Assembly (NCBI RefSeq): GCF_017377715.1
Contig: NZ_JAFVMF010000012.1
Coordinates: 62,001 to 126,000 of the forward strand
Length of the DNA: 64,000 bases
Direction of reading: 5' to 3'
Source of the DNA: Acetobacter sacchari
Lineage (GTDB): Bacteria; Pseudomonadota; Alphaproteobacteria; Acetobacterales; Acetobacteraceae
In this document: piece after piece, positions 1 to 64,000 of the stretch
How positions within the stretch are numbered: the stretch's first letter is position 1
Layout of the letters: every line of letters begins with the position of its first letter
Program-made: the position numbers and the translations under genes
Notes under the pieces: model-generated
Told to the model about the DNA's origin: nothing
Databases searched by the model: none
The model's input: only the letters and a program-made list of their open reading frames with translations

Positions 1-284
1 TTAAATGACGATTCGACGTCGACAACCCGCAAACCGGAATCGACACAGGCGCAAGCGAACCCCCTAGGTAACAGCATGAGCGTCGACCGACACCCCGGAG
101 AGGTTGTCATACGTTATAAAACAAGGCGCTGGGCTTCGGGATCAGCCTGCTGACACCGTAGCAACCGGGCTTTTCCAGACGGGGACAGTCGAAACAGAAA
201 AAGCGGTATCATGTTACCGCAGTCAAAAAACCCTGAAAAACGGCGAACAAACCCAAAAAACTCCATCACTCCTTATGATCGTGC

Positions 285-313
285 TTGACGAAGCCCGTGT
301 CCGTGCGCATAAC
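285..313 (+). promoter_or_regulatory. Putative sigma-70 promoter of rplM-rpsI
   Basis: TTGACG at 285-290 and CATAAC at 308-313 are separated by exactly 17 bp. The transcript would start about 35-40 bases before the rplM ATG at 358. Bases 1-284 hold no gene I can support. Confidence 0.5.
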
Positions 314-357
314 GCGCCACCCGAACCGATCAAGATTTCTGGACGGACATACGACCA

Positions 358-837
358 ATGAAGACCACCCTCTCGCTCAAGCCCGCGGAGGTGACGAAGA
401 ACTGGATCCTGATCGACGCCGAAGGCCTCGTTCTCGGTCGGCTCGCCGCCATCATCGCCCAGCGTCTGCGCGGCAAGCACAAGCCGCAGTTCACCCCCCA
501 TGTCGATTGCGGCGATCACGTCGTCGTCGTCAACGCCGAGAAGATCAAGCTGACCGGCGACAAGGTTGGGCAGAAGCTGTTCCACTACCACACCGGTTAT
601 CCGGGCGGCATCAAGGAACGCACCATCACCCAGCGTCTGACCGGCAAGAACCCGGGCCAGGTCGTTGAGAAGGCTGTCGAGCGTATGATCACGCGCGGCC
701 CGCTGCAGCGCGCCCAGATGCGCAACCTGCATGTCTACGCCGGAGCCGAGCACCCGCATGACGGGCAGCAGCCGGTGAAACTGGATGTCGCGGCGATGAA
801 CCGCAAGAACACCGCCATTGCGAAGAGTGGGGTCTGA
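358..837 (+). CDS. rplM: 50S ribosomal protein L13
   Basis: 159-residue large-subunit ribosomal protein L13, an early-assembly protein bound to 23S rRNA. The sequence shows the family blocks in order: [16 protein letters not shown] near residue 22, [14 protein letters not shown] near residue 58, HTGYPGG near residue 77 and [14 protein letters not shown] near residue 107. Length is slightly above the usual 140-155 because of a short C-terminal tail. The ATG at 358 follows a GGACGG ribosome site. rpsI begins 5 bases after the stop, the universal L13-S9 operon order. Confidence 0.97.
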
Positions 838-842
838 TCACT

Positions 843-1334
843 ATGTCCGAAACTCTGGAACGCACCGGCACACTGGCCGATCTGAAGGACATCGCCCCGG
901 CGACGCTCGCTTCGGAAGCCCCCGTGTATGAAGTAAAGCGCGACGCGCAGGGCCGCTCCTACGCGACCGGCCGCCGCAAGGACGCCGTCGCTCGCGTGTG
1001 GATCAAGCCCGGCAAAGGCGACATCACCGTCAACGGCCGCCCGGTGGTCACGTATTTCGCACGCCCCGTGCTGCGCATGCTGCTGACCCAGCCTTTCCTT
1101 GTGGCTGATCGCTACAACCAGTTCGACGTCGTCTGCACCGTCACCGGCGGCGGACTGTCAGGTCAGGCTGGCGCTGTTCGTCATGGCATCAGCCGCGCGC
1201 TGACCCATTACGAACCCGGCCTTCGCGGCATCCTGAAGGCAGCCGGGTTCCTGACCCGTGACTCCCGTCAGGTCGAGCGTAAGAAGTACGGTAAGGCCAA
1301 GGCCCGCCGCTCCTTCCAGTTCAGCAAGCGCTGA
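843..1334 (+). CDS. rpsI: 30S ribosomal protein S9
   Basis: 163-residue small-subunit protein S9, whose C-terminal tail reaches the tRNA anticodon in the P site. After a variable acidic N-terminal extension of about 35 residues, typical of alphaproteobacteria, come [18 protein letters not shown] and the [19 protein letters not shown] block. It ends in the basic tail [16 protein letters not shown]. It is co-transcribed with rplM and followed by a terminator. Confidence 0.97.
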
Positions 1335-1366
1335 TCTGCTTCCGGTTCATATCGGAAGTTTCAGAC

Positions 1367-1406
1367 AAGGCCGCCAACCTCCCGGGTTGGCGGCCTTTCT
1401 GTTTTC
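1367..1406 (+). terminator. Rho-independent terminator of rplM-rpsI
   Basis: An 11-bp GC-rich stem (1369-1379 with 1385-1395, loop TCCCG), extended by AA/TT, is followed by TTTCTGTTTT. It sits about 35 bases after the rpsI stop. Confidence 0.85.
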
Positions 1407-1441
1407 AAACGGCACTAAACACACCTGCCTCGTTCGCAAAC

Positions 1442-1479
1442 AAAAGGCCCCTCGAAACATACGTTTCGAGGGGCCTTTT
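1442..1479. terminator. Perfect 17-bp bidirectional terminator hairpin
   Basis: Arms 1442-1458 and 1463-1479 are perfectly complementary over 17 bp around the loop ATAC. The stem is bounded by AAAA and TTTT, so it can terminate in both directions. It lies between rpsI (+) and the convergent Ser-rich gene (-). Confidence 0.8.
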
Positions 1480-1554
1480 ACTGTGAGTTCATCAGGGAGA
1501 TGGTTCAACTAAAGCACTCAGATGCAGTTTAACCACATCCAGAACCGATAAAGA

Positions 1555-1818
1555 TCAGGCGGTGATATCGAGTGCGGAACTATCGGCGCTGGACGCAGTC
1601 TTCGATCCGCCTGTAGTTGTTTCGGAAATAATGTCGCCCTGAGAATCCGTGACGGTTGTCGTGATGGATCCGTCAGCATTCGTCGTCACCGTCGTGGTGT
1701 CTTGTGACGAGTTCGTTCCCGAACTGGATGATGCGCCTGAAGACGACGCCGAGGAAGATCCTGCGCCGTAGAGACTGCTCAACGCCGAACCGGAAAGACC
1801 AGAAATCGAGGAAGACAT
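1555..1818 (-). CDS. Ser/Thr-rich small hypothetical protein
   Basis: 87-residue low-complexity protein; 28 residues are serine. The first 40 residues are almost only Ser, Gly and Ala. The middle has Thr/Val-rich stretches (TTTVTTNADGSITTTVTDSQG) that look like short beta repeats, and the end is acidic and hydrophobic. No signal peptide or membrane segment is evident. GGAGCT lies a few bases before the ATG at 1818, which supports real translation. I do not recognise a named family. It lies just downstream of acs on the same strand but probably has its own promoter in the 100-base gap. Confidence 0.6.
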   Translation of the reverse strand: MSSSISGLSGSALSSLYGAGSSSASSSGASSSSGTNSSQDTTTVTTNADGSITTTVTDSQGDIISETTTGGSKTASSADSSALDITA

Positions 1819-1925
1819 GCTGTAAGCTCCGAAGTGACGATACCAGGCGCATCGTCACTTCGAGCCATTAATAACGTCTTAGCAAAGGCGTAACGAAGAG
1901 CAACGTTACGCCCACAACACTTCAC

Positions 1926-3887
1926 TCACTGCGCGCTTTGGGCACGAACTTCCTCAATCAATCCCGGCAGGATCGACGGGTCGGAAAGCGACGAAAGATC
2001 GCCAAGGGCGTCCGTTTCGCCCGACGCGATTTTCCTGAGAAGTCGCCTGACGATTTTACCTGAACGCGTCTTGGGAAGATCGGCGACGAGAAAGATTTTT
2101 TCCGGCGCCGCGTATGGCCCGACGCGCTCCCTGATCACATTCGTCAGCTTGGTTGACGGTGGCCTGACTTTATCGCTCCGCGCCACGACGAACACGACAA
2201 TGCCCTGCCCCTTCAGATCGTGATTGACGCCAACGGCCGCCGCTTCCGCCACGGAGTGATCCGTCGCCACAGCGTCCTCGATCTCCGCCGTGCCGATACG
2301 ATGACCTGATACGTTGATGACGTCGTCCATGCGCCCGGTGATGAGGTAATACCCGTCAGCATCGCGGCGCGCGCCGTCGCCAGCAAAGTACAACCCCTCG
2401 CTGAAGCTGAAATATGTCTGTCGGAAGCGTCCGTGATCGCCCCAAATCGTCCGCGCCTGACCGGGCCAGGACCCGGCGAAGCAGAGACAACCCTCGGCTT
2501 CTCCGTTTCCTTCTATCAGTTCGCCTTTCTCGTTCGTCAGCACCGCCTTCAGTCCTGGCAAAGGAGTCGTCGCCCATCCCGGCTTCAGATGCTGCGCGCC
2601 CGCCACGGGCCCGAGCATGAAACCGCCAGTCTCGGTCTGGAACCAGACGTCAATGAAGGGGCACTCGCCACGGCCAACGACCTGATGGAACCAGTCCCAT
2701 GCGTCCGGACTGATCGGCTCGCCAGCCGAGCCGAGACGGCGCAGCGACTTCAGCGAGTATTCAGCCGGCACGCCGTCGCCTTCACGCATCAGCGAGCGAA
2801 TGGCCGTCGGGGCAGTGAAGAGCCCGGAAACATTGTGCCTGTCGATAATGTCCCACCAGCGCCCCGGTTGAGGGTAGGACGGAAGCCCTTCGTAAATCAG
2901 AGTAGTGCCGCCATTCAGCAACGGGCCGTAGACGACATAGGTATGCCCGGTGATCCATGCGATATCCGCCGTGCACCAGTGGGTCGTTCCCGGTTCCGGC
3001 GCGAAGGTGATGTCCATGGTATAGGCCGCCCACACCAGATAACCGCCGGTGGTATGCAGCATCGCCTTCGGTTTGCCTGTGCTTCCCGAAGTATAAAGCA
3101 GGAAAAGCGTATCTTCAGCCGCCATCGTTTCCGGAGCGCACTCCGTCGACGCGCCTTCGGTGATAGCAGCATATTCGAGATCGCGCCCCTCTTTCATCGG
3201 GACATCATCCCCGGTGACGCGAACGACAATCACGTTCCGAACGCTCGAGATCGTGCCTGCATGTTTCAACGCCCCGTCGATCGCCGTCTTATGAGGCACG
3301 CGCTTCGCGCCGCGGCGTCCGGCGTCGGCCGTCACGACAACGACCGTTCCACTGTCGACCAGCCGCTCACCAAGTCCTTCCGGCGAGAATCCTCCGAAAA
3401 GAACGACATGAATCGCGCCGATCCGCGCGCAGGCGAGCATCGCCACCACGCCCTCGACCACAAGCGGCAAATGGATCGCCACACGGTCGCCGCGCTGCAC
3501 GCCGAGGGCGCGCAATGCGTTGGCGAAACGACAGACCTCAACATGCAGATCTCGATAAGTGAGAACGCGCGAATGGCTTGCGTCTTCGCTCTGCCAGATT
3601 AACGCCGCCTGATCCCCGCGCTCGCGTAGATGGCGGTCAAGGCAATTATACGACGCATTGAGGCGCCCATCCTCGAACCAGCGGATGGATACGTCTCCAT
3701 GAAACGAGGAATTTGACGCTTTTGTCGGCGTTTTTTCCCACTCAAGTAGGCTCGCACGCTCGAGCCAGAATTGATCCGGCCTGTCTTCCGCCTGCGCACG
3801 CAGTGCGGAAACACGCTCTACCTTTTCAGCATCGAGGTCGTTGAGATTAGACGACACCAGGCTGACCACATTGTCGAGCACCGACAT
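1926..3887 (-). CDS. acs: Acetyl-CoA synthetase-type acyl-CoA ligase
   Basis: 653-residue AMP-forming ligase that activates acetate, or another short acyl acid, to acyl-CoA through an acyl-adenylate. P-loop YTSGSTGKPKA is at 265-275, the core motif WFQTETGG at 415-422, and the C-terminal acetylatable catalytic lysine is in PKTRSGKIVRR (K611). Length matches Acs. The second Trp of the canonical WWQTETGG, which closes the acetate pocket (Trp414 in Salmonella Acs), is Phe416 here. The WVTGH pocket motif reads WITGH (311-315). Substrate range may therefore differ slightly. GGAGGTA abuts the ATG at 3887; a GTG two codons later (3881) is better spaced from it. The divergent ScfR-type gene is the likely regulator. 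Confidence 0.92.
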   Translation of the reverse strand: MSVLDNVVSLVSSNLNDLDAEKVERVSALRAQAEDRPDQFWLERASLLEWEKTPTKASNSSFHGDVSIRWFEDGRLNASYNCLDRHLRERGDQAALIWQSEDASHSRVLTYRDLHVEVCRFANALRALGVQRGDRVAIHLPLVVEGVVAMLACARIGAIHVVLFGGFSPEGLGERLVDSGTVVVVTADAGRRGAKRVPHKTAIDGALKHAGTISSVRNVIVVRVTGDDVPMKEGRDLEYAAITEGASTECAPETMAAEDTLFLLYTSGSTGKPKAMLHTTGGYLVWAAYTMDITFAPEPGTTHWCTADIAWITGHTYVVYGPLLNGGTTLIYEGLPSYPQPGRWWDIIDRHNVSGLFTAPTAIRSLMREGDGVPAEYSLKSLRRLGSAGEPISPDAWDWFHQVVGRGECPFIDVWFQTETGGFMLGPVAGAQHLKPGWATTPLPGLKAVLTNEKGELIEGNGEAEGCLCFAGSWPGQARTIWGDHGRFRQTYFSFSEGLYFAGDGARRDADGYYLITGRMDDVINVSGHRIGTAEIEDAVATDHSVAEAAAVGVNHDLKGQGIVVFVVARSDKVRPPSTKLTNVIRERVGPYAAPEKIFLVADLPKTRSGKIVRRLLRKIASGETDALGDLSSLSDPSILPGLIEEVRAQSAQ

Positions 3888-3924
3888 TACCTCCGTTTGG
3901 GGTATAAGAGCTTTTCATTATTTT

Positions 3925-3930
3925 ATTATA
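3925..3930 (-). promoter_or_regulatory. Consensus -10 box upstream of acs
   Basis: TATAAT read on the minus strand, 38-43 bases before the acs ATG, embedded in the most AT-rich part of the gap. No good -35 hexamer is seen at 16-18 bp, which fits an activated promoter. Confidence 0.4.
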
Positions 3931-5027
3931 TACCGCTCCGTACACGCATTTTACGCGATTAGCCCTCCAAAATCCACCTCTTTCACCAGGCTAAAGCCGC
4001 GCTCGCGAAGTCGGCTTCTCAGTGCTCTCAGCCATCCAAGATGGCGCACGGTTCTTACGACTCACGCACGAACGCAACCAAATTCAGCATTAGGCAAAAA
4101 ATTTAATGCAATGATTATATTTATTGTTGTTTTTATAATCACATATATCGAACGTAAATCGTTTCGCGTCCCCTAGGGGCGCGCGCCTCCAAGGAAAAAA
4201 GCCAGCGAATGCGTCACCATGAACAACACCATCACGCCGGGGATATTTTCGCTGAATTATAATAAAGATTTCCTGATGAATTTCGATCATTTTACGCCAA
4301 AGGCACAGGATCACGCCACACGCCCGCTGAACGGCAAAATGAATTTCAGCGCAACGGGTCTGCAGCAGAGCACGTACCGACATTTCTCAAAATGGAAACC
4401 AGAGTTGGAGGCTTCGCATACGCGCCCCAAGCAGTCATACCTACGCGGTCAGTCGCCTCTGCCCAACACATTCGGCAACCGATCAGAACTTAGCATTGCA
4501 GGGAGAGAGTCGCTAAGACTCATGCATATCGTATATATTTTCTCAATTATTATTTTCCGTCACCCGCAACGCCGACATCACAGATTACGGACAAAAATCC
4601 GAACAATGCAGATCAATCGCACACCCAACAACAAAACAAAACCAGTATTTACAATGTATGTAAATATTAAATCTCCGAAAAAACGTGATTTTTCGTAACA
4701 CTAACCATAAGACAAAGATTCACATCGCCCATTACGAAATAACCATCATCAATAAGCCTTGCTCATAGCGGAGAAGCGTAGCTCCGACAAAGCATCGCCC
4801 TTCGACCATACCCTCCACTCACTCGAGATTTGGTCAACGGCGCCGCCCACGATACCCAAACTCACCAAACACCATACGCTCCACTCGCCCCCTTCAGGAC
4901 ACATACCAACCTCGCAGCGCACCATGGTTGCGACACGTGTCAGTCTATCCTCTTATTGATCCTATACTCATGGGCGCGGCGCACGGTATAGCAAAGTGAG
5001 CGAATAAATGCGAGGATCAGAGAGCGT

Positions 5028-5035
5028 TTTGCAAA
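5028..5035. promoter_or_regulatory. TTTGCAAA palindrome, candidate ScfR operator
   Basis: The perfect 8-bp palindrome TTTGCAAA ends 10 bases before the scfR start codon. TTTGCAAA-type sequences are the reported binding elements of the ScfR/RamB family (PccR of Rhodobacter sphaeroides, RamB of Corynebacterium). Only one unit is clear; the 4-bp-spaced second copy expected for PccR is not conserved. Autoregulation is inferred. Confidence 0.45.
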
Positions 5036-5045
5036 GGATGCGAAG

Positions 5046-6593
5046 ATGACCCGTCGCGCAAATAAGGTGTTCGCAGGCTCCCGAATACGCGAGTTACGTG
5101 GTCGTATCGGGCAGACCCAACAAGCGCTTGCTCAAGAACTCGGTCTTTCCGCCAGCTACCTTAATCAGATCGAAAACGATCAGCGCCCCATTCCGCCTCC
5201 ACTCCTGCTAAAACTTTGCAAAATTTTCGAAGTTTCGGAAGCCTATTTCGGCGATACCGACGAAATTCGCCAAATCCAGGCGCTTCGTGAAATTCTCGGC
5301 GATCCCCTCTTCAAATCCGCCTCCCTTCGTCCCGCGGAACTTCAGGCCGCAGTCCGGGCCGCGCCAGGCCTCGCCGATCGGTTCATAACCCTCTACCGTT
5401 CCTTCCGTGCAATGAGCGAGCATGCGGCGCCAGACAACGCCACCATCCCGCGCAGCCTCAAACCCAACGATCCGCATTCGCCTCCCAATGCCCAGCTCTC
5501 TCCCACACGCGCTGGGGCAGCTGGTTCGCCGTCCATTTTCTCTGACCGCAAAGCTGGAAACGAAGACGCCAAGCCCGCCGCGACGCCACCTTATGAAGCC
5601 GTCGGCGACTGGGTGCATGACGAACACAATTATTTCGACGAGGCCGATCGCGCCGCCGAAGACCTCTATGAATCAAGCGCCTTTTCGAACGGAATGATGG
5701 CGGCCAATCTGGCCCGCTACCTGCGGGACCGACACGGAATACGCGTCGTGACAGACACGGACCTCGACCGCAAAGGCGTAGTCTGGCGTCTTGACCGGCG
5801 TGGCAAGAGGCTTTTCATCGCCGACGGCGTCCCATCGGAAAGCGCCGTCTTCTGGATGGCGCAAGCTGTGGGGCGTCTGGACTATGCCCGCGTACTGGAC
5901 CGGGCGATCAAGCGCGCACACTTGAACAGCTCCGACGCGCGCGGATTGGCGCGCGTCGGCATGAGCAACTACTTTGCAGGCGCATTGCTACTACCCTATG
6001 AGCGTTTCAGGCACTCAGCGTTGGAGAAGCGGCACGATCTGGATCAACTCCAACGCCAGTTCGGGGTCAGCTTCGAGCAGGTCTGTCACCGTCTGTCGAC
6101 CCTGCAGCGTTCGGGCGCGGAGGGAATCCCCTTCTATTTCATCAAGACCGACATCGCAGGCAATATCCTCAAGAGCCACAGCGCTACACGCTTCAGCCTT
6201 TCGCGCTTCGGTGGCCTGTGCTCGCAATGGAACGTCTTCCGCAGCTTTTCGGCGCCAGGCCAGTTGCATGTGCAGGTGTCGCGCACGACAGACGACGCCG
6301 TGTACCTGAACGTCGCCCGCACGGTCGGCCACGCGGGCGTTTCGTATTTCGACCGACCACGCCTCGTCGCAGTCGTGCTCGGCTGCTCCATCTCGCACGC
6401 GTCGGATATCGTCTATTCCGCAGGCCTCGACCTCGACGACGAACGGATGATCATTCCAATCGGCCCCGGCTGCCGGGCCTGCATACGCACCGACTGCCGC
6501 CACAGAGCCCTCCCGGCCGCAGGCTTTCAAATCGACGCAGGCGGCGAGGAGCGCGGCGTCGTTCCTTATCACATGGTTCCGAACCCGGAATAA
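5046..6593 (+). CDS. Short-chain fatty acyl-CoA regulator (ScfR family)
   Basis: 515-residue transcription factor. Residues 10-70 form an XRE-type helix-turn-helix (GQTQQALAQELGLSASYLNQIENDQRP). Residues 125-185 are a Pro/Ala-rich linker. Residues 200-350 match the IrrE/ImmA-like domain but without the HExxH metalloprotease motif: FWMAQAVG stands where it would be. The C-terminal 150 residues carry the ScfR domain with the cysteine cluster CRACIRTDC near residue 480. Family members (RamB, PccR, MccR) sense acyl-CoA and control acetate or propionate assimilation. Its position divergent from acs predicts control of acetate activation. The ATG at 5046 follows AAAGGATGCGAAG. Confidence 0.82.
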   Translation: MTRRANKVFAGSRIRELRGRIGQTQQALAQELGLSASYLNQIENDQRPIPPPLLLKLCKIFEVSEAYFGDTDEIRQIQALREILGDPLFKSASLRPAELQAAVRAAPGLADRFITLYRSFRAMSEHAAPDNATIPRSLKPNDPHSPPNAQLSPTRAGAAGSPSIFSDRKAGNEDAKPAATPPYEAVGDWVHDEHNYFDEADRAAEDLYESSAFSNGMMAANLARYLRDRHGIRVVTDTDLDRKGVVWRLDRRGKRLFIADGVPSESAVFWMAQAVGRLDYARVLDRAIKRAHLNSSDARGLARVGMSNYFAGALLLPYERFRHSALEKRHDLDQLQRQFGVSFEQVCHRLSTLQRSGAEGIPFYFIKTDIAGNILKSHSATRFSLSRFGGLCSQWNVFRSFSAPGQLHVQVSRTTDDAVYLNVARTVGHAGVSYFDRPRLVAVVLGCSISHASDIVYSAGLDLDDERMIIPIGPGCRACIRTDCRHRALPAAGFQIDAGGEERGVVPYHMVPNPE

Positions 6594-6764
6594 CATTCCA
6601 TCACCCGCACCCAGAGTTGGTGCACTGAAATATTCCATGAACGCATTGATTGGCGACTTTTGGCCCTGTAAAGTCAGCCGCTGTAAGGCGTCGGTCGCAC
6701 CATTTCTGAGGGGGGATGAAGCGGGCGCGCATTGGTGTTCGAGCATTTCGCTCCGGGGGGAGTC

Positions 6765-9212
6765 ATGATTCACCACAATGCAGGGCCGCGCCGCGGACCC
6801 TCATCTATATCCTTGCTCACATGCACAACGGGCCTCGCCTGCGCAGGTTTCGTGTGGGTCGGCTGCGCCGACGCTGCCACGTCGACAAGCAAGAGTCACA
6901 AACGACACGTCGTGACACCACATGCCGCCTCGAGGACTCCGGCAGTCGCGGTGGCGCCTGCGCCACACCGTCCCGTACACGTCGTCGCGAAAGGATCGGA
7001 GTCCGTCAGCGTGTCCGTTTCCCGTCATGCGCGGGAGGTCGGCGGCGGCATGATGCGGGTTGAGACCAGCGCCAACAACGTGCAGACGGTCAGCAAGCAG
7101 TATATCGACATGATCTCGCCCACGGCGACCATCCTCGATATCGCGAAGAACACGCCAAGCATGAACATTTCTGTCGCGGACACGTCGGGAATGCAGGGCG
7201 GAAATATTCAGTCGCGTGGCCTGACGGACTCCGACATCGGCCTGCTTCTGAACGGAGCGCCCGCGACGTCCGCCAATTACCTCAACGAGGACGCGGACGC
7301 AGAAAACGTCGAGAGCGTTACGATTACGCCCTCCTCCTCGCGTGTCGAAATGCCTATCACCGCCGCCGCAGGCGGCGTGCTGGACGAAACGACCCATACT
7401 CCAACCGATAAATTCGGGGGTATGGTGGATTTCTCCTACGGCACAAACAACATGTCGCGCGAGTTTATCCGACTGGAGAGCGGCGAGATCGGCCACAGCG
7501 GCGTCAAGGGCTACTTCTCGTTTTCGAACACCCACGCCCGCTCCTGGCTCGGGTCTGGCATCAACTGGCGCAAGCATATCGACTTCGGCATGAAGAAGAC
7601 GTGGGCCAACGGGTCGACCAACGACATCTTCATTTCGTGGAACTATGAAGACTTCACCATCGACCACAAGCCGACGGCGGCTGAGTTTTATGATCTGAAA
7701 CATAATGGCGTTAATTACAACAAGACCAATACCTGGGATCCCACGTCGGACGACGCCAATCGTTACTGGAAGAACAATATCGATCACTGGAACCAGCTTT
7801 TCCTGTCGGCGCCACAGCATTTCGTCCTGACGAAACATGTGTCGTTCGACCTGCTTCCCTATTTCAATCTTGGTCGCGGATGGGATGGAAACGGCGCGAC
7901 CAGCAGCCGGGTCGGCGGCACTGCGGGCGCTACTGGATACTATACGTCCAATGGCACGCCCATTACCGACCCCAATACATGGTTGACGTCGTACTACCAG
8001 CAATACGCGGACCAGAAGCTGGGCGTGACGGCGAAACTTGGCGTTGACGTCGACCGCCACAATCACCTGACGTTCGGGTACTGGTTCGAGCACTACACCA
8101 CGACTTACGGCATTCCCTCCAGCTACACGAGGGCGGACGGCTCGAACCCAAGCCCGAACACGGAGACGTCCCAGGCATTTACCTTGGTCGATGGTCAACT
8201 CAGGCGCGTCAACAGCTATTACACCAATCCCGGTTATGATCTGCACGCGCTCTTCATCGAAGACGTAGCCAAATACCTGCAAGATCGCCTCGTGATCAAC
8301 GCAGGCTTCAAATACATCATGACCAATTACTGGGACCCCTACAGCGGCGTGGGCGTCAGCGGCGGCTCCGGATACAGCTACTCAGGTCGCTACGGCATGA
8401 ACCTGACATCCCCGCTGCCGCATCTGTCGATCAGCTATCAGTTCAATCCGCATCACCAGATTTATGTGAATGCGCAGGGCAATTTCCGGCAACCCAGCCC
8501 GGACGCCCTGTCGCCGAACTATCAGGGCACACTGCCCAAGCCTCAGTACTCCATCTCTGAGGAACTCGGATACCGTTACAACGACGATCATTTCATCGTC
8601 GATCTCTCCTTCTTCAACATGAACATCACCAATCGCCTGATGTCCGTGGCGGTCAGCGACACGCAGACCAGCACTGTCAATGTAGGCAACCAGACCACGC
8701 GCGGCGTCGACCTGATGCTCGCCACTCACCCGTGGCATCACATCAGTCCGTTCATTGGCTTTGAGTATCTGAGCGCAAGGCTCGACAGCAACGTGCCTTA
8801 CCAGAGCACGTATCTGAACACCAAGGGCAAGCAGGCCGTGGGTGCCCCGCACGTAACGACCAGCTTCGGCCTGACCTACGACGACGGGCGCTTCTTTGGC
8901 AATTTCACGCTGAAATATGTCGGCCCACAATCTGTCACGCTTGTCGGCGACGAACGGATGCCCGGCTATATCACTGACGCAATCTCGCTCGGCTATCGCT
9001 TCAAGCCTTGGCGTTACCTAAAAAGCCCGACTTTCCGTTTGAATTTCAGCAATCTTACGGATTCCCGCGTACGTAGCGGCGCTTACGGGTTCGGCACCAA
9101 CAATCACTCCACCACGTTGATGGATGGCACGACGCTGGCCGGCGGCAACGGCGCGACGTATTGGCTTGTGCCCCGCTTTACAATGACAGGCACGATATCG
9201 ACTGGGTTCTGA
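6765..9212 (+). CDS. TonB-dependent outer-membrane receptor
   Basis: 815-residue receptor: signal peptide (hydrophobic stretch about residues 16-38 ending near CADAATS), plug domain about 90-220, then a 22-strand-type beta-barrel with many aromatic/Gly strands ending in Phe (TISTGF). The plug has SRGLTDSDIGLLLNGAP and the usual ESVTITP segment. The frame is open from a TTG at 6732, but GGGGGGAG at 6754-6761 places the start at the ATG 6765. No STN domain is present, so it is a plain transporter. The ligand is unknown; no heme or cobalamin signature is visible. It stands alone, in the same direction as scfR. Confidence 0.85.
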   Translation: MIHHNAGPRRGPSSISLLTCTTGLACAGFVWVGCADAATSTSKSHKRHVVTPHAASRTPAVAVAPAPHRPVHVVAKGSESVSVSVSRHAREVGGGMMRVETSANNVQTVSKQYIDMISPTATILDIAKNTPSMNISVADTSGMQGGNIQSRGLTDSDIGLLLNGAPATSANYLNEDADAENVESVTITPSSSRVEMPITAAAGGVLDETTHTPTDKFGGMVDFSYGTNNMSREFIRLESGEIGHSGVKGYFSFSNTHARSWLGSGINWRKHIDFGMKKTWANGSTNDIFISWNYEDFTIDHKPTAAEFYDLKHNGVNYNKTNTWDPTSDDANRYWKNNIDHWNQLFLSAPQHFVLTKHVSFDLLPYFNLGRGWDGNGATSSRVGGTAGATGYYTSNGTPITDPNTWLTSYYQQYADQKLGVTAKLGVDVDRHNHLTFGYWFEHYTTTYGIPSSYTRADGSNPSPNTETSQAFTLVDGQLRRVNSYYTNPGYDLHALFIEDVAKYLQDRLVINAGFKYIMTNYWDPYSGVGVSGGSGYSYSGRYGMNLTSPLPHLSISYQFNPHHQIYVNAQGNFRQPSPDALSPNYQGTLPKPQYSISEELGYRYNDDHFIVDLSFFNMNITNRLMSVAVSDTQTSTVNVGNQTTRGVDLMLATHPWHHISPFIGFEYLSARLDSNVPYQSTYLNTKGKQAVGAPHVTTSFGLTYDDGRFFGNFTLKYVGPQSVTLVGDERMPGYITDAISLGYRFKPWRYLKSPTFRLNFSNLTDSRVRSGAYGFGTNNHSTTLMDGTTLAGGNGATYWLVPRFTMTGTISTGF

Positions 9213-9937
9213 GTCCCGTAAGTTCCCTCCCCTCTTTCGCCAACGAGCGTCGCTGCCGGGGAAAGAGGGGAAAACCACCGAAATGACAATTTTATTTTTT
9301 ACATATAGTATTTTTAAATCATTATTTATTCACGGACCATTTCCTAAATACGTTCATGACCTGATCGCATTCGCATAAAATTGCGCAATCAGGCAGTGCG
9401 CCCATATTTAACGTCACCTCAAGCTGATAAAGAAGTTCAATTCTTCCCTTTATTTGAAGGAATTTTTTCCAAGCGATCCACCATCAAACAAAGTCAACAC
9501 GCTCCACGGACATACGAGACGCCTCCAATCAAATACGCACTCGGACGTTCCTCACGGGCGAACGCCAGCCCCCCGGTTTCTGTGAACAGAATGCCCGCAT
9601 GCCCCTTGGCCCCGAAACTCGGCTCAACGGCGTTCCATCACGCCGTCCAGACGATCAGGCGCGAGACATCTGCCCGCCGCGCATCCGCTCTCCGCTTCAC
9701 AAAGGACACGACGCACGCAGAGGCGACTGCCCGGGCGGCCGATCCTTAGCTTGATCAAGGACCGACACGGTCTCCACATCAAGCCGTCGGGACCGCGCCG
9801 ACGCCCCCACTTCGCAGTTGGAGCGTACGCCAACGCCTCCGGCATGATGCCCCCCGCACACCGCTTCGGCTTGCGTTCACGCGCATGTCGAACCAAATCA
9901 GTGCATGTACGTGCTATCAGCGACACGGAGGTCAGGC
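9213..9937. other. Intergenic region before thiSGE
   Basis: About 725 bases with no supportable gene; the frame at 9381-9749 has no ribosome site and no protein-like composition. A 10-bp inverted repeat (9229-9238 with 9261-9270, 22-base loop) just after the receptor gene may act in termination although it lacks a T tract. I looked for a TPP riboswitch before thiS and found none: no CTGAGA followed by an ACCTGATC-type block. Confidence 0.4.
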
Positions 9938-10135
9938 ATGAACATCGTGGTGAATGACGAGACGCGGGTGGTGAACGCCCGAACGCTCGCGGCGCTCGTC
10001 GACGAACTGGGCTACGGCGACGCGAGAATCGCCACGGCCGTCGATGGGGAGTTCATCCCCGGGTCCCGCCGCTGCGGACTGGACATCGTTGACGGTATGC
10101 GCGTCGAAATCGTCGCGCCGATGCAAGGCGGCTGA
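9938..10135 (+). CDS. thiS: ThiS, sulfur-carrier protein of thiazole synthesis
   Basis: 65-residue ubiquitin-fold sulfur carrier ending in the diagnostic Gly-Gly (APMQGG). The C-terminal glycine is adenylated and converted to a thiocarboxylate that donates sulfur to the thiamine thiazole. The ATG at 9938 follows GGAGGT at 9926-9931; an upstream in-frame ATG at 9905 lacks a site. It is first gene of thiS-thiG-thiE, with 4 bases to thiG. Confidence 0.92.
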
Positions 10136-10139
10136 TCTT

Positions 10140-10910
10140 ATGTTATTTTATGGAACGGAGTTGGCGTCGCCCCTCATGCTGGGCACAGCCCAGTACCCGT
10201 CGCCGGAAATTCTCGCCGACTCCGTGCGCGCGGCCGACGCTGGCCTCGTCACCGTCTCCTTACGCCGGGAATCTGCCGGCGCGCGAGCTGGTCAGGCTTT
10301 CTGGTCCCTGATCCGAGATCTGGGAACGCCTGTCCTGCCCAACACGGCGGGATGCCATACGGTGAAGGAGGCGGTGACCACCGCGCATATGGCCCGGGAA
10401 GTGTTCGAAACCGACTGGGTGAAGCTGGAGGTGATCGGGGAGTCCGACACGCTTCAGCCGGACGTGTTCGGACTGGTCGAAGCAGCCCGCATCCTGTCGT
10501 CGGAAGGGTTCAAGGTCTTCCCCTACACGACCGAGGACCTCGTTGTGGCGGAACGACTGCTCGCCGCCGGGTGCGAGGTGTTGATGCCATGGGGCGCGCC
10601 AATCGGGTCCGGCAAAGGCCTGAACAACGTCTTCGGCCTTCGCGCCCTGCGCGCGCACTTCCCGGACGTCCCCCTCGTCGTCGACGCCGGAATCGGCTTG
10701 CCTTCCCATGCCACGCAGGCTCTGGAACTCGGCTACGACGCCGTGCTGATCAACACGGCCGTCGCAAAGGCTGGCGACCCTGTAGCCATGGCCCGGGCGT
10801 TTCGTCTGGCCGTCGAGGCTGGACGTCTTGCCCGGATCGCCGACCCGATGGAGGCCCGCGACATGGCCGCGCCTTCGACCCCGCTGCTTGGAAAGCCCGC
10901 CCTGTCATGA
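10140..10910 (+). CDS. thiG: Thiazole synthase ThiG
   Basis: 256-residue TIM-barrel enzyme that condenses 1-deoxy-D-xylulose 5-phosphate, dehydroglycine and ThiS thiocarboxylate into thiazole phosphate. The Schiff-base lysine is K95 in [17 protein letters not shown] and the phosphate-binding [11 protein letters not shown] and [12 protein letters not shown] blocks are present. The frame extends upstream inside thiS, but the ATG at 10140, 4 bases after the thiS stop, gives the family N-terminus. Its stop overlaps the thiE start. Confidence 0.95.
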
Positions 10911-11536
10911 TGACAAGAAGACTGCCGCAGGAAATTTACCCTGTCGTCGATCGCGCGCTCTGGATCGACCGCCTGGGCGGTGCCGGTGCGCGCTTCATCC
11001 AGCTTCGCGTCAAGGATATGAACGGCGACGCCCTGCGGGAGGAAATTGCGACCGCACTGGCTTCCGCGCGAAGGCTTGGCGTGACCCTCGTCGTCAACGA
11101 TTTCTGGCGGATCGCGATCGAGACCGGCGCGGATTACGTGCATCTTGGGCAGGAAGATCTCGATACGGCGGACCTCGGCGCCTTGCGGGCGGCGGGCGTG
11201 CGGCTCGGCGTCAGCACGCATTCCCATGAAGAGTTAAGCCGAGCGCTGGCGCTGCGCCCCGATTATGTCGCCCTCGGGCCTGTATGGCCCACGCGCCTGA
11301 AGAAAATGGCGTTCGGGCCGCAGGGGGTCGAGCGCATAGGCGAATGGCGAAAGCTGGCTGGCGACGTTCCGTTGGTGGCGATCGGCGGGGTCACGCTGGC
11401 CAGAATGCCGGAATGCCTCGCCGCTGGAGCGGACTCCGTCGCGGCCGTATCGGACTTCGTTCTTGCCGATGACCCGGAAGGACAAGTGCAGGCGTGGCTA
11501 CAGGCTGCGAAGGGAGCACAGTTTCCGAGCGCCTGA
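10907..11536 (+). CDS. thiE: Thiamine-phosphate synthase ThiE
   Basis: 209-residue TIM-barrel enzyme joining the pyrimidine diphosphate and thiazole phosphate to make thiamine phosphate. Family motifs seen: [44 protein letters not shown] and VAIGGVTL. The start ATG overlaps the thiG stop (ATGA), so translation is coupled. [11 protein letters not shown] matches the pyrophosphate-binding region. It is slightly divergent from enterobacterial ThiE (TRLKK in place of the usual TKTK) but complete. Confidence 0.92.
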
Positions 11537-11613
11537 AGCGCGATATGACCCCGCTTAAATGTTCCTCAATAGGCATGACCGATCATGTCCATATCTGATC
11601 CGGGCTGAGAGTC

Positions 11614-12168
11614 GTGCCGCATTTTCTTCGTCGCATTTCGTACTTGAGACGCCTCGCGCTTCTCCCGCCAGTTCTATGTCTGGTCGCAGCCATGTGCAGG
11701 GTGGCGGCGGCCGACCCCCTAAATGCGAAAGACATCATGATCGTGGGGCAGGCTCTGCACTTCATTGAACCGCCACTGCAAGGAGCGATCCGCGTCGCAG
11801 TCGTCTACAATCAGGCCACGCCAGGATCGGAGCGAGAGGCCAATCAGGTCGTGGACCACTTCGACGGCGAACTCACGGTCGGCAGCCTTTCAATGCATCC
11901 GGTCGCCGTCAGCCTCGCGCAAATTGACCAGACCCCTTTCGACGCAGTCATCTCCGCTGACGGAGCCGGGACCGCTGCGCTGCGGCAAGCGCTCACGCAA
12001 CGCCACGCCCCGTGTGTCACGGGACATCGGGAACAGGTCACGGGCGGGTTTTGCCAAATCTATCTCACGTCTCAACCCAACGTGGACATCCTGTTGAATC
12101 AGGCGGCAAGCGATGCGGCGAGTGTGCATTTTGCGACCGCATTCCGCATCATGATCCACACCCTGTAG
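11614..12168 (+). CDS. Exported YfiR/DUF4154-like protein
   Basis: 184-residue protein with an N-terminal signal peptide (basic RRISYLRR, hydrophobic core, cleavage near AAA-DP). The mature part has the pattern MIVGQALHFIEPPLQGAIRVAVVYN and a late FATAFRIMIHTL, resembling YfiR-family periplasmic proteins that restrain diguanylate cyclases in other bacteria. Here no cyclase partner is adjacent. The GTG start at 11614 lies 77 bases after thiE, so it may be read from the thi operon or alone. Family call moderate; function not shown. Confidence 0.55.
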   Translation: MPHFLRRISYLRRLALLPPVLCLVAAMCRVAAADPLNAKDIMIVGQALHFIEPPLQGAIRVAVVYNQATPGSEREANQVVDHFDGELTVGSLSMHPVAVSLAQIDQTPFDAVISADGAGTAALRQALTQRHAPCVTGHREQVTGGFCQIYLTSQPNVDILLNQAASDAASVHFATAFRIMIHTL

Positions 12169-12295
12169 ACGACGCAGCTTAGGCTGCCGCCACACGCGGA
12201 ACAAACTCCCAATTGGAGACCTTTCTGGTATACCCGCTCAACAGCCCGCATTGTCGGACAAGTAAGTCCCCCAATGATCGGCGAGCGAGGCGGTC

Positions 12296-13024
12296 TTAGT
12301 GCCCGCCGTCGTTCTTGACGCCATTTTCAGCCTGGAACCGCTTAATCTCGCCCCTCAGATTGCCTATCGGGGGGGCCGACACCGTGTCCTGATAACTGCC
12401 GCCACGCCAGACCCAGCGGTCATCCCCGTCCACAATAATGTCGTACATGCCGCCATGGCTCTGCGGCAGTATGCTGACGGCGCCGCTAATGGAATCGAGC
12501 ACCTTGATCCAGTCGTCGCCCCGATGCAGGTAAACGTCCGTCGAGCATCCTGCCGACCCGCAGAGGGCTGCGGACTGAAGCTGCACAAAAAGCGCAATCT
12601 CACCCTTGCGCGTAGACAACGGGGCTGAGCCAATCAGAACCAGCGGCGGCTGATGATGCCGCAGTGAAGTTGCGATATCGTCCGCGCTGAGCAGCCGCGC
12701 CTGCTTGTCGAGTTCGGAGCCCGGCTGCTGGCTGAGAAGAACCGGCTTGCCTGATGCCGCCGGAGCATTTTTCGTGGAGCTTCGGCTGTGATGGTGCACC
12801 GCCGCTGCGGCCGTTCCGGCGACCATCGCTCCTCCAGCGGACGCCCAATACAGGACGGTCCCGCAAAGGATGAGCGCACGACGAATGCCAAACCTGCGTC
12901 CACCCTGAGCGTCAGCACGATGCGCGAGAGGAGACGATGTTGTGGAGGGGCGCGATGGGAGGTCTGACAACGTCTTGAATCTCCGGTGACGGCAATGTCT
13001 CGCGCCGCCACGGCGCGGCGCCAA
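12296..13024 (-). CDS. Hypothetical exported or anchored protein
   Basis: Up to 242 residues. The first 45 residues are basic and disordered, then RALILCGTVLYWASAGGAMVAG forms one hydrophobic segment ending in a signal-peptidase-like TAAAA. The rest (about 170 residues) is soluble with two cysteines, C-GSAGC-S. The only start upstream is a TTG at 13024, inside a promoter-like region, so the true start may be further in. No family recognised. Convergent with the YfiR-like gene and divergent from the DUF1653 gene. Confidence 0.5.
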   Translation of the reverse strand: MAPRRGGARHCRHRRFKTLSDLPSRPSTTSSPLAHRADAQGGRRFGIRRALILCGTVLYWASAGGAMVAGTAAAAVHHHSRSSTKNAPAASGKPVLLSQQPGSELDKQARLLSADDIATSLRHHQPPLVLIGSAPLSTRKGEIALFVQLQSAALCGSAGCSTDVYLHRGDDWIKVLDSISGAVSILPQSHGGMYDIIVDGDDRWVWRGGSYQDTVSAPPIGNLRGEIKRFQAENGVKNDGGH

Positions 13025-13027
13025 CGC

Positions 13028-13033
13028 TATAAT
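13028..13033 (+). promoter_or_regulatory. -10 box of the DUF1653 gene
   Basis: Exact TATAAT, 25 bases before the TTG start, preceded by a GCGCCG-CCA-CGGCGC hairpin that occupies the -35 region. Confidence 0.45.
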
Positions 13034-13058
13034 AGCGGCGTTAACGTATAGGAGCGAT

Positions 13059-13313
13059 TTGATTTTGCAGGAAGAACTCTTGGCGCCGCCAGGGCGGTAC
13101 CGCCACTATAAGGGCGGCTTCTACACAGTGCTCGGCGTGGCGCGACACAGCGAAACCGAAGAGCCGCTTGTCGTCTATCGCAGCGAAGCGCAAGGCGGCC
13201 TATGGGTCCGGCCTCTCTCCATGTGGCTGGAAACGGTCAACGGTCAGCCCCGTTTTGCCTTGATGGACGGGATTGAGGTTGGCGGGACTGGCGCTGGAGC
13301 CGGCTCCCCGTGA
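13059..13313 (+). CDS. DUF1653 family protein
   Basis: 84-residue small cytosolic protein with the DUF1653 pattern: GRYRHYKGGFYTVLGVARHSET, then LVVYRSEAQGGLWVRPLSMW. The fold is a small beta-barrel; the biochemical role is unknown in the family. AGGAG at 13050-13054 serves a TTG at 13059 or, with better spacing, a TTG at 13065; there is no ATG. The C-terminus is Gly-rich. Confidence 0.75.
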   Translation: MILQEELLAPPGRYRHYKGGFYTVLGVARHSETEEPLVVYRSEAQGGLWVRPLSMWLETVNGQPRFALMDGIEVGGTGAGAGSP

Positions 13314-13409
13314 ACTCTTCAGGAAAAACGCCGACTATGCGGAAATTCGTTGCGTAACGCGTCGGCGCGCTGTCTGCTCCACCGTGCGCCGATTTGAGGA
13401 GAGACCAAC

Positions 13410-13976
13410 GTGCCCTCGACTCTACAGACTTCAGACGCGCCGACACGCTATCCGTCGGCGCTGATCCTGCTTCACTGGCTGAGCGCCCCGTTGGTATTGG
13501 CCGTCATGGCGCTGGGCTGGGTGGCTGCTGCGACGCCGGACGATCAGACCGGCTTCATGACGCACCCGCAATTGATGTTCTGGCACAAATCGGTCGGCCT
13601 TCTGATACTGCTCCTGACCTTTGTGCGCATCGGCGTTCGCATCTCACAGCGCGAGCCGTTCGCCGGGGGCGGCGGCCGAATTCTGGAAATTGCCGCCACG
13701 ATGTCGCACTGGCTGATTTATATCGCGCTGCTGATCATGCCATTGAGCGGCTATGTGATGGCGGCGAACGGTCGACCGATGTCGTTTTTCGGAATTGTGC
13801 CGCTTCCGTCCTTCGCTAAGGACGAGGCGCGTGGCGACATCGCGTGGAATATCCATTCGACGGCGCAATGGGTGCTTTATGCACTGCTCCTGCTGCATCT
13901 TGGCGCTGCGATCTGGCACGCAGCGATACGCAGGGACGGCGTTATCTTGAGAATATTGCCTCGTCAGAGCCCTTAG
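13410..13976 (+). CDS. Cytochrome b561 family protein
   Basis: 188-residue inner-membrane di-heme b-type cytochrome (CybB type) carrying electrons between quinol and membrane or periplasmic partners. Four hydrophobic helices (about residues 15-40, 58-76, 92-118, 148-170) hold the expected histidines in LLHWLSA, FWHKS, MSHWLIY and LHLGAAIWHA. The GTG start at 13410 follows GAGGAGAG. A long hairpin follows the gene. Confidence 0.85.
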   Translation: MPSTLQTSDAPTRYPSALILLHWLSAPLVLAVMALGWVAAATPDDQTGFMTHPQLMFWHKSVGLLILLLTFVRIGVRISQREPFAGGGGRILEIAATMSHWLIYIALLIMPLSGYVMAANGRPMSFFGIVPLPSFAKDEARGDIAWNIHSTAQWVLYALLLLHLGAAIWHAAIRRDGVILRILPRQSP

Positions 13977-13992
13977 GCCCAAGCGAGACACG

Positions 13993-14032
13993 TCTCTGCC
14001 GCAGCACCTCAAAAAGGGTGCTGCGGCAGAGA
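13993..14032. terminator. 16-bp perfect hairpin between convergent genes
   Basis: Arms 13993-14008 and 14017-14032 are fully complementary with an 8-base loop TCAAAAAG. There is no T tract on either side, so it may protect 3' ends or block read-through between the cytochrome gene (+) and the DUF2501 gene (-). Confidence 0.6.
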
Positions 14033-14041
14033 AACCTGATC

Positions 14042-14491
14042 TCAGATCAGGGAACGCGAACGGGCGAGAACGACCGTGCACAGCTTACCCTGCGCCGGCT
14101 GATCCAGACCCGTAAGGGTGGACGCCTTGCCGCCGACCAGGAACTGTCCCGCCGTGCCGATGGCGTAGTCCATGTTGCCCGCGTGGTCGGTCGGCACCGC
14201 GTTGGTCTTGGCGTTCAGCGCGGTCTGCACGGCGTCGCCGTCCTCATGCGAAACCTGCTCGGTTTCAACGCAGTAGTTCAGAAGTCCCGCGACGTTGGCC
14301 GGAGAAATCTCGGCGACCTGAGCAGCCGTGGCGGCTGCGAGGTTCGTGCCGGTCGGGTTCTTGTCGCTTGTCGCAGTCTCACCGCCCTTTGAAGCAGGGG
14401 CGGGCTGGTCGGCGCGGGCCGCCGGGGAAACTGAGGCCAGTCCGGCGGCGACGGCGAGCGCCGCGAGAACATGCGTGGATAGACGGGTCAT
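14042..14491 (-). CDS. DUF2501 (YjjA-like) exported protein
   Basis: 149 residues with a clear signal peptide (MTRLSTHVLAALAVAAGLAS, cleavage near ARA-DQ). The mature part carries the DUF2501 hallmarks NVAGLLNYCVE and a second cysteine near the C-terminus followed by VLARSRSLI, which probably form a disulfide in the periplasm. Function unknown in the family. The ATG at 14491 has CAGGAGCCTC directly upstream; a longer frame beginning at 14617 has no site and would bury the signal peptide. Confidence 0.75.
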   Translation of the reverse strand: MTRLSTHVLAALAVAAGLASVSPAARADQPAPASKGGETATSDKNPTGTNLAAATAAQVAEISPANVAGLLNYCVETEQVSHEDGDAVQTALNAKTNAVPTDHAGNMDYAIGTAGQFLVGGKASTLTGLDQPAQGKLCTVVLARSRSLI

Positions 14492-14630
14492 GAGAGGCTC
14501 CTGTTGTCTCGCGCGTAATGTGCTCAAATCATACGTGAGACACAACGTTGCGCCTGCGCATGACGTTAATACCGCAAATTGTCGAGCCGGTGGGGCGGTG
14601 GTCGCGAAAGCGGCCATATCAGCGTGTCGC

Positions 14631-14704
14631 TGGAGCGGGTGAAGGGAATCGAACCCTCGTATGCAGCTTGGGAAGCTGCCGTTCTACCATTGAACTACAC
14701 CCGC
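14631..14704 (-). tRNA. tRNA-Gly (anticodon CCC)
   Basis: Reverse strand folds into a complete cloverleaf: acceptor GCGGGTG with CACCCGC, D arm GTTC/GAAC, anticodon stem GCAGC/GCTGC with loop TTCCCAA (anticodon CCC), T loop TTCGATT, discriminator T and an encoded CCA (14631-14633). It resembles E. coli glyU. Confidence 0.93.
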
Positions 14705-15275
14705 GTTGGCCGATCTATAGCCACGCCCGCCGTGGATGACAATCGTTCTCGACGCGGAGGAACCTCCTTGCCGGAGACACGATTGCAACGCCTCCCGATC
14801 CATGGGAGGCTGGCACTTATCACGGGATGTTGATCGATACCCGTCTCAATTCGGCGACTCAGAAGATCAGGACTGGCGTTCTCGACGCGTTTCTATCTCC
14901 CGCCCCCCAACAGAATCATTTTTCCAGCCCGGCGCGCGCGTCTGCCCACGAGGCGCCCGCGACAGAGCTCCTCGCCGGACGCTTTTCGATCTGCCCAAAA
15001 AATAACCGCTACGTTCTCCCGCGAACGTTAACGCCTCCTTCTCCGTCCGTATGCGCAGCGCCGACAATGACACTCAATTCGGAATGGCGCGTCAGACAGC
15101 CTCCCGAGCCTCCGCGCCCAGATTTGCACGCTGGAGACCGACGAGTGGCATACGGCGCCCCCAAACGCGGCATGATATAGCCACGGCAGCTATGCTCACC
15201 CGGACACTCAATCTGGTTGACGGACCGAAGGCTGATCCGCGATAAGGCTCGTCCCTCCCGCCCATGGCGCAGAGG
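14705..15275. other. Gap between tRNA-Gly and the metZ riboswitch
   Basis: About 570 bases without a supportable gene; open frames here lack ribosome sites and family patterns. A 7-bp hairpin GCCTCCC-GATCCAT-GGGAGGC (14790-14810) is present without a T tract. The metZ promoter should lie in the last 100 bases but I see no clear hexamers. Confidence 0.4.
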
Positions 15276-15332
15276 GCCTCGCGATTTGTTAGGCCGGCTT
15301 GCGGCGAGGCTAAAGAATCGCGCTAAAGAGGC
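15276..15332 (+). promoter_or_regulatory. SAM-II riboswitch controlling metZ
   Basis: P1 is a perfect 7-bp stem: GCCTCGC (15276-15282) with GCGAGGC (15304-15310). It is followed by the conserved loop elements GATTTG and GGCTTGC, the linker TAAAG, and the terminal GCTAAAGAGG that makes the pseudoknot. This is the SAM-II (metA) aptamer order known from alphaproteobacteria. A competing pairing exists: CGCGATT (15280-15286) with AATCGCG (15316-15322). Further down, a 9-bp stem (15377-15385 with 15416-15424) abuts GGAGG near the start codon and could carry the output. Confidence 0.85.
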
Positions 15333-15449
15333 GTTGGCGGGCAAGTGCGTCCGACAAGGTTTCCACGGTCGACGATCCGCGTGGGGGCGACAACGCGTCA
15401 GGTTCCCTCACCCGTCCCACGCGGAGGACAGGAAAGAACCGAGACCGCG

Positions 15450-16682
15450 ATGAGCACACCAGACACAAAAGGCTCCCCGGACGTTTCGCAGGAATGGCGC
15501 GAGGCGACCCGCCTGCTGCACGCCAATGTCGAACGCTCTCCCTACGGAGAGACGAGCGAGGCGCTGTTCCTCACCTCCGGCTTTGCGTATGACAGCGCCG
15601 AACAGGCAGCAGCCACGTTCACCGGCGACGCCGTTCATTATCAATACTCCCGCTTCGGCAATCCCACTGTGGACGCTCTGCAGCGTCGCCTTGCCGACCT
15701 TGAGGGCGCGGACGCCTGTATCGCCACGTCGACCGGCATGGGAGCCGTATCTTCCGCCCTGCTGGCGCACGTTAAAGCTGGCGACCGCGTCGTCGCTTCG
15801 CGCGCCCTGTTCGGCTCCTGCCACTGGATCATCGCCAATCTCCTGCCGAAATACGGCGTCGAAACGGTGTTCGTCGATGGCGGCGATCTGGACGCATGGA
15901 GCGAAGCCCTGCGCCAGCCGACTGCGGCCGTGCTGCTCGAAAGCCCCTCGAACCCGATGCTCGACGTCCTCGATCTGCGCGCCATCGCCGAACGAGCGCA
16001 CGCAGCTGGCGCCATCGTAATTGTCGACAACGCATTCGCATCGCCCGTCTATCAGAAGCCCCTGACTCTGGGCGCCGATGTGGTCGTCTATTCCTGCACC
16101 AAGCATATCGACGGACAGGGGCGCGTACTTGGGGGAGCCATCCTCGGTTCGAAACAATGGATCGAAGAGGTTGTGCAACCCTTCACCCGCAACACCGGCA
16201 ATGCGCTGTCGCCGTTCAATGCGTGGGTGATGCTCAAGAGTCTGGAGACCCTCCGGCTGCGCGTCGACGCGATGACCCGCAACGCGGCGATCGTCGCGGA
16301 CTGGCTCGCCAGCGCGCCGGGCGTGATCGGCGTGCGTTACCCGGGTCGTAAAGACCACCCGCAGCACGAGATCGCCACGCGGCAGATGACCGGCTTTGGT
16401 TCGCTGGTGGCGTTCGAGGTCGCCGGCGGAACGGCGGGCGCGTTCGCTTTCCTCAACGCCCTGCGCGTCGTGCTGATTTCCAACAACCTTGGCGACGCCC
16501 GCTCTCTGGCGACGCATCCTGCGACCACGACCCATATGAAAATCGGCACAGAGGAGCGCGCCCGTCTCGGCATCTCCGACGGCGCCATCCGGCTGTCGGT
16601 TGGGCTTGAAGATGCGGACGATCTCGTCGCCGATCTCCAACGGGGCGTTGCGGCGCTCGGACAGGCGGGCCATACCGCCTGA
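15450..16682 (+). CDS. metZ: O-succinylhomoserine sulfhydrylase MetZ
   Basis: 410-residue PLP enzyme of the Cys/Met-metabolism family that converts O-succinylhomoserine plus sulfide to homocysteine (direct sulfhydrylation). The PLP lysine is K218 in YSCTKHIDGQGR. YQYSRFGNPT, ATSTGMGAV, ESPSNPMLD and DNAFASP are all intact. The ATG at 15450 gives the family N-terminus. A GTG at 15345, 12 bases after the riboswitch AGAGG, is in frame and would add 35 basic, unconserved residues; I prefer the ATG. Regulated by SAM through the upstream SAM-II element. Confidence 0.93.
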   Translation: MSTPDTKGSPDVSQEWREATRLLHANVERSPYGETSEALFLTSGFAYDSAEQAAATFTGDAVHYQYSRFGNPTVDALQRRLADLEGADACIATSTGMGAVSSALLAHVKAGDRVVASRALFGSCHWIIANLLPKYGVETVFVDGGDLDAWSEALRQPTAAVLLESPSNPMLDVLDLRAIAERAHAAGAIVIVDNAFASPVYQKPLTLGADVVVYSCTKHIDGQGRVLGGAILGSKQWIEEVVQPFTRNTGNALSPFNAWVMLKSLETLRLRVDAMTRNAAIVADWLASAPGVIGVRYPGRKDHPQHEIATRQMTGFGSLVAFEVAGGTAGAFAFLNALRVVLISNNLGDARSLATHPATTTHMKIGTEERARLGISDGAIRLSVGLEDADDLVADLQRGVAALGQAGHTA

Positions 16683-16851
16683 ACGCGGAGCGCATCCCTT
16701 CGGCTACAGTGAGCGGAAGGGGATGGGAACGTTCTGCAAACAAAGGGTTGGAGCGTAGTCGTCGAACCTGGGTTCGATGGCCCCGTTTCAATCACAACCC
16801 CTATCGGGCTCGCGATAGCGTCCGAAAGTCGTCATCAGGGAGGAAGCAGAC

Positions 16852-17328
16852 ATGTCCGGTCGGCCGCCAATGCCCCCGAAGCCGTTTGCCGAGGCCGAAG
16901 CCGCGCTGAACGAGGCGATCGCGGCGCTCCCTGCGTACGAGGCGACGACGCAGGGCCTGCGTGTGCAGGTACGTGCTTTCTGGCTTGATGATCAGTCCCA
17001 GCCTGAAGACCACAATTTCTGCTGGGCATATCGCATACGAATAGAAAACCACGGCGCTACGTCGGTGCAGCTGCTCGAACGGTCTTGGGAGATCATCGAC
17101 GGACGCGGCAACGTCGAGCACGTGCGCGGCGAAGGCGTGGTGGGCGAGCAACCCGTCATCGAATCCGGCTCGGGTTTCGAATATACGTCCGGTGCGTCGC
17201 TCGACACGCCAAGCGGCATCATGCGCGGCGCCTATCACATGGTTGAGGTCGCGACCGGGCGTGGTTTCGAAATTTCCATTCCCACCTTTAGTCTGGACAG
17301 CCCCTATCAGTCGGGCCTCATTCACTGA
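16852..17328 (+). CDS. apaG: ApaG domain protein
   Basis: 158 residues; the single ApaG immunoglobulin-like beta-sandwich spans about residues 35-155 ([49 protein letters not shown]). Named in enterobacteria as a Co/Mg efflux-related factor; the biochemical role is not settled. The N-terminal 30 residues are an alphaproteobacterial extension. GGGAGGAAG precedes the ATG. metZ lies 169 bases upstream and folE 94 downstream, all same strand. Confidence 0.9.
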
Positions 17329-17422
17329 GCCTTCGCTCCTAACGTCCCCCAATTTTTCCCCTTCATGCAGACGCCGCAGCGCCTTCCGCTGTGAAGAGAA
17401 TTTTCCGAAAGAAGTTGCGCCA

Positions 17423-18046
17423 ATGGCCGATACGTCGTCCCCCGCCCCGAACACACGCCGCCCGACCCGCGAGGAAGCTGAACAGGCTGTCCGCGTTCTC
17501 CTCAGCTGGGCCGGAGAAGATCCGGAACGCGAGGGCCTTCTGGACACGCCTTCCCGGGTAGCCCGTGCGTACGAGGAGTTTTTTCAGGGTTACGCGGTCA
17601 ATCCCGAAGACTTGCTGCAGCGCACGTTCTCGGAGGTCGAGGATTACGACGAGATCGTGCTGCTCCGCGATATCCGCTTCGAAAGCCATTGCGAACACCA
17701 CATGGCGCCGATCATCGGCCGCGCGCACGTCGCCTATCTGCCGCGCCGCCGCGTGGTCGGAATTTCCAAGCTGGCGCGTCTGGTGGACGCCTACGCCCGT
17801 CGCTTTCAGATTCAAGAACGGCTGACGGCGCAGATCGCCAACACCATCGACTCTGTGCTGCAGCCCCACGGCACCGCCGTCATCATTGAAGCCGGACACC
17901 AATGCATGACGACGCGCGGCGTCCACCGCCCCGGCGTGTCGATGGTCACCAGCCGGATGCTCGGCGTGTTCCGAGAGAACTCGGACACGCGCAAGGAGTT
18001 GATGGCGATGCTCAACCGCCCGACCATTGGCGAACTGTCGGCCTGA
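17423..18046 (+). CDS. folE: GTP cyclohydrolase I
   Basis: 207-residue type I enzyme that opens GTP to 7,8-dihydroneopterin triphosphate, first step of folate synthesis. The zinc site is in [13 protein letters not shown] and HQCMTTRGV. The GRAHVAYLP and [18 protein letters not shown] blocks are intact. The frame extends upstream into apaG, but the ATG at 17423 gives the correct domain start; AAAGAAG at 17409 is a weak ribosome site. It acts as a decamer in the cytosol. Confidence 0.95.
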
Positions 18047-18400
18047 AACCCGAATACTTGTCAGGAGGAACGCCCAGCATATCGGGAAAGCCGCTCCACT
18101 CGCGCTTGTCCGAGCAGATCGACGACAAAATATCGCCTTGCGTCTTCCACGCAGATCGAAAAACTACCTCAGATAGTGAGGCTCTGTCCGTCCAGTCCGA
18201 CAGCAGACCGCCTCACCTACGGCTCTGCGTTCCGACCGAGAGCATTTCCATAGAACTCTGATTCTGTAGAAATGCTCCGTCTCATTGTCGCAACACGCCA
18301 TACCCCCTGCACAAACGGGTTCATTTGGAGAGGGGCAGCCTTGACTGCTCAGGTTAAATCCGGGCTTGGCGGGGTTTAGTCGCCTCGCCCAGGAACAAGC
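18047..18400. other. Convergent gap folE / lipase
   Basis: 354 bases with no gene. It contains a 9-bp inverted repeat GAGCATTTC (18240-18248) with GAAATGCTC (18269-18277) around a 20-base loop, and a small CCTCA-GATAG-TGAGG hairpin near 18171. Neither has a T tract. Confidence 0.4.
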
Positions 18401-19669
18401 CTATTTCGGCGTCGGCGCACACTCGGCGACCATCGGCCTGTCGTTCATCACCGCTTCGGTGAAAGCTGCAGAATCTTTCAGCGACGCCAACAAGGTCGGA
18501 GAATGCGCCAGCCCCTTGTAAAGATGCGCCTGCACTGTCGAGCCCGCTGCGCACGCATCATGAACGAGCGCGAGTTGCGACGCCGGGGAGACGTCCTTGT
18601 CTGCGGTTCCGGTTCCGATGAACACCGGCTGCGCCAGCTTGAGCGTCGGATACGCCATCGCGCGGAAAGTTGGCGCCAGAGCCTGCGCAAATCCCGGCGC
18701 GAAGGCCGTTGCGGGCGTCAGCCCCGCCGCGCCGACCTGCTTGAACAGAGGATCGATGCACATCTGCGACGCGGCCTGGAACGAAGGCATAGCCGCCGGG
18801 GTAAACGCCGTCTCCGGCTTGAAGCCGGGATCGAGCGCCGCCTGCGACGCGCCGAGCAACAAAGCGTAGACAACCGTTGGGTCACCCTCGTCCGACGGCG
18901 AAACTTTCCCGTGACCGCCCTTGGCCGCCTTGCTCTTGGCGTGTTGCGCCTTCGTGATGTTCGCCAGCATCGCCTGAACGATCTGGGGACTCATATACGG
19001 TATTCCGGTCGCGACCGTCCCCTTTACGCCGAGCGTGGGTGCATAGGTAGGCGCATAGGCCGCTGCGGCGAAAGCAGCCCCAGCCCCCTGCGACTGCCCG
19101 ACGATCATGACCTTGTTGTTTAGGCCCTTGACACCCGAAAGGGCCGCCCGCACTGAATCGAGCACGCTGTAAGCTTCGGCGCGCGCGTTCAGATACGGAT
19201 GCGGGCCGGGGGTTCCCAGCCCCTGGTAATCGGTCGCGACGATCGCGAATCCGCGCTGCAGCCATGCGGAAAGATAGGCCTGATTCCGAGGCGTGACCGG
19301 ATTCTGCGAAGGCGCGCACGAGTCCGCGACGCCTACGGTGCCATGCGCCCATGCGACGATGGGCCACCCCCCTGCGGGCGGCGTCCCTGACGGAATGAAC
19401 ACTTCCCCAGTTACAGGGACGAGACCGGAGCCGGTCACGCCATCGGTGGAAAGATAAGTGATGCGCAACGACGTCCCTGCCTCGGACAGCGCATCCATAG
19501 CCGGAAGCGGTTCGGAAGACGTCAATTGACCAGCTACCTGCGGCGGAGCCTTGGGCGCTTCCGGCGACCCGGAGCAGGCGGCCAGCGCCAGCGCGACGGC
19601 AGTTGTCGCGACGTTGAGCAAACACGGCGGAGTTTTCATATGCGATGGGGGCGGACACGAGCGTGGCAT
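18401..19669 (-). CDS. Secretory lipase family lipoprotein
   Basis: 422-residue alpha/beta hydrolase of the LIP (secretory lipase) family. Lipoprotein signal with lipobox LAAC near residue 32, so probably anchored in a membrane facing the periplasm. Nucleophile elbow GQSQGAG near residue 193, acid in GTGTADKDVSP and histidine in GLAHSP near the C-terminus. IVAWAHGTVGVADSCAPS provides the oxyanion region with a cysteine, and later cysteines may pair with it. AAGGAAAAACG before the ATG at 19669 supports that start over an internal ATG at 19639. Substrate (lipid or ester) unknown. Confidence 0.78.
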   Translation of the reverse strand: MPRSCPPPSHMKTPPCLLNVATTAVALALAACSGSPEAPKAPPQVAGQLTSSEPLPAMDALSEAGTSLRITYLSTDGVTGSGLVPVTGEVFIPSGTPPAGGWPIVAWAHGTVGVADSCAPSQNPVTPRNQAYLSAWLQRGFAIVATDYQGLGTPGPHPYLNARAEAYSVLDSVRAALSGVKGLNNKVMIVGQSQGAGAAFAAAAYAPTYAPTLGVKGTVATGIPYMSPQIVQAMLANITKAQHAKSKAAKGGHGKVSPSDEGDPTVVYALLLGASQAALDPGFKPETAFTPAAMPSFQAASQMCIDPLFKQVGAAGLTPATAFAPGFAQALAPTFRAMAYPTLKLAQPVFIGTGTADKDVSPASQLALVHDACAAGSTVQAHLYKGLAHSPTLLASLKDSAAFTEAVMNDRPMVAECAPTPK

Positions 19670-20047
19670 CGTTTTTCCTTACGCGTCAGACGCGCCGTCT
19701 TGAGAGCGGCGTCGCCCGCCATAAAACAGATTCCGCACTCCCCCGTGAAGCGAAATGTCCGAAATCGGCGCTGCCGCAGTTTGACAATATTTTTGCAGCA
19801 CATTTATCGTTTCGAGATCGAATGTAACCCGAGGGAACGTCGCGCACGCATAATCCCCCCCCCAACCGCCAGACCTGCCAGCTTCCGGCCATCGACACCC
19901 GGCCAGCCATCCGCGCGTCGCTGTGGCCCGCTCGGACAGGTCACCGCCGCTCTCCAACCATCGCGACGAAACTGCGGAGCCAGCCGTCAATGAGCGGGCG
20001 GTCAGCATATCGTCTTCACATTCTCCAGTCATTTCCGGATACAGTTC
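19670..20047. other. Divergent gap with candidate promoter of the ester hydrolase
   Basis: 378 bases. A perfect TTGACA at 19781-19786 is followed after 18 bp by TATCGT, a mediocre -10, directed toward the ester hydrolase gene. Nothing else supported. Confidence 0.3.
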
Positions 20048-21955
20048 ATGAAAATACGCGCAATATTAAAAATTCTTCTGGCGACGCAGACGCTTCCCCT
20101 TACCGCGCTCGCCGCGCCGATTACCGGCCTGTTTCCGGATATGCCAGAAACCTTCAAGGTTGATTCTTCAAGTTTCAATTACGTCCGGCGCGACGTCATG
20201 ATTCCGATGCGCGACGGCGTGAAGCTGCACACGATCATTATCATTCCCAAGGGCGCGCACGACGCCGGTATGCTGATGACCCGCACTCCCTACAGCGCCG
20301 ACAAGATGGCGGCGCGCACCTCGAGCGGCGACGAAGCGTCGAGCTTGCAGGGTTATGACAACATGCCCGACGTGATCCTCGACGGAGGCTATATCCGCGT
20401 ACTGCAAGACGTGCGCGGAAAATACGAGTCCGAGGGGCGTTACGTCATGAACCGCCCGATGCGCGGCCCCCTGAACGCTACGTCGGTCGATCATTCGACC
20501 GATACCTGGGACACGATCGAATGGCTGATCCACAACGTTCCCGAAAGCAACGGCAAGGTCGGCGTGATTGGCGTGTCCTATGACGGCTATACCGCCCTGA
20601 CTGCGCTTGTGCACCCTCATCCGGCGCTGAAGGTTTCTGTGCCGATGAACCCCATGGTGGATGGGTGGATGGGAGACGACTGGTTCCACAACGGTGCGTT
20701 CCGTGAAGAAATGCTTCCGTACGTCTATGAGCAGGACGGCACGCCAAAGAACACCGTAAAATGGTGGGCCAGCCAATACGACGGGTACGACCTCTATCTG
20801 AATGGCGTATCGGCTGGCGCCGTTGGCAAGTCACGCGGGATGGAGCAGATCGGCTTCTTCCGCGCCCTGCTCGCCCATCCTGCTTACGATTCCTTCTGGC
20901 AGGCTCAGGCGATGGACAAGATTCTCGCCAGCGAAGGCCTCAAGGTCCCTACCATGCTGGTGCACAGCCTCTGGGATCAGGAGGATATCTACGGCGCACT
21001 TGCAACTTATTACGCGCTCCATCGATCGCCCGCGTCGAGCGCCAACCTCTATCTGGTCATGGGACCGTGGAACCACGGAGGGGAGATCAAGGCGGCGAGC
21101 ACGTTGGGCCCGGTGGCCCTGCGTTCCGACACAGGTTATTATTTTCGCAAGAACGTTCTCGAACCTTTCCTTGCCCACTACCTGAAAGACGCCACGACGC
21201 CCCTGCCCGCCCGCGTCACACGTTTCCGGACCGGGGACAACGTATGGGAGACAACGGACGCGTTGCCGCCAGCTGCCTGCGCCTCCGGTTGTGAAGCTTT
21301 GCATTTTCAGGCGAACCACGGACTGGGCTTCAGCACGCCGGGTTCGGACGCCAGTCCCGTGAACTACGTCGCCGATCCCGCGCACCCGGTTCCCTATATT
21401 CCGCGGCCGATCCGCCCCAAGGGCATGGAGGGATCGCCCTGGCCTTACTGGCTGGCGACCGACCAGCGCAACGTTACAGCGCGAACGGACGTCGCTACCT
21501 TCACTTCTCCGGTGTTGACGCAGCCTGTCACCCTTCGCGGCGAACCGCTCGTGCATCTGACAGCGTCCACGACGGGAACAGATGGTGATTTCGTGGTGAA
21601 GTTGATTGACGTCTATCCTGACGAGGTCGCGGACCAGCGGGAGATGGGCGGTTACCAGTTCATGGTGAGCGCGGACATCCTGCGTGGCCGGTATCGGAAC
21701 GGCTTCGACAAGCCGGAGGCCGTCCCGGCAAATACCCCGCAATTGTACAAGTTTCCGTTGCCTATGACGAACCACACGTTCTTGCCTGGCCATCGGATTA
21801 TGGTGCAGGTCCAGTCGAGCTGGTTTCCTCTCTACGACCGAAACCCGCAGACTTATGTCGACAATATCTTTTTGGCGCCGGCTGACTCATACAAACCGGC
21901 GACCGTTTCCATTGATGTGAAGGGAAGCTGGATCGAGGTCCCGCTGCAGAAGTAA
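20048..21955 (+). CDS. Alpha-amino acid ester hydrolase
   Basis: 635-residue exported serine hydrolase (X-Pro dipeptidyl-peptidase/CocE fold). Enzymes of this family hydrolyse, and transacylate from, alpha-amino acid esters and amides, including beta-lactam side chains. Signal peptide is residues 1-23 (cleavage ALA-AP). Catalytic triad by motif: S177 in GVSYDG, D310 in SLWDQED and H343 in GPWNHGG. The carboxylate cluster that binds the substrate ammonium group is also present: D211 in GWMGDDWF, and E312, D313. All six residues keep a constant offset of 3 from the numbering I recall for the Xanthomonas citri enzyme (S174, D208, D307, E309, D310, H340). The C-terminal 200 residues are the jelly-roll domain. 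The preferred natural substrate is not known. Confidence 0.85.
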   Translation: MKIRAILKILLATQTLPLTALAAPITGLFPDMPETFKVDSSSFNYVRRDVMIPMRDGVKLHTIIIIPKGAHDAGMLMTRTPYSADKMAARTSSGDEASSLQGYDNMPDVILDGGYIRVLQDVRGKYESEGRYVMNRPMRGPLNATSVDHSTDTWDTIEWLIHNVPESNGKVGVIGVSYDGYTALTALVHPHPALKVSVPMNPMVDGWMGDDWFHNGAFREEMLPYVYEQDGTPKNTVKWWASQYDGYDLYLNGVSAGAVGKSRGMEQIGFFRALLAHPAYDSFWQAQAMDKILASEGLKVPTMLVHSLWDQEDIYGALATYYALHRSPASSANLYLVMGPWNHGGEIKAASTLGPVALRSDTGYYFRKNVLEPFLAHYLKDATTPLPARVTRFRTGDNVWETTDALPPAACASGCEALHFQANHGLGFSTPGSDASPVNYVADPAHPVPYIPRPIRPKGMEGSPWPYWLATDQRNVTARTDVATFTSPVLTQPVTLRGEPLVHLTASTTGTDGDFVVKLIDVYPDEVADQREMGGYQFMVSADILRGRYRNGFDKPEAVPANTPQLYKFPLPMTNHTFLPGHRIMVQVQSSWFPLYDRNPQTYVDNIFLAPADSYKPATVSIDVKGSWIEVPLQK

Positions 21956-22114
21956 GCCTTGGCAAGGAAGCGGGCGAGTCTCAGGCAGACGTGAACGCTT
22001 CCTTAAAAAACTCCTTCAGAACGCCCTGAATGAACAGAACAAATTTTCTTCAGCCAGAAACACGACGACGGCGCGCGGAATCAATATGCCGCGCGACTGC
22101 GTGCCACTAAATGT

Positions 22115-24484
22115 TCAGTAAACCATGCTCAGTTCGCCCAGGAACATTCGACCTGCGGACGGCGTAACGCGGTTAGAAAAGAGGCTCTGATAATTCAAGC
22201 GATTGGCGAGGTTGTAACCGTTCATTGAAATTTTCCAGTGCTCGTTGAAGCGGTGAGAAATGACGGCGCTGAAATCAAGATTAGCTGGCGCGCGCACTGT
22301 ATTGGCAGCATTGAGCCAAACATGCTGACGCCAGGTCACGCCTCCACCGACCATGAAATTGTACGGCTTGTTGGAGAACGCGTTATAGGCGGTCCAGAGC
22401 GTCGCCTGATTATGGGGAACATACTGGACGTTCTTGCCTCGATTGGCGGCGGTGGCGGATGACGTCGTATCGCTGTCGTACAGCGCATACGTCGCCGTCA
22501 CGTTCCAGCCCGGCAGGATGACGCCTCCGGCAGAAAGCTCGAGACCCTGGTTACGCTGCCTGTCAGAGGAACTTTCAATTTGCCCCGTCACAGGATCCGC
22601 GTTGAGAGCATTCCCTTTATCCAGACGGAACAATGAAGCCGTAAAGCCCATGCGATCATGGAACAGGCTGTACTTTGCGCCAACCTCGTAAAGCTGCGCT
22701 TTTTCCGGGCTGGCGAATGAATTCGTGCCCGGGCGGATCGGAACGGAGCCGTTGGTGACGTACATACCCATCGGCGTCGTCGAGCTTGCCCACGTAAAGT
22801 AATAGGTCTGATGGCTGTCCGGGGTGACGATCAGGCTTACGTTGGGATTGAATACGCCGCTGACGTCATGAAAATGCTTATCGGGGTATTTTGAGACATC
22901 TCCTCCGGTGACATTGTACGTAGTCTGCCAGCGGTCCCAACGAAAACCACCTTTGACTGAAAGCCAGTCGGTGAACCAGACTTGGTCGAACAGGAATAAT
23001 CCGGTGTCAAAGCCATAGCCGTTGCTGTTGGCTTTTGCGCCGATTCCGCCCAGATTGACTAATCCACCGGGGTTGGAATCGCCCGATACGAGGTCAAGAT
23101 TTCCTACGTAAGGATTAGGGTTGACCAGACTCGCATAGGGTTTGGCCTTCAGATATGTCGACTGTTCACGTCGGTCGCTGACACGCTCGAGATCAAAGCC
23201 CGCCACGAGTTGGTGTTTCAAAAACCCGGTTCTGAAATTCGCGACCATTGACGCGACGTTTTGAACGGACCAACTTTGTTGCTGGTAGGGAAGCGGCGCC
23301 ATATACGTGCCCGCGCCGACCCCTTTACCAGCGCCGTTGGGGCCCGAGCGAGCGACAAGAGCGTTGGCCGCATTTCCATCAAAATAATTATCTACGCAAG
23401 TCGTGTCGCACGTAGCTTTTGACGCAGCAAAGGTGCGATAGTACTGACCGCCCCGAAGGTCATCATAAAACATAATATGGTCATTTAATTTATAGGTAAA
23501 GCGAGCCGTCTCCATATTGTCGTTTGTGGCGTTTTGATCACTGCTCGTTCCATAGAAATTCGTTCTGCGAATACCATATGCAGTGATCGGTTGGCCGTAG
23601 GCCGCTCCAGGCTTCGTGACCACTGGAACCCCGAAATCCGGAACCGAGTTTTCCGACTGATGCATATACTGCAGCACAAGCGTCGCACGTTTACCCAATC
23701 CAAAGGCAATGGACGGCGCCACGCCCCAACGGTGCGAATAAATATAATCGCGGCCAACGACGTTGTGTTCGTCGCCCATGCCTGAAAGCTGGAAAGCCGT
23801 GGAATCATTTATCTTCTGGTTGATATCCAATGTTCCCCGATAATAACTGCCCGACCCTCCGGAAAATTCTGCAGCGTAGCGGTTCGCCAGCGTGGGCGAT
23901 TTCGTGATCATATTAATGGCGCCGCCAGTGGTGCCATTGCCGAACACCTCAGACGAAGGTCCTTTTATGACGGACACCGTTTCAAGGTTAAATGAGTCCC
24001 TTGAATATACACCAAAATCTCTCAATCCATCTTCATAGATATCGTTCTGGGCCTGAAAACCTCTGATAAGAAACTGATCGCCGTTCATTCCACCGGCGCC
24101 TTCGCCGATCGATGATGTCACGCCCGGCACATTGCGCAGCGCCTCATCCAAAGATTTCACGTTCTGCTGTCGCATCAGCTCCTGAGGCACCACGTCGATC
24201 GTTTGCGCCGTGTGAAGCACGTCCTGCGGCATTCTGGACAGGCCGAGATTCTGATGCATGGTGTTGAAACCATGCCCTTTAACGGTCAGGTTCTCCACAT
24301 CCCCGCTTTCGAAATTGCGGTTGGAATTTGGCGCTTTCTGATTTTTCTTCTCGTGCAGCCTGTCGGCAGGGACGTCCCCTCGTCCGGAAGCGCCGATGGC
24401 ATCCGAAGCATTCGCATGGCTCAGGGCAAACAGAGTGCCCGCGACAGACAGCGGCGCGACGCAACGTCGGATCAAATCACTCAT
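22115..24484 (-). CDS. TonB-dependent siderophore receptor
   Basis: 789-residue outer-membrane receptor resembling Fiu/FoxA-type siderophore receptors. Signal peptide MSDLIRRCVAPLSVAGTLFA, TonB box ENLTVKG near residue 65, plug with QFLIRGFQAQNDIYEDGLRD and VSVIKGPSSEVFGNGTTGG, then a 22-strand barrel ending in VY. Two cysteines (CDTTC) in an extracellular loop are likely disulfide-bonded. The frame opens at 24523, but the ATG at 24484 starts the signal peptide. No STN domain, so no sigma-factor signalling. Probably iron-regulated; inverted repeats lie upstream. Confidence 0.87.
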   Translation of the reverse strand: MSDLIRRCVAPLSVAGTLFALSHANASDAIGASGRGDVPADRLHEKKNQKAPNSNRNFESGDVENLTVKGHGFNTMHQNLGLSRMPQDVLHTAQTIDVVPQELMRQQNVKSLDEALRNVPGVTSSIGEGAGGMNGDQFLIRGFQAQNDIYEDGLRDFGVYSRDSFNLETVSVIKGPSSEVFGNGTTGGAINMITKSPTLANRYAAEFSGGSGSYYRGTLDINQKINDSTAFQLSGMGDEHNVVGRDYIYSHRWGVAPSIAFGLGKRATLVLQYMHQSENSVPDFGVPVVTKPGAAYGQPITAYGIRRTNFYGTSSDQNATNDNMETARFTYKLNDHIMFYDDLRGGQYYRTFAASKATCDTTCVDNYFDGNAANALVARSGPNGAGKGVGAGTYMAPLPYQQQSWSVQNVASMVANFRTGFLKHQLVAGFDLERVSDRREQSTYLKAKPYASLVNPNPYVGNLDLVSGDSNPGGLVNLGGIGAKANSNGYGFDTGLFLFDQVWFTDWLSVKGGFRWDRWQTTYNVTGGDVSKYPDKHFHDVSGVFNPNVSLIVTPDSHQTYYFTWASSTTPMGMYVTNGSVPIRPGTNSFASPEKAQLYEVGAKYSLFHDRMGFTASLFRLDKGNALNADPVTGQIESSSDRQRNQGLELSAGGVILPGWNVTATYALYDSDTTSSATAANRGKNVQYVPHNQATLWTAYNAFSNKPYNFMVGGGVTWRQHVWLNAANTVRAPANLDFSAVISHRFNEHWKISMNGYNLANRLNYQSLFSNRVTPSAGRMFLGELSMVY

Positions 24485-24545
24485 CGGAAACTCGGCCCTC
24501 TCTCTTGAACTCGCACAAAACACCTACGAGACAATGTTTCTGAAT

Positions 24546-24592
24546 GTGACTTACGTCACGGTACCGAAGATGTAAATGCGAATTGGTCGCAT
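24546..24592. promoter_or_regulatory. Two inverted repeats upstream of the siderophore receptor
   Basis: GTGAC-N4-GTCAC (24546-24559) and ATGCGA-N5-TCGCAT (24576-24592) lie 62-108 bases before the receptor start in an AT-rich region (24485-24830). They look like regulator half-sites. I cannot assign them to Fur or another factor. Confidence 0.35.
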
Positions 24593-24855
24593 AAAATGAC
24601 TCGAGAGTTGTTTGCTGCTATCAACCGTGCATTAGATTGCTTGCTCGATAAATCAAAACAAAACGAAAATACGACTACGTCTGACAGGATTAAGCCGAGA
24701 AAATTCAGCGAATCTCTTATAAATTCCTTTGAAATTATTATGAATAATAAAGAAATATATCGGATTTTACCCGCATATGGCGGAGACTGACGCACCATGG
24801 GGCTGCCGATAGCCGAGCAAAATTCAGACTTATTTCATTCGCACAAAACTGCGTG

Positions 24856-24889
24856 CGGCGGCTGGAACGGTTATGGGTTCCAGCCGCCG
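24856..24889 (-). terminator. 13-bp hairpin terminator of the serine-hydrolase operon
   Basis: CGGCGGCTGGAAC (24856-24868) pairs perfectly with 24877-24889 around an 8-base loop. Read on the minus strand it is followed by GCACGCAGTTTTGTG, a weak T tract. It lies 100 bases after the stop of the 24990-26177 gene. Confidence 0.6.
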
Positions 24890-24989
24890 TCAGATTTCTC
24901 GTATTGCAACTTTGTCTATATACATAAAACCATATTCAAAGGAGGGAGGCCGCCCTCAACAGACGTCCGCAGTGCAGCCTCTCGCCAGC

Positions 24990-26177
24990 TCAGATCGAAA
25001 GCGACCTCGCCACGGCTGTCGCGACGTCCTTACGTAGACGCACCACCCCTCCATGGCCGTCCGGATGCACCCGATTGGTCAGCAGAGTCACAAAACAATT
25101 ATTTTTCGGGTCGATCCACAATGATGTTCCGGTAAACCCGGTATGGCCAAATGACTCTTGCGAAAAGCGCTCTCCACGCGGCGTCGCATAACGCGAGGAG
25201 ATATCCCACCCAAAGCCACGCTGTTCGGCGCGCCCAGCGGGTTGCTGCGGCGTGGTCATCATCATCAGCGTCCCTCGCGAGAGCGGGAAACGGCTGTCAC
25301 GCCCGGCGCGACGATCGAGCAGCGCCGTAGAGTACGTGGCCACATCCGTCGCTGTCGAGAACAGCCCTGCATGTCCAGCATAGCCGCCCATCCGGCGCGC
25401 TGTCGGATCATGCACGACCCCGCGCAACATGACGCCGTGTTCGTCGAACTGGGTCGGCGCCACCCGCGCGCGCGTCGACGCCCCCGGCAAAAAGGCTGAG
25501 TCCCTCATCCCCAGCGGCGTCAGAATATGCGTCGCGGCGTAATCTGGAAGCGTTCTTCCGCTGATGCGTTCGACAAGAAAACCCAATGCTATGAAATTGA
25601 TGTCGCTGTAAACGAACGTCTCGCCGGGCGGATGGATCGGCGTTGCTGCAACGACGCGATGCCATGCCTGCGTCCGCCCCGACCACGGCTGGTCGAGCGC
25701 AAGATCGGGCGGCAGGCCAGAATAATGCGTCAGCAACAGCCTCAGCGTGATCGCCGCCTTTCCGTTGGCGGCGAAGTCCGGCAAGTAGCGGGCGAGCGGC
25801 TGGTCGACGTCCAGCTTGCCCTGTTCGACAAGCTGCATAACCGCCAGAGCTGTGATCATGGGTTTGGTGAGAGACGCCATGTCGAACACGGTGTCCCAGG
25901 TCATCAGTTCAGCGACTGGCGTTACGGCGCGGCGACCGAACACGGCGCTGTGCACGATGCGACCGGACCGCCCCACTGCCAGCACCGCGCCGGGACATGC
26001 GCTCGTGGCGATCGCGTCACTTACTGCGGCGTCCGCCGCCGCGAACGACGGTTCTGGAGCAAACAGCGGCGTCTCACCCACGCGGGACACACAACCTGCA
26101 AGCAGCGCTCCGGACGTCAGAAGGCCGGCCGTACGCAGCGCCAGACGGCGCTCCTGATTTACTGCACGCTCCATCAC
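24990..26177 (-). CDS. Beta-lactamase-fold serine hydrolase (lipoprotein)
   Basis: 395-residue class C beta-lactamase/DD-peptidase-fold enzyme. The lipobox LLAGC near residue 29 predicts a lipid anchor. The active-site triad motifs are SLTK (S-x-x-K, near residue 103), YSD (near residue 190) and HTG (near residue 345). EstB-type esterases, D-aminopeptidases and PBP-like hydrolases share them, so substrate cannot be told. The gene start overlaps the stop of the next upstream serine hydrolase by 4 bases (ATGA), so the two are translated together. Confidence 0.82.
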   Translation of the reverse strand: MMERAVNQERRLALRTAGLLTSGALLAGCVSRVGETPLFAPEPSFAAADAAVSDAIATSACPGAVLAVGRSGRIVHSAVFGRRAVTPVAELMTWDTVFDMASLTKPMITALAVMQLVEQGKLDVDQPLARYLPDFAANGKAAITLRLLLTHYSGLPPDLALDQPWSGRTQAWHRVVAATPIHPPGETFVYSDINFIALGFLVERISGRTLPDYAATHILTPLGMRDSAFLPGASTRARVAPTQFDEHGVMLRGVVHDPTARRMGGYAGHAGLFSTATDVATYSTALLDRRAGRDSRFPLSRGTLMMMTTPQQPAGRAEQRGFGWDISSRYATPRGERFSQESFGHTGFTGTSLWIDPKNNCFVTLLTNRVHPDGHGGVVRLRKDVATAVARSLSI

Positions 26178-27802
26178 GAATGGTCCGAAATCTTGCGCGG
26201 ATGCAGATCCTGAGCGTCAAAGCTGAAATCCGATCCTAAAAGCTGCATCTTCATTCCTGTAATTTTACCTTCGACATCGCGCTCGAACTGCACGTAGCAA
26301 TCGTCCTCGCCATCCTGAGCGCGATTGTCCCAACGCGCGACAAACAGGTCGTGCGGCAGGGCCGATAATGTTCCCGCCAACCCATCAGCTTTCGAGAATG
26401 TCAGCCGCAGGTCTCCTCCACGCCTTGTGACGAAAATATCGCCGCGCCAGTCGTCGCGATAGGCGCCAAGGTAATCCCGCTGCTCGTCCGACGAAAGTTG
26501 GTGAAAGGGCCGAGCGGGAGAACCGGGACCACGAACCGACGCCTGCTCAGCGTTCGCCGCTTTCTTCGCGTCCTCTTCCTTTTTCCAATGCCCGATCCAG
26601 TCGTCGCTTCCGCCCTTCACAACGTAGGAACTCAGGGTCGTCGCTATTGAATAGGTTGCGTTGTGATCGTCGTGATTGGTCAGAACGACAATCGCGGTCC
26701 CGAGTTCGGGCAGGAAATTCACATAGCTGACCATGCCGTTGATCGTGCCGGTGTGCCAGACGCGCCGTTGTCCGTAAAAATCTTCGATGAACCAGCCATA
26801 TCCGTAAGCCCGGAAATGCGTTTTCGTCGCCTCCGCCGTATCAGGCAGCGGCAGCAAGGCGTGCGGCGCCCAGACCTCATCGCGTCGGGCGCGGCTGAAG
26901 ATCGTCTTGCCCTCCGGCGTAACGCCGCCGTTGAGATAGATCTGCGCCCAGCGACTAACGCCGTCCGCGCTGCACCACACGCCGCCAGCGGGCGCCACTG
27001 CGGGTAGTCTCAGCCCTTCGCGAACAGGCAAGGGACCGCCTTCCCCCTGCCCCGTCGCGACATCAGCCTCCTCACGGGTCGGCGGCGTGCTCTGGCATGC
27101 GGGCAGGCCTGCAGCGTCGATCAAACGCGACTGCAAAAATCGCTCCCAGCTTTGTCCACTCACACGCTCGATCACGGAGCCTGCAACGACGTAAAGCAGG
27201 TTGTTATAGGCGTATGTGGTCCTGAACGGCGCTGTGAAAGGCATAGAGGGTAGCGCCGCGAGGACCTCCTTGCGTGTGAACGTGCTGTGGGAAAACAGCA
27301 TGAGATCGCCCGCCCCCAGTCCCATGCCGCTGTGATGGGTCAGAAGGTCGGAAATCCGAAAATCGCGCGTGATCCACGGGTCCGATACGCGAAATTCAGG
27401 CAGATGATCGATAACGCGGTCGTCCCACCGCAACTTGCCCTCGTCGACCAGCACGGAAAGCGCCGTGGTTGTGAACTCCTTGCTGTTGGAGCCAATCGCA
27501 AACAGGGTGCGGGCGTCTACCGCCGGACTGGCCTTGTCTTCCGCGCGACGACCATAGCCGCGCGTAAAGACGATCTTTCCGTCATGCACAATGCCGATGG
27601 CGATTCCGGGAACGTCGAACGCGCGTCGCGTACGTTCAACCGTCGTGTCGATGATCGCCTCGGTCAAACCCGGAGGAAGCCCGGCCTGCGCGGACGCGGG
27701 CACAGGCGCAGCTACGGCGGAAGATGCGCCTGTGATCACAGCGACAGCAATAAACTCTTTGGAGCAGAGACACACCCACCGACAAAACGCATTTGTTTTC
27801 AT
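26174..27802 (-). CDS. Beta-lactamase-fold serine hydrolase with C-terminal beta domain
   Basis: 542 residues. Signal peptide about 1-32 (AVAA-PVPASAQ). Catalytic domain about 45-400 with S-x-x-K in GSNSKEF (near 106), YNN (near 200) and HTGTINGMVSY (near 350). The C-terminal 130 residues form a lipocalin-like beta domain (YLGAYRDDWRGDIFVTRRGGDLRLTF) often attached to this family. It is the first gene of a two-gene operon with the lipoprotein paralogue. Peptidase, esterase or beta-lactam acyl-transfer activity are all possible. Confidence 0.82.
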   Translation of the reverse strand: MKTNAFCRWVCLCSKEFIAVAVITGASSAVAAPVPASAQAGLPPGLTEAIIDTTVERTRRAFDVPGIAIGIVHDGKIVFTRGYGRRAEDKASPAVDARTLFAIGSNSKEFTTTALSVLVDEGKLRWDDRVIDHLPEFRVSDPWITRDFRISDLLTHHSGMGLGAGDLMLFSHSTFTRKEVLAALPSMPFTAPFRTTYAYNNLLYVVAGSVIERVSGQSWERFLQSRLIDAAGLPACQSTPPTREEADVATGQGEGGPLPVREGLRLPAVAPAGGVWCSADGVSRWAQIYLNGGVTPEGKTIFSRARRDEVWAPHALLPLPDTAEATKTHFRAYGYGWFIEDFYGQRRVWHTGTINGMVSYVNFLPELGTAIVVLTNHDDHNATYSIATTLSSYVVKGGSDDWIGHWKKEEDAKKAANAEQASVRGPGSPARPFHQLSSDEQRDYLGAYRDDWRGDIFVTRRGGDLRLTFSKADGLAGTLSALPHDLFVARWDNRAQDGEDDCYVQFERDVEGKITGMKMQLLGSDFSFDAQDLHPRKISDHS

Positions 27803-28261
27803 AATGAGTTTTACGACCGCCCCGGAAACGTCACGCCTCCGGAAAGATAAAGCATGAAACGCCGCCGCCGCCCATCACGAAACGCGGCTGTCTCCCAATT
27901 TCCAGCCTGTTGGCATTTATGTCGGCTGTAGCTACGCGGGGAGCGTAAACGATCGTATCTGATGACGGCTCAGCCATAGCGGGGCAAATCGCTCACTCCC
28001 TGCGGTAGCGAGTTCGCCACGACTGCGCTGTCGAGTCACTGCGCCAACGTATCAGTATCCTATTCGCAAGCGCGTCGCCGCAAAACGCTGCGTTTGTTCA
28101 TATAGCTGACGAACGGCCATATCGCCGCTCTACCTGGGAAAACAGGTCTTCGCCAAACCGGCGGGGCCTTCGAGGCCGGGATGGTTCGTTTGAGACCCGA
28201 CGGCCACCACCGCCAGAAGAAAAAAGTCCGGACGTATGGCGGCCTTATCGATCCATGACGA
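27803..28261. other. Gap between serine hydrolase operon and thrS
   Basis: 459 bases. An open frame on the minus strand (28060-28599) overlaps thrS and is a shadow. GGCCT-TCG-AGGCC (28165-28177) is a small hairpin downstream of thrS that could help terminate it, but the T run is short. Confidence 0.35.
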
Positions 28262-30190
28262 TCAGCCGTGCCGCAGGTCAGGCGGCGTAGCCTCTTTGGC
28301 CAGCGCCTCGGTAGCTTCGGCGAGAGACAGCATCTGCTGCTCCGCGCCGCCAAGACGGCGCATGGCGACCGTCCGGGCCTCGGCTTCCTTGCGACCGACC
28401 ACGAGAATAACCGGAACGCGCGCAAGGCTGTGCTCGCGAATCTTCGCGTTGATCTTCTCGTTCCGGACATCCGCTTCAACGACGAGCCCGGCCTTGCGCA
28501 ACGTCTCCACGACTTCGAGCGCATAGGGCTCGGCGTCCGAGACGATGGACGCCACGACAACCTGCGTCGGCGCCAGCCAGAGCGGGAACTTGCCTGCATG
28601 TTGCTCGATCAGGATTCCGATGAATCGCTCGAACGAACCCAGAATGGCGCGATGCAGCATCACCGGACGATGGCGCGCGCTGTCCTCTCCGACGTAGGAT
28701 GCGTCCAGACGCTCCGGAAGCACCATATCCACCTGCAACGTGCCGCACTGCCAGTCACGGCCGATTGCATCGCGCAACACGAACTCCAGCTTCGGGCCGT
28801 AGAAGGCGCCTTCGCCCGGGTTATGCTCGTATTCTACGCCCGCGATGCGGCAGGCGTCGATCAGCGCGCTCTGCGCCCTCTCCCACGCCTCGTCCGACCC
28901 GGCGCTTGCTTCCGGCCGGTCGGCGTATTTCACCCGGAACTGCTCGAACCCGAGATCGCGATAAACGTCGGCGAGCATCGCGACGAAGCGGACCGTCTCA
29001 TCGGCGATCTGGGCTTCGGTGCAGAAAATGTGCCCGTCGTCCTGCGTGAATCCGCGCACGCGCATGATGCCGTGGAGCGCGCCAGAGGGTTCATAACGGT
29101 GACAGCCGCCGAATTCCGCCATACGCAGCGGCAATTCGCGGTAGGAGCGCAAGCCATGGCGGAAAATCTGCACATGGCACGGGCAGTTCATCGGCTTGAG
29201 GGCGAGGGTCTTGTCCTCGTCCTCGACCGTCGCGATGAACATGTGGTGGCGATATTTGTCCCAATGACCCGAAGCTTCCCACAGCGAGCGGTCGACAAGT
29301 TGCGGGGTGCGCACCTCGTCATACCCGGCGCGGACCTGGGCGCGGCGCATGTAATCCTGCAATACGGTGTACAGACGCCAGCCCTTCGCGTGCCAGAACA
29401 CCTGCCCGACGGCTTCTTCCTGAATATGGAAGAGATCCATCTCCTTGCCGATCCGGCGATGGTCACGACGCTCCGCTTCTTCAAGCTGCAGCAGATGAGC
29501 GTCCAGCTCCTTCTGATCGCGCCAGGCGGTGCCGTAGATGCGGGTCAGCATCGGGTTGCGATGGTCGCCGCGCCAGTAGGCGCCCGCCACCTTCATCAGC
29601 TTGAAGGCGTTCCCGACATCCGCCGTGCCGCGCAGATGCGGACCGCGGCACAGATCGAGCCATTCGCCCTGACGGTAGATCGAGATCTGCTCGTCCTCCG
29701 GCAGATCGCGGATCAGTTCAGCCTTGAAGCGCTCTCCGCGCGCCTCGAAAAACGCTATCGCCTCGTCACGGGGCCATACTTCGCGCACGAACGAAGCGTT
29801 CGCCGCAACAATCTCGCGCATCCGCGCTTCGATGGCGGCGAAATCGTCCGGCGTGAACGGTTCGTTGCGATAGAAATCGTAATAGAAGCCGTTTTCGATG
29901 GACGGGCCGATGGTGACCTGAGTGCCGGGATACAGAGACTGCACGGCCTCGGCCAGCACATGGGCGGCGTCATGGCGGATCATCTCCAGCGCGGCTTCGT
30001 CCTTGCGGGTCACGAAGCGGATCGCAGCGTCCGCTTCGACCGGCAGCGCCATGTCGCGCAGCTTTCCATCGACCTCGATAGCGAGCGCCGCCTTGGCGAG
30101 TCCCGGGCCGATCGACGCGGCGATCTCCGTGCCCGTCACCGGTCCGTCATAGCGGCGCACGGTTCCGTCGGGCAGGGTGATGGCAAGCAT
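28262..30190 (-). CDS. thrS: Threonyl-tRNA synthetase
   Basis: 642-residue class II synthetase. TGS domain 1-62, editing domain about 65-225 with [11 protein letters not shown] and the [12 protein letters not shown] zinc/edit region, catalytic core about 245-535, anticodon domain from about 540. Zinc and threonine binding use Cys/His in [12 protein letters not shown] and later residues. Motif 2 is [19 protein letters not shown] lies 8 bases before the ATG at 30190. Essential and full-length. Confidence 0.96.
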
Positions 30191-30254
30191 GGTTCAAGCT
30201 CCGGTACATGATTGAAACCCACGACGCATGACGCCGGGGGCCACTGTAATGGCG

Positions 30255-31187
30255 TCAGCCGAGGGCGGAGACAACCCTATCGACCGAAAGAGTCGCCATA
30301 TCGTTTACGCGGATCACAGTGACCTGTCCCGGCCGCATGCCAAGAGGGGCGGTCAGGCCCGGATCGCTTTCCGAAGAAAATAGCGCGACGCAACGGGCCC
30401 CCATTGCAGCAGCAAGATGCATGGGACCGGTATCGTTGCCTATTGCGAGTGACGCTCGCGCCGCCAGACCGGCGAGATCGGGAAGGCTCGTCTTCCCGGT
30501 CAGATCGAGCGCCTCCGGGCAAGCCTCACGGATAACATGCGCCAGCGGAGCGTCGTCAGTTGAACCGACAATCACGGGCAGCACCCCCCTGTCCGCCAGC
30601 ACACTAGCGACGCGGCCAAAACCTTGTGCGGCCCAGCGTTTTCCCGGTCGATGCGGCGCGGCGCCCGGTACGATCAGAGCATAATCGTCCTCGATCATTG
30701 GTCCGCGGGCCGCCAGCCAGTTCAGGTCGGGCGACGGAACGTCAGGCAAGCCCGCCATACGAAGCTGATCGCGCTGTCGCGTGCGGGTATGCATTTCATT
30801 ACGAAATGGATTGGCGTGGAGCAGGCTCGCGCCGCGAGCAATACCCGACCACGGAGGACGTCCCGCCAGAGGGTAATACCAACTCGATCGATTGGACGTC
30901 TGCAGATCGTAGACCTGGTCGAATCCCCGTAACGCGACACGCAGGCGGTCCATTCCACGGCGATCGAACAATTTTGGGCGGGTGTCGATTTCGATTGCAT
31001 CGAACCATGGGCTGGCGGCGGCGAGCTCAAGGAAAGGCCGCGTGCTTAGCAGCGTGATCGCCGCATCAGGATGATGCGCCCGGATCGCGGCGAAGGCGGG
31101 AAACGCCTGTACGAAATCGCCCAAGGCGCCCAGTTTGATGACCAGAATGCGCGCGGGCGCACTGGCGCATTGCACAGCCGTCACCAC
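30255..31187 (-). CDS. Glycosyltransferase family 9 (heptosyltransferase-like)
   Basis: 310-residue GT-B enzyme. N-terminal ILVIKLGALGDFVQAFPAF is the acceptor-side motif of ADP-heptose:LPS heptosyltransferases. The C-terminal GNDTGPMHLAAAMG is the nucleotide-sugar loop. YALIVPGAAPHRPGKRW begins the second Rossmann domain. Probably adds a sugar to lipopolysaccharide core at the cytosolic face. Starts with GTG GTG 9 bases after the TPR gene, so the two are likely one operon. Confidence 0.85.
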   Translation of the reverse strand: MVTAVQCASAPARILVIKLGALGDFVQAFPAFAAIRAHHPDAAITLLSTRPFLELAAASPWFDAIEIDTRPKLFDRRGMDRLRVALRGFDQVYDLQTSNRSSWYYPLAGRPPWSGIARGASLLHANPFRNEMHTRTRQRDQLRMAGLPDVPSPDLNWLAARGPMIEDDYALIVPGAAPHRPGKRWAAQGFGRVASVLADRGVLPVIVGSTDDAPLAHVIREACPEALDLTGKTSLPDLAGLAARASLAIGNDTGPMHLAAAMGARCVALFSSESDPGLTAPLGMRPGQVTVIRVNDMATLSVDRVVSALG

Positions 31188-31196
31188 GAAAACATC

Positions 31197-32243
31197 TCAG
31201 GGCGCTGGTTTCAGCGACATATTGTCCGCGTCTCGACGCAGGGTCGGTGCCGCTGGAGAGCGCGAAACGGCAGTCGACGGCGTAGTGGTGGTTCGCACGA
31301 CAGACCCGACCGGCGCAGGCGAGGCAGTCGCTGACGCTGACGCTGAACTGGCCGGACCCAACGCCGTATCCGGGTCGGACGCCAGCAGCGTCAGATCCTG
31401 ATTCGCAGAATCCCCCTCGTGCGTATCGGGAGCCAGTTCGACCACACGTTCCCAGTCCTGACGTGCGCCCAGACCGTCGCCCAGACGCTGCCGGATCACA
31501 CCTCTCTCAAGCAATATGGACGGATCGTCCGGAGAAGCGGCGGCGGCGGCGTCGATATCAACGTGGGCCGCCCGCAATCTCCCGAGCATGCGCTCCGCCG
31601 TCGCGCGCAACAGGCGCGTATCCGGCAGGTTCGCAGCGTCGGACGGTATCGAGGAAACATCCGACAGGACTTCCTCGCTCCGCCCCAGCCGCAACAGGGC
31701 CCGATCGCGCACCAGACGCAGAGGCGTCGATGTCGGGGCGAGCCCTAGCCCGAAAGCCGCCGACGCTTCCGCTCGTGAAGGACGCCCCGCCGCGAGCCAG
31801 GCTCGCGCGGCGTCGGTGGCGGCAGCGGCCCTAGACGCGTCCGGATCGGTATCCACCGCCGCTGAGCCGCTGCGCGCCAGATCGTCGAGAATCGCTGCGG
31901 CGGCCGCAGGGTCGCCCATATTCACTTGCGCCAGAGCTTCGCACCGTTTCGCCGCCCGCTCACGCCCCGCGACGCGATGGGATGCTATATAATCGAATGT
32001 CTGTTCCGGGTCGTCGTCCAGAAGGGCCGCGCATTCGGAGAAGACGAAGGGCGGCTGCGGCGCGTGCGATGGGCGAGCCGCCTGCGCCGGTTGGCCGCTC
32101 AGAGCGCCCAAAATAGGCAGGACCGCGAGCGAACGCGCAGCGCTCCCCCCGAAGGCGGGGAGACCGGTCACGCTCTGGCGGATCGGCGAAGAACAAACGG
32201 CCATGCCGCAATTGACCGCGTCCGCCGCCTTCCGGTCAAGCAC
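31197..32243 (-). CDS. Exported TPR-repeat protein
   Basis: Up to 348 residues. A hydrophobic stretch ARSLAVLPILGALSGQPAQA ends in a signal-peptidase-like site. TPR-like helices fill about 60-290 (GDPAAAAAILDDLAR, LRLVRDRALLRLGRSEEVL, GDGLGARQDWERVVELAPDT). The last 60 residues are Ser/Thr/Pro/Ala-rich and disordered. The start is GTG 32243 or ATG 32204; a strong hairpin covers the GGGAGG for the GTG. Cotranscription with GT9 suggests a cell-envelope role. Confidence 0.65.
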   Translation of the reverse strand: MLDRKAADAVNCGMAVCSSPIRQSVTGLPAFGGSAARSLAVLPILGALSGQPAQAARPSHAPQPPFVFSECAALLDDDPEQTFDYIASHRVAGRERAAKRCEALAQVNMGDPAAAAAILDDLARSGSAAVDTDPDASRAAAATDAARAWLAAGRPSRAEASAAFGLGLAPTSTPLRLVRDRALLRLGRSEEVLSDVSSIPSDAANLPDTRLLRATAERMLGRLRAAHVDIDAAAAASPDDPSILLERGVIRQRLGDGLGARQDWERVVELAPDTHEGDSANQDLTLLASDPDTALGPASSASASATASPAPVGSVVRTTTTPSTAVSRSPAAPTLRRDADNMSLKPAP

Positions 32244-32246
32244 GAT

Positions 32247-32267
32247 CGCGGCGGGCCTCCCGCCGCG
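32247..32267. promoter_or_regulatory. 9-bp perfect GC hairpin over the TPR gene leader
   Basis: CGCGGCGGG-CCT-CCCGCCGCG, perfect with a 3-base loop. On the minus strand it lies 4 bases before the GTG at 32243 and contains the GGGAGG ribosome site, so it could mask translation. Confidence 0.45.
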
Positions 32268-32345
32268 AGACGAAGAATCAATAAAGTGTTAACCCTTCAC
32301 CGCACAGCGGATGCAGCACGCGCCAGAGCGTGCTAGGGATCGAAG

Positions 32346-33638
32346 GTGATGACTGCATCCGCTTATCGTCCTGTGATTCTGCAAGTACTTCCGTCGCTTG
32401 ACGCAGGCGGCGTGGAACGGGGAGCCTTGGAGATGGTCGAAGCCATCGCTCAGGCTGGCGGAAGAGCTCTCGTGGCGAGCGCCGAAGGGCGACTCGTTCC
32501 ACGGGTGGAATATTTAGGCGGACGCCACATCTCGCTCAGGCTCGGCGACAAGTCGCCTTTGGGCATTCTTCGCAACGCACGACGGCTCATGGCCCTCATC
32601 GCCACCGAGGGCGTGACGCTTGTGCATGCGCGTTCACGCGCCCCTGCCTGGGCCGCGCGCCTCGCCTGCAGATCAACGAAGACGCATTTCGTGACGACAT
32701 GGCACGGCGTTCACCATGAGAAATTTCCGGGTAAAAAAACCTACAACTCCGTTCTCGCATCAGGCGAACGGGTCATCGCCATCAGCGACTACATCGCCCA
32801 ACGCCTGTCCCGCGACTACGGCGTCGGATCGGATCGCCTGCGTGTCATACCGCGCGGCGCAGACACCCGGCATTTCAATCCGGCGCTGGTTCGCGGCGAC
32901 CGTATCCAGAACCTCGCCGAGGCATGGAACGTAGCCGCAGATCAGGCCGTCATTCTGATGCCCGGCCGCCTGACCGAATGGAAAGGACAGGCGTTGACGC
33001 TCGACGCGCTGGCGATCATGGCGCGGGAAAACTGGACTGACCGGAATTGGGTCTGCGTGTTCGTCGGCGACGGAGCCCGCGACAACGCATTCGCAGAGCG
33101 CCTCGGCGCCAAGGCGGCCTCGCTTGGCCTGACCAACCGCGTGCGATTTGGCGGTCATTGTTCGGACATGGCTGCAGCCCTTGCTCTCGCTGAGGTCGCC
33201 GTTGTGCCCTCGCTCCGCCCGGAGCCGTTCGGCCGCGTGGTGGTCGAGGCGCAGGCTATGGCGCGCCCAGTCATCGTAGCGGCTCACGGCGCCGCCATGG
33301 AGACGGTGACGCATGGCGAAACCGGCTTGCTGTTCCCTCCCGGAAACGCCCGCGCCTTCGCCGAAATGCTGGCGGGTACGCTGTCCGCAACGCCCGAGCA
33401 GCGCGCAGCGATGGGCGAGCATGCGCGCCAGAACGTTCTGGCGCACTACACGACCGCAACCATGCAGCGCGCAACGTTGGCGGTATACGACGAAATTCTT
33501 CGTTCACAATTTGTAGAGACGTGGGACGCCACGCTGTCGGGCGACGCCGGGAATCACACCAACATCGGCGTCGATGCGCGCGAGAACGTCGCAACGCCCG
33601 CCTTCACCACCCAGATCGTCCCCGGTCAGGTTTATTGA
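32346..33638 (+). CDS. Glycosyltransferase family 4
   Basis: 430-residue GT-B enzyme. N-terminal LQVLPSLDAGGVERGALEM is the glycine-rich acceptor loop. The C-terminal GRLTEWKGQ, VPSLRPEPFGRVVVEAQAMARPV and ETGLLFPPGNA are donor-binding blocks with the EX7E pattern. The last 40 residues are an unconserved tail. Starts GTG 32346 or the adjacent ATG 32349. Divergent from the TPR-GT9 pair; together they look like envelope polysaccharide or LPS core genes. Confidence 0.85.
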   Translation: MMTASAYRPVILQVLPSLDAGGVERGALEMVEAIAQAGGRALVASAEGRLVPRVEYLGGRHISLRLGDKSPLGILRNARRLMALIATEGVTLVHARSRAPAWAARLACRSTKTHFVTTWHGVHHEKFPGKKTYNSVLASGERVIAISDYIAQRLSRDYGVGSDRLRVIPRGADTRHFNPALVRGDRIQNLAEAWNVAADQAVILMPGRLTEWKGQALTLDALAIMARENWTDRNWVCVFVGDGARDNAFAERLGAKAASLGLTNRVRFGGHCSDMAAALALAEVAVVPSLRPEPFGRVVVEAQAMARPVIVAAHGAAMETVTHGETGLLFPPGNARAFAEMLAGTLSATPEQRAAMGEHARQNVLAHYTTATMQRATLAVYDEILRSQFVETWDATLSGDAGNHTNIGVDARENVATPAFTTQIVPGQVY

Positions 33639-33743
33639 CGTCGCCTGAAATCGGCGCGTTGATCACACAGCAGTCATCGTCGGCAGCGTAGTCGGCGAGG
33701 AACGATCGTCGGCACATGGCGTTCGGGGCATGGAGGTCGGGTC

Positions 33744-34598
33744 ATGACAAAAACGGTCAAGCTCAAAAATGGCGTTGAAGTCCCGGCGCTCGGCATGGGT
33801 GCGTGGAACATGGGCGACGACCCCCTACGCCGCATAGAGGAAATCGAGAGCATTCGGACCGGGCTGGATCTCGGGCTGCGCGTCATAGACACGGCTGAAA
33901 TGTATGGGAATGGACGGTCGGAAGACCTGGTGGGCGAGGCCATCCGGGGGCGTCGCAGCGACGTCTATCTTGTCACGAAGGTTCTACCCTCCAACGCATC
34001 GAAGCGCGGCGTCGCACAAAGTTGCCGCGCTTCTCTGGAACAACTCAGGACCGATTACATCGACCTCTACCTGCTGCACTGGCGTTCCTCGATCCCTTTG
34101 AACGAGACCATCGAAGGGTTCGAGCGCCTGCGCGAAGAGGGGCTGATCCGCGACTGGGGCGTCTCCAACTTCGACATCGACGACATGGGCGAACTTTTCA
34201 GCGTCGATCAGGGCGAAAAGTGCGTAAGCAACCAGATACTATACAGCCTCGACCACCGCGGCGTTGAGTTCGATCTTCTGGGTGAGGACGCGCAGCGCAA
34301 CGTTGCGACGATGGCTTACTCCCCCATCGGTCAGGGCGGCATTCTTCTTCGCAATGAAACACTGGCCGATATCGCCAGAAAGCACACGACGTCGCTCGGA
34401 CAGGCGACCCCTGCTCAGATTGCGCTGGCGTGGGTTCTGCGTCGTTCGAACGTCATCGCCATCCCGAAAGCTGCGACGGTGAGGCATCAGCGCCAGAACA
34501 TCGCTGCGCAGGAAGTAACGCTGTCCGATGACGATCTCGCAGCGCTCGACACGGCGTTTCCACCGCCGAGAAAAGCCATGTCTCTGGAAATGATCTAA
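33744..34598 (+). CDS. Aldo/keto reductase
   Basis: 284-residue NADPH-dependent TIM-barrel oxidoreductase. Catalytic tetrad D49, Y54, K79 and H112 all present (VIDTAEMYG, VTKVLP, YLLHWR). IAIPKAATVRHQRQNI is the NADPH phosphate site. Similar to small AKR proteins that reduce aldehydes or 2,5-diketogluconate-type sugars; substrate not assigned. GGAGGTCGGGTC precedes the ATG. Confidence 0.9.
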   Translation: MTKTVKLKNGVEVPALGMGAWNMGDDPLRRIEEIESIRTGLDLGLRVIDTAEMYGNGRSEDLVGEAIRGRRSDVYLVTKVLPSNASKRGVAQSCRASLEQLRTDYIDLYLLHWRSSIPLNETIEGFERLREEGLIRDWGVSNFDIDDMGELFSVDQGEKCVSNQILYSLDHRGVEFDLLGEDAQRNVATMAYSPIGQGGILLRNETLADIARKHTTSLGQATPAQIALAWVLRRSNVIAIPKAATVRHQRQNIAAQEVTLSDDDLAALDTAFPPPRKAMSLEMI

Positions 34599-34693
34599 AG
34601 ATGCTTTGGGCCGCCTGAGGCTTCGGGTTTTCGTCCGATGTCCGCTCTCGGTTTTGAAGGACCACAAGCTTTTTACTGCTCAGGAAAATACTT

Positions 34694-34849
34694 CTAGCAG
34701 GATGTCTTTATATAATCGTTGGCTGCTTGCTCTTTCTTTCCAAGAAAGAACACAAGAAGACCGCAAACAACGCCCACTAGAGCGAAGACGCGCAGCAGGC
34801 GCGACAACCACCGCGCCCTCACTGCTAGCATGTCACATAGCTTCCTCAT
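34694..34849 (-). CDS. 51-residue single-pass membrane protein
   Basis: Short frame on the minus strand starting at ATG 34849, 6 bases after the stop of the upstream GNAT gene and with GAGG just before it. An Arg-rich N-terminal part (RARWLSRLLR) is followed by one hydrophobic helix VFALVGVVCGLLVFFLG and a polar C-terminus ending in Cys. By the positive-inside rule the N-terminus would be cytosolic. No family recognised. It appears to be the third gene of the MFS-GNAT operon. Confidence 0.5.
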   Translation of the reverse strand: MRKLCDMLAVRARWLSRLLRVFALVGVVCGLLVFFLGKKEQAANDYIKTSC

Positions 34850-34855
34850 CCAGCC

Positions 34856-35392
34856 TCACCCCAGCCTTAGCGACATCGCGCACCGCTGATCCGGCGGCAA
34901 TCCCCGCTCCGCCTCTTCCGTAAGAAGATTATGCAGGCGCGCAGACAGACGGTCCTGCGTCAACGTCAAAAAACCAAAACGCGCATAGAATTTCTCGTTA
35001 AATGGAAGATCACGAAAAGTCGTCAATGTGATGGACGTTCGCTCCAGCAGGACCGCGACGTCAATCACCTTTTGCATCAGGGCCGCCCCAACGCCCCTTC
35101 CCTGCGCGTCGAAACACACCGACAATTCATCCAGATGAAGGGCTTCCCCGGCGTCAGTCGCGACAGCGAACCCCACCAACTCGCCAGAAATTTCTGCGAC
35201 CCAACTTACCCCGCCGCGGATGGCGGCACGATGCTCGGCCTCCGACATTACGGCGTCGGCGGCGATCCACTCCAACCCCGGAACCTGAAGAAACGCCTGT
35301 GCGGCTGATCGCTCCACATCGGGAAGCAACGGCGCATCTGTTTCCCGTCCAGCCCTCACCAGAAGACCTGAGGCGGCATTCCAGTCTGACAA
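34856..35392 (-). CDS. GNAT family N-acetyltransferase
   Basis: 178 residues with a GNAT fold. ELSVCFDAQGRGVGAALMQKVID is motif A (acetyl-CoA pyrophosphate loop QGRGVGA), preceded by SWVAEISGELVGFAVA and followed by FRDLPFNEKFYARFGF. Starts with TTG at 35392, 9 bases after AGGAG. It lies 12 bases downstream of the MFS gene, so it probably acts with it, for example acetylating an exported or toxic amine; this is inference. Confidence 0.8.
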   Translation of the reverse strand: MSDWNAASGLLVRAGRETDAPLLPDVERSAAQAFLQVPGLEWIAADAVMSEAEHRAAIRGGVSWVAEISGELVGFAVATDAGEALHLDELSVCFDAQGRGVGAALMQKVIDVAVLLERTSITLTTFRDLPFNEKFYARFGFLTLTQDRLSARLHNLLTEEAERGLPPDQRCAMSLRLG

Positions 35393-35404
35393 CGAAGAAC
35401 GCTC

Positions 35405-36811
35405 CTACCCTGAGGTCGCGCGAGACCTGTTTCCAACGAGTCTGGACGCGCTGAGCAAAGCCGCCAATGCGGCGCAAGCCGCCGCTCCGTCGAGGCATTC
35501 GACTCCGCCATTCGGCGCCGCAATCCGCAAAGTCGCCGCAACGGCGATCGCTCCCAACGTCTGTCCGCCTTGCCGCGAAACCTGCACCATACCGCTCGCT
35601 CCACCTTCCCGTCCCGCTGGCGCCCCGAGCATCATCGCGCGATTATTCGGGACCTGAAACAGGCCGAACCCGAAAGCCGCGACGAAAATGCGCGACCCGA
35701 TCGCGAACGCTCCCGGCTGATCCGGCAGCAACCGCAACGCGACGAAACCCACCGCCGTCAACAACAAGCCCGCAGAAGACAGCACGCTTGCAGGAACCTT
35801 GTCTGACAGACGTCGCGTCATCGTTGACGACGTTATGAGTCCGAACGCCCACGACGTCATCAAAAGACCTGTGGCCGTAGCACTCCATCCATAATCCTGA
35901 TGCAGTGTAAAAGGCATCGAGATTATGAAGAAATTCGAGGCGACATATCCGATCAGGCCGGTAAGAAATGCGACGCAAAACGCTGGGCCGCGAAGCAGGT
36001 CGACCGGCAGGATCGGATGGACGAGACCAGATTCACGCCGGGTCAGCGCCACTAACGCCGCAGATCCTGCCACCAACAACATCAACTGCACAGACCAACT
36101 CGCACCATGAGCGAGGCCGTCAGCGCCCAGACCGAGCGCCGTGAAAGCGATCACGCACAACAACGCCCCCAACGCGTCCGGCATGGAGCCGTGAGCGGCT
36201 ACGCGCGGCAGCGACGCGTAGCCGAGAAAGAGTGTCAGCGCGCCCAGAGGGATGTTGATCCAAAAGAGCCATGGCCACGTCGCCACCGCGAGCACCAGTC
36301 CCGCAACGGTCGGACCCAGCGCGAGCCCAACGCCGACAATGACAGTGTTGAGCGCGAGGCCACGCCCAAGTTCCGCATGTGGATAAATAAACCGGATCAA
36401 CGCAGTGTTCACGCTGAGGATACAGGCTCCGGCAAGGCCCTGCGCCGCGCGTGCGATCGACAGAAACAACAGGCTTGTCGACATGGCGCATCCAACCGAC
36501 GACGCCATGAACAGCACAACCCCGAACAGGCAGAGACGCGCATAACCTACCCGCGCGCCCAAAGCCGCGAGTGGCAAAAGCGAGACGAAGCTTGCCAACT
36601 GGTACGCGTTCACTACCCAGATCGACGCCGAGGACGACGCATGCAGATCCTGTGCGATTTCCGGGAGAGCGACGTTGGCGATCGCATAATCGAGGAGAGC
36701 CAGCAGCAGGGAAAGCGAAACCGCGATCACGGCCTTTGCTCTTGTGGCGGGGGGCAGCCCGTCTGCGACGACAGCCTCTGAAACGACGGAGTTGGGCGTC
36801 TGGGCAGGCAT
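35405..36811 (-). CDS. MFS drug-efflux transporter (DHA2/EmrB-SmvA type)
   Basis: 468-residue inner-membrane proton antiporter. LDYAIANVALPEIAQDL in helix 1 is the DHA2 motif D. GARVGYARLCLFG is motif A between helices 2 and 3. RAAQGLAGACILSVNTALI and LNTVIVGVGLALGPTVAGL is motif C. About 13-14 hydrophobic segments. First gene of an operon with GNAT and a small membrane protein. Substrate unknown. Confidence 0.87.
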   Translation of the reverse strand: MPAQTPNSVVSEAVVADGLPPATRAKAVIAVSLSLLLALLDYAIANVALPEIAQDLHASSSASIWVVNAYQLASFVSLLPLAALGARVGYARLCLFGVVLFMASSVGCAMSTSLLFLSIARAAQGLAGACILSVNTALIRFIYPHAELGRGLALNTVIVGVGLALGPTVAGLVLAVATWPWLFWINIPLGALTLFLGYASLPRVAAHGSMPDALGALLCVIAFTALGLGADGLAHGASWSVQLMLLVAGSAALVALTRRESGLVHPILPVDLLRGPAFCVAFLTGLIGYVASNFFIISMPFTLHQDYGWSATATGLLMTSWAFGLITSSTMTRRLSDKVPASVLSSAGLLLTAVGFVALRLLPDQPGAFAIGSRIFVAAFGFGLFQVPNNRAMMLGAPAGREGGASGMVQVSRQGGQTLGAIAVAATLRIAAPNGGVECLDGAAACAALAALLSASRLVGNRSRATSG

Positions 36812-37383
36812 GGAAGGTCCGTTCGACTACAGTTTCTTTTTGACAGGAGACGACCCTGCGTAATGCGAGACGCCGAACACTCCTCGACGTGAGTCATCAT
36901 CCCCGTTATCGGAGCAGCATTCTCTGTGGCACGATACTGCGCAGGATGCATGTCATCAGATGGTGATCCGAAGCATGCGCCTGTTCCGCCGACAACGACG
37001 ACCAATACAAATGACAACCCGGCGCAGCAAAACCTGCGCCGTCAAATAACCTGAATAAAGACAGTGCTGTCAGAAGGCACATGATCGGGAATTTTCGGAA
37101 CATCGTTCTGGGGTCGGATAAATACGCTTCACCGTTTCGCCGTTACCCCTCTCTGCTTCCAGCGCCATTCCTGCGGGTCCAGAGGCGGCGCGTCGGACCG
37201 AGCCGTTTGAACAAATATTGAGAAAGAGCGCCAGCCTGCGCGCCGATATGGCTGCGACGGCTGGTCCGCTTTTGCGAGAGCCGCACAGCATGTCCCTCCC
37301 CATCGTTTTCAAAAACCTTTCATCTTCCCAGATACGAATGTCGCGTGCGGTTTTTCGTCGCCGCCTTGGGAGGACGCTGACGC
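36812..37383. other. Gap before the LamG/SGNH gene
   Basis: 572 bases with no convincing gene. A minus-strand frame at 36906-37103 begins with a signal-like hydrophobic stretch but has no ribosome site. A TTGACA occurs at 36840-36845 (+) without a good -10. GGGAGG near 37369 is the ribosome site for the gene at 37384. Confidence 0.35.
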
Positions 37384-38076
37384 ATGGCGCATGATCTCAC
37401 CCTCAACAGCGCCGCGACGTTCGCGACGAGCCCGATTTCGACCTTCGGGCAGGCCCTGCAATCCGGAGGATCCGGAGTCTCCGCCGCCGCTCTGTTCTCG
37501 GCTGCCGGCACGTCGCTGGAAATTGAGTGTGTCATTGAATATGCGGCCGCTCCGTCAACCAATGCGATTATCGCAATGCAGGACTATCTTTTCGCGTTGG
37601 CCTTTACGTCGGCCGGAAAAATACAGGCGTGGATCGGCTATGTCGGCGGAACCAACGCGAGCATAACCAGCCCAAACACCTACGCTGACGGCAAGAGCCA
37701 CCGCGTAGCCCTTATCTACAGCAACGCGACCATGCTGTTGTTGGTGGATGGCGCGGCCGTCGCCACCGCCGCCGTCTCATCCACGGTGCAGGCGGCCATG
37801 TCGTGGACCAAGCAGGTTTTGGCGTCGGCTTCTATCCGGGCTCAAGCAAACCATACACAAATGCTGGCGTCATCGATGAAGTGGCGATCTTCTCTCCCGC
37901 TCGGGACAGCGGCGCCTATACACCGACGACCAGCCCTTACACCGGCGCAGAATCCGGTCTCGTCGCGCTGTATCACCTCGATGGAGATGGAACTGATTCC
38001 GCCTCCGCCACTGTCACAAGCGCGCTCTCCGGCCCTGCGCGCGCACCGACAGGGAGCGCCAGCACATTCGTTCTGA
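37384..38076 (+). CDS. N-terminal part of a frameshifted LamG-like protein
   Basis: Open for 230 codons. Only the first about 142 (to WTKQ near 37812) look like protein: a concanavalin/LamG-like jelly roll (LEIECVIEYAAAP, YADGKSHRVALIYSN, MLLLVDGAAVA). After that the sense continues in the -1 frame, where GFGVGFYPGSS and DEVAIFSP complete the LamG domain, while this frame becomes Pro/Arg noise. The ATG at 37384 has GGGAGG 15 bases upstream. There is no signal peptide, which is odd for a carbohydrate-active enzyme. Read together with the next entry as one gene, 37384-39992. Confidence 0.65.
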   Translation: MAHDLTLNSAATFATSPISTFGQALQSGGSGVSAAALFSAAGTSLEIECVIEYAAAPSTNAIIAMQDYLFALAFTSAGKIQAWIGYVGGTNASITSPNTYADGKSHRVALIYSNATMLLLVDGAAVATAAVSSTVQAAMSWTKQVLASASIRAQANHTQMLASSMKWRSSLPLGTAAPIHRRPALTPAQNPVSSRCITSMEMELIPPPPLSQARSPALRAHRQGAPAHSF

Positions 38077-39992
38077 CACTTGGTAGCGCAGCCCTGACCT
38101 CTGCGGTCACATTCACGCCGTCCGATGCGGGCGCCGGCGGTGTGTTCTCACCGACCACGATCAGCATCGCCGCCGGCGCCACGACCGGTTCGTTTTCCTA
38201 TACGCCTGCGGCAGCCGGCGCCGTTTCCCTTTCCGCGACAAACAGCGGCGGCGTCATCAACCCGCCCGCGCTATCCCTCACAACATACGCCCCCCTTTCC
38301 CTGAGCGGCGTCGCGGCTACAGCGGGAAGCGCGTCAGTCACCATCGCCGCTACCTCGGCAATGACGGGCGGCGACGGGATCGCCTCAGGGTACGAATATC
38401 GACTGTTTCGTGCGACCGCCGCAACGGGATTGCCGCCAGCCAGTACGGCGGCCACGCCGCTTTTCGAGTGGACCGGGCCGTCCGTCGGCGATCACAGCGC
38501 GGGCTGGACGCCTTCGTTCACCGATACGACGGGAGCGACCGGCGCCACGTATTACTACGCCATCGAAGGCGCGGATCACTCGGGCGACGCCGCGTATTTC
38601 GCCACGTCCTCGGTCGTCTATCCGCAGGGAGCGACGACCAGCACAACCTATTCATTGAGCGGCCCCAGCGCACTCACTGTCGGCAGCTCCTCCACTTACA
38701 CGCTGACGCCAAACGGCTCTACCGGACCATCCGCCGATGTCGTCGTAACGCCCTCCTGGCAGCTGAGCGGCGTTTTCTCCCCTCTGACGGTGACGCTGCC
38801 CGCAGGTTCGACGGCCGCGCACACGTTCGCATTCACGCCTTCGGTGGCCGGGTCCGGCGCTCTCGGCGTCACAAACAACGGCGGTCTTCTCGATCCTGCG
38901 ACGCTTGCTGTAACCGCCGCCGCGTCCAGCACGGAGGTGATCATAACGCCCGACAACACAGCGATCACGTATTCACCCTATAACTGGCAGGTCGGTTCGC
39001 AGGTGGCGGCTTCAATCAACCCGGGCGCATATCTGAACTTCTGCTTCACCGGAACCAATTTGCAGATCGCATGCGACGTGACGCAAAATCTTGCGCCGTT
39101 CCCGCAGATTTGGGTGACAATCGACGGACAGGCGCCGCAACTGTTCACTGCCGCAGCGACCATCACGCCCATCATCCCCGCCGCGACTGCATCCTGGCCG
39201 GTCCATACGGTCGAGATTCAATTCAAGTCTGCGACATGCACCCAAAGCCGCTGGTCTCCGCAAAATACCAGCCTGAAAATCACCGGCTTCACGCTCGCCC
39301 TCGGTGCGGCCGTCAGCCCGATGACCGCTTATACGAAAAACGTCCTGATCTACGGCGACAGCATCAGCGAAGGGTATCTGTCCATCTCGGCCGTTGGCAG
39401 TTCGACCGACGCCAGCGTTAGCGACTCCTCGCTCGCCTGGGCTTACAGGCAACGCGCGGCGCTCGGCGCGAATATTGGCGTCGTCGCATTCACCGGCTCC
39501 GGTTTGACAGTCACAGGGAACGGAAATGTTCCGCCGCTCACGACGACGTGGAACATGCTCTGGGGCGGGCAGTTCAGAAATTTCTCACCGGCTCCTGATC
39601 TCATCGTTCTCAACGAGGGGACGAACGATGGCGCAAAAAAAGCCACGACGGCGGCTGTGCAGGCGGCCATGACGACTGTGCTGCAAAATCTTGTCGCCAC
39701 GTGTCCTGCGACCCGTATCGTCGTCCTCCAACCATATCAGGGCCACGCGACCTATATGACCGCCAATGAACTCGACACCGTGACAACCGGACTGCAGGCC
39801 GCCGTTGCTGCAGTCAACAATGCGAACGTAACTTTTGCGCCGACGACGGGGTGGTTCACTGCATCGATGCCATCCGCAGACGGAACCCATCCTCTGGGCA
39901 TTTCAACCGCCGCGTCAATTGCGCCCCGCGCGGCGGCCACGCTCGCACCCGTGCTGACGTCGAGCGCTACACGATCGTTTTTTTACTACTGA
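37803..39992 (+). CDS. LamG/Ig/FN3-like multidomain SGNH hydrolase (main part)
   Basis: 729-residue frame holding the rest of the frameshifted protein. In order: end of the LamG domain (1-60), an Ig-like repeat (about 80-165), an FN3-like domain (about 168-280), a second Ig-like repeat (about 283-375), a CE2-type jelly roll (about 380-500) and an SGNH/GDSL esterase domain (about 510-725). Catalytic serine is in IYGDSISEG, the block III Asn in LNEGTND, and Asp/His in DGTHPLG. The two Ig repeats share GVFSP, a following TITI/LTVTL strand and TNxGG. Predicted carbohydrate O-deacetylase. The internal GTG at 37803 is not a natural start. Either the gene is broken or one base is missing from the assembly. 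Confidence 0.72.
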   Translation: MDQAGFGVGFYPGSSKPYTNAGVIDEVAIFSPARDSGAYTPTTSPYTGAESGLVALYHLDGDGTDSASATVTSALSGPARAPTGSASTFVLTLGSAALTSAVTFTPSDAGAGGVFSPTTISIAAGATTGSFSYTPAAAGAVSLSATNSGGVINPPALSLTTYAPLSLSGVAATAGSASVTIAATSAMTGGDGIASGYEYRLFRATAATGLPPASTAATPLFEWTGPSVGDHSAGWTPSFTDTTGATGATYYYAIEGADHSGDAAYFATSSVVYPQGATTSTTYSLSGPSALTVGSSSTYTLTPNGSTGPSADVVVTPSWQLSGVFSPLTVTLPAGSTAAHTFAFTPSVAGSGALGVTNNGGLLDPATLAVTAAASSTEVIITPDNTAITYSPYNWQVGSQVAASINPGAYLNFCFTGTNLQIACDVTQNLAPFPQIWVTIDGQAPQLFTAAATITPIIPAATASWPVHTVEIQFKSATCTQSRWSPQNTSLKITGFTLALGAAVSPMTAYTKNVLIYGDSISEGYLSISAVGSSTDASVSDSSLAWAYRQRAALGANIGVVAFTGSGLTVTGNGNVPPLTTTWNMLWGGQFRNFSPAPDLIVLNEGTNDGAKKATTAAVQAAMTTVLQNLVATCPATRIVVLQPYQGHATYMTANELDTVTTGLQAAVAAVNNANVTFAPTTGWFTASMPSADGTHPLGISTAASIAPRAAATLAPVLTSSATRSFFYY

Positions 39993-40520
39993 GGTCGACA
40001 CGAAACAGGACGTCGGCAGTCGAGCGTAGCAGCTCTCATTCACAGCTGCTTACCGAGCGCGGGACGCGTTCGGTAAGCCACAACGGTCATTCGCCGTAGT
40101 TTTTTGTTTGCGTTGTGTAGTATTTCTTCTTCTTCGAAATAATATCCATCGACATTACGACATCTCCATACCACAACGGAAACGCAGTGAACTTGTCAGC
40201 TTTCATATGCGTGGCAAACGCGCATGAATCAGTTATTTTATGGATCTTACGATTAACCCGACACTGCGGCGATCCAAAACAAGCACGAAAAATCTACACC
40301 AAGCAAGTGATCCATAAAAATATATTATACAAATATTTTTGTAATAATATGAATTTTTATCAAATATATCCTGAAATATGCTCCCAATTGGCCGATTTTA
40401 TTATAACCGGGTTGACTTGGGAGCGCTTCATATCCTCCACTTTGTTTCATTGCGGCACGCGAGCAGCTTTTCGTTACGAAATGACGCCTGATACCGATGA
40501 TTTATCAGCAAGGGCAGAAC
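39993..40520. other. AT-rich gap before the acyltransferase
   Basis: 528 bases. The first 115 hold the terminator. 40110-40480 is markedly AT-rich with no supportable gene; a frame at 40187-40693 overlaps the acyltransferase and is not protein-like. The composition suggests foreign DNA or a promoter region. Confidence 0.4.
40049..40106 (+). terminator. Terminator after the SGNH gene
   Basis: GCTTACCGA (40049-40057) pairs with TCGGTAAGC (40071-40079); the loop itself can pair CGCG with CGCG. A short ACGG/CCGT hairpin and a run of six T follow near 40099. Confidence 0.6.
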
Positions 40521-41588
40521 ATGACGGGCAACGCACGCTTCAATGGTCTCGACTGGTTACGCGGCGTCGCTGCCATCGCAGTTATGATATTTCATTATCA
40601 GATTGCAGACAGTTCGCACTGGGCGCCGCGCGGGTATCTCGCAGTGGACTTTTTCTTCGCCCTTTCCGGTATGGTGATGGGTGCTGCATATGAAAAACGT
40701 CTGAGCGCAGGGTTACGCCTGCCCGACTTCATGCTGAAGGTGCGTCTCCCACGTCTATACCCCCTGCTTCTGCTCTCGACATGTGCCGGTTGCGCCGCAG
40801 CATATCTCGCACATCAGCTCCCCGCCTCACCAGACTTATCGTTTCTGTCCCAAATTCTTCTCATCCCGGCCGTGTCCGGGGGGCGCACATTATACCCCTA
40901 TGACATCGCTACCTGGTCGATTTTGTTCGAGTTGTTCGCTAATGCGTGTCACGTATTGTTCTTGAGACGCATGGGAACTGCCGGCCTGACAGGCGTCATG
41001 GCCGCATCCGCTGTAATGCTGGTCTTATGCGGCCATCATTTCGGAACGCTCGATCTCGGCGCCCGGACAACGACGGCCGTCGGCGCAGTCGCCCGAGTAG
41101 GCTATTCCTACACGGCAGGCGTGTTGATATGGCGTTTTCATAAGGAGCATCGCCTTCCACGCATCCCGGGGGGGCTTGCCATTGCAACCGCTGGATTGAT
41201 CGCATGCCTGACATGCCCCTTGACGCATCGGAGCGCAATCGACCTGGCCATGGACATGGGGGCGGTCATATTTGGCTTTCCTGCACTCATCATTGCAGGC
41301 TTGAAATCAGTCGACTCACTCAGAGCAAACTCGATTTTTTCCTGGATGGGCGAAATATCTTATCCGCTTTATCTGCTGCACGATCCGGTTCACGTCTGGC
41401 TTTCCAAGCAACTCGGCGCCACGCCTTCTGCCCAAATTGCCTTGGCGAGCGCCATTACCGCTATATGTCTCTCGTGGGTTTCACTCGTATTTTACGACAT
41501 TCCAATTCGCACCGCTCTTCAGGCGAGTATCCGGCGACGTCAGAATCTGCACAGGGAAAAACCGTCGCCAAGTACGATAAAGCTTTAA
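40521..41588 (+). CDS. Acyltransferase 3 family membrane protein
   Basis: 355-residue inner-membrane acyltransferase of the OafA/ExoZ type that O-acylates surface sugars. N-terminal NGLDWLRGVAAIAVMIFHY carries the catalytic-site histidine, and FFFALSGMVMG the next conserved block. About ten hydrophobic helices follow, with EISYPLYLLHDPV near the C-terminus. The ATG at 40521 has AAGGGC upstream and begins the family N-terminus; an ATG at 40497 is also in frame. Substrate unknown. Slightly AT-richer leader than neighbours. Confidence 0.85.
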   Translation: MTGNARFNGLDWLRGVAAIAVMIFHYQIADSSHWAPRGYLAVDFFFALSGMVMGAAYEKRLSAGLRLPDFMLKVRLPRLYPLLLLSTCAGCAAAYLAHQLPASPDLSFLSQILLIPAVSGGRTLYPYDIATWSILFELFANACHVLFLRRMGTAGLTGVMAASAVMLVLCGHHFGTLDLGARTTTAVGAVARVGYSYTAGVLIWRFHKEHRLPRIPGGLAIATAGLIACLTCPLTHRSAIDLAMDMGAVIFGFPALIIAGLKSVDSLRANSIFSWMGEISYPLYLLHDPVHVWLSKQLGATPSAQIALASAITAICLSWVSLVFYDIPIRTALQASIRRRQNLHREKPSPSTIKL

Positions 41589-41803
41589 AAAATGATCCCA
41601 CTCTCAAAGCAAGGAGTGTTTTGTGGCTTTCTCGTTGTTTTCGAATGCGCCGCCATTGTTCGAAACATGCGCAAGAAATCCGACCAGAGAATCCAATTCC
41701 GAGAAATCCTTTATTCAGAAAAGAATATCCGCATACTAGGCACCCAGACATCACCAATCAAACAAACCCAGACTAAGTATATCGCCCGGTTAAACCATGG
41801 GGT

Positions 41804-42313
41804 TTAAATGTCCGCCAAGGAGGACACACTCTCGAACACCAGCATCTCGTGCCCGTCACGATCGAACTGATCGACAACATGCATACCGATGCCACCAAGC
41901 ACTTTACGCGACGCAATGTTGGTCTCACGCGCAATGGCTATTACGCGCCGCAGTCCGGAGGCGTGCGCTTGCCGCAACGCCGCTGCCGCCGCCTCCCGCG
42001 CCAGTCCACGCCCGCCGGCCCATGGATAGATCGAAAACCGCAGCGCCATGCCCCGGCCATCCGGTCGTTCGTGAACGCCAGTGATTCCGACAAGCTTTCC
42101 GTTTTCACGGATTGCGAACATGCCAGCGCCATGCTTGGCCCAACAAGCCACGTCAGAAGCCATTTCGGCTTCCGCCTGCTGCCTGTTGCGCACGCCGCCA
42201 AGCATCATGGCGAACGCGCCGCCATCCGCCTTCAGATGCGCGATATCATCCATGTCGCGCCACGATACCGGATCAAGCGTCAGCCTCGCCGTCCGTAACG
42301 AACGTCCGGTCAC
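41804..42313 (-). CDS. GNAT acetyltransferase (RimJ/RimL-like)
   Basis: 169 residues: RTARLTLDPVSWRD start, FAIRENGKLVGITGVHE, AGGRGLAREAAAAALRQA acetyl-CoA loop and ETNIASRKVLGGIGM. This is the RimJ/RimL ribosomal-protein or amino-acid acetyltransferase pattern. A TTG at 42319 directly touches GGGGAGG, so the GTG at 42313, 6 bases after it, is preferred. It lies 106 bases after ettA on the same strand. Confidence 0.82.
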   Translation of the reverse strand: MTGRSLRTARLTLDPVSWRDMDDIAHLKADGGAFAMMLGGVRNRQQAEAEMASDVACWAKHGAGMFAIRENGKLVGITGVHERPDGRGMALRFSIYPWAGGRGLAREAAAAALRQAHASGLRRVIAIARETNIASRKVLGGIGMHVVDQFDRDGHEMLVFESVSSLADI

Positions 42314-42419
42314 GCCCAACCTCCCCGTACGCCAAAAGTATCCCGCGTCCGCAATAAACGAAACGCCGGAGAGGCGCAGGGCATGAAGCTGTCCCTCCGC
42401 CCCTCAGGCGGCGCGGGTC

Positions 42420-44099
42420 TCAGCGCGCCAGCGGGCGATACTTGATGCGGCTGGGTTCGGTCGCGTCGGCGCCGAGGCGACGTCGCTTGTCCTCTTCGTA
42501 AGCCTGAAAATTTCCTTCGAACCATTCGACATGGCTGTCGCCTTCGAAGGCCAGGATGTGCGTCGCCAGACGGTCGAGGAACCAGCGATCATGGGTGATG
42601 ATCACGGCGCAACCGGGGAATTCCGCCAACGCGTCTTCCAGCGCGCGCAGCGTATCGACGTCGAGATCGTTGGTCGGTTCGTCGAGCAGAATGACGTTGC
42701 TTTCCTTGCGCAACATCTTCGCCAGATGAACGCGGTTACGCTCACCGCCCGAGAGAACGCCGACCTTCTTCTGCTGATCCGCGCCCTTGAAGTTGAACGC
42801 GCCGGCATAGGCGCGCGACGCAACGGCCCGCTTGCCCAGATAGATCACGTCGGTGCCGCCGGAGATTTCCTCCCAGACAGTCTTGTCATCGTCGAGGCTG
42901 TCACGCGATTGGTCGACGTAACCAAGCTTCACTGTGTCGCCGACCGTGAGCGAACCGCTATCCGGCTTGTCGTCGCCGGTGATCATCTTGAAGAGCGTGG
43001 ACTTACCCGCGCCGTTCGGGCCGATCACGCCGACGATGCCGCCCGGCGGCAGCTTGAAGCTCAAATCGTCGATCAGCAGACGGTTGCCAAAGCCCTTGCG
43101 CAGGTCCTCGGCCTCGATCACTACACCGCCAAGACGCGGACCGGGCGTGATGACGATATCGGCGACGCCGTTGGCCTTCTCGTTGCTCTGCGCCAGCAGT
43201 TCTTCGTATTTCGTGATACGCGCCTTGCTCTTCGCCTGACGGGCCTTCGGGCTGGAGGAAATCCACTCCTGCTCCGCTGCGAGAGCGCGCTGGCGGGAGC
43301 TCTCTTCCTTCTCTTCCTGCGCCAGACGCTTGCGCTTCTGGGTCAGCCACGAAGAATAATTGCCTTCGAACGGATAGCCGCGACCGCGCTCGATTTCGAG
43401 AATCCAGTTGGTCACGTTGTCCAGGAAGTAACGGTCATGGGTGATGACCATGACGGTGCCCGTATACTCGCGCAGCGTCTTTTCCAGCCACGCGACGCTT
43501 TCGGCGTCCAGATGGTTGGTCGGTTCGTCGAGCAGCAGGATGTCGGGCTTTTCCAGCAGCAGGCGGCACAGGGCCACACGACGACGCTCGCCGCCTGAAA
43601 GCTTGTCGACCGGGCTGTCGGCTGGCGGGCAACGCAGCGCGTCGAGCGCGATGTCGAGCCTGCGGTCCAGTTCCCAGCCGTCTTCGGCGTCGATCTTTTC
43701 CTGAAGCTCGGCCTGCTCGGCGAGGAGAGTGTTCATCTCCTCGTCTTCCATCGGCTCGGCGAACTTCATCGAAATCTCGTTGAAACGGTCGACGGCCTTC
43801 TTCAGATCACCGAAACCCTGCGCCGCATTCTCGCCGACCGTAAGGTTCGGATCGAGCTTCGGCTCCTGCTCCAGATAGCCGACCTTCACGCCCTCGGCCG
43901 CCCAGGCCTCGCCGCCGTATTCCTTGTCGATGCCCGCCATGATCTTCAGCAGGGTCGACTTACCGGCACCGTTCACGCCCAGCACGCCGATCTTCACGCC
44001 CGGGAGGAACGACAGGGTGATGCCCTTGAAGACCTCGCGCCCGCCCGGATAGGACTTCGTCAGGTCCTTCATCACATAGACATATTGATAAGCCGCCAT
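42420..44099 (-). CDS. ettA: Energy-dependent translational throttle protein EttA (ABC-F)
   Basis: 559-residue cytosolic twin-ATPase that binds the ribosomal E site and couples translation to the ADP:ATP ratio. First [12 protein letters not shown] Walker A and [16 protein letters not shown] with [11 protein letters not shown]. The arm/linker follows, rich in Lys/Arg/Glu (about 240-310). Second [12 protein letters not shown] and [15 protein letters not shown] with [10 protein letters not shown]. No membrane segments. Length and the NH2-terminal [20 protein letters not shown] match EttA. CAGGAGTT precedes the ATG. Confidence 0.94.
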
Positions 44100-44176
44100 G
44101 GGACGAACTCCTGAGAAGGGGACCAGAGGGACCGCGCCTTAACGTAAAGTATAATACGGCAGGTCGGACATGCGCC

Positions 44177-44250
44177 TGCGCCCGGCAGGACTTGAACCCG
44201 CAACCAAGCCGTTATGAGCGGCCCGCTCTAACCAATTGAGCTACGGGCGC
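44177..44250 (-). tRNA. tRNA with CAT anticodon, probably tRNA-Ile2
   Basis: Reverse strand gives a cloverleaf: acceptor GCGCCCG/CGGGCGC, D arm with AGCTCAATTGGTTAGAGC, anticodon stem GGCCG/CGGCT with loop CTCATAA, T loop TTCAAGT, discriminator A; CCA is not encoded. CAT can be elongator Met, initiator, or Ile2 (lysidine-modified). The TTGGTT variable loop and CTCATAA resemble Ile2 more than Met; initiator features (three G-C pairs in the anticodon stem) are absent. Confidence 0.85.
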
Positions 44251-44391
44251 GCAGGCGGCCCCTGATTCGCTCAACCCGAAGCATTTTGCAAGACGCAACC
44301 CGCACATGGCACCCGCTTGGCAACAAGAAACAGCGCGGATAGGGTCTGCGAGCCGATTTTCGGGCCACAAATTCTTCTGACGGAGCGACCC

Positions 44392-44916
44392 ATGGACGTC
44401 TCGAAACTCTCCCCCGGCAAGGACGTGCCGAACGACATCAACGTCGTGATCGAGATCCCACAGGGTTCGTCGGTCAAATACGAGATCGACAAGGAGAGCG
44501 GCGCCCTGTTCGTCGACCGCTTCCTGTTCACGCCGATGGCCTACCCTGCAGCCTACGGATTCATCCCCGGCACGCTGGCCGCCGACGGCGATCCGGCCGA
44601 CGCGATGGTGCTGACGCCGCAGGCCGTCGTGCCGGGCAGCGTGATCCGCGCACGTCCGATCGGCGTGCTGCTGATGGAGGACGAGGCCGGACAGGACGAG
44701 AAGATCCTGTGCGTGCCGCACGACAAGATCCATCCGCAGTTCTCGAAGGTCGAGAAGATCGAGGATCTGCCCGAAATCACCGTGAGGGCCATCGAGCACT
44801 TCTTCACGCGTTACAAGGATCTGGAAAAGGGCAAGTGGGTGAAAGTCACCGGCTGGGGCGACAAGGAGCGCGCCGGGGAACTGATCAAGGCCGCACTCGA
44901 AGCCGCAAAAAAATAA
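44392..44916 (+). CDS. ppa: Inorganic pyrophosphatase
   Basis: 174-residue soluble family I pyrophosphatase that hydrolyses PPi and pulls biosynthesis forward. The signature DGDPADAMVL holds the metal-binding aspartates. VIEIPQGSSVKYEIDK and YGFIPGTLAADG are intact, and the C-terminal KWVKVTGWG is typical. The frame runs upstream to 44317, but CGGAGCG before the ATG at 44392 fixes the start. Confidence 0.95.
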   Translation: MDVSKLSPGKDVPNDINVVIEIPQGSSVKYEIDKESGALFVDRFLFTPMAYPAAYGFIPGTLAADGDPADAMVLTPQAVVPGSVIRARPIGVLLMEDEAGQDEKILCVPHDKIHPQFSKVEKIEDLPEITVRAIEHFFTRYKDLEKGKWVKVTGWGDKERAGELIKAALEAAKK

Positions 44917-45059
44917 TTCCCGGAAAACTGATGTTCGGCGCCGACCTGGCGCCGACACGCTCTCCTTAGCCGCTGGCGCCCCCGCTTCGTTCGGCCCTAT
45001 GGTGGATCGCGTTTCCGTTACGGAAGCCTGCCCTGAACCAGCAAGGAGAGCGGCTCCCC

Positions 45060-45470
45060 ATGACTCCGCCGAACATGACGGCTCACGCCGTTGGCACATT
45101 CACCGTCGATCTCCGTCCTGAAGCCGAGTTCGACCGGTTATTCAGCCGCCTATCCTTCACCAAACGCTTTCAAGGCGATCTCGAAGGCGCGTCGTCCGGC
45201 GGGATGTTCGGCGCCCGTACGGACACGCCGGGTTCCGCCGGCTACGTCGCGATGGAGCGAATCTCGGGGCGCCTGAATGGACGGGATGGCACGTTCGCGC
45301 TGCAGCATTCTGGAACGCTGACCCGCGGACGGGCCGAGAGCAGCGTCACCGTCGTGCCCGACTCCGGGACCGGTGATCTGACAGGCCTCTACGGTTCGAT
45401 GACGATCGACCAGTCCGATGGCTCGCATCGCTACAGCTTCGACTACGGCTTCAAGCCCGAGACGGAGTGA
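45060..45470 (+). CDS. DUF3224 family protein
   Basis: 136-residue small beta-barrel-like cytosolic protein matching DUF3224: AVGTFTVDLRPE, FTKRFQGDLEGASSGGMFGA, GYVAMERISGRLNGRDGTF and a C-terminal GSHRYSFDYGF. Function unknown; the fold resembles allene-oxide-cyclase-like barrels. AAGGAG sits upstream. The sirtuin gene starts 2 bases after its stop, so the two are coupled. Confidence 0.82.
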   Translation: MTPPNMTAHAVGTFTVDLRPEAEFDRLFSRLSFTKRFQGDLEGASSGGMFGARTDTPGSAGYVAMERISGRLNGRDGTFALQHSGTLTRGRAESSVTVVPDSGTGDLTGLYGSMTIDQSDGSHRYSFDYGFKPETE

Positions 45471-45471
45471 C

Positions 45472-46329
45472 GTGGCGACGCCCGTCTCCGATGCCGCCAC
45501 AGAGGCCCAGCCCGTCTCCGCCAATAACGGTGGCCTGCGCGCCTTCATTGACAATCACCAGCGAATCTTCGTGCTGACCGGCGCCGGATGCAGCACCGAA
45601 TCGGGCATCGCCGATTACCGTGACGAGAGCGGCGAATGGAAACGCCCCCAACCGGTCACCTTTCAAGCGTTCATGAAAGACGAGGCCGTGCGCCGCCGAT
45701 ACTGGGCGCGTAGCCTGATCGGCTGGCGACAGCTCAGCGTCGCGCGCCCCAACGCCGCACACTGCGCATTGGCCGCACTGGAAGCGCGTGGTCAGTGCGA
45801 AACGCTTCTGACACAGAACGTGGACGGACTGCACCAAGCCGCCGGAAGCCGTAACGTGATCGACCTGCATGGACGTATCGACGCAGTCCGCTGCATGAGT
45901 TGCGAGCAAACCAGCCGCCGCCGTGACCTCCAGCCGCTGCTGTTCGACCTTAACCCCGACTGGGCGTCGCTCGACGCGACCAATGCGCCGGACGGAGACG
46001 CCGATCTCGACGGACTAGATTTCTCGACGTTTCGCATTCCTTCGTGTCCACAGTGCGGCGGCGTCCTGAAGCCTGACGTTGTGTTCTTCGGTGAAAACGT
46101 GCCGTCCGAAAGACGAGACGCAGCGTTGGCGCATCTGGCGCACGCGCACGCCGTGCTCGTCGTTGGCTCTTCACTGATGGTCCAGTCCGGTTATCGCTTC
46201 GTCGCCAGGGCAGCCGCCGCCGGGCTTCCGATCGCATCCGTAACGACCGGACGCACGCGGGCCGACGCGTTGCTGACGCTCAAGGTTTCGGAGCCTTGCG
46301 GTGCGGCGCTTTCATTTCTGTTGCCCTGA
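45472..46329 (+). CDS. Sir2-family NAD-dependent protein deacetylase
   Basis: 285-residue sirtuin. NAD site GAGCSTESGIADYRDE, catalytic histidine in VIDLHGR following LTQNVDGLHQ, and a zinc ribbon with CMSC and CPQC. Acceptor and NAD loops DVVFFGENVP and VVGSSLMVQSGY are present. Closer to SIRT4-like class II enzymes than to CobB. The GTG at 45472 is 4 bases after GGAG; the frame extends further into the DUF3224 gene. The stop codon lies exactly where similarity to the IS remnant begins, so the last few residues may be altered by insertion. Confidence 0.88.
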   Translation: MATPVSDAATEAQPVSANNGGLRAFIDNHQRIFVLTGAGCSTESGIADYRDESGEWKRPQPVTFQAFMKDEAVRRRYWARSLIGWRQLSVARPNAAHCALAALEARGQCETLLTQNVDGLHQAAGSRNVIDLHGRIDAVRCMSCEQTSRRRDLQPLLFDLNPDWASLDATNAPDGDADLDGLDFSTFRIPSCPQCGGVLKPDVVFFGENVPSERRDAALAHLAHAHAVLVVGSSLMVQSGYRFVARAAAAGLPIASVTTGRTRADALLTLKVSEPCGAALSFLLP

Positions 46330-46895
46330 GCGTCAGGGGAATCCGTATGAGACGATCTGCGGCGCTTCTTCCTCGCCAGGCTCAGGGCTCATTCTTTAAG
46401 ATAGAGGATGAAGCTTGCTACGATATGGATTGCGGCCATGAATGTGTGAACGCAGCGGTCGTATCGTGTTGCGACACGTCTCCTGTCCTTGAGTTTTGCG
46501 AACATATTTTCGATCAGGTGGCGCTTTTTGTAGAGATGCCGGTCGTAAGAAGGCTTTGATTTCCGGTTCTTCTTCGGCGGGATATCAGGCGGTGATATTG
46601 CTTTCCGCGAGAGACTGTCTGATCCGGTTGCTGTCATAGCCCCGGCCTCCGATGACTCAATTCTGTCTCATCCGGCGAATCTGTCAGCCGAACGCCTGCC
46701 CGTTTTGACGGAGGGAGCGGATGTCCGGTGTGCTTTCAGATGTGTCGCATCGATCATCAGGCGCCCGGAACGGCCAGCCTGCTCCATCAGGGCGACAAAG
46801 ATCCGGCCAAAGACGCCCAGACGGCTCCATCGGGTAGGCCTGTGAATCACAACAGCCAGCTCAGTTCGATGAATTAACAGGCCCTGAGCCTAAGT
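46323..46895 (-). mobile_element. Decayed IS5-like insertion sequence, copy 1
   Basis: About 570 bp related along its whole length to 49375-50284. On the minus strand 46668-46850 encodes transposase middle (RWSRLGVFGRIFVALMEQAG, LMIDATHLKAHRTSA) and 46389-46637 the end (YDRHLYKKRHLIENMFAKLK, ending ILYLKE), but in separate frames. Relative to copy 2 it lacks two blocks (127 and 211 bp). Not functional. Ends are estimated from where the two copies stop matching. Confidence 0.75.
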
Positions 46896-47079
46896 AGAGC
46901 GAGCAATGGCGTTGTTCCATTGGGCGAAAGCCCGGGCACGATGGATACGACAGGAAAGAGCGTTGCCGACCTGATGCCACGTCCATGGCGTGGCGAATCT
47001 GGCCAATATCTTCTCCCTGCATGTAGCGACGTGGATCAAGAGGCAAGGGCGCACGCTGTAGAGTTTCTTCCCATGTCAA
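46861..47079 (-). CDS. Unrecognised short frame beside IS copy 1
   Basis: 72 codons with plausible composition (LQRAPLPLDPRRYMQGEDI) whose last part runs into the IS end. No ribosome site identified. It may be the 5' remnant of a gene cut by the insertion. Bases 47080-47127 are the AT-rich leader of the next gene. Confidence 0.25.
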   Translation of the reverse strand: MTWEETLQRAPLPLDPRRYMQGEDIGQIRHAMDVASGRQRSFLSYPSCPGFRPMEQRHCSLYLGSGPVNSSN

Positions 47080-47127
47080 CGGAATATAGGTAGCTTTGAA
47101 AAATTATCGTTTACGTGGAGAAAGTAA

Positions 47128-48687
47128 GTGATCTCAAATAAATTAAAAAAAGCTGACGCACTGCAAACATCAGGAAAATATGGATCAGCCATTAAAGCTT
47201 ATAAAATTATTCTGAAAGATTATCCAGATAATTTTGACGTATTGAATGGCCTTGGATATGCTTTATATTCACTTGAGTATTTTTCGGAGGCTGTTATTGC
47301 TTTTCGCAAGGCATTAAAAATTCGATCTAACACTCATTCTTCTCGCCTTAACCTTGCTAGATCGCTCTATCTTTTGGGTCACGTGCGCGAGGCTTCCGCT
47401 GAATACGAGTATCTAATAAGTTTTGGGGATGAAGACAATAAATTGAAGGCCCTCAACAACCTGGCCGTTATAGCCCCAGGTAACATAGGTTATGATAACG
47501 AACGAGTTCTCGAAATTCGACGCCGTTGGGCTGAGAGCCAAGCCCCACAAATCATCCCACGACGCGTCTTTAATAATTCGAATGAACGTCTCCGGTTAGC
47601 CTATTATGGATCGTATTTCTCTAATAAGAACTGGATGAAAATGTATATGGGGGTGATTAACGCTCATAATCGTTCCCGTTTTGACGTGAATATTATAGCC
47701 GATGGGCCACCTCCTGACTTTCAGAATGGATATGTTGATCACGAGAACGATCGGATATGGGGAGTAGAATCCCTGTCAAATGCTGAATTATCAAACCTTA
47801 TTTTTGAAGAAAAAATCGATATTCTTGTGGATTTGAATGGCTATAGTCACCAACGCAGGTTGCCCCTTTTAAACTACAGATCTGCACCAGTCCAATTGGT
47901 ATGGAATGGAATGTATGCGACCACTGGCTTTCCTAATGTCGACGGAATTATTGGCGACAATCAAGCCATCCGCTCTAATGAGCAGGAGTTCTACACCGAA
48001 AAATTTATTCGATTAGACGGTACTTACCTTCCATTCGATTTCTTTTATGATACCACTCCCGTAACAAATTCTCCATGCTTAGGCAATGGCTATATAACAT
48101 TTGGCAGCTTAAACTCAAGCTACAAGATAACGGAAGAAACCATAGAGTTCTGGGCGTCCATTATGATGTCTGTAACTGGATCACGTATGGTTGTGAGGAC
48201 AAAAACCTTGGATAAAGAATGCAATAGAAAGGAAATTATCCATCGTTTTACGAAACATGGTATCGATCAAAATAGAATTTCTCTTTTTGGATCAGGTTCT
48301 CACGAATCGTACCTTAAAACTTATGAACAGATAGATATTGCATTGGATACTTTACCTTACAGTGGCGGCACGACCACAGTAGAAGCCCTATGGCAAGGTG
48401 TCCCTGTATTAACTGTGCCGGGCGATAGGTGGGCAAGCAGAACATCAGCGTCCATCTTAAGTGCGGCGGGTTTTGTGGATTTCATAGCTACAAATCAAGA
48501 GGACGCGATACTTCGCGTACGCTCCGCAGCGTCTGACTATACGGAATTAAATAACGCCAGAATAAATCGGCGCATAAAACTAAAAAATAGTAACGCCTGT
48601 GCGACTCAAAAAATATGCAACGAACTTGAACATATTTATGCGGATAAATTTGCAGCTCTTCGCCTAGATTCCGAGTCATTTTTATGA
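47128..48687 (+). CDS. TPR/O-GlcNAc-transferase-like (SPINDLY/GT41) glycosyltransferase
   Basis: 519 residues. About 1-110 are three TPR units (SGKYGSAIKAYKIILKDYPD, FSEAVIAFRKALKIRS, GHVREASAEYEYLISFGD). About 150-500 is the GT41 catalytic region: IDILVDLNGYSHQRRLPLL, RSAPVQLVWNGMYATTGFP, ITFGSLNSSYKI and LDTLPYSGGTTTVEALWQGV with GDRWASRTSAS. The family adds a sugar to Ser/Thr of proteins, often surface proteins in bacteria. Codon use is strongly AT-rich, unlike every flanking core gene, and IS remnants bracket it: acquired DNA. Partner protein not seen. Confidence 0.82.
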   Translation: MISNKLKKADALQTSGKYGSAIKAYKIILKDYPDNFDVLNGLGYALYSLEYFSEAVIAFRKALKIRSNTHSSRLNLARSLYLLGHVREASAEYEYLISFGDEDNKLKALNNLAVIAPGNIGYDNERVLEIRRRWAESQAPQIIPRRVFNNSNERLRLAYYGSYFSNKNWMKMYMGVINAHNRSRFDVNIIADGPPPDFQNGYVDHENDRIWGVESLSNAELSNLIFEEKIDILVDLNGYSHQRRLPLLNYRSAPVQLVWNGMYATTGFPNVDGIIGDNQAIRSNEQEFYTEKFIRLDGTYLPFDFFYDTTPVTNSPCLGNGYITFGSLNSSYKITEETIEFWASIMMSVTGSRMVVRTKTLDKECNRKEIIHRFTKHGIDQNRISLFGSGSHESYLKTYEQIDIALDTLPYSGGTTTVEALWQGVPVLTVPGDRWASRTSASILSAAGFVDFIATNQEDAILRVRSAASDYTELNNARINRRIKLKNSNACATQKICNELEHIYADKFAALRLDSESFL

Positions 48688-48864
48688 AACACCGGTCTCT
48701 GTACACAACAAAACCCCTATACTTAAAAATTCTGCCAATGTCATCCTTTGGGTTAGATCATGCAGCACCTTGATATTTTTTGATAAATCATGATTTGTCA
48801 TGATAGCGCGGCGGCCCACCCAGGAGAGATGCCATGGCCGCCCCTCAGGTCGATCCGCAGGCCG

Positions 48865-49035
48865 GTGCGCGCTCCGGTCCGCAGTGAGGGACGCCAGCTC
48901 CAGACGCTAATCGATGAGGCTCTGGCCGGTCAGAACGAAAAGCGGAAATAGTTACGCCCGCGCGCGTCCGTCATGGCGACCTATCAAGCCAGTCGCGAGA
49001 TCTTCACGCCGCGCTACCGGATACTGGCGGAGTGA
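48865..49035 (+). pseudogene. Remnant of an RHH-type antitoxin gene
   Basis: In one frame the sequence reads VRAPVRSEGRQLQTLIDEAL-AGQNEKRK, an in-frame TAG, then VMATYQASREIFTPRYRILAE and TGA. This is the order of antitoxins that pair with Doc (EGRQLQ... then VMAAYEASHERFGALYRxLAE). The premature stop inactivates it. It lies immediately before the toxin remnant; 48688-48864 holds nothing else I can support. Confidence 0.6.
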
Positions 49036-49046
49036 CGGAGTGTCTG

Positions 49047-49381
49047 ATGCTGACTGAAGTGCCGGCTATTCATGTGGGTCAGACTCCCGCTACGGCGGTT
49101 TGAACAGAGTGTGCGATCTATGGCTGCTGGACGCAGCGCTGTTTCGATTGCAGACCGGGTCTTATGCGGAACTGGTCGAAGAAGAGGCGGCAGCCCTTTG
49201 GGAAAGCCTGCCGCAGAATCACTCGTTCATCGACGGCAATAAACGCGCTACTTTTACCGTGATCTGGATCGTTCTGGTGATTAACGGGACCCGGTGGACC
49301 GCCAACGCTCAAGGCACGGAAGATTTCCCGCTAGGTCTCTATGTTACTGGCACATTCAGGCTGGGGATTCTGCCGCCCTGA
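49047..49381 (+). pseudogene. Truncated Fic/Doc (death-on-curing) toxin gene
   Basis: From the ATG at 49047 the frame reads MLTEVPAIHVGQ and stops. After a shift near 49080 it continues YGGLNRVCDLWLLDAALF to the Fic signature HSFIDGNKRATF (family HPFxDGNKR) near 49220-49255. The C-terminus after GTFRL is replaced by IS copy 2. Doc kinases phosphorylate EF-Tu. The signature is intact, but the N-terminal frameshift and lost end make function unlikely. Confidence 0.65.
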
Positions 49382-50284
49382 GTGTTAGGGCAATCCGCAT
49401 GAGACGATCTGCGGCGCTTCTTCATCGCCAGGCTCAGGACTCATTTTTCAAGATAGAAGATGAAGCTTGCTGCGATGTGGATTGCGGACATGAATTTGTA
49501 GCGCAGCGGTCGTATCGTGTTGCGACACGTCACCAACCTTTAGGCTTTGCGACATATTTTCGATTAGATAGCGCTTTTTTAGAGATGCCAGTCGTAAGAA
49601 GGCTTGGATCTCCGGTTCTTCTTCGGCAGGATATCAGGCGGTGATATTGCGTTCCGCGAGAGACTGTCTGATCCGGTTGCCGTCATAGCCCCGGCCTCCG
49701 ATGACTTCGTTCTGTCTCATCCGGCAAATCTGTCAGCCGAACGCCTGCCCTTTTGAAGTCACTGACCTGGTTCGCTGTCAGATGTAGCCGAACCAGGCGG
49801 CCCTGAACGTCGCATACGGCATGGAGATTTGAGTTCAGGCCGCCTTTTGCCCGTCCGAGATGGCGGGGAAAAGCCTTTTTTGAAGGAGTAAGGCGGATGT
49901 CCGACGTGCTTTCAGATGTGCCGCATCGATCATCAGGCGCCTGGAACGGCCAGCCTGCTCCATCAGGACGACAAAGATCCGGTCAAAGGCACCCAGACGG
50001 TCCCATCGGGTAAAACGGTCGTATAAGATCCTTTACGGATCTTAGGTTTTCGGAATATATTTCCATTGAAGACCGTTGCGGATCACATAAAGAATCCCAC
50101 TCAGAACCCGCCTGTCGTCCACACGCGGCACGCCATGCGCCAAAGGAAAATACGGCCTGATCCGTTCCATCTGGCGTTCAGAAAGTAAAAATATCTCACT
50201 CACAACCTCACCTCCCTCGGGTAAGCCTGTGAATCACAACAGCCAACTCAGTTCGTCGAATTAACGAATCCTGAGCCTAAGTCC
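49375..50284 (-). mobile_element. Decayed IS5-like insertion sequence, copy 2
   Basis: About 910 bp, the fuller copy. The minus strand begins MSEIFLLSERQMERIRPYFP and LSGILYVIRNGLQWKYIPK, then meets stop codons. RWDRLGAFDRIFVVLMEQAG, LMIDAAHLKAHRTS and the C-terminal ISPPDILPKKN region follow in other frames. At least two frameshifts separate the parts, so it is dead. It truncates the doc gene on its left. Ends estimated; GGCTCAGGACTCAT (left) and GGCTCAGGATTCGT (right, reversed) resemble terminal repeats. Confidence 0.75.
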
Positions 50285-50290
50285 CGATAC

Positions 50291-50320
50291 AAAAAACGCA
50301 GGTTGTCGGTTTGCGCCGAC
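50291..50320 (-). terminator. Possible terminator of the peptidase operon
   Basis: On the minus strand GTCGG-CGCAAA-CCGAC (50305-50320) is followed after 8 bases by TTTTTT (50291-50296). A nested repeat CGAAAAC...GTTTTCG (50326-50361) lies just before it. It is 260 bases after the peptidase stop; 50362-50582 holds nothing else I can support. Confidence 0.4.
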
Positions 50321-50582
50321 GTAATCGAAAACTGGGAGAAGGGGAAAACCCCCTGTTTTCGCTACGACACGACACGCAAAACCAAGGGACACAAGTAGCG
50401 CATGCCGCCCGAGATAGGCAGAAATACCGCTAAGTTGCATTCGCAACGCCCCGCCACTGGCGGCGGTGGCGCGTGTAATCCACCGCAGGCGCACTCACGT
50501 CCCCACATCGCCACGCTTGCTTTAGCATCGCGGTTACGCACAACTCATGCTGTCGCACACCGTAAATGCAAAGAACGAAGAT

Positions 50583-52481
50583 CTAAAGTAATTGTGCGGT
50601 AGTTCCCTCCTCTTCTGTAGCGGAAGGAGGCTCGCAACGCCCGCCCAACCACTGCGTCAGAAATTCTTCCGCAATTCTGTAAAATGAGAGTCGATTGGGA
50701 TCCCTTTGAAAACCATGTCCCTCATCGGGATACAGGACGTAGGTTACGGGAACATCACTCTCACGCATCGCCTGCACCATCAGACGGGACTCACTTTCGG
50801 GCACGCGAGGGTCATTTGCGCCCTGCCCAATGAGCAGGGGCCGCCGGATATCTTTCGCACGATAGATGGGGGAGCGATCCCTCAGAAGTTTGGCTCCCTC
50901 GGCAGTTCTGGGATCGCCAAGAGCGCTGTACAGCATCGCCCTTTGGGATTCCCAATAGGCGGGGATAGCCTCGAGCAGCGATTCCAGATTGCTCGGCCCA
51001 ACAATATCAATCCCACATGCGTAACGCTCAGGGTGGCGGGTCAAAGCAGACAGGACCGCGTAGCCGCCATAACTTGCGCCCATAATGCCAAGCCTGAGCG
51101 GATCGGCGTAACCTTTTTCAATCGCCCATTGGACGGCGTCTTCAAGGTCATCATCCATCGACGCCCCCCACTGAAGATTTCCGGCCTCGATAAAAGCCTT
51201 GCCGAAACCTGTGGAAGATCGGAAATTTACAGAGAGTGCAGCGTAACCGCGATTGGCGAGCCACTGATGCACGGGCTCAAACGTCAAATTATCTCTAACC
51301 CATGGCCCTCCGTGTACAACCAGCACAAGAGGAGGTGGCTCAGCAGGTGTCGTGCCTTTCGGCAGCGACAGATAGGAAACCAGCGACAAGCCGTCGCGTG
51401 ATTGCAACACATGCGGCGTCATCTCTACGAGAGGCGCTTCATTCAGTTCCGGCCTCACGTCGTACAGAAGGCGAACAGATTTGTTATGCCTGTCGTAAAG
51501 ATACACAGAGCCAGGACGGGTGTCCGCCCGCAAGCCGACGGTCCACCATTGATCGTCGACGCTCCGGCTCAGCACACTCCAGCCTCGGCCGACGCTGTTA
51601 TCTAAAATTTCGAAATCGCGGAGAAGCGTGGAATTGAGCGGTACAATCTCTCTTTCGGTATAATTAACAAAATAGGCGAGTGGTTCGTAAGTAACCGGAT
51701 CGCCTATGTAACCGTTGATATCCGCACGGCTATCCGATGCAAGAACTGACTCCTCTCCCGTGGATAAGCTGACCGCAAGAAGCGCCGCCGTGTCTCGACC
51801 CTGGCTATCAACCAGGTAGACAGTATCGGCATTTTTGTTCAGGCCCACCACCTGCGAGACACGCGCATCATCAAGGGCGAAGCGTCTCCAGAGTGTCCAC
51901 TCCTCCGTAATGGATTTTCGCATAAGCGAAATAGAGCCATCCTTATCAGTCACCGCCCCCAGTATAATATTGAAAAAATCATCGAATAAAAACCAGTCAA
52001 TGGACGAATTTTGAAAAACAAGCTCTTTCGATCCTGTTTTTAAATTGACAATGTAAACATCGGAATACTGACTTTTTACGTTCGCCTGGTAGATTAAAAT
52101 TTCATCTGGTCGAAATCGACTGGTCGCAGCAACACTCGCTCGTATATTTTCACCGGGTGTCAGATCGCGAACAACTGGCCCGGCCGCACCCTCCATGTGG
52201 TTAACGGCAAAAATGCGCCAATTCTCGTCCCCATCGGTATCCGCCCCATATAAGAGGTGTTCATTGTCATGACACCAGGAAAACGAAAAAATCCCACGGA
52301 CCCTATCATTTGTAATGCATCTTGCTTTCGTCAAATCCGACCGGGGCGCGACCCAAATATTGGAAACGGAATCGATCGGGCTTGTCCACGCGAGAAAATT
52401 TCCATTTGGAGAAAGAATGCAGGGCGAATTTTCTGGGTTACCGAACAGAAAAGCACGAGGGATAAGTGAAATTTCAGTCAT
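50583..52481 (-). CDS. S9-family prolyl oligopeptidase-type peptidase, cytosolic
   Basis: 632 residues. N-terminal about 1-370 is a beta-propeller (FLAWTSPIDSVSNIWVA, GSVYLYDRHNKSVRLLY); about 385-620 is the alpha/beta-hydrolase domain. Triad: S470 in GASYGGY, D557 in GANDPRV and H589 in DEGHGF. VVHGGPWVRDN supplies the oxyanion region. No signal peptide, so it acts in the cytosol on short peptides. The ATG at 52481 overlaps the thioredoxin-fusion stop by 8 bases; a frame from 52511 has no site. Last gene of the TonB-ABC-Trx-peptidase operon. Lasso-peptide isopeptidases belong to this family, but those I know of are exported. Confidence 0.85.
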   Translation of the reverse strand: MTEISLIPRAFLFGNPENSPCILSPNGNFLAWTSPIDSVSNIWVAPRSDLTKARCITNDRVRGIFSFSWCHDNEHLLYGADTDGDENWRIFAVNHMEGAAGPVVRDLTPGENIRASVAATSRFRPDEILIYQANVKSQYSDVYIVNLKTGSKELVFQNSSIDWFLFDDFFNIILGAVTDKDGSISLMRKSITEEWTLWRRFALDDARVSQVVGLNKNADTVYLVDSQGRDTAALLAVSLSTGEESVLASDSRADINGYIGDPVTYEPLAYFVNYTEREIVPLNSTLLRDFEILDNSVGRGWSVLSRSVDDQWWTVGLRADTRPGSVYLYDRHNKSVRLLYDVRPELNEAPLVEMTPHVLQSRDGLSLVSYLSLPKGTTPAEPPPLVLVVHGGPWVRDNLTFEPVHQWLANRGYAALSVNFRSSTGFGKAFIEAGNLQWGASMDDDLEDAVQWAIEKGYADPLRLGIMGASYGGYAVLSALTRHPERYACGIDIVGPSNLESLLEAIPAYWESQRAMLYSALGDPRTAEGAKLLRDRSPIYRAKDIRRPLLIGQGANDPRVPESESRLMVQAMRESDVPVTYVLYPDEGHGFQRDPNRLSFYRIAEEFLTQWLGGRCEPPSATEEEGTTAQLL

Positions 52482-53673
52482 TTTTTTCTTCGATACTCTT
52501 GAAGTAATCAATCGAATTCAGAACAGAATAGGGGAGCTGAACACTTATGGCGTTGCTCGCCGAACGACCGCGCTGCATGACGCTGTTATATTCCGTCCAT
52601 ACGCGAGGATGCGTCTTTTTCAACCGATCATGACCATTCGCAATAATCAAATGAGCCTTTTCATGGTGACGCTCCTTTTCTTCCGGATCAGCGGGACAAC
52701 TGCCAAGGGTTGCAAATTCCTCCCTTGTTTTCGCAAACATTTCTTCCATCTCCTTCTTTTTGTGAATTTTTTCATAACGAAATGAATGATCAAATTCAGA
52801 TATTGTTTCTACGTATTTTCTAATATTATAAATATCCGGATTAAGAAGCGCCGTTGACGTGTCCAGGACCAAAAAACGGGCGGAATTATAATCACCCGAA
52901 ATCTTATTTTTCACGTCCGAGACAATTTCTTCAATTTTTTCGCTGAAATCATCAACTTCGCCGTAATAAATTTCTTCCATAAGGGTCAAAAAATCACAAA
53001 ACCATGACCCGTCAGAAAAAATCCCGTTGGTCAAAAATTTCAAATAATCTATGCAATCATTAAAGCTCATTATCAGAAAACGGAGGTAAAACGCCCTCAA
53101 ATCCAGCTTTGCAGGCATCACCAAGACTATATGCTCATAGTGGTTGCGCAAAACGTCTATCGGACTTTTGACGAAAATTTCGTGGATTAGGTCTTTTACA
53201 TCGTTGTCAGATATCGCCAAAGAAAGGACGTCAGACAATTCTTTGTTTATTTCATCAATATTTTTACAAGCACTCGATACACGGGAATTCAATTCGTCAC
53301 TGTTATCGCCGTTCCAAATAATTATTTTTGATTCTTTTTCACCGTGATGTCCCTTCTGTGCAGCGTCAATAGCTGATTGTATGGACTCAGGCGACAACCC
53401 CGAAGTGCGAAACACCTCACGCCCACGATCGAACACAATGAGAGCAGGTATAGACCTAATATTTAGTACAGATGAACCATAATTATTTTCATCAGTATTT
53501 ACTTTAACAAATAAAATTTTATCTGAATATTTTTCGGCGGCTTTTTTTAGTCGCGGCAAGCCCGCCACGCACGGCGCGCACCAAGGCGCCCAGAAATCCA
53601 CGATTACCGGCCCGACTTGATGTTCCAGTTCGTTCAAAAAGAACGCGTTATCAACTTCTCTTATTTCCATCAT
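52474..53673 (-). CDS. Thioredoxin domain fused to an unrecognised C-terminal domain
   Basis: 399 residues. 1-105 is a complete thioredoxin: VDFWAPWCAPC (W31-C35, WCAPC in place of WCGPC) and cis-proline P76 in IRSIPAL. From about 110 to 399 comes an acidic, mostly helical region I cannot assign (LRNHYEHIVLVMPAKLDL, FLILMSF-like helices, and a late Glu/Lys/His-rich coiled segment EKERHHEKAHLI). No signal peptide or membrane helix, so cytosolic. AT-rich codons. Start overlaps the ABC gene stop (ATGA) and its stop overlaps the peptidase start, giving tight coupling. Likely reduces disulfides of an imported substrate; inference. Confidence 0.78.
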   Translation of the reverse strand: MMEIREVDNAFFLNELEHQVGPVIVDFWAPWCAPCVAGLPRLKKAAEKYSDKILFVKVNTDENNYGSSVLNIRSIPALIVFDRGREVFRTSGLSPESIQSAIDAAQKGHHGEKESKIIIWNGDNSDELNSRVSSACKNIDEINKELSDVLSLAISDNDVKDLIHEIFVKSPIDVLRNHYEHIVLVMPAKLDLRAFYLRFLIMSFNDCIDYLKFLTNGIFSDGSWFCDFLTLMEEIYYGEVDDFSEKIEEIVSDVKNKISGDYNSARFLVLDTSTALLNPDIYNIRKYVETISEFDHSFRYEKIHKKKEMEEMFAKTREEFATLGSCPADPEEKERHHEKAHLIIANGHDRLKKTHPRVWTEYNSVMQRGRSASNAISVQLPYSVLNSIDYFKSIEEKND

Positions 53674-55409
53674 ACGTTTCCATACGTCAAGGTTTTTTCA
53701 GTTACGGTTCGATCGCTGAGTTCCAGAATATGATCGTAGAATTGCGTGGGTTCAACACGATGTGAAATGCTGATTATGCCAGAATTTGACAATCTTTCGC
53801 GAAAAATATGATAAATTTTCGCTTCGTTTTCCATGTCAAGCGCGCTTGTCGCTTCGTCCAGGAAAACAAAATCAGGTTTTTTCAGTAAAATCCTTATGAG
53901 TGCAATTCTCTGTCGCTGTCCGGGAGAAAGAACGTCCTGCCATTTTTCTGTTTCGTGCAGCCTGAAAGAGAGCTCCCACAAATCGAACAACGCGAGCGCT
54001 TCCTCGCAATCCTGATCAGATACAGTTTCCTGATCGTCGGGATAGACGAGCGCCGCTTTCAGAGTCCCGCGCGGCATGTATGATTCCTGCGGCAGCATTG
54101 CGATTGCGCTGCCTTCCGGAGCGTTGATCTCACCGTCGCTATACGGCCAGATGCCTGCGAGCGCACGGAATAAAGTGCTTTTACCCGCACCAGAGGCGCC
54201 TTTCACCCATATCCTGTCCCCCCTTCTGACGGAGAACGTGGCGTCGTTTATGAGAGTATCTCCGTTGGGAAGATTGACCGACACTCCCTCAACGATCAAA
54301 TCAGAAATCGACCGAGTTCCGCGCACAGTCGTCACGACAGCATCTGCAGCTTTGATGGCCGCATTCATCTCAGACACACGGGTAACCACCGCCCTATAAT
54401 TCTGAATTCCGGAAAAGTTGTTGGCGATCCACATCATGGAATGCGAAATCATCGTAACGCTTCCCGACACCCGCATCATATCGCTGAAAGTGATACCGCC
54501 CGAGAAATAGCGCGGCATCAGAAATACATCGATAACGATCCCGGTCAGCCATGATATGATCCCAGTAACAGGAGTGAATTTTAGGTGGAATAAATACATT
54601 TTTAAATTTGACAAAAATGCGTCGTCAAAATCTTTATCCAACCTCGCAATTTCAGCCGTATTTCCCCGAATAAGGGCGATTTGCTCCGAGTATTTTCGAA
54701 CCATTGCTGTAGAGAATCGAAAACTCGCCTCCCTGTGCTGCAAATTTATTGTATAATTGAGAAGATTTTTTCCAAAAGCGACGGTGACAATGGTCGCCAA
54801 CATTGACCATAAAAATGACAACATAAATGTTCCGCCCGGGACGCGATAATCGTGGCCGTGATACCACAAATCCAGGGGACCTCCTTTTGTAATAGCGATG
54901 TAGGAAAAGGTTACGAGACTGGAAAGCGTGCCAACCAAACCGAAACTAAGGTCGATTGTCTTGGAGGTGAACTGATTACAGTCCTCCGCAATGCGTTGAT
55001 CAGGATTATCAAGATTTTCAAATCGTTCTATTTTATAGAATGAGTTTTTTTCGATCCATTTTTTTATCATATCCTTGGTGAACCAACTTCTCCAGAGCAA
55101 CGAGAGCAACGCCGTCACAAACGTAACAACTGCACCAAAAGTCACCACGAAGCTTTCAACGAAAAAATTTCTCAACATTGCGGAAACCCAGTGCGCGCCG
55201 TCGCGATTCTGGATTACTTCAGCATAATTACTCATGGCCGCATTAGACAACGTATAGCAGTACGTCTGAAAAAAAGTTAACCCTATAAGGAGGGCGGCCA
55301 GACCATAACGAACGAATATGCGTTCCCTGGAACCCCAATAGCCGATGCTGATTCCCCATATATTTCCCATCAGGCTGTTCCTCCTGAATGGTATTTTTCC
55401 TTTTAACAT
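53670..55409 (-). CDS. SbmA/BacA-like permease fused to an ABC ATPase (BclA/YddA type)
   Basis: 579 residues. About 1-350 is the six-helix SbmA/BacA-like permease with the family motif LDNPDQRIAEDCNQF (133-147). About 370-575 is the nucleotide-binding domain: Walker A GASGAGKST (404-412), signature LSPGQRQR (from 494), Walker B FVFLDEATSALD (from 514). Relatives BclA (Bradyrhizobium) and Rv1819c import peptides, bleomycin or cobalamin; YddA is uncharacterised. AAAAGGATGTAGT precedes the ATG at 55409. Second gene of the operon, 102 bases after the TonB receptor; that gap holds no credible precursor peptide. Confidence 0.85.
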   Translation of the reverse strand: MLKGKIPFRRNSLMGNIWGISIGYWGSRERIFVRYGLAALLIGLTFFQTYCYTLSNAAMSNYAEVIQNRDGAHWVSAMLRNFFVESFVVTFGAVVTFVTALLSLLWRSWFTKDMIKKWIEKNSFYKIERFENLDNPDQRIAEDCNQFTSKTIDLSFGLVGTLSSLVTFSYIAITKGGPLDLWYHGHDYRVPGGTFMLSFLWSMLATIVTVAFGKNLLNYTINLQHREASFRFSTAMVRKYSEQIALIRGNTAEIARLDKDFDDAFLSNLKMYLFHLKFTPVTGIISWLTGIVIDVFLMPRYFSGGITFSDMMRVSGSVTMISHSMMWIANNFSGIQNYRAVVTRVSEMNAAIKAADAVVTTVRGTRSISDLIVEGVSVNLPNGDTLINDATFSVRRGDRIWVKGASGAGKSTLFRALAGIWPYSDGEINAPEGSAIAMLPQESYMPRGTLKAALVYPDDQETVSDQDCEEALALFDLWELSFRLHETEKWQDVLSPGQRQRIALIRILLKKPDFVFLDEATSALDMENEAKIYHIFRERLSNSGIISISHRVEPTQFYDHILELSDRTVTEKTLTYGNV

Positions 55410-55511
55410 ACTACATCCTTTTTGAATTAAATCTTAATTGTTTTTATTTGGAAAGTATCGGTGTGCAGTATCATGTCGGGTACGCGTATCGACAGAAATT
55501 TTCTTCATCAG

Positions 55512-57923
55512 TCAATAATCGTTGTAAGTCATTGTTAACATGATCGTCCGACCGAGAAGCATCTGCACGGCGTTGCTGTAAGCATAGTCCCCATACAACT
55601 TGGAATTGAGTAAGTTTTTAAAGCCAAGGTTCATAGAAATATTTTTCTTCTTGTAGAAAACACTTAAATCGACACTCTGTTGCGACGGCATCCGGTATGC
55701 CTTTGCGCCACTTACCTCACCGGACGCCCCTCCGAGATAACCTGACCTCCCGGTAACGCCGACGCCTATGCCAAAACCAGGAAGCGCCCTAAAGCCAATG
55801 TCGTACGTCGCCCAGACGCTGTAGGTTTCTTTCGGAACTTTTCCAAGAAATTGAGACATTTGATTAGAAACGTTTTTCTTTACATTTGTGTAACTGAAAT
55901 TCGCAATCACACTCAATCCAGTGAACAACTTGCCAGTCACGTTGAAATCGACACCTCGCGTTGTTTGTCCAGATGGCGATATGATGTAATATAAGCTAGG
56001 AAAATTTGAATAAGGCGTATTATTTGCACTCGCCTTATAAATATCAGACGATACTTGGAGACGTCTCGAAAACCATTCAGTTTTCACGCCCGCCTCAATC
56101 GTTTTGCCCCGACTTGGCGCGGCGACGCTGTTCGCACTGGTGCGATACGAGCTTTGATCGTTAAAGCTACGCATATAATTCGCGTATAAATTTATATTTT
56201 TTGTTAAATTTATAACTCCGCCTATGTTTGGTAGCCATTGTGTGCGTGCGTGCGGCGTGCTTGGCTCGCCGTAACCAAACGATATAACGTTCCTTATATG
56301 GGCCCTCGTGATACTGGCTAATATATGGAATCTAGAAAACATTGTTATCTGATCTTGCAATGAAATTTGATTCTGCCTTGTATACTGAGGACTCCCCGCC
56401 CAGTTCGGTATTCCTCTCACCTTGGGCAAATATACTTCGGTCAACGGAGCCGCCTCTGTGTAAGCAGATCCAAATGCGCCCGCAAATATATTTGTCGAAT
56501 TTTGGTAAGAAAAATTCGCAACTACATTCTGACTCACCGGTCCTGTTATGATTTTCTTTTTTAACGTGACAGATCCGCTATACGCGATGGTTTTACTGCG
56601 TTGCCCTTGAGCCACATACGCTCCAGTTCCATCAACGTTATAAAGAATATAACTCCATATTTTTGCAATCTGATCTGTACGCTGATACTGACCCTTAACT
56701 TCCAACTGAATGCCTAGCGGTAAATTCTGAGTAAAATCAAAATATGGTGTTTGATTGTTTGAGTAATTGCTTTCACTGCGATTTCCCAATGGACGGCCTA
56801 TTCGCACAGGTCCGGCTAAACCTAAATACGTCGTTACTGCCGGAGGATTTCTCTGCGAATTAACCTCATACCCGATCGTCACATCTGTTGCGTCGAATTT
56901 CCATCGCAGCGACGGCGCCACATAGCCTATTTTCTTGCCTTCGTATCCAAGATACGACGTTGCCGCCCGATTACCTGAAATCAGAAAACGTCCCATGAAA
57001 TGTTTATCCGTCGTGAATGCGCCGCCGTAATCGGCGGAAATCAGCCCATCTCCAAACGTTGCAATTTGCGCATTTACCTGCAGCGTTTTTTCCTCTTCCG
57101 GTCGCTTGCGCACTACGTTCACCACCCCGCCGGGCTGGGAATTTCCTGCCAGGATAGAATCTGCTCCTTTAAGAACGTCAATTCTTGCAATGCCAATTGC
57201 AGGCATCGTAATGCCCGAGGAAGACGAAGTTGAGTCCGCCTGATTCAATCCGTCCGTAGTGACTGCAGCAGTAAATCCGCGCGCGACGATCGTATCCACA
57301 CCGGCTGTTCCCGTTGCCGCCCCTATCGTAATGCCGCTCACCCGCCGCAAGGTGTCTTCCACGGTAATGGCTTGCGTGCTTGTAATAACGTCCCGCGTAA
57401 TGACGGACACTGACTGCGGCGTATCCATCAGCGACGTATCGGTGCGCGTCGCTGATCCGCTGTTTGTTGCTACAAAACTTTTTACGACGCCGCGCACTTC
57501 CAGATATTCAGCCGGACTTAACGCAGTCACAGAGTCCGGAGTCCTCCTGGTTTCTTGCGACGTATCCAGAGGATGCGCGAGGATATTGATCGGCTGAACG
57601 GTCAATCCGCCTGCGGAAGTCCGAAATAATTGCAGCCCAGTTCCCTGCAGGGCGCGATTGATCGCCCCATACGTGCTGAGACGCCCAACAACGGCCGCCG
57701 CCTTCTTGCCCGCGACAAGTTCCGGGCGGTAGGCGAGCGCAGTTCCGGTCTGCTCGGATATCGCGATGAGAGTGTCGTCCAGCGCGCCTGCGGGTATATT
57801 AAAATCCTTCAGAACAATACCGACGGAATCTGTTTGCGCGCAGGCAGGCTGCAAACACGTTCCCATACAAGACAGCAATATTATGGCTAGCGTCAGTCGC
57901 GGGCGCAGAAGACGTAAGGTCAT
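55512..57923 (-). CDS. Signal-transducing TonB-dependent receptor with STN domain
   Basis: 803 residues. Signal peptide MTLRLLRPRLTLAIILLSCM with cleavage after ACAQ. STN domain about 35-110 (FNIPAGALDDTLIAISEQTG, AINRALQGTGLQLF). TonB box EYLEVRGV near 140. Plug about 160-290 with DTPQSVSVITRD and RIDVLKGADSILAGNSQPGG. Barrel to the end (TMTYNDY). STN domains touch a FecR protein in the periplasm to activate a FecI sigma factor, and fecI-fecR lie divergently next door. ATG 57923 starts the signal peptide; the frame upstream has only a TTG. FecA/FpvA-like architecture; the ligand need not be iron. Confidence 0.9.
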   Translation of the reverse strand: MTLRLLRPRLTLAIILLSCMGTCLQPACAQTDSVGIVLKDFNIPAGALDDTLIAISEQTGTALAYRPELVAGKKAAAVVGRLSTYGAINRALQGTGLQLFRTSAGGLTVQPINILAHPLDTSQETRRTPDSVTALSPAEYLEVRGVVKSFVATNSGSATRTDTSLMDTPQSVSVITRDVITSTQAITVEDTLRRVSGITIGAATGTAGVDTIVARGFTAAVTTDGLNQADSTSSSSGITMPAIGIARIDVLKGADSILAGNSQPGGVVNVVRKRPEEEKTLQVNAQIATFGDGLISADYGGAFTTDKHFMGRFLISGNRAATSYLGYEGKKIGYVAPSLRWKFDATDVTIGYEVNSQRNPPAVTTYLGLAGPVRIGRPLGNRSESNYSNNQTPYFDFTQNLPLGIQLEVKGQYQRTDQIAKIWSYILYNVDGTGAYVAQGQRSKTIAYSGSVTLKKKIITGPVSQNVVANFSYQNSTNIFAGAFGSAYTEAAPLTEVYLPKVRGIPNWAGSPQYTRQNQISLQDQITMFSRFHILASITRAHIRNVISFGYGEPSTPHARTQWLPNIGGVINLTKNINLYANYMRSFNDQSSYRTSANSVAAPSRGKTIEAGVKTEWFSRRLQVSSDIYKASANNTPYSNFPSLYYIISPSGQTTRGVDFNVTGKLFTGLSVIANFSYTNVKKNVSNQMSQFLGKVPKETYSVWATYDIGFRALPGFGIGVGVTGRSGYLGGASGEVSGAKAYRMPSQQSVDLSVFYKKKNISMNLGFKNLLNSKLYGDYAYSNAVQMLLGRTIMLTMTYNDY

Positions 57924-58165
57924 GTTGAGGTCGCTGCCTATGGTGAAAACGAATTTGCACCTGACTTGATGAACGACCCGACGAAAGTGACATGCCGAAA
58001 TGAAAATAATGTTCTCCAATCGAATTAAATATTTTAATCGTTGACTTTAAAAAAATTTTATGTGACGCAAGTTTTTTGCTTCATATGGTGGCAAAGAAAT
58101 GGGCGCTATCATGATGCTATTTACCCGGACCCCATCGGTCCACGCTTCGCCTCCGAGAGCTGGAA
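57924..58165. promoter_or_regulatory. Divergent promoter region between receptor and fecI
   Basis: 242 bases, AT-rich around 58022-58062. It contains a near-palindrome AATTAAATATTTTAATC (58023-58039) and TTGACT (58041-58046). It should hold the ECF-sigma-dependent promoter of the receptor and the promoter of fecI; I cannot define either box with confidence. Confidence 0.4.
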
Positions 58166-58714
58166 ATGGATGATTACGGAGTAAATATTGATTCTGTGTC
58201 GCTGGAGGCTATCTTCCGTCGGCATCACTCTTGGCTGGTGCAAAGGCTCACGAGAAAAGCGGGTAGCAGAGATCGCGCTGAGGAACTCGCAAGCGAGGTG
58301 TTCGCCCGCGCCGCCGCAAGCGGCAGCCAGATAAACGAACCCCGTGCATTTCTCACAATTGTCTCACGCCGTCTTATGGAGGAGTTCCGCAGGAGAACCT
58401 TGCTTGAGGCGAGCTATACCCGCGCTTTACAGTCATTGCCGGAGACAGTTCGCCCTTCACAGGAAGAGCAACTTGAACATGCGCAGACTCTGGCTCTGGT
58501 TGAGTCTGCGCTCGCCGGACTGTCAGCGAAAGCGCGCGCCGCATTCATTTTCGCAAGAATCGAAGGGGTTCCGCATAGTCAAATTGCGTATAAGCTTGGG
58601 GTCTCCGTAAGCTCCGTAAGAAAATATATCGATCGCGGGGATCAGTTGTGTCGCGAATCCTTAAGGGCGCGCGCAGACGGACACACGACAATATCGGGGC
58701 TCCCGCGTGAGTGA
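58166..58714 (+). CDS. FecI-type ECF RNA polymerase sigma factor
   Basis: 182 residues with sigma region 2 (LEAIFRRHHSWLVQRLTRKAGSR-like helix, then ELASEVFARAAAS) and region 4 (ALAGLSAKARAAFIFARIEG, SQIAYKLGVSVSSVRKYIDRG). This is the iron-starvation sigma subgroup, controlled by a FecR partner and an STN-type receptor, both adjacent. The ATG at 58166 follows GAGAGCTGGA. The stop overlaps the fecR start by 8 bases (GTGAGTGA). Confidence 0.88.
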   Translation: MDDYGVNIDSVSLEAIFRRHHSWLVQRLTRKAGSRDRAEELASEVFARAAASGSQINEPRAFLTIVSRRLMEEFRRRTLLEASYTRALQSLPETVRPSQEEQLEHAQTLALVESALAGLSAKARAAFIFARIEGVPHSQIAYKLGVSVSSVRKYIDRGDQLCRESLRARADGHTTISGLPRE

Positions 58715-59507
58715 TTCGGACGACCACGAATTCCAAACACGGCTGGCTGGTTTAGGCGCCAGCCTGAACGGGCGGTCAATAGGGGACGAGTATCTCAAAC
58801 TGCACCGCAGGCGCAGCTTTCTAAAACGCGGCGCACTAATAGCAGGAGTGGGATTGTCGTCTACGCTGGGGGTTGAAATGATTCAACCGGCCCACGCTGA
58901 TGTGATGACGGCTGCGGGTGAAACCAGAACTGTTTCTTTTGCACAAACAGAATTACTTGTTGGACCGCTTACTGCGCTCAATCTGCGAGACGACGCTTCA
59001 CAGCCGTCAATCGAATTACTCTCAGGCAGAGTGTTGGGCTCCTGCCCGCCGGACGCATCGCCCCCGCTACTGCGCATTACTGGACGATTTGGAGCCGTTC
59101 TTTCCGCTCGGCAGAGTTTCTGTCTTCACCTGAGTCGCAAGGAATTCACCGCCGCGTCGCCAGACAATGCCTGTTTCACCGCCCGGTCCGGACGGACTTA
59201 CGTACTTGCTGCGGGAACAGAGCTCCAGATGACTGGTGAGAAAATTGTTATGGCGCCGAAAAGCTGGGGAGCGTCGTCGGCCTGGAAGAACGGCTTTCTG
59301 GTTTGTCAGGATGCGCCTTTGGGTAGATTGCTCGACAATCTGTCTGCGTATTGGAGTGGATACATTTATGCCTCCAACGAGATTCGCGCGCGACGCGTGT
59401 CGGGCTCGTTTTCGGTTTCGAATCCCATGCAGACCCTTTTGGAGATAGGCTCGATTTACAATGTCGTTGTCAGACAATATCCTTTTGGAGTCGTCTACTT
59501 GAGCTAA
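58707..59507 (+). CDS. FecR-type transmembrane sigma regulator with Tat-like signal
   Basis: 266 residues. A short cytosolic N-terminus (about 33 residues) lacks the usual Trp-containing DUF4880 pattern. RRRSFLKRG (34-42) followed by a hydrophobic segment matches the twin-arginine motif, which has been reported for FecR export. The periplasmic part has the FecR fold, and the C-terminal about 70 residues (GRLLDNLSAYWSGYIYASNE, VSGSFSVSNPMQTLLEIG) are the STN-like region that meets the receptor. Five cysteines are unusual. GTG start at 58707. Operon with fecI. Confidence 0.83.
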   Translation: MSDSDDHEFQTRLAGLGASLNGRSIGDEYLKLHRRRSFLKRGALIAGVGLSSTLGVEMIQPAHADVMTAAGETRTVSFAQTELLVGPLTALNLRDDASQPSIELLSGRVLGSCPPDASPPLLRITGRFGAVLSARQSFCLHLSRKEFTAASPDNACFTARSGRTYVLAAGTELQMTGEKIVMAPKSWGASSAWKNGFLVCQDAPLGRLLDNLSAYWSGYIYASNEIRARRVSGSFSVSNPMQTLLEIGSIYNVVVRQYPFGVVYLS

Positions 59508-59674
59508 CCCTCAGCATATTTTCGTATTGCTCATAGACGTTGCACTTTGACGACAAAAAATGGGCGCGGCCCATGCTGCCGCGTCGTTAGTTAGCCACTC
59601 ACTCACGCGACGCCCATTCGATCACCAATATCAGTTAAGATATACAAAACATTTAAGCGAAACCTGAGAGCCTT

Positions 59675-61075
59675 TCAAACCACCCCCTCACACGCCAGCT
59701 CCTCCCGTCGAACCAACGCCTCCGAGACCACCGAAAGCGCCATCGCGAGCGACGTACGATCATCCGGAGCGCCCAGGCATAGCCGCAGGCCTGAATCCGC
59801 ATCCTGCGACACAGCCGACGCATCGGGCGGCGTCAACTCGACCCCGCTGCGCAACGCACGCGCAGCCACCTGCTCTGCCGCCAGAGGCGAGAGAGGCAAC
59901 CACACATGCGGCGAACATGGGCCGCCGGGTTGCGTCATCGCCGTTCCAAGCGCCGCCTGCGCCATCGCGAACCGGGCCGACGTTTCCTTACGCACATCCG
60001 CCATGATCGCGTCGACGCGTCCGTCCGCCACCCATTGCGAGAACACCAACCCACCCAACGCCGGGGGGCAATATCCCAGCGCCCTCACGCCGCGCAGCAT
60101 TCTTTCGACCGGAAACAATTGCGGCAACACAAGGAACGCCAGCCTGAACCCCGGGCAGACGCCCTTGGACAGACTGGCGAGGTAGATCGTTCGCTCCGGC
60201 GCGAACTGTGCGATCTGCGGCGGCTTACCCGAGTATGAGTAATAGGCGTCGTCTTCGAGAATCAGAAGATCGCGCGCACGGGCGACCTCCGCGATTTCCT
60301 TCCGCCTCTGAACCGACATGGTGCGGGACGTCGGATTATGCAGCGTCGGCACTGTGAACAGCAGACGCGACCGCGTTTCGGCCGCCGCGCGGTCGAGCGC
60401 CTCTGGCGACAATCCCTCCGCATCCATCGCGACGCCACGCATGGCGATTCCGAAGTGTTCGGCGGCCATCCGTGCGCCGTAGAAGGTCGAGGATTCGCAC
60501 AGCACCGTATCGCCGGGGCGACAGAGAGATGAAAAAACCAGCGCCAGCGCGTGCTGACCACCGTTGCACTGCACCAGATCGCCTGCCTGGACCTGCAAGC
60601 CGAACTGTCGGTCCAGCCACAACGTCGCCGCCTCCCGCACCGCTGGCAATCCCGCTCCCTGCACGTACTGCAACGCCGGTTCGAGAACACCGCGCACAGC
60701 AAGGTCAGCCAACGCGGCGTTCAGAGCCCCGACAAGTGACACCGGAGGGGGCGTATTGCACCGCAGATCAACGACGCTGCGATCTTGGGCGATCATCGCC
60801 CCCCTCTCCCGGGTCGGCACATCGCGCAGAGGGTCGGCCTGCGCACGCACGAACGACCCTCGACCAACATGGGCCGACAGCAATCCACGCCGCTCCGCCT
60901 CGGCGTACGCCCGCGTTACGCTGCCGACGCTGACGCCTAGACGAAACGCCAGTTCCCGTTGCGGCGGAAGCCTCTCCCCGGCGGAAAGGACGCCTGCGCG
61001 CATGTCGTGATCTATGGCGCTGACAAGGCGCTCATAAAGCGGAGCGTGGCCGTCGGGTAACTCGGGCGTCCACAT
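59675..61075 (-). CDS. MocR/GabR-type transcription regulator with aminotransferase domain
   Basis: 466 residues. Winged helix of GntR type, about 10-78 (LSAGERLPPQRELAFRLGVSVGSVTRAYAEAE), then a fold-type I aminotransferase domain, about 105-460. PLP lysine in ASLSKGVCPGFRLAF; LILEDDAYYSYSG holds the PLP Asp/Tyr. Such proteins sense an amine or PLP compound and usually control an adjacent divergent gene. AGGAGGTG precedes the ATG. Divergent from the UrcA-like/PhzF pair, with paired direct repeats between them. Confidence 0.9.
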   Translation of the reverse strand: MWTPELPDGHAPLYERLVSAIDHDMRAGVLSAGERLPPQRELAFRLGVSVGSVTRAYAEAERRGLLSAHVGRGSFVRAQADPLRDVPTRERGAMIAQDRSVVDLRCNTPPPVSLVGALNAALADLAVRGVLEPALQYVQGAGLPAVREAATLWLDRQFGLQVQAGDLVQCNGGQHALALVFSSLCRPGDTVLCESSTFYGARMAAEHFGIAMRGVAMDAEGLSPEALDRAAAETRSRLLFTVPTLHNPTSRTMSVQRRKEIAEVARARDLLILEDDAYYSYSGKPPQIAQFAPERTIYLASLSKGVCPGFRLAFLVLPQLFPVERMLRGVRALGYCPPALGGLVFSQWVADGRVDAIMADVRKETSARFAMAQAALGTAMTQPGGPCSPHVWLPLSPLAAEQVAARALRSGVELTPPDASAVSQDADSGLRLCLGAPDDRTSLAMALSVVSEALVRREELACEGVV

Positions 61076-61145
61076 GAAGCACCTCCTGCGGGTGAATTGT
61101 ATTGGTTCAATATAAGAATTGATCTCTTTTGTGAAGCTGGCAATT

Positions 61146-61189
61146 TATAACAATCGAATCGATTCGTGTTGATTGTACTATAACAATCG
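61146..61189. promoter_or_regulatory. Two direct repeats TATAACAATCG, candidate MocR operator
   Basis: Identical 11-mers at 61146-61156 and 61179-61189 start 33 bp apart, about three helical turns, in the divergent intergenic region. Between them are GAATCGATTC and an inverted GATTG. GabR-like regulators bind two direct repeats with comparable spacing. TATAAC in the second copy could also serve as a -10 box. Confidence 0.6.
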
Positions 61190-61284
61190 GGACAACGTTT
61201 ATGCTTTCCACTTTCATGGGCAGGACCCTCCCGCCCCCCACTGCTCAATTCGACCGACGGCACATCAGAATTCCGCGCGACGTT

Positions 61285-61641
61285 ATGAGCGCCACGTGGA
61301 TGCTAACGGCGGTCATCGGCGGCCTGATCCTGCTACTCGCGATCCGCACGCCAGCAGTGGCGCAGGACGATGATACAATCACCGAACACGTCGCCGTTTT
61401 GTGGCGTCCGGGCGACCTCGCGGACGCTGCACGCGCCAAAGCTCTTCTGCAACGTCTGAGCGCCGCTTCGATCGCCGCATGCGGCGGAGACAGCAGCACG
61501 TCGGCGCCGCTGAAGTCTGTAGCCGAGAACTCCGCCTGCCACCGCGAAAGTCTTCGGCGCGCCATACAATCCTTTCACAACCCGCTGTTGACTCGCCTCG
61601 CCAACGCGACCGACGCCGCAAACACCACAGATCAGGACTGA
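61285..61641 (+). CDS. UrcA-like exported small protein
   Basis: 118 residues from the ATG at 61285: signal peptide MSATWMLTAVIGGLILLLAI with cleavage near AVAQ, then a UrcA-like pattern (HVAVLWRPGDLADAARAKALLQRL, AACGG, ACHRESLRRAIQSFHNPLL) with two cysteines likely disulfide-bonded. Function unknown in the family. An in-frame ATG at 61201 would add 28 residues and hide the signal. phzF-like gene follows after 7 bases, so they are one operon. Confidence 0.6.
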   Translation: MSATWMLTAVIGGLILLLAIRTPAVAQDDDTITEHVAVLWRPGDLADAARAKALLQRLSAASIAACGGDSSTSAPLKSVAENSACHRESLRRAIQSFHNPLLTRLANATDAANTTDQD

Positions 61642-61648
61642 TAACGCC

Positions 61649-62500
61649 ATGACGACTGCACTGCCATTTCTTCAGGTCGACGTATTCGCCTCCACGGCGT
61701 TCCGCGGCAATCCGCTCGCCGTCATCGCCGGAGCCGATGCGCTGAGCGCTGCCCAGATGGCTCAGATCGCCAACTGGACGAATCTGAGCGAGACGACGTT
61801 CATCCTCAAACCCAGAGATCCACAAGCAGATTATCATGTCCGCATTTTCACGCCGCACGGGGAGCTTCCCTTCGCCGGGCACCCAACGCTTGGCACGGCC
61901 CACGTTTGGCGCACGCTCGGTGGGCAACCGAAAAGCGACGTCATCATGCAGGAATGCGGCGTCGGTCTGGTGCCTGTGCGTGAACGGGAGGGACGCTTTT
62001 CTTTCGCCGCTCCACCCCGTCGGCGCAGCGGCCCGGCCGACGCAGCGACCGTAGCCAAGGCGGCCGCTGCGTTGCGGCTGAACGCCGGAGACGTGATCGC
62101 AGCAGAATGGGCCGATAACGGCCCCGGCTGGCTGGCGTTACGCCTACGCTCACGCGAAGCGGTGCTGGCGGTGCAACCGGACTGGAACGCATTCGACGGG
62201 ATGAAATTGGGGCTCGTCGGCGCATGGGACCCGGCGCGCGACGGAGATGCGGCGCAATTTGAAGTCCGCGCGCTGTACAGTGAAGGAAACGGAAGAGGAT
62301 TTGAAGATCCCGTCACCGGCAGCCTGAATGCGGCGATCGCGCAATGGCTTATCGGCGGAGGATTCGCGCCGTCACATTATATCGCCAGCCAAGGCGCAGT
62401 GCTTGGACGCGCCGGACGCGTCTTCGTCGAGCAGGACGAAGGCAATATCTGGATCGGCGGCACCGTCGTCACGAGAATTCATGGAACGATCACGCCCTGA
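61649..62500 (+). CDS. PhzF-family isomerase
   Basis: 283 residues of the PhzF/diaminopimelate-epimerase fold, two similar halves. Active-site Glu in NLSETTFIL near 47. RIFTPHGELPFAGHPTLGTAHVW is the family signature with the HPTLG loop, and EDPVTGSLNAAIAQWL closes the second half. PhzF isomerises a phenazine precursor, but most relatives lie outside phenazine clusters and have unknown substrates; no other phz genes are here. Possibly controlled by the divergent MocR protein. Confidence 0.88.
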   Translation: MTTALPFLQVDVFASTAFRGNPLAVIAGADALSAAQMAQIANWTNLSETTFILKPRDPQADYHVRIFTPHGELPFAGHPTLGTAHVWRTLGGQPKSDVIMQECGVGLVPVREREGRFSFAAPPRRRSGPADAATVAKAAAALRLNAGDVIAAEWADNGPGWLALRLRSREAVLAVQPDWNAFDGMKLGLVGAWDPARDGDAAQFEVRALYSEGNGRGFEDPVTGSLNAAIAQWLIGGGFAPSHYIASQGAVLGRAGRVFVEQDEGNIWIGGTVVTRIHGTITP

Positions 62501-62529
62501 TTCCTCACCGACAACCCATCGCGCGCGCG

Positions 62530-63303
62530 TCAGACGCTCCGCCAGATCATATAGGTGGCGACGAGAAAGATGACGCACGCGAAAAGCGTCGACAGAAGAC
62601 CAGTTTTTCCGGCCATACTCCGGGCGGCCCGCGTTCCGACGAAACTGCCTGCGACGCCGCCCAGAATGAACAGCCCCGCCAGACGCCAGTCGATCAGGCC
62701 TGAGGCGAGATAACTCGCGGCCGTGCTGAAGCCGAAAACAGAGACCGCGACCAACGACGTGCCAATCGCGTTCAAAATCGGCATCCCCGTGGCGGCGATC
62801 AGAGCGGGCACGATCAGAAATCCGCCGCCGATGCCGAAAAATCCCGACAGGACTCCGGCGCCAAGCCCGCACCCCATGACCTTCGGCGCCGCCGCCCACG
62901 TAAAACCGCCTCCCGCACAGGCGACGCGCTTGCGGCCGCGCAACATCAGCACGCCAACGACAATCATCAGCAGCGCGAAGCAAAGCAACAGACGTTGGCC
63001 GTCTACGGCTTTACCGATCGTGGCTCCCAGCAGAGCGCCCGCCACGCCGCACCCCGCGAACAGGCCGGCGCAGCGCCACTGCACGACGCCGGAGCGCGCG
63101 TGATGCGTCAGCCCGGCAAGGGCGTTGACCGCGACGGCGAAGGCGCTGGTGCCTATGGCGACATGCGGATTGGCGACGCCGACGACATAGACCATCAACG
63201 GCACAGCGAGGATCGAACCGCCTCCGCCGATAAGGCCGAGCGTGAATCCAACCAGAGTTCCGCAGGCAATTTCAATCGCCGCGTGCAGAATGACTGAGTC
63301 CAT
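62530..63303 (-). CDS. TauE/SafE-family sulfite/organosulfonate exporter
   Basis: 257-residue inner-membrane protein with eight hydrophobic helices and two GGGG-type family motifs: LIGGGGSILAVPLMVY in the first half and FFGIGGGFLIVPALI in the second, an inverted duplication. GAGG lies 9 bases before the ATG at 63303. The MBL-fold hydrolase immediately upstream suggests a sulfide-oxidation pair, the exporter removing sulfite or a related anion; inference. Confidence 0.88.
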   Translation of the reverse strand: MDSVILHAAIEIACGTLVGFTLGLIGGGGSILAVPLMVYVVGVANPHVAIGTSAFAVAVNALAGLTHHARSGVVQWRCAGLFAGCGVAGALLGATIGKAVDGQRLLLCFALLMIVVGVLMLRGRKRVACAGGGFTWAAAPKVMGCGLGAGVLSGFFGIGGGFLIVPALIAATGMPILNAIGTSLVAVSVFGFSTAASYLASGLIDWRLAGLFILGGVAGSFVGTRAARSMAGKTGLLSTLFACVIFLVATYMIWRSV

Positions 63304-63402
63304 GTCAGGCGACCTCACAGGCGAACGCGCCCGTCATCCCGGACGCTTGCGCGAACGCGGAACCACCCCTGCCGCACATAAATGGAAAAGCCGCCATACG
63401 CA

Positions 63403-64000
63403 TTACAGGGTGTCGATCGGCACCTTCAGGTAACGTGTTCCGTTGCTCTCCGGCTCCGGCATCCGCCCGCCTCGCATGTTCACCTGCACCGACGGCACGA
63501 TGAGGTTTGGCAGGGAAAGCGTGGCGTCGCGATCACACCGCATCTGCACAAACGCGTCTTCCTCTATCCCGTCGTGAACATGGATATTGCTATCCCTCTC
63601 GGCTGCGACTGTGGTTTCCCACGCGTAGCAGTCGCGGCCCGGCGCCTTGTAGTCATGACAGAGGAAGAGGCGCGTTTCGCCTGGCAGGGACAGAAGGCGT
63701 CGGATCGACTGAAACAATTGCCGTGCGTCCCCCCCAGGGAAATCAGCGCGGGCGGTGCCGTAGTCCGGCATGAACAATGTATCGCCGATAAAAGCAGCGT
63801 CACCGATGACGAACGCCATGTCGGCAGGCGTGTGGCCAGGCACATGGAGAACCGTCACCTGCACATCCCCGAGCGAAAAACGGTCGCCATCGTGAAACAG
63901 GCGATCGAACTGCGACCCGTCACGCGCGAATTCCGTCCCTGCGTTAAAAATTTTGCCGAATACATCCTGCACCCGGACGATTTCCGCCCCGATGCCCATT
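63403..64000 (-). CDS. MBL-fold metallohydrolase, persulfide dioxygenase-like (5' part beyond window)
   Basis: 199 codons visible; the frame is open to the window edge, and the N-terminal part with the HxHxDH metal motif is missing. Visible: IGAEIVRVQDVFGKIFN, VLHVPGHTPADMAFVIG, FIGDTLFMPDYGTARADFPGG and LFLCHDYKAPGR, typical of the ETHE1/GloB-like branch (DYGTARxDFPGG). The internal Met at 63999 is not the start. Acts in the cytosol; adjacent TauE/SafE exporter supports a sulfur-oxidation role. Confidence 0.85.
   Translation of the reverse strand, partial: MGIGAEIVRVQDVFGKIFNAGTEFARDGSQFDRLFHDGDRFSLGDVQVTVLHVPGHTPADMAFVIGDAAFIGDTLFMPDYGTARADFPGGDARQLFQSIRRLLSLPGETRLFLCHDYKAPGRDCYAWETTVAAERDSNIHVHDGIEEDAFVQMRCDRDATLSLPNLIVPSVQVNMRGGRMPEPESNGTRYLKVPIDTL

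Follow-up and report, generated by a model that had tools for sequence, protein, structure and literature searches.

A mobile locus of Acetobacter sacchari that combines a TonB-dependent receptor, a YddA-type ABC protein, a thioredoxin fusion and an S9 peptidase, with a probable role in peptide import and degradation

The closest known kind of system to the locus described here is protease-associated import of the Fus/PqqL-YddAB type, although the receptor family and the M16 protease do not match. Fus (FusABCD) and YddA-YddB-PqqL (PMC6793856, PMC5095587) likewise gather a TonB receptor, a fused ABC protein of the YddA/FusD family and a protease in one locus, and PMC5095587 calls YddA a FusD homologue. 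The likeness extends to one sister locus (L017), which has an M16 protease. By contrast, the present locus lacks an M16 protease and a TonB homologue, adds a thioredoxin fusion and a leaderless S9 peptidase, and has a siderophore-type receptor whose best BLASTP alignment with Escherichia coli YddB, about 100 residues long, is not significant (E 0.05). Neither FusA nor YddB is among the 23 PDB entries that match the receptor at E 1e-6. The word thioredoxin is absent from the main text of the Fus paper PMC6793856, and among the best matches in the open-licence PMC literature no title or abstract described a thioredoxin/TldDE/S9 import locus.

Two further systems invite comparison. The BclA/BacA/SbmA importers have the SbmA_BacA transmembrane domain in common with the ABC protein of our locus, and BclA also has a fused ATPase. 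According to PMC5567381, BclA imports cysteine-rich NCR peptides and its Bradyrhizobium locus is without genes for further transporter components, whereas the present locus adds outer-membrane receptor, sensing and degradation genes. FecI-FecR-FecA signalling with FoxA/FpvA-type receptors is resembled in the divergent fecI-fecR pair and the probable STN receptor; here, however, FecR has no DUF4880 match and falls below the Pfam cut-off, and the receptor operon continues into the ABC, thioredoxin and S9 genes.

Layout and acquisition of the locus

The locus lies in a window of 64,000 nucleotides of Acetobacter sacchari DNA, the whole stretch that was analysed. Its six open reading frames have the coordinates and strands given in the first-pass annotation. 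On the reverse strand are the TonB-dependent receptor (55512..57923), the YddA/FusD/BclA-type ABC permease-ATPase of 579 amino acids (53670..55409), the thioredoxin fusion (52474..53673) and the S9 prolyl-oligopeptidase-family peptidase of 632 amino acids (50583..52481); the ABC and thioredoxin genes overlap by 4 nt (53670/53673), and the thioredoxin and S9 genes by 8 nt (52474/52481). On the forward strand, beyond a divergent intergenic region (57924..58165) predicted to hold the receptor and fecI promoters, are the genes for a FecI-type ECF sigma factor (58166..58714) and a FecR-type regulator (58707..59507), which overlap by 8 nt (58714/58707).

The gene set was acquired horizontally as one inserted segment (46336..59672), a 13.3-kb insertion of low GC content (48.8%) that is missing from the close relative G011. 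The same insertion carries a TPR/GT41-type glycosyltransferase gene and two IS5-family relic copies, the first starting at 46316. A MocR regulator (59675..61075) was considered as part of the module and set aside; its adjacency is probably coincidental because it belongs to the chromosomal flank: G011, without the insertion, has a copy that is 95% identical. Some sister loci (L017, L085, L086, L151) also have a MocR-like or PLP-aminotransferase-type regulator next to them.

Sensing, transport and peptidase components

The receptor has barrel (3.9e-26) and plug (1.1e-18) matches in Pfam and a hydrophobic N-terminus, is 32% identical (E 1e-104) to the system receptor of P. caribensis, and groups with the small-siderophore receptors FoxA, CntO, FpvA and FhuA. 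The proposed STN domain is probable: alignments with CntO/FoxA and FpvA begin at query residue 12 or 40, while the STN model itself scores 22.2 bits, below its cut-off of 28.4. The sigma factor matches PF08281 at 3.4e-12, with Pfam regions 2 and 4 above cut-off, scores 132.8 bits against the NCBIfam FecI subfamily (cut-off 185) and is 39-44% identical to six FecI proteins of sister loci. The FecR label holds in part: BLAST relates the protein to the FecR of sister locus L016 at E 7e-15, whereas PF04773 gives 14.3 bits (cut-off 24) and NCBIfam 54 (cut-off 385). This regulator has a short N-terminal part with a twin-arginine-like stretch, RRRSFLKRG, and shows no DUF4880 match; the L016 protein has both DUF4880 and FecR domains. 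A few hand-written patterns found no FecI-like promoter directed toward the receptor and a single loosely fitting site, at 57997 on the fecI strand.

The ABC protein matches PF06472 (9.4e-36), SbmA_BacA (PF05992, 1.9e-14; 54.3 bits against a cut-off of 24) and ABC_tran (PF00005), and would be an importer across the inner membrane; the function of the YddA family is called unknown in PMC13316013. All 18 ABC proteins tested from loci of this system fall in one clade (support 99/97) that includes only two non-system rows. The tree held rows from 26 of 38 non-system ABC neighbourhoods together with L022, L023 and E. coli YddA, a distant row outside the clade; the ABC proteins of L013/L014, L180 and L181 were left out, and neither FusD nor any experimentally tested BclA was among the rows. 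At E 1e-60, YddA-like ABC proteins occur in 202 of 299 sampled genomes of the family and 78 of 398 of the phylum, and only 2 of the 40 best neighbourhoods, several of them contigs of 4-7 kb, are such systems. The ABC protein alone is thus an uninformative search anchor, since YddA-like proteins mostly lack such neighbours, as do the Acetobacter and Bradyrhizobium matches L022 and L023.

One of the nearest relatives of this ABC protein in its own family (L046) lies next to genes for a YcaO cyclodehydratase and another ABC protein, and this neighbourhood bears on two alternatives. The ABC gene beside YcaO could serve export or immunity, and exporter ATPase models are among the NCBIfam matches of our ABC protein, as would be expected if it exports and imported parts had come together in one operon by chance. 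Membership of the SbmA_BacA/ABC_membrane_2 family and the recurrence of TonB receptors and peptidases beside such ABC proteins in 20 other loci make that reading very improbable. The YcaO neighbour also fits a protective role, in which a toxic peptide (a bacteriocin or antimicrobial peptide) would be taken up and destroyed in the cytosol, much as BclA/BacA uptake guards against NCR peptides (PMC5567381). For defence, a positive sensing loop coupled to an outer-membrane importer would nevertheless be an odd design, and the cysteine desulfhydrases of sister loci point toward nutrient use. PADLOC detected no system, its matches to the six proteins being only ABC ATPase cross-hits (mad3, mad8), so that the defence role raised in the first-pass annotation gains nothing from it and appears distinctly improbable.

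The thioredoxin fusion consists of a thioredoxin (about residues 1-105; PF00085 at 5e-21 over residues 6-103), with a WCAPC (WCxxC) site that we take to be active, and an orphan extension of about 290 residues. The S9 peptidase (PF00326, 5.8e-41) retains S470, D557 and H589, presumably its catalytic Ser-Asp-His triad. By hydropathy only, neither protein has a strongly hydrophobic N-terminus, unlike the receptor. The peptidase and nine S9 proteins from other loci of the system form one branch (support 99/100) that excludes 32 other S9 rows, drawn from 31 of 71 non-system S9 loci plus L024, with L158 and L162 (also of the 71) as outgroup. None of the 71 loci, 57 of which have more than 5 kb of upstream sequence, combines the receptor, the YddA-type ABC protein and thioredoxin, and the neighbours of the best plasmid S9 match (L024, Phyllobacterium) include no parts of the system.

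FecI/FecR genes and a TonB receptor also accompany lasso-peptide loci. The S9 peptidase of the present locus shares its family and its best NCBIfam match (NF033523, lasso isopeptidase) with the Atxe2-type isopeptidases, which raises the possibility of lasso-peptide scavenging. That match, however, stays at 86.6 bits, with a cut-off of 400 and dipeptidyl-peptidase Dpp5 close behind at 83.9, and none of the 25 PDB entries matched at E 1e-10 bears the name of an isopeptidase. The enzyme also differs from the Atxe2 family in being leaderless and in its neighbours; lasso loci, moreover, are not known to include thioredoxin or an ABC importer. We therefore give little credence to this explanation, and the lasso or cyclic substrate suggested at first did not find support, nor did the suggested metal-binding peptide.

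Sister loci and the Hel domain

The earlier suggestion that the thioredoxin, ABC and S9 genes belong together was borne out, as the set recurs beside a TonB receptor elsewhere. A siderophore-type TonB receptor, a YddA/FusD/BclA-type ABC protein and thioredoxin occur together in 20 other loci (the receptor is cut off in one) of alpha-, beta- and gammaproteobacteria. Because the same neighbours recur in distant genomes, the gene set is more than a chance assembly; its parts are tied by recurrence, domain fusions, a common ABC clade and a common S9 clade. Nine of the 20 loci have an S9 peptidase, and the remainder have TldD/TldE, M3, M16 or S8 peptidases or, in two cases, none recognised. The M16 protease of L017 has a hydrophobic N-terminus by hydropathy and is probably periplasmic rather than cytosolic.

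Across all 21 loci, FecI/FecR accompany the set in 8, as first proposed for the window, and a Cds1- or IscS-like cysteine-degrading enzyme is present in 8, thioredoxin reductase in 3 and TonB-ExbB-ExbD in 12. Scores of 542 and 518 bits (cut-off 600) were obtained for two Cds1-like enzymes and of 444 (cut-off 548) for the IscS-like one; a weak cysteine-synthase-like match in L087 (89 bits) was left out of the Cds1-like count. In this comparison the window locus has no cysteine enzyme, TrxB or TonB-ExbBD, and since the TonB-ExbB-ExbD genes of 12 of the loci are missing from it, its description as self-contained was too strong.

An unnamed all-alpha domain, here called Hel, accompanies thioredoxin in all 20 other loci, encoded by a gene of its own in 6 and fused to thioredoxin in 6 and to S9 in 8 (of the nine sister loci with S9). 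Its predicted structure is confident (pLDDT 92.8). Scans of four members against Pfam and of two against NCBIfam gave no match. A known fold was not recovered, although the 258 Foldseek matches at E <=10 (best E 0.55) are not proof of a new one, and the best VIA-align Z of 7.4 over 84 residues is within the range given for unrelated helical models. Searched without regard to neighbours, Hel was found in 5 of 398 sampled phylum genomes; four of these hits are systems, and the fifth (G857) lacks the other parts.

The extension of the window thioredoxin is similar in length to Hel and is probably all-helical, as in its low-confidence AF2 model. With Hel rows in the alignment, confidence stayed low over most of the extension (block means 33-45 at residues 111-200 and 70-86 at 311-370). 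A helix break at H355-P356 precedes the long last helix in the low-confidence model, as does one at HP 259-260 in the Hel model. No similarity of the extension to Hel was detectable by three methods (hhalign probability 0.04 and 0.2%; HMMER -1.2 bits with filters off). In profile alignment against 100 shuffles the extension gave a Z of 0.57, compared with 13.6-52.2 for six left-out Hel members and -1.1 to 2.1 for 11 negatives. At E 0.001 it matched nothing in the samples of 298 further genomes of the family and 384 of the class.

Proposed function

The locus probably senses an outside peptide, imports it across both membranes, opens its disulfides and digests it in the cytosol. By analogy with the respective families, the receptor would bind the ligand outside and signal through its probable STN domain via FecR to FecI, which would turn on the receptor operon. 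The receptor, with TonB supplied from elsewhere in the genome, would bring the ligand to the periplasm, and the YddA/FusD/BclA-type ABC protein would carry it on to the cytosol. There, as the families and the missing leaders suggest, thioredoxin would reduce its disulfides and the leaderless S9 peptidase would cut it. Cytosolic reduction and digestion are made more plausible by the thioredoxin reductases and cysteine-catabolic enzymes of sister loci. Overall, we assign a probability of about 0.6 to a mobile module through which a peptide or small protein is imported and destroyed in the cytosol; its substrate, direction and nutrient role are what we infer.

Iron is the classical role of FecI/FecR systems and, given the placement of the receptor with FoxA, CntO, FpvA and FhuA, the receptor and ABC protein may instead import a ferric (peptidic) siderophore, with thioredoxin and S9 only aiding iron release or ligand recycling. 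This appears unlikely, as five oligopeptidase families (S9, TldD/E, M3, M16, S8) and cysteine-catabolic enzymes recur, and the annotated neighbours of the plasmid loci include nothing named as a ferric reductase or siderophore esterase, most other loci being unannotated. A siderophore made entirely of peptide may nonetheless be the ligand.

Given the thioredoxin reductase, the further oligopeptidases and the cysteine desulfhydrase or desulfurase found in sister loci, the ligand of the peptide-import module is most likely rich in disulfides or cysteine and serves as a nutrient, supplying sulfur, amino acids and perhaps iron. More tentatively, the loci might form a new mobile import class in which a disulfide-rich peptide of a host or competitor (plant defensin-like or NCR-like, or a small Fe-S/Cys-rich protein) enters the cytosol intact, passes through thioredoxin, Hel and peptidase to cysteine desulfhydrase, and is eaten for sulfur, with Hel as a domain for docking or unfolding that would link reduction to proteolysis.

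These loci define a recurrent, previously unnamed domain of confident predicted structure. They also bring a YddA-type ABC protein together with a receptor, a disulfide reductase, cysteine catabolism and peptidases that are mostly leaderless, and therefore offer direct, testable hints on transport direction and substrate. They further suggest that the Fus family is only part of a wider range of systems importing proteins or peptides across both membranes.

Gene content and horizontal origin of the locus

Checking ORF coordinates in the window confirmed the six genes and their overlaps as described in the first-pass annotation, and families were assigned with Pfam and NCBIfam. On the reverse strand lie an S9 peptidase (50583-52481), a thioredoxin with an extension (52474-53673), an ABC protein with a fused ATPase (53670-55409) and a TonB receptor (55512-57923), and on the forward strand FecI (58166-58714) and FecR (58707-59507). 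The transmembrane part of the ABC protein is of the ABC_membrane_2/SbmA_BacA kind, and the receptor is of the siderophore type. The STN and FecR labels score below the Pfam cut-offs. FecI is 39-44% identical to the FecI of six sister loci (other loci with a TonB receptor, a YddA/FusD/BclA-type ABC protein and a thioredoxin), and the divergent fecIR/receptor arrangement is common to the window and the sampled genomes G865, G907 and G1013. FecR has no DUF4880 match and carries an RRRSFLKRG stretch close to its N-terminus.

In the thioredoxin protein, residues ~1-105 form the thioredoxin, with a WCAPC motif, followed by a 290-aa extension. Neither Pfam (at E 0.1) nor NCBIfam (at E 0.01) matched anything past about residue 105, and a search with the extension gave nothing at E 0.001 in 298 further genomes of the family sample and 384 further ones of the class sample.

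The locus is of horizontal origin, carried in an insertion absent from the close relative G011. The insertion (46336-59672) measures 13.3 kb, against 1.37 kb between the same flanks in G011 (L171:8490-9861), the flanks being 91% and 86% identical between the two. Its GC content is 48.8%, compared with 59.8 and 63.2% in the flanks. Beside the locus, the insertion holds two copies of an IS5-family relic as direct repeats (46316-46895 and 49368-50282), the first of which matches IS5-family transposase genes. These IS matches are taxonomically scattered (records from Rhizobium, 46; Acetobacter, 30; Komagataeibacter, 8), with the best rows from Zymomonas, Acetobacter and Gluconobacter. Also inside the insertion are a TPR/GT41-type glycosyltransferase gene and a short ORF (49100-49381) containing HSFIDGNKRATF, which from its motif may be a Fic/Doc gene fragment. 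A MocR-type regulator in the flank (59675-61075) was considered as a partner of the locus, as MocR-like genes adjoin some sister loci, but its position next to the locus is probably a coincidence, since G011 keeps this regulator without the insertion.

Recurrence of the gene set

Co-occurrence of the thioredoxin and ABC families with a TonB receptor was found elsewhere, giving 21 loci with the window included. A plasmid search with the ABC protein and receptor as queries led to Paraburkholderia caribensis, with the order TonB-ExbB-ExbD-receptor-ABC-thioredoxin-Hel-FecI-FecR, where Hel is an all-alpha domain discussed below. Further loci came from two Sphingomonas, Novosphingobium (where the ABC gene spans the record start), Burkholderia glumae, B. 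cenocepacia, a second P. caribensis plasmid and Methylobacterium currus, and additional ones from the sampled genomes G910, G865, G907 and G1013. The GTDB genome collection was scanned with two peptide patterns from S9 sequences; of 136 loci confirmed, the 80 best were kept, and nine of these carried the system (an Acidovorax MAG, two Paracidovorax, a Lysobacterales MAG, Stenotrophomonas, Rhodanobacter, Luteimonas, Paucibacter and Acidovorax Leaf160, the last being the G910 locus).

Gene detection relied on BLAST with reference genes taken from the loci themselves, together with annotations. The counts represent what was found rather than a census, and are affected by where contigs end and by the choice of searches. 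The ABC protein and thioredoxin occur in all 21 loci and the receptor in 20, the contig of L087 starting just before its ABC gene. FecI/FecR were found in eight (~13 kb apart in L021) and TonB-ExbB-ExbD in 12. The peptidase varies: S9 in ten loci including the window, TldD/TldE in seven, M3 within a few kb in six (and at 7-9 kb in two more), M16 and S8 in one each, and no recognised peptidase in L016 and L020. Thioredoxin reductase is present in three loci, a Cds1-like cysteine desulfhydrase in seven (one a short ORF) and an IscS-like desulfurase in one; two Cds1-like members score 542 and 518 bits (NCBIfam cut-off 600 each) and the IscS-like one 444 bits (cut-off 548).

Transporter, peptidase and helical domain

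In the ABC tree, the window protein falls inside a 99/97 clade holding all 18 system ABC proteins tested and two non-system rows, L045 and L046. These two come from the same family as the window and group closest to its ABC protein (97/88). No thioredoxin lies within the 6.1 kb (L045) and 16 kb (L046) fetched. In both, the relative of the window ABC gene adjoins a second ABC gene (L045:150-3651; L046:3835-8579). In L046 a YcaO cyclodehydratase gene (PF02624, 2e-26) follows, so together with the second ABC protein it may act on a modified peptide, possibly within a RiPP cluster.

The window S9 peptidase and nine system S9 proteins form one branch (support 99/100), and the 32 other S9 rows of the tree lie outside it. 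A crude check of hydropathy showed clearly hydrophobic N-termini in four of six outside S9 proteins and in none of the checked system S9, thioredoxin, M3, TldD and S8 proteins. The M16 protease of L017 does have a hydrophobic N-terminus, so digestion in that locus probably takes place in the periplasm. In an Anaerolineaceae MAG (L155:7533-9837), a thioredoxin gene immediately precedes an S9 gene without the receptor or a YddA-type ABC protein.

Hel, of ~290 residues, accompanies thioredoxin in all 20 other loci: as a separate gene in six (L013, L016, L017, L018, L025, L096), fused C-terminally to thioredoxin in six (L019, L020, L021, L081, L180, L181) and fused to the N-terminus of S9 in eight of nine sister S9 loci. 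Two copies each are found in Stenotrophomonas MMGLT7 (L088:7359-9985, thioredoxin-Hel and Hel-S9) and Rhodanobacter PCA2 (L089:8102-9973, Hel and Hel-S9). Leave-one-out searches regained six members at Z 13.6-52.2. The Hel part had no Pfam match at E 0.01 in the four proteins scanned (L089, L151, L016, L020) and no NCBIfam match at E 1e-10 in L089 and L151. Its AlphaFold model is confident and all-alpha (pLDDT 92.8, pTM 0.88); Foldseek gave no PDB match at E 0.001, and the best VIA-align score (Z 7.4 over 84 residues) may reflect a common helical arrangement. A search blind to neighbours found Hel in five of 398 sampled phylum genomes, four of them with the system. In the fifth, G857 (L182:6510-10536), Hel directly follows a different, 933-aa TonB receptor, and the ABC protein and thioredoxin of the other loci are absent from L182.

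The window's thioredoxin extension has the position and length expected of Hel, and profile-profile comparison, HMMER and shuffle-scored profile alignment detected no sequence relation between them. In both models the helix is interrupted at an HP motif ahead of a long last helix, which is only suggestive of kinship.

Proposed route and relation to known import systems

Judging from the protein families, the receptor would bind a ligand and signal through FecR/FecI; TonB would drive ligand entry and the ABC protein import over the inner membrane. Given the missing leaders as well, thioredoxin would then reduce the ligand and the peptidase digest it. The cysteine-catabolic enzymes of the sister loci argue for a cysteine-rich ligand, which would probably serve as a nutrient. 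The ABC protein BclA, whose transmembrane domain is of the same kind, takes up NCR peptides that are rich in cysteine (PMC5567381). For YddA proteins, PMC13316013 gives the function as unknown.

Among systems described in the open-licence PMC literature, Fus/YddAB-PqqL comes closest (PMC6793856, PMC5095587, PMC13253070). It shares with the locus a TonB receptor, a YddA/FusD-type ABC protein and a protease, but the receptor family, protease family and compartment differ, and thioredoxin, Hel and cysteine catabolism set the present loci apart. According to PMC6793856, some FusA homologues have other proteases nearby, and cytochrome c peroxidases are put forward as redox partners of others, so the idea that redox chemistry assists import is not new to the field; the term 'thioredoxin' is absent from its main text. 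On this comparison, we file the locus as a new form of TonB/ABC protease-associated import, outside the Fus family.
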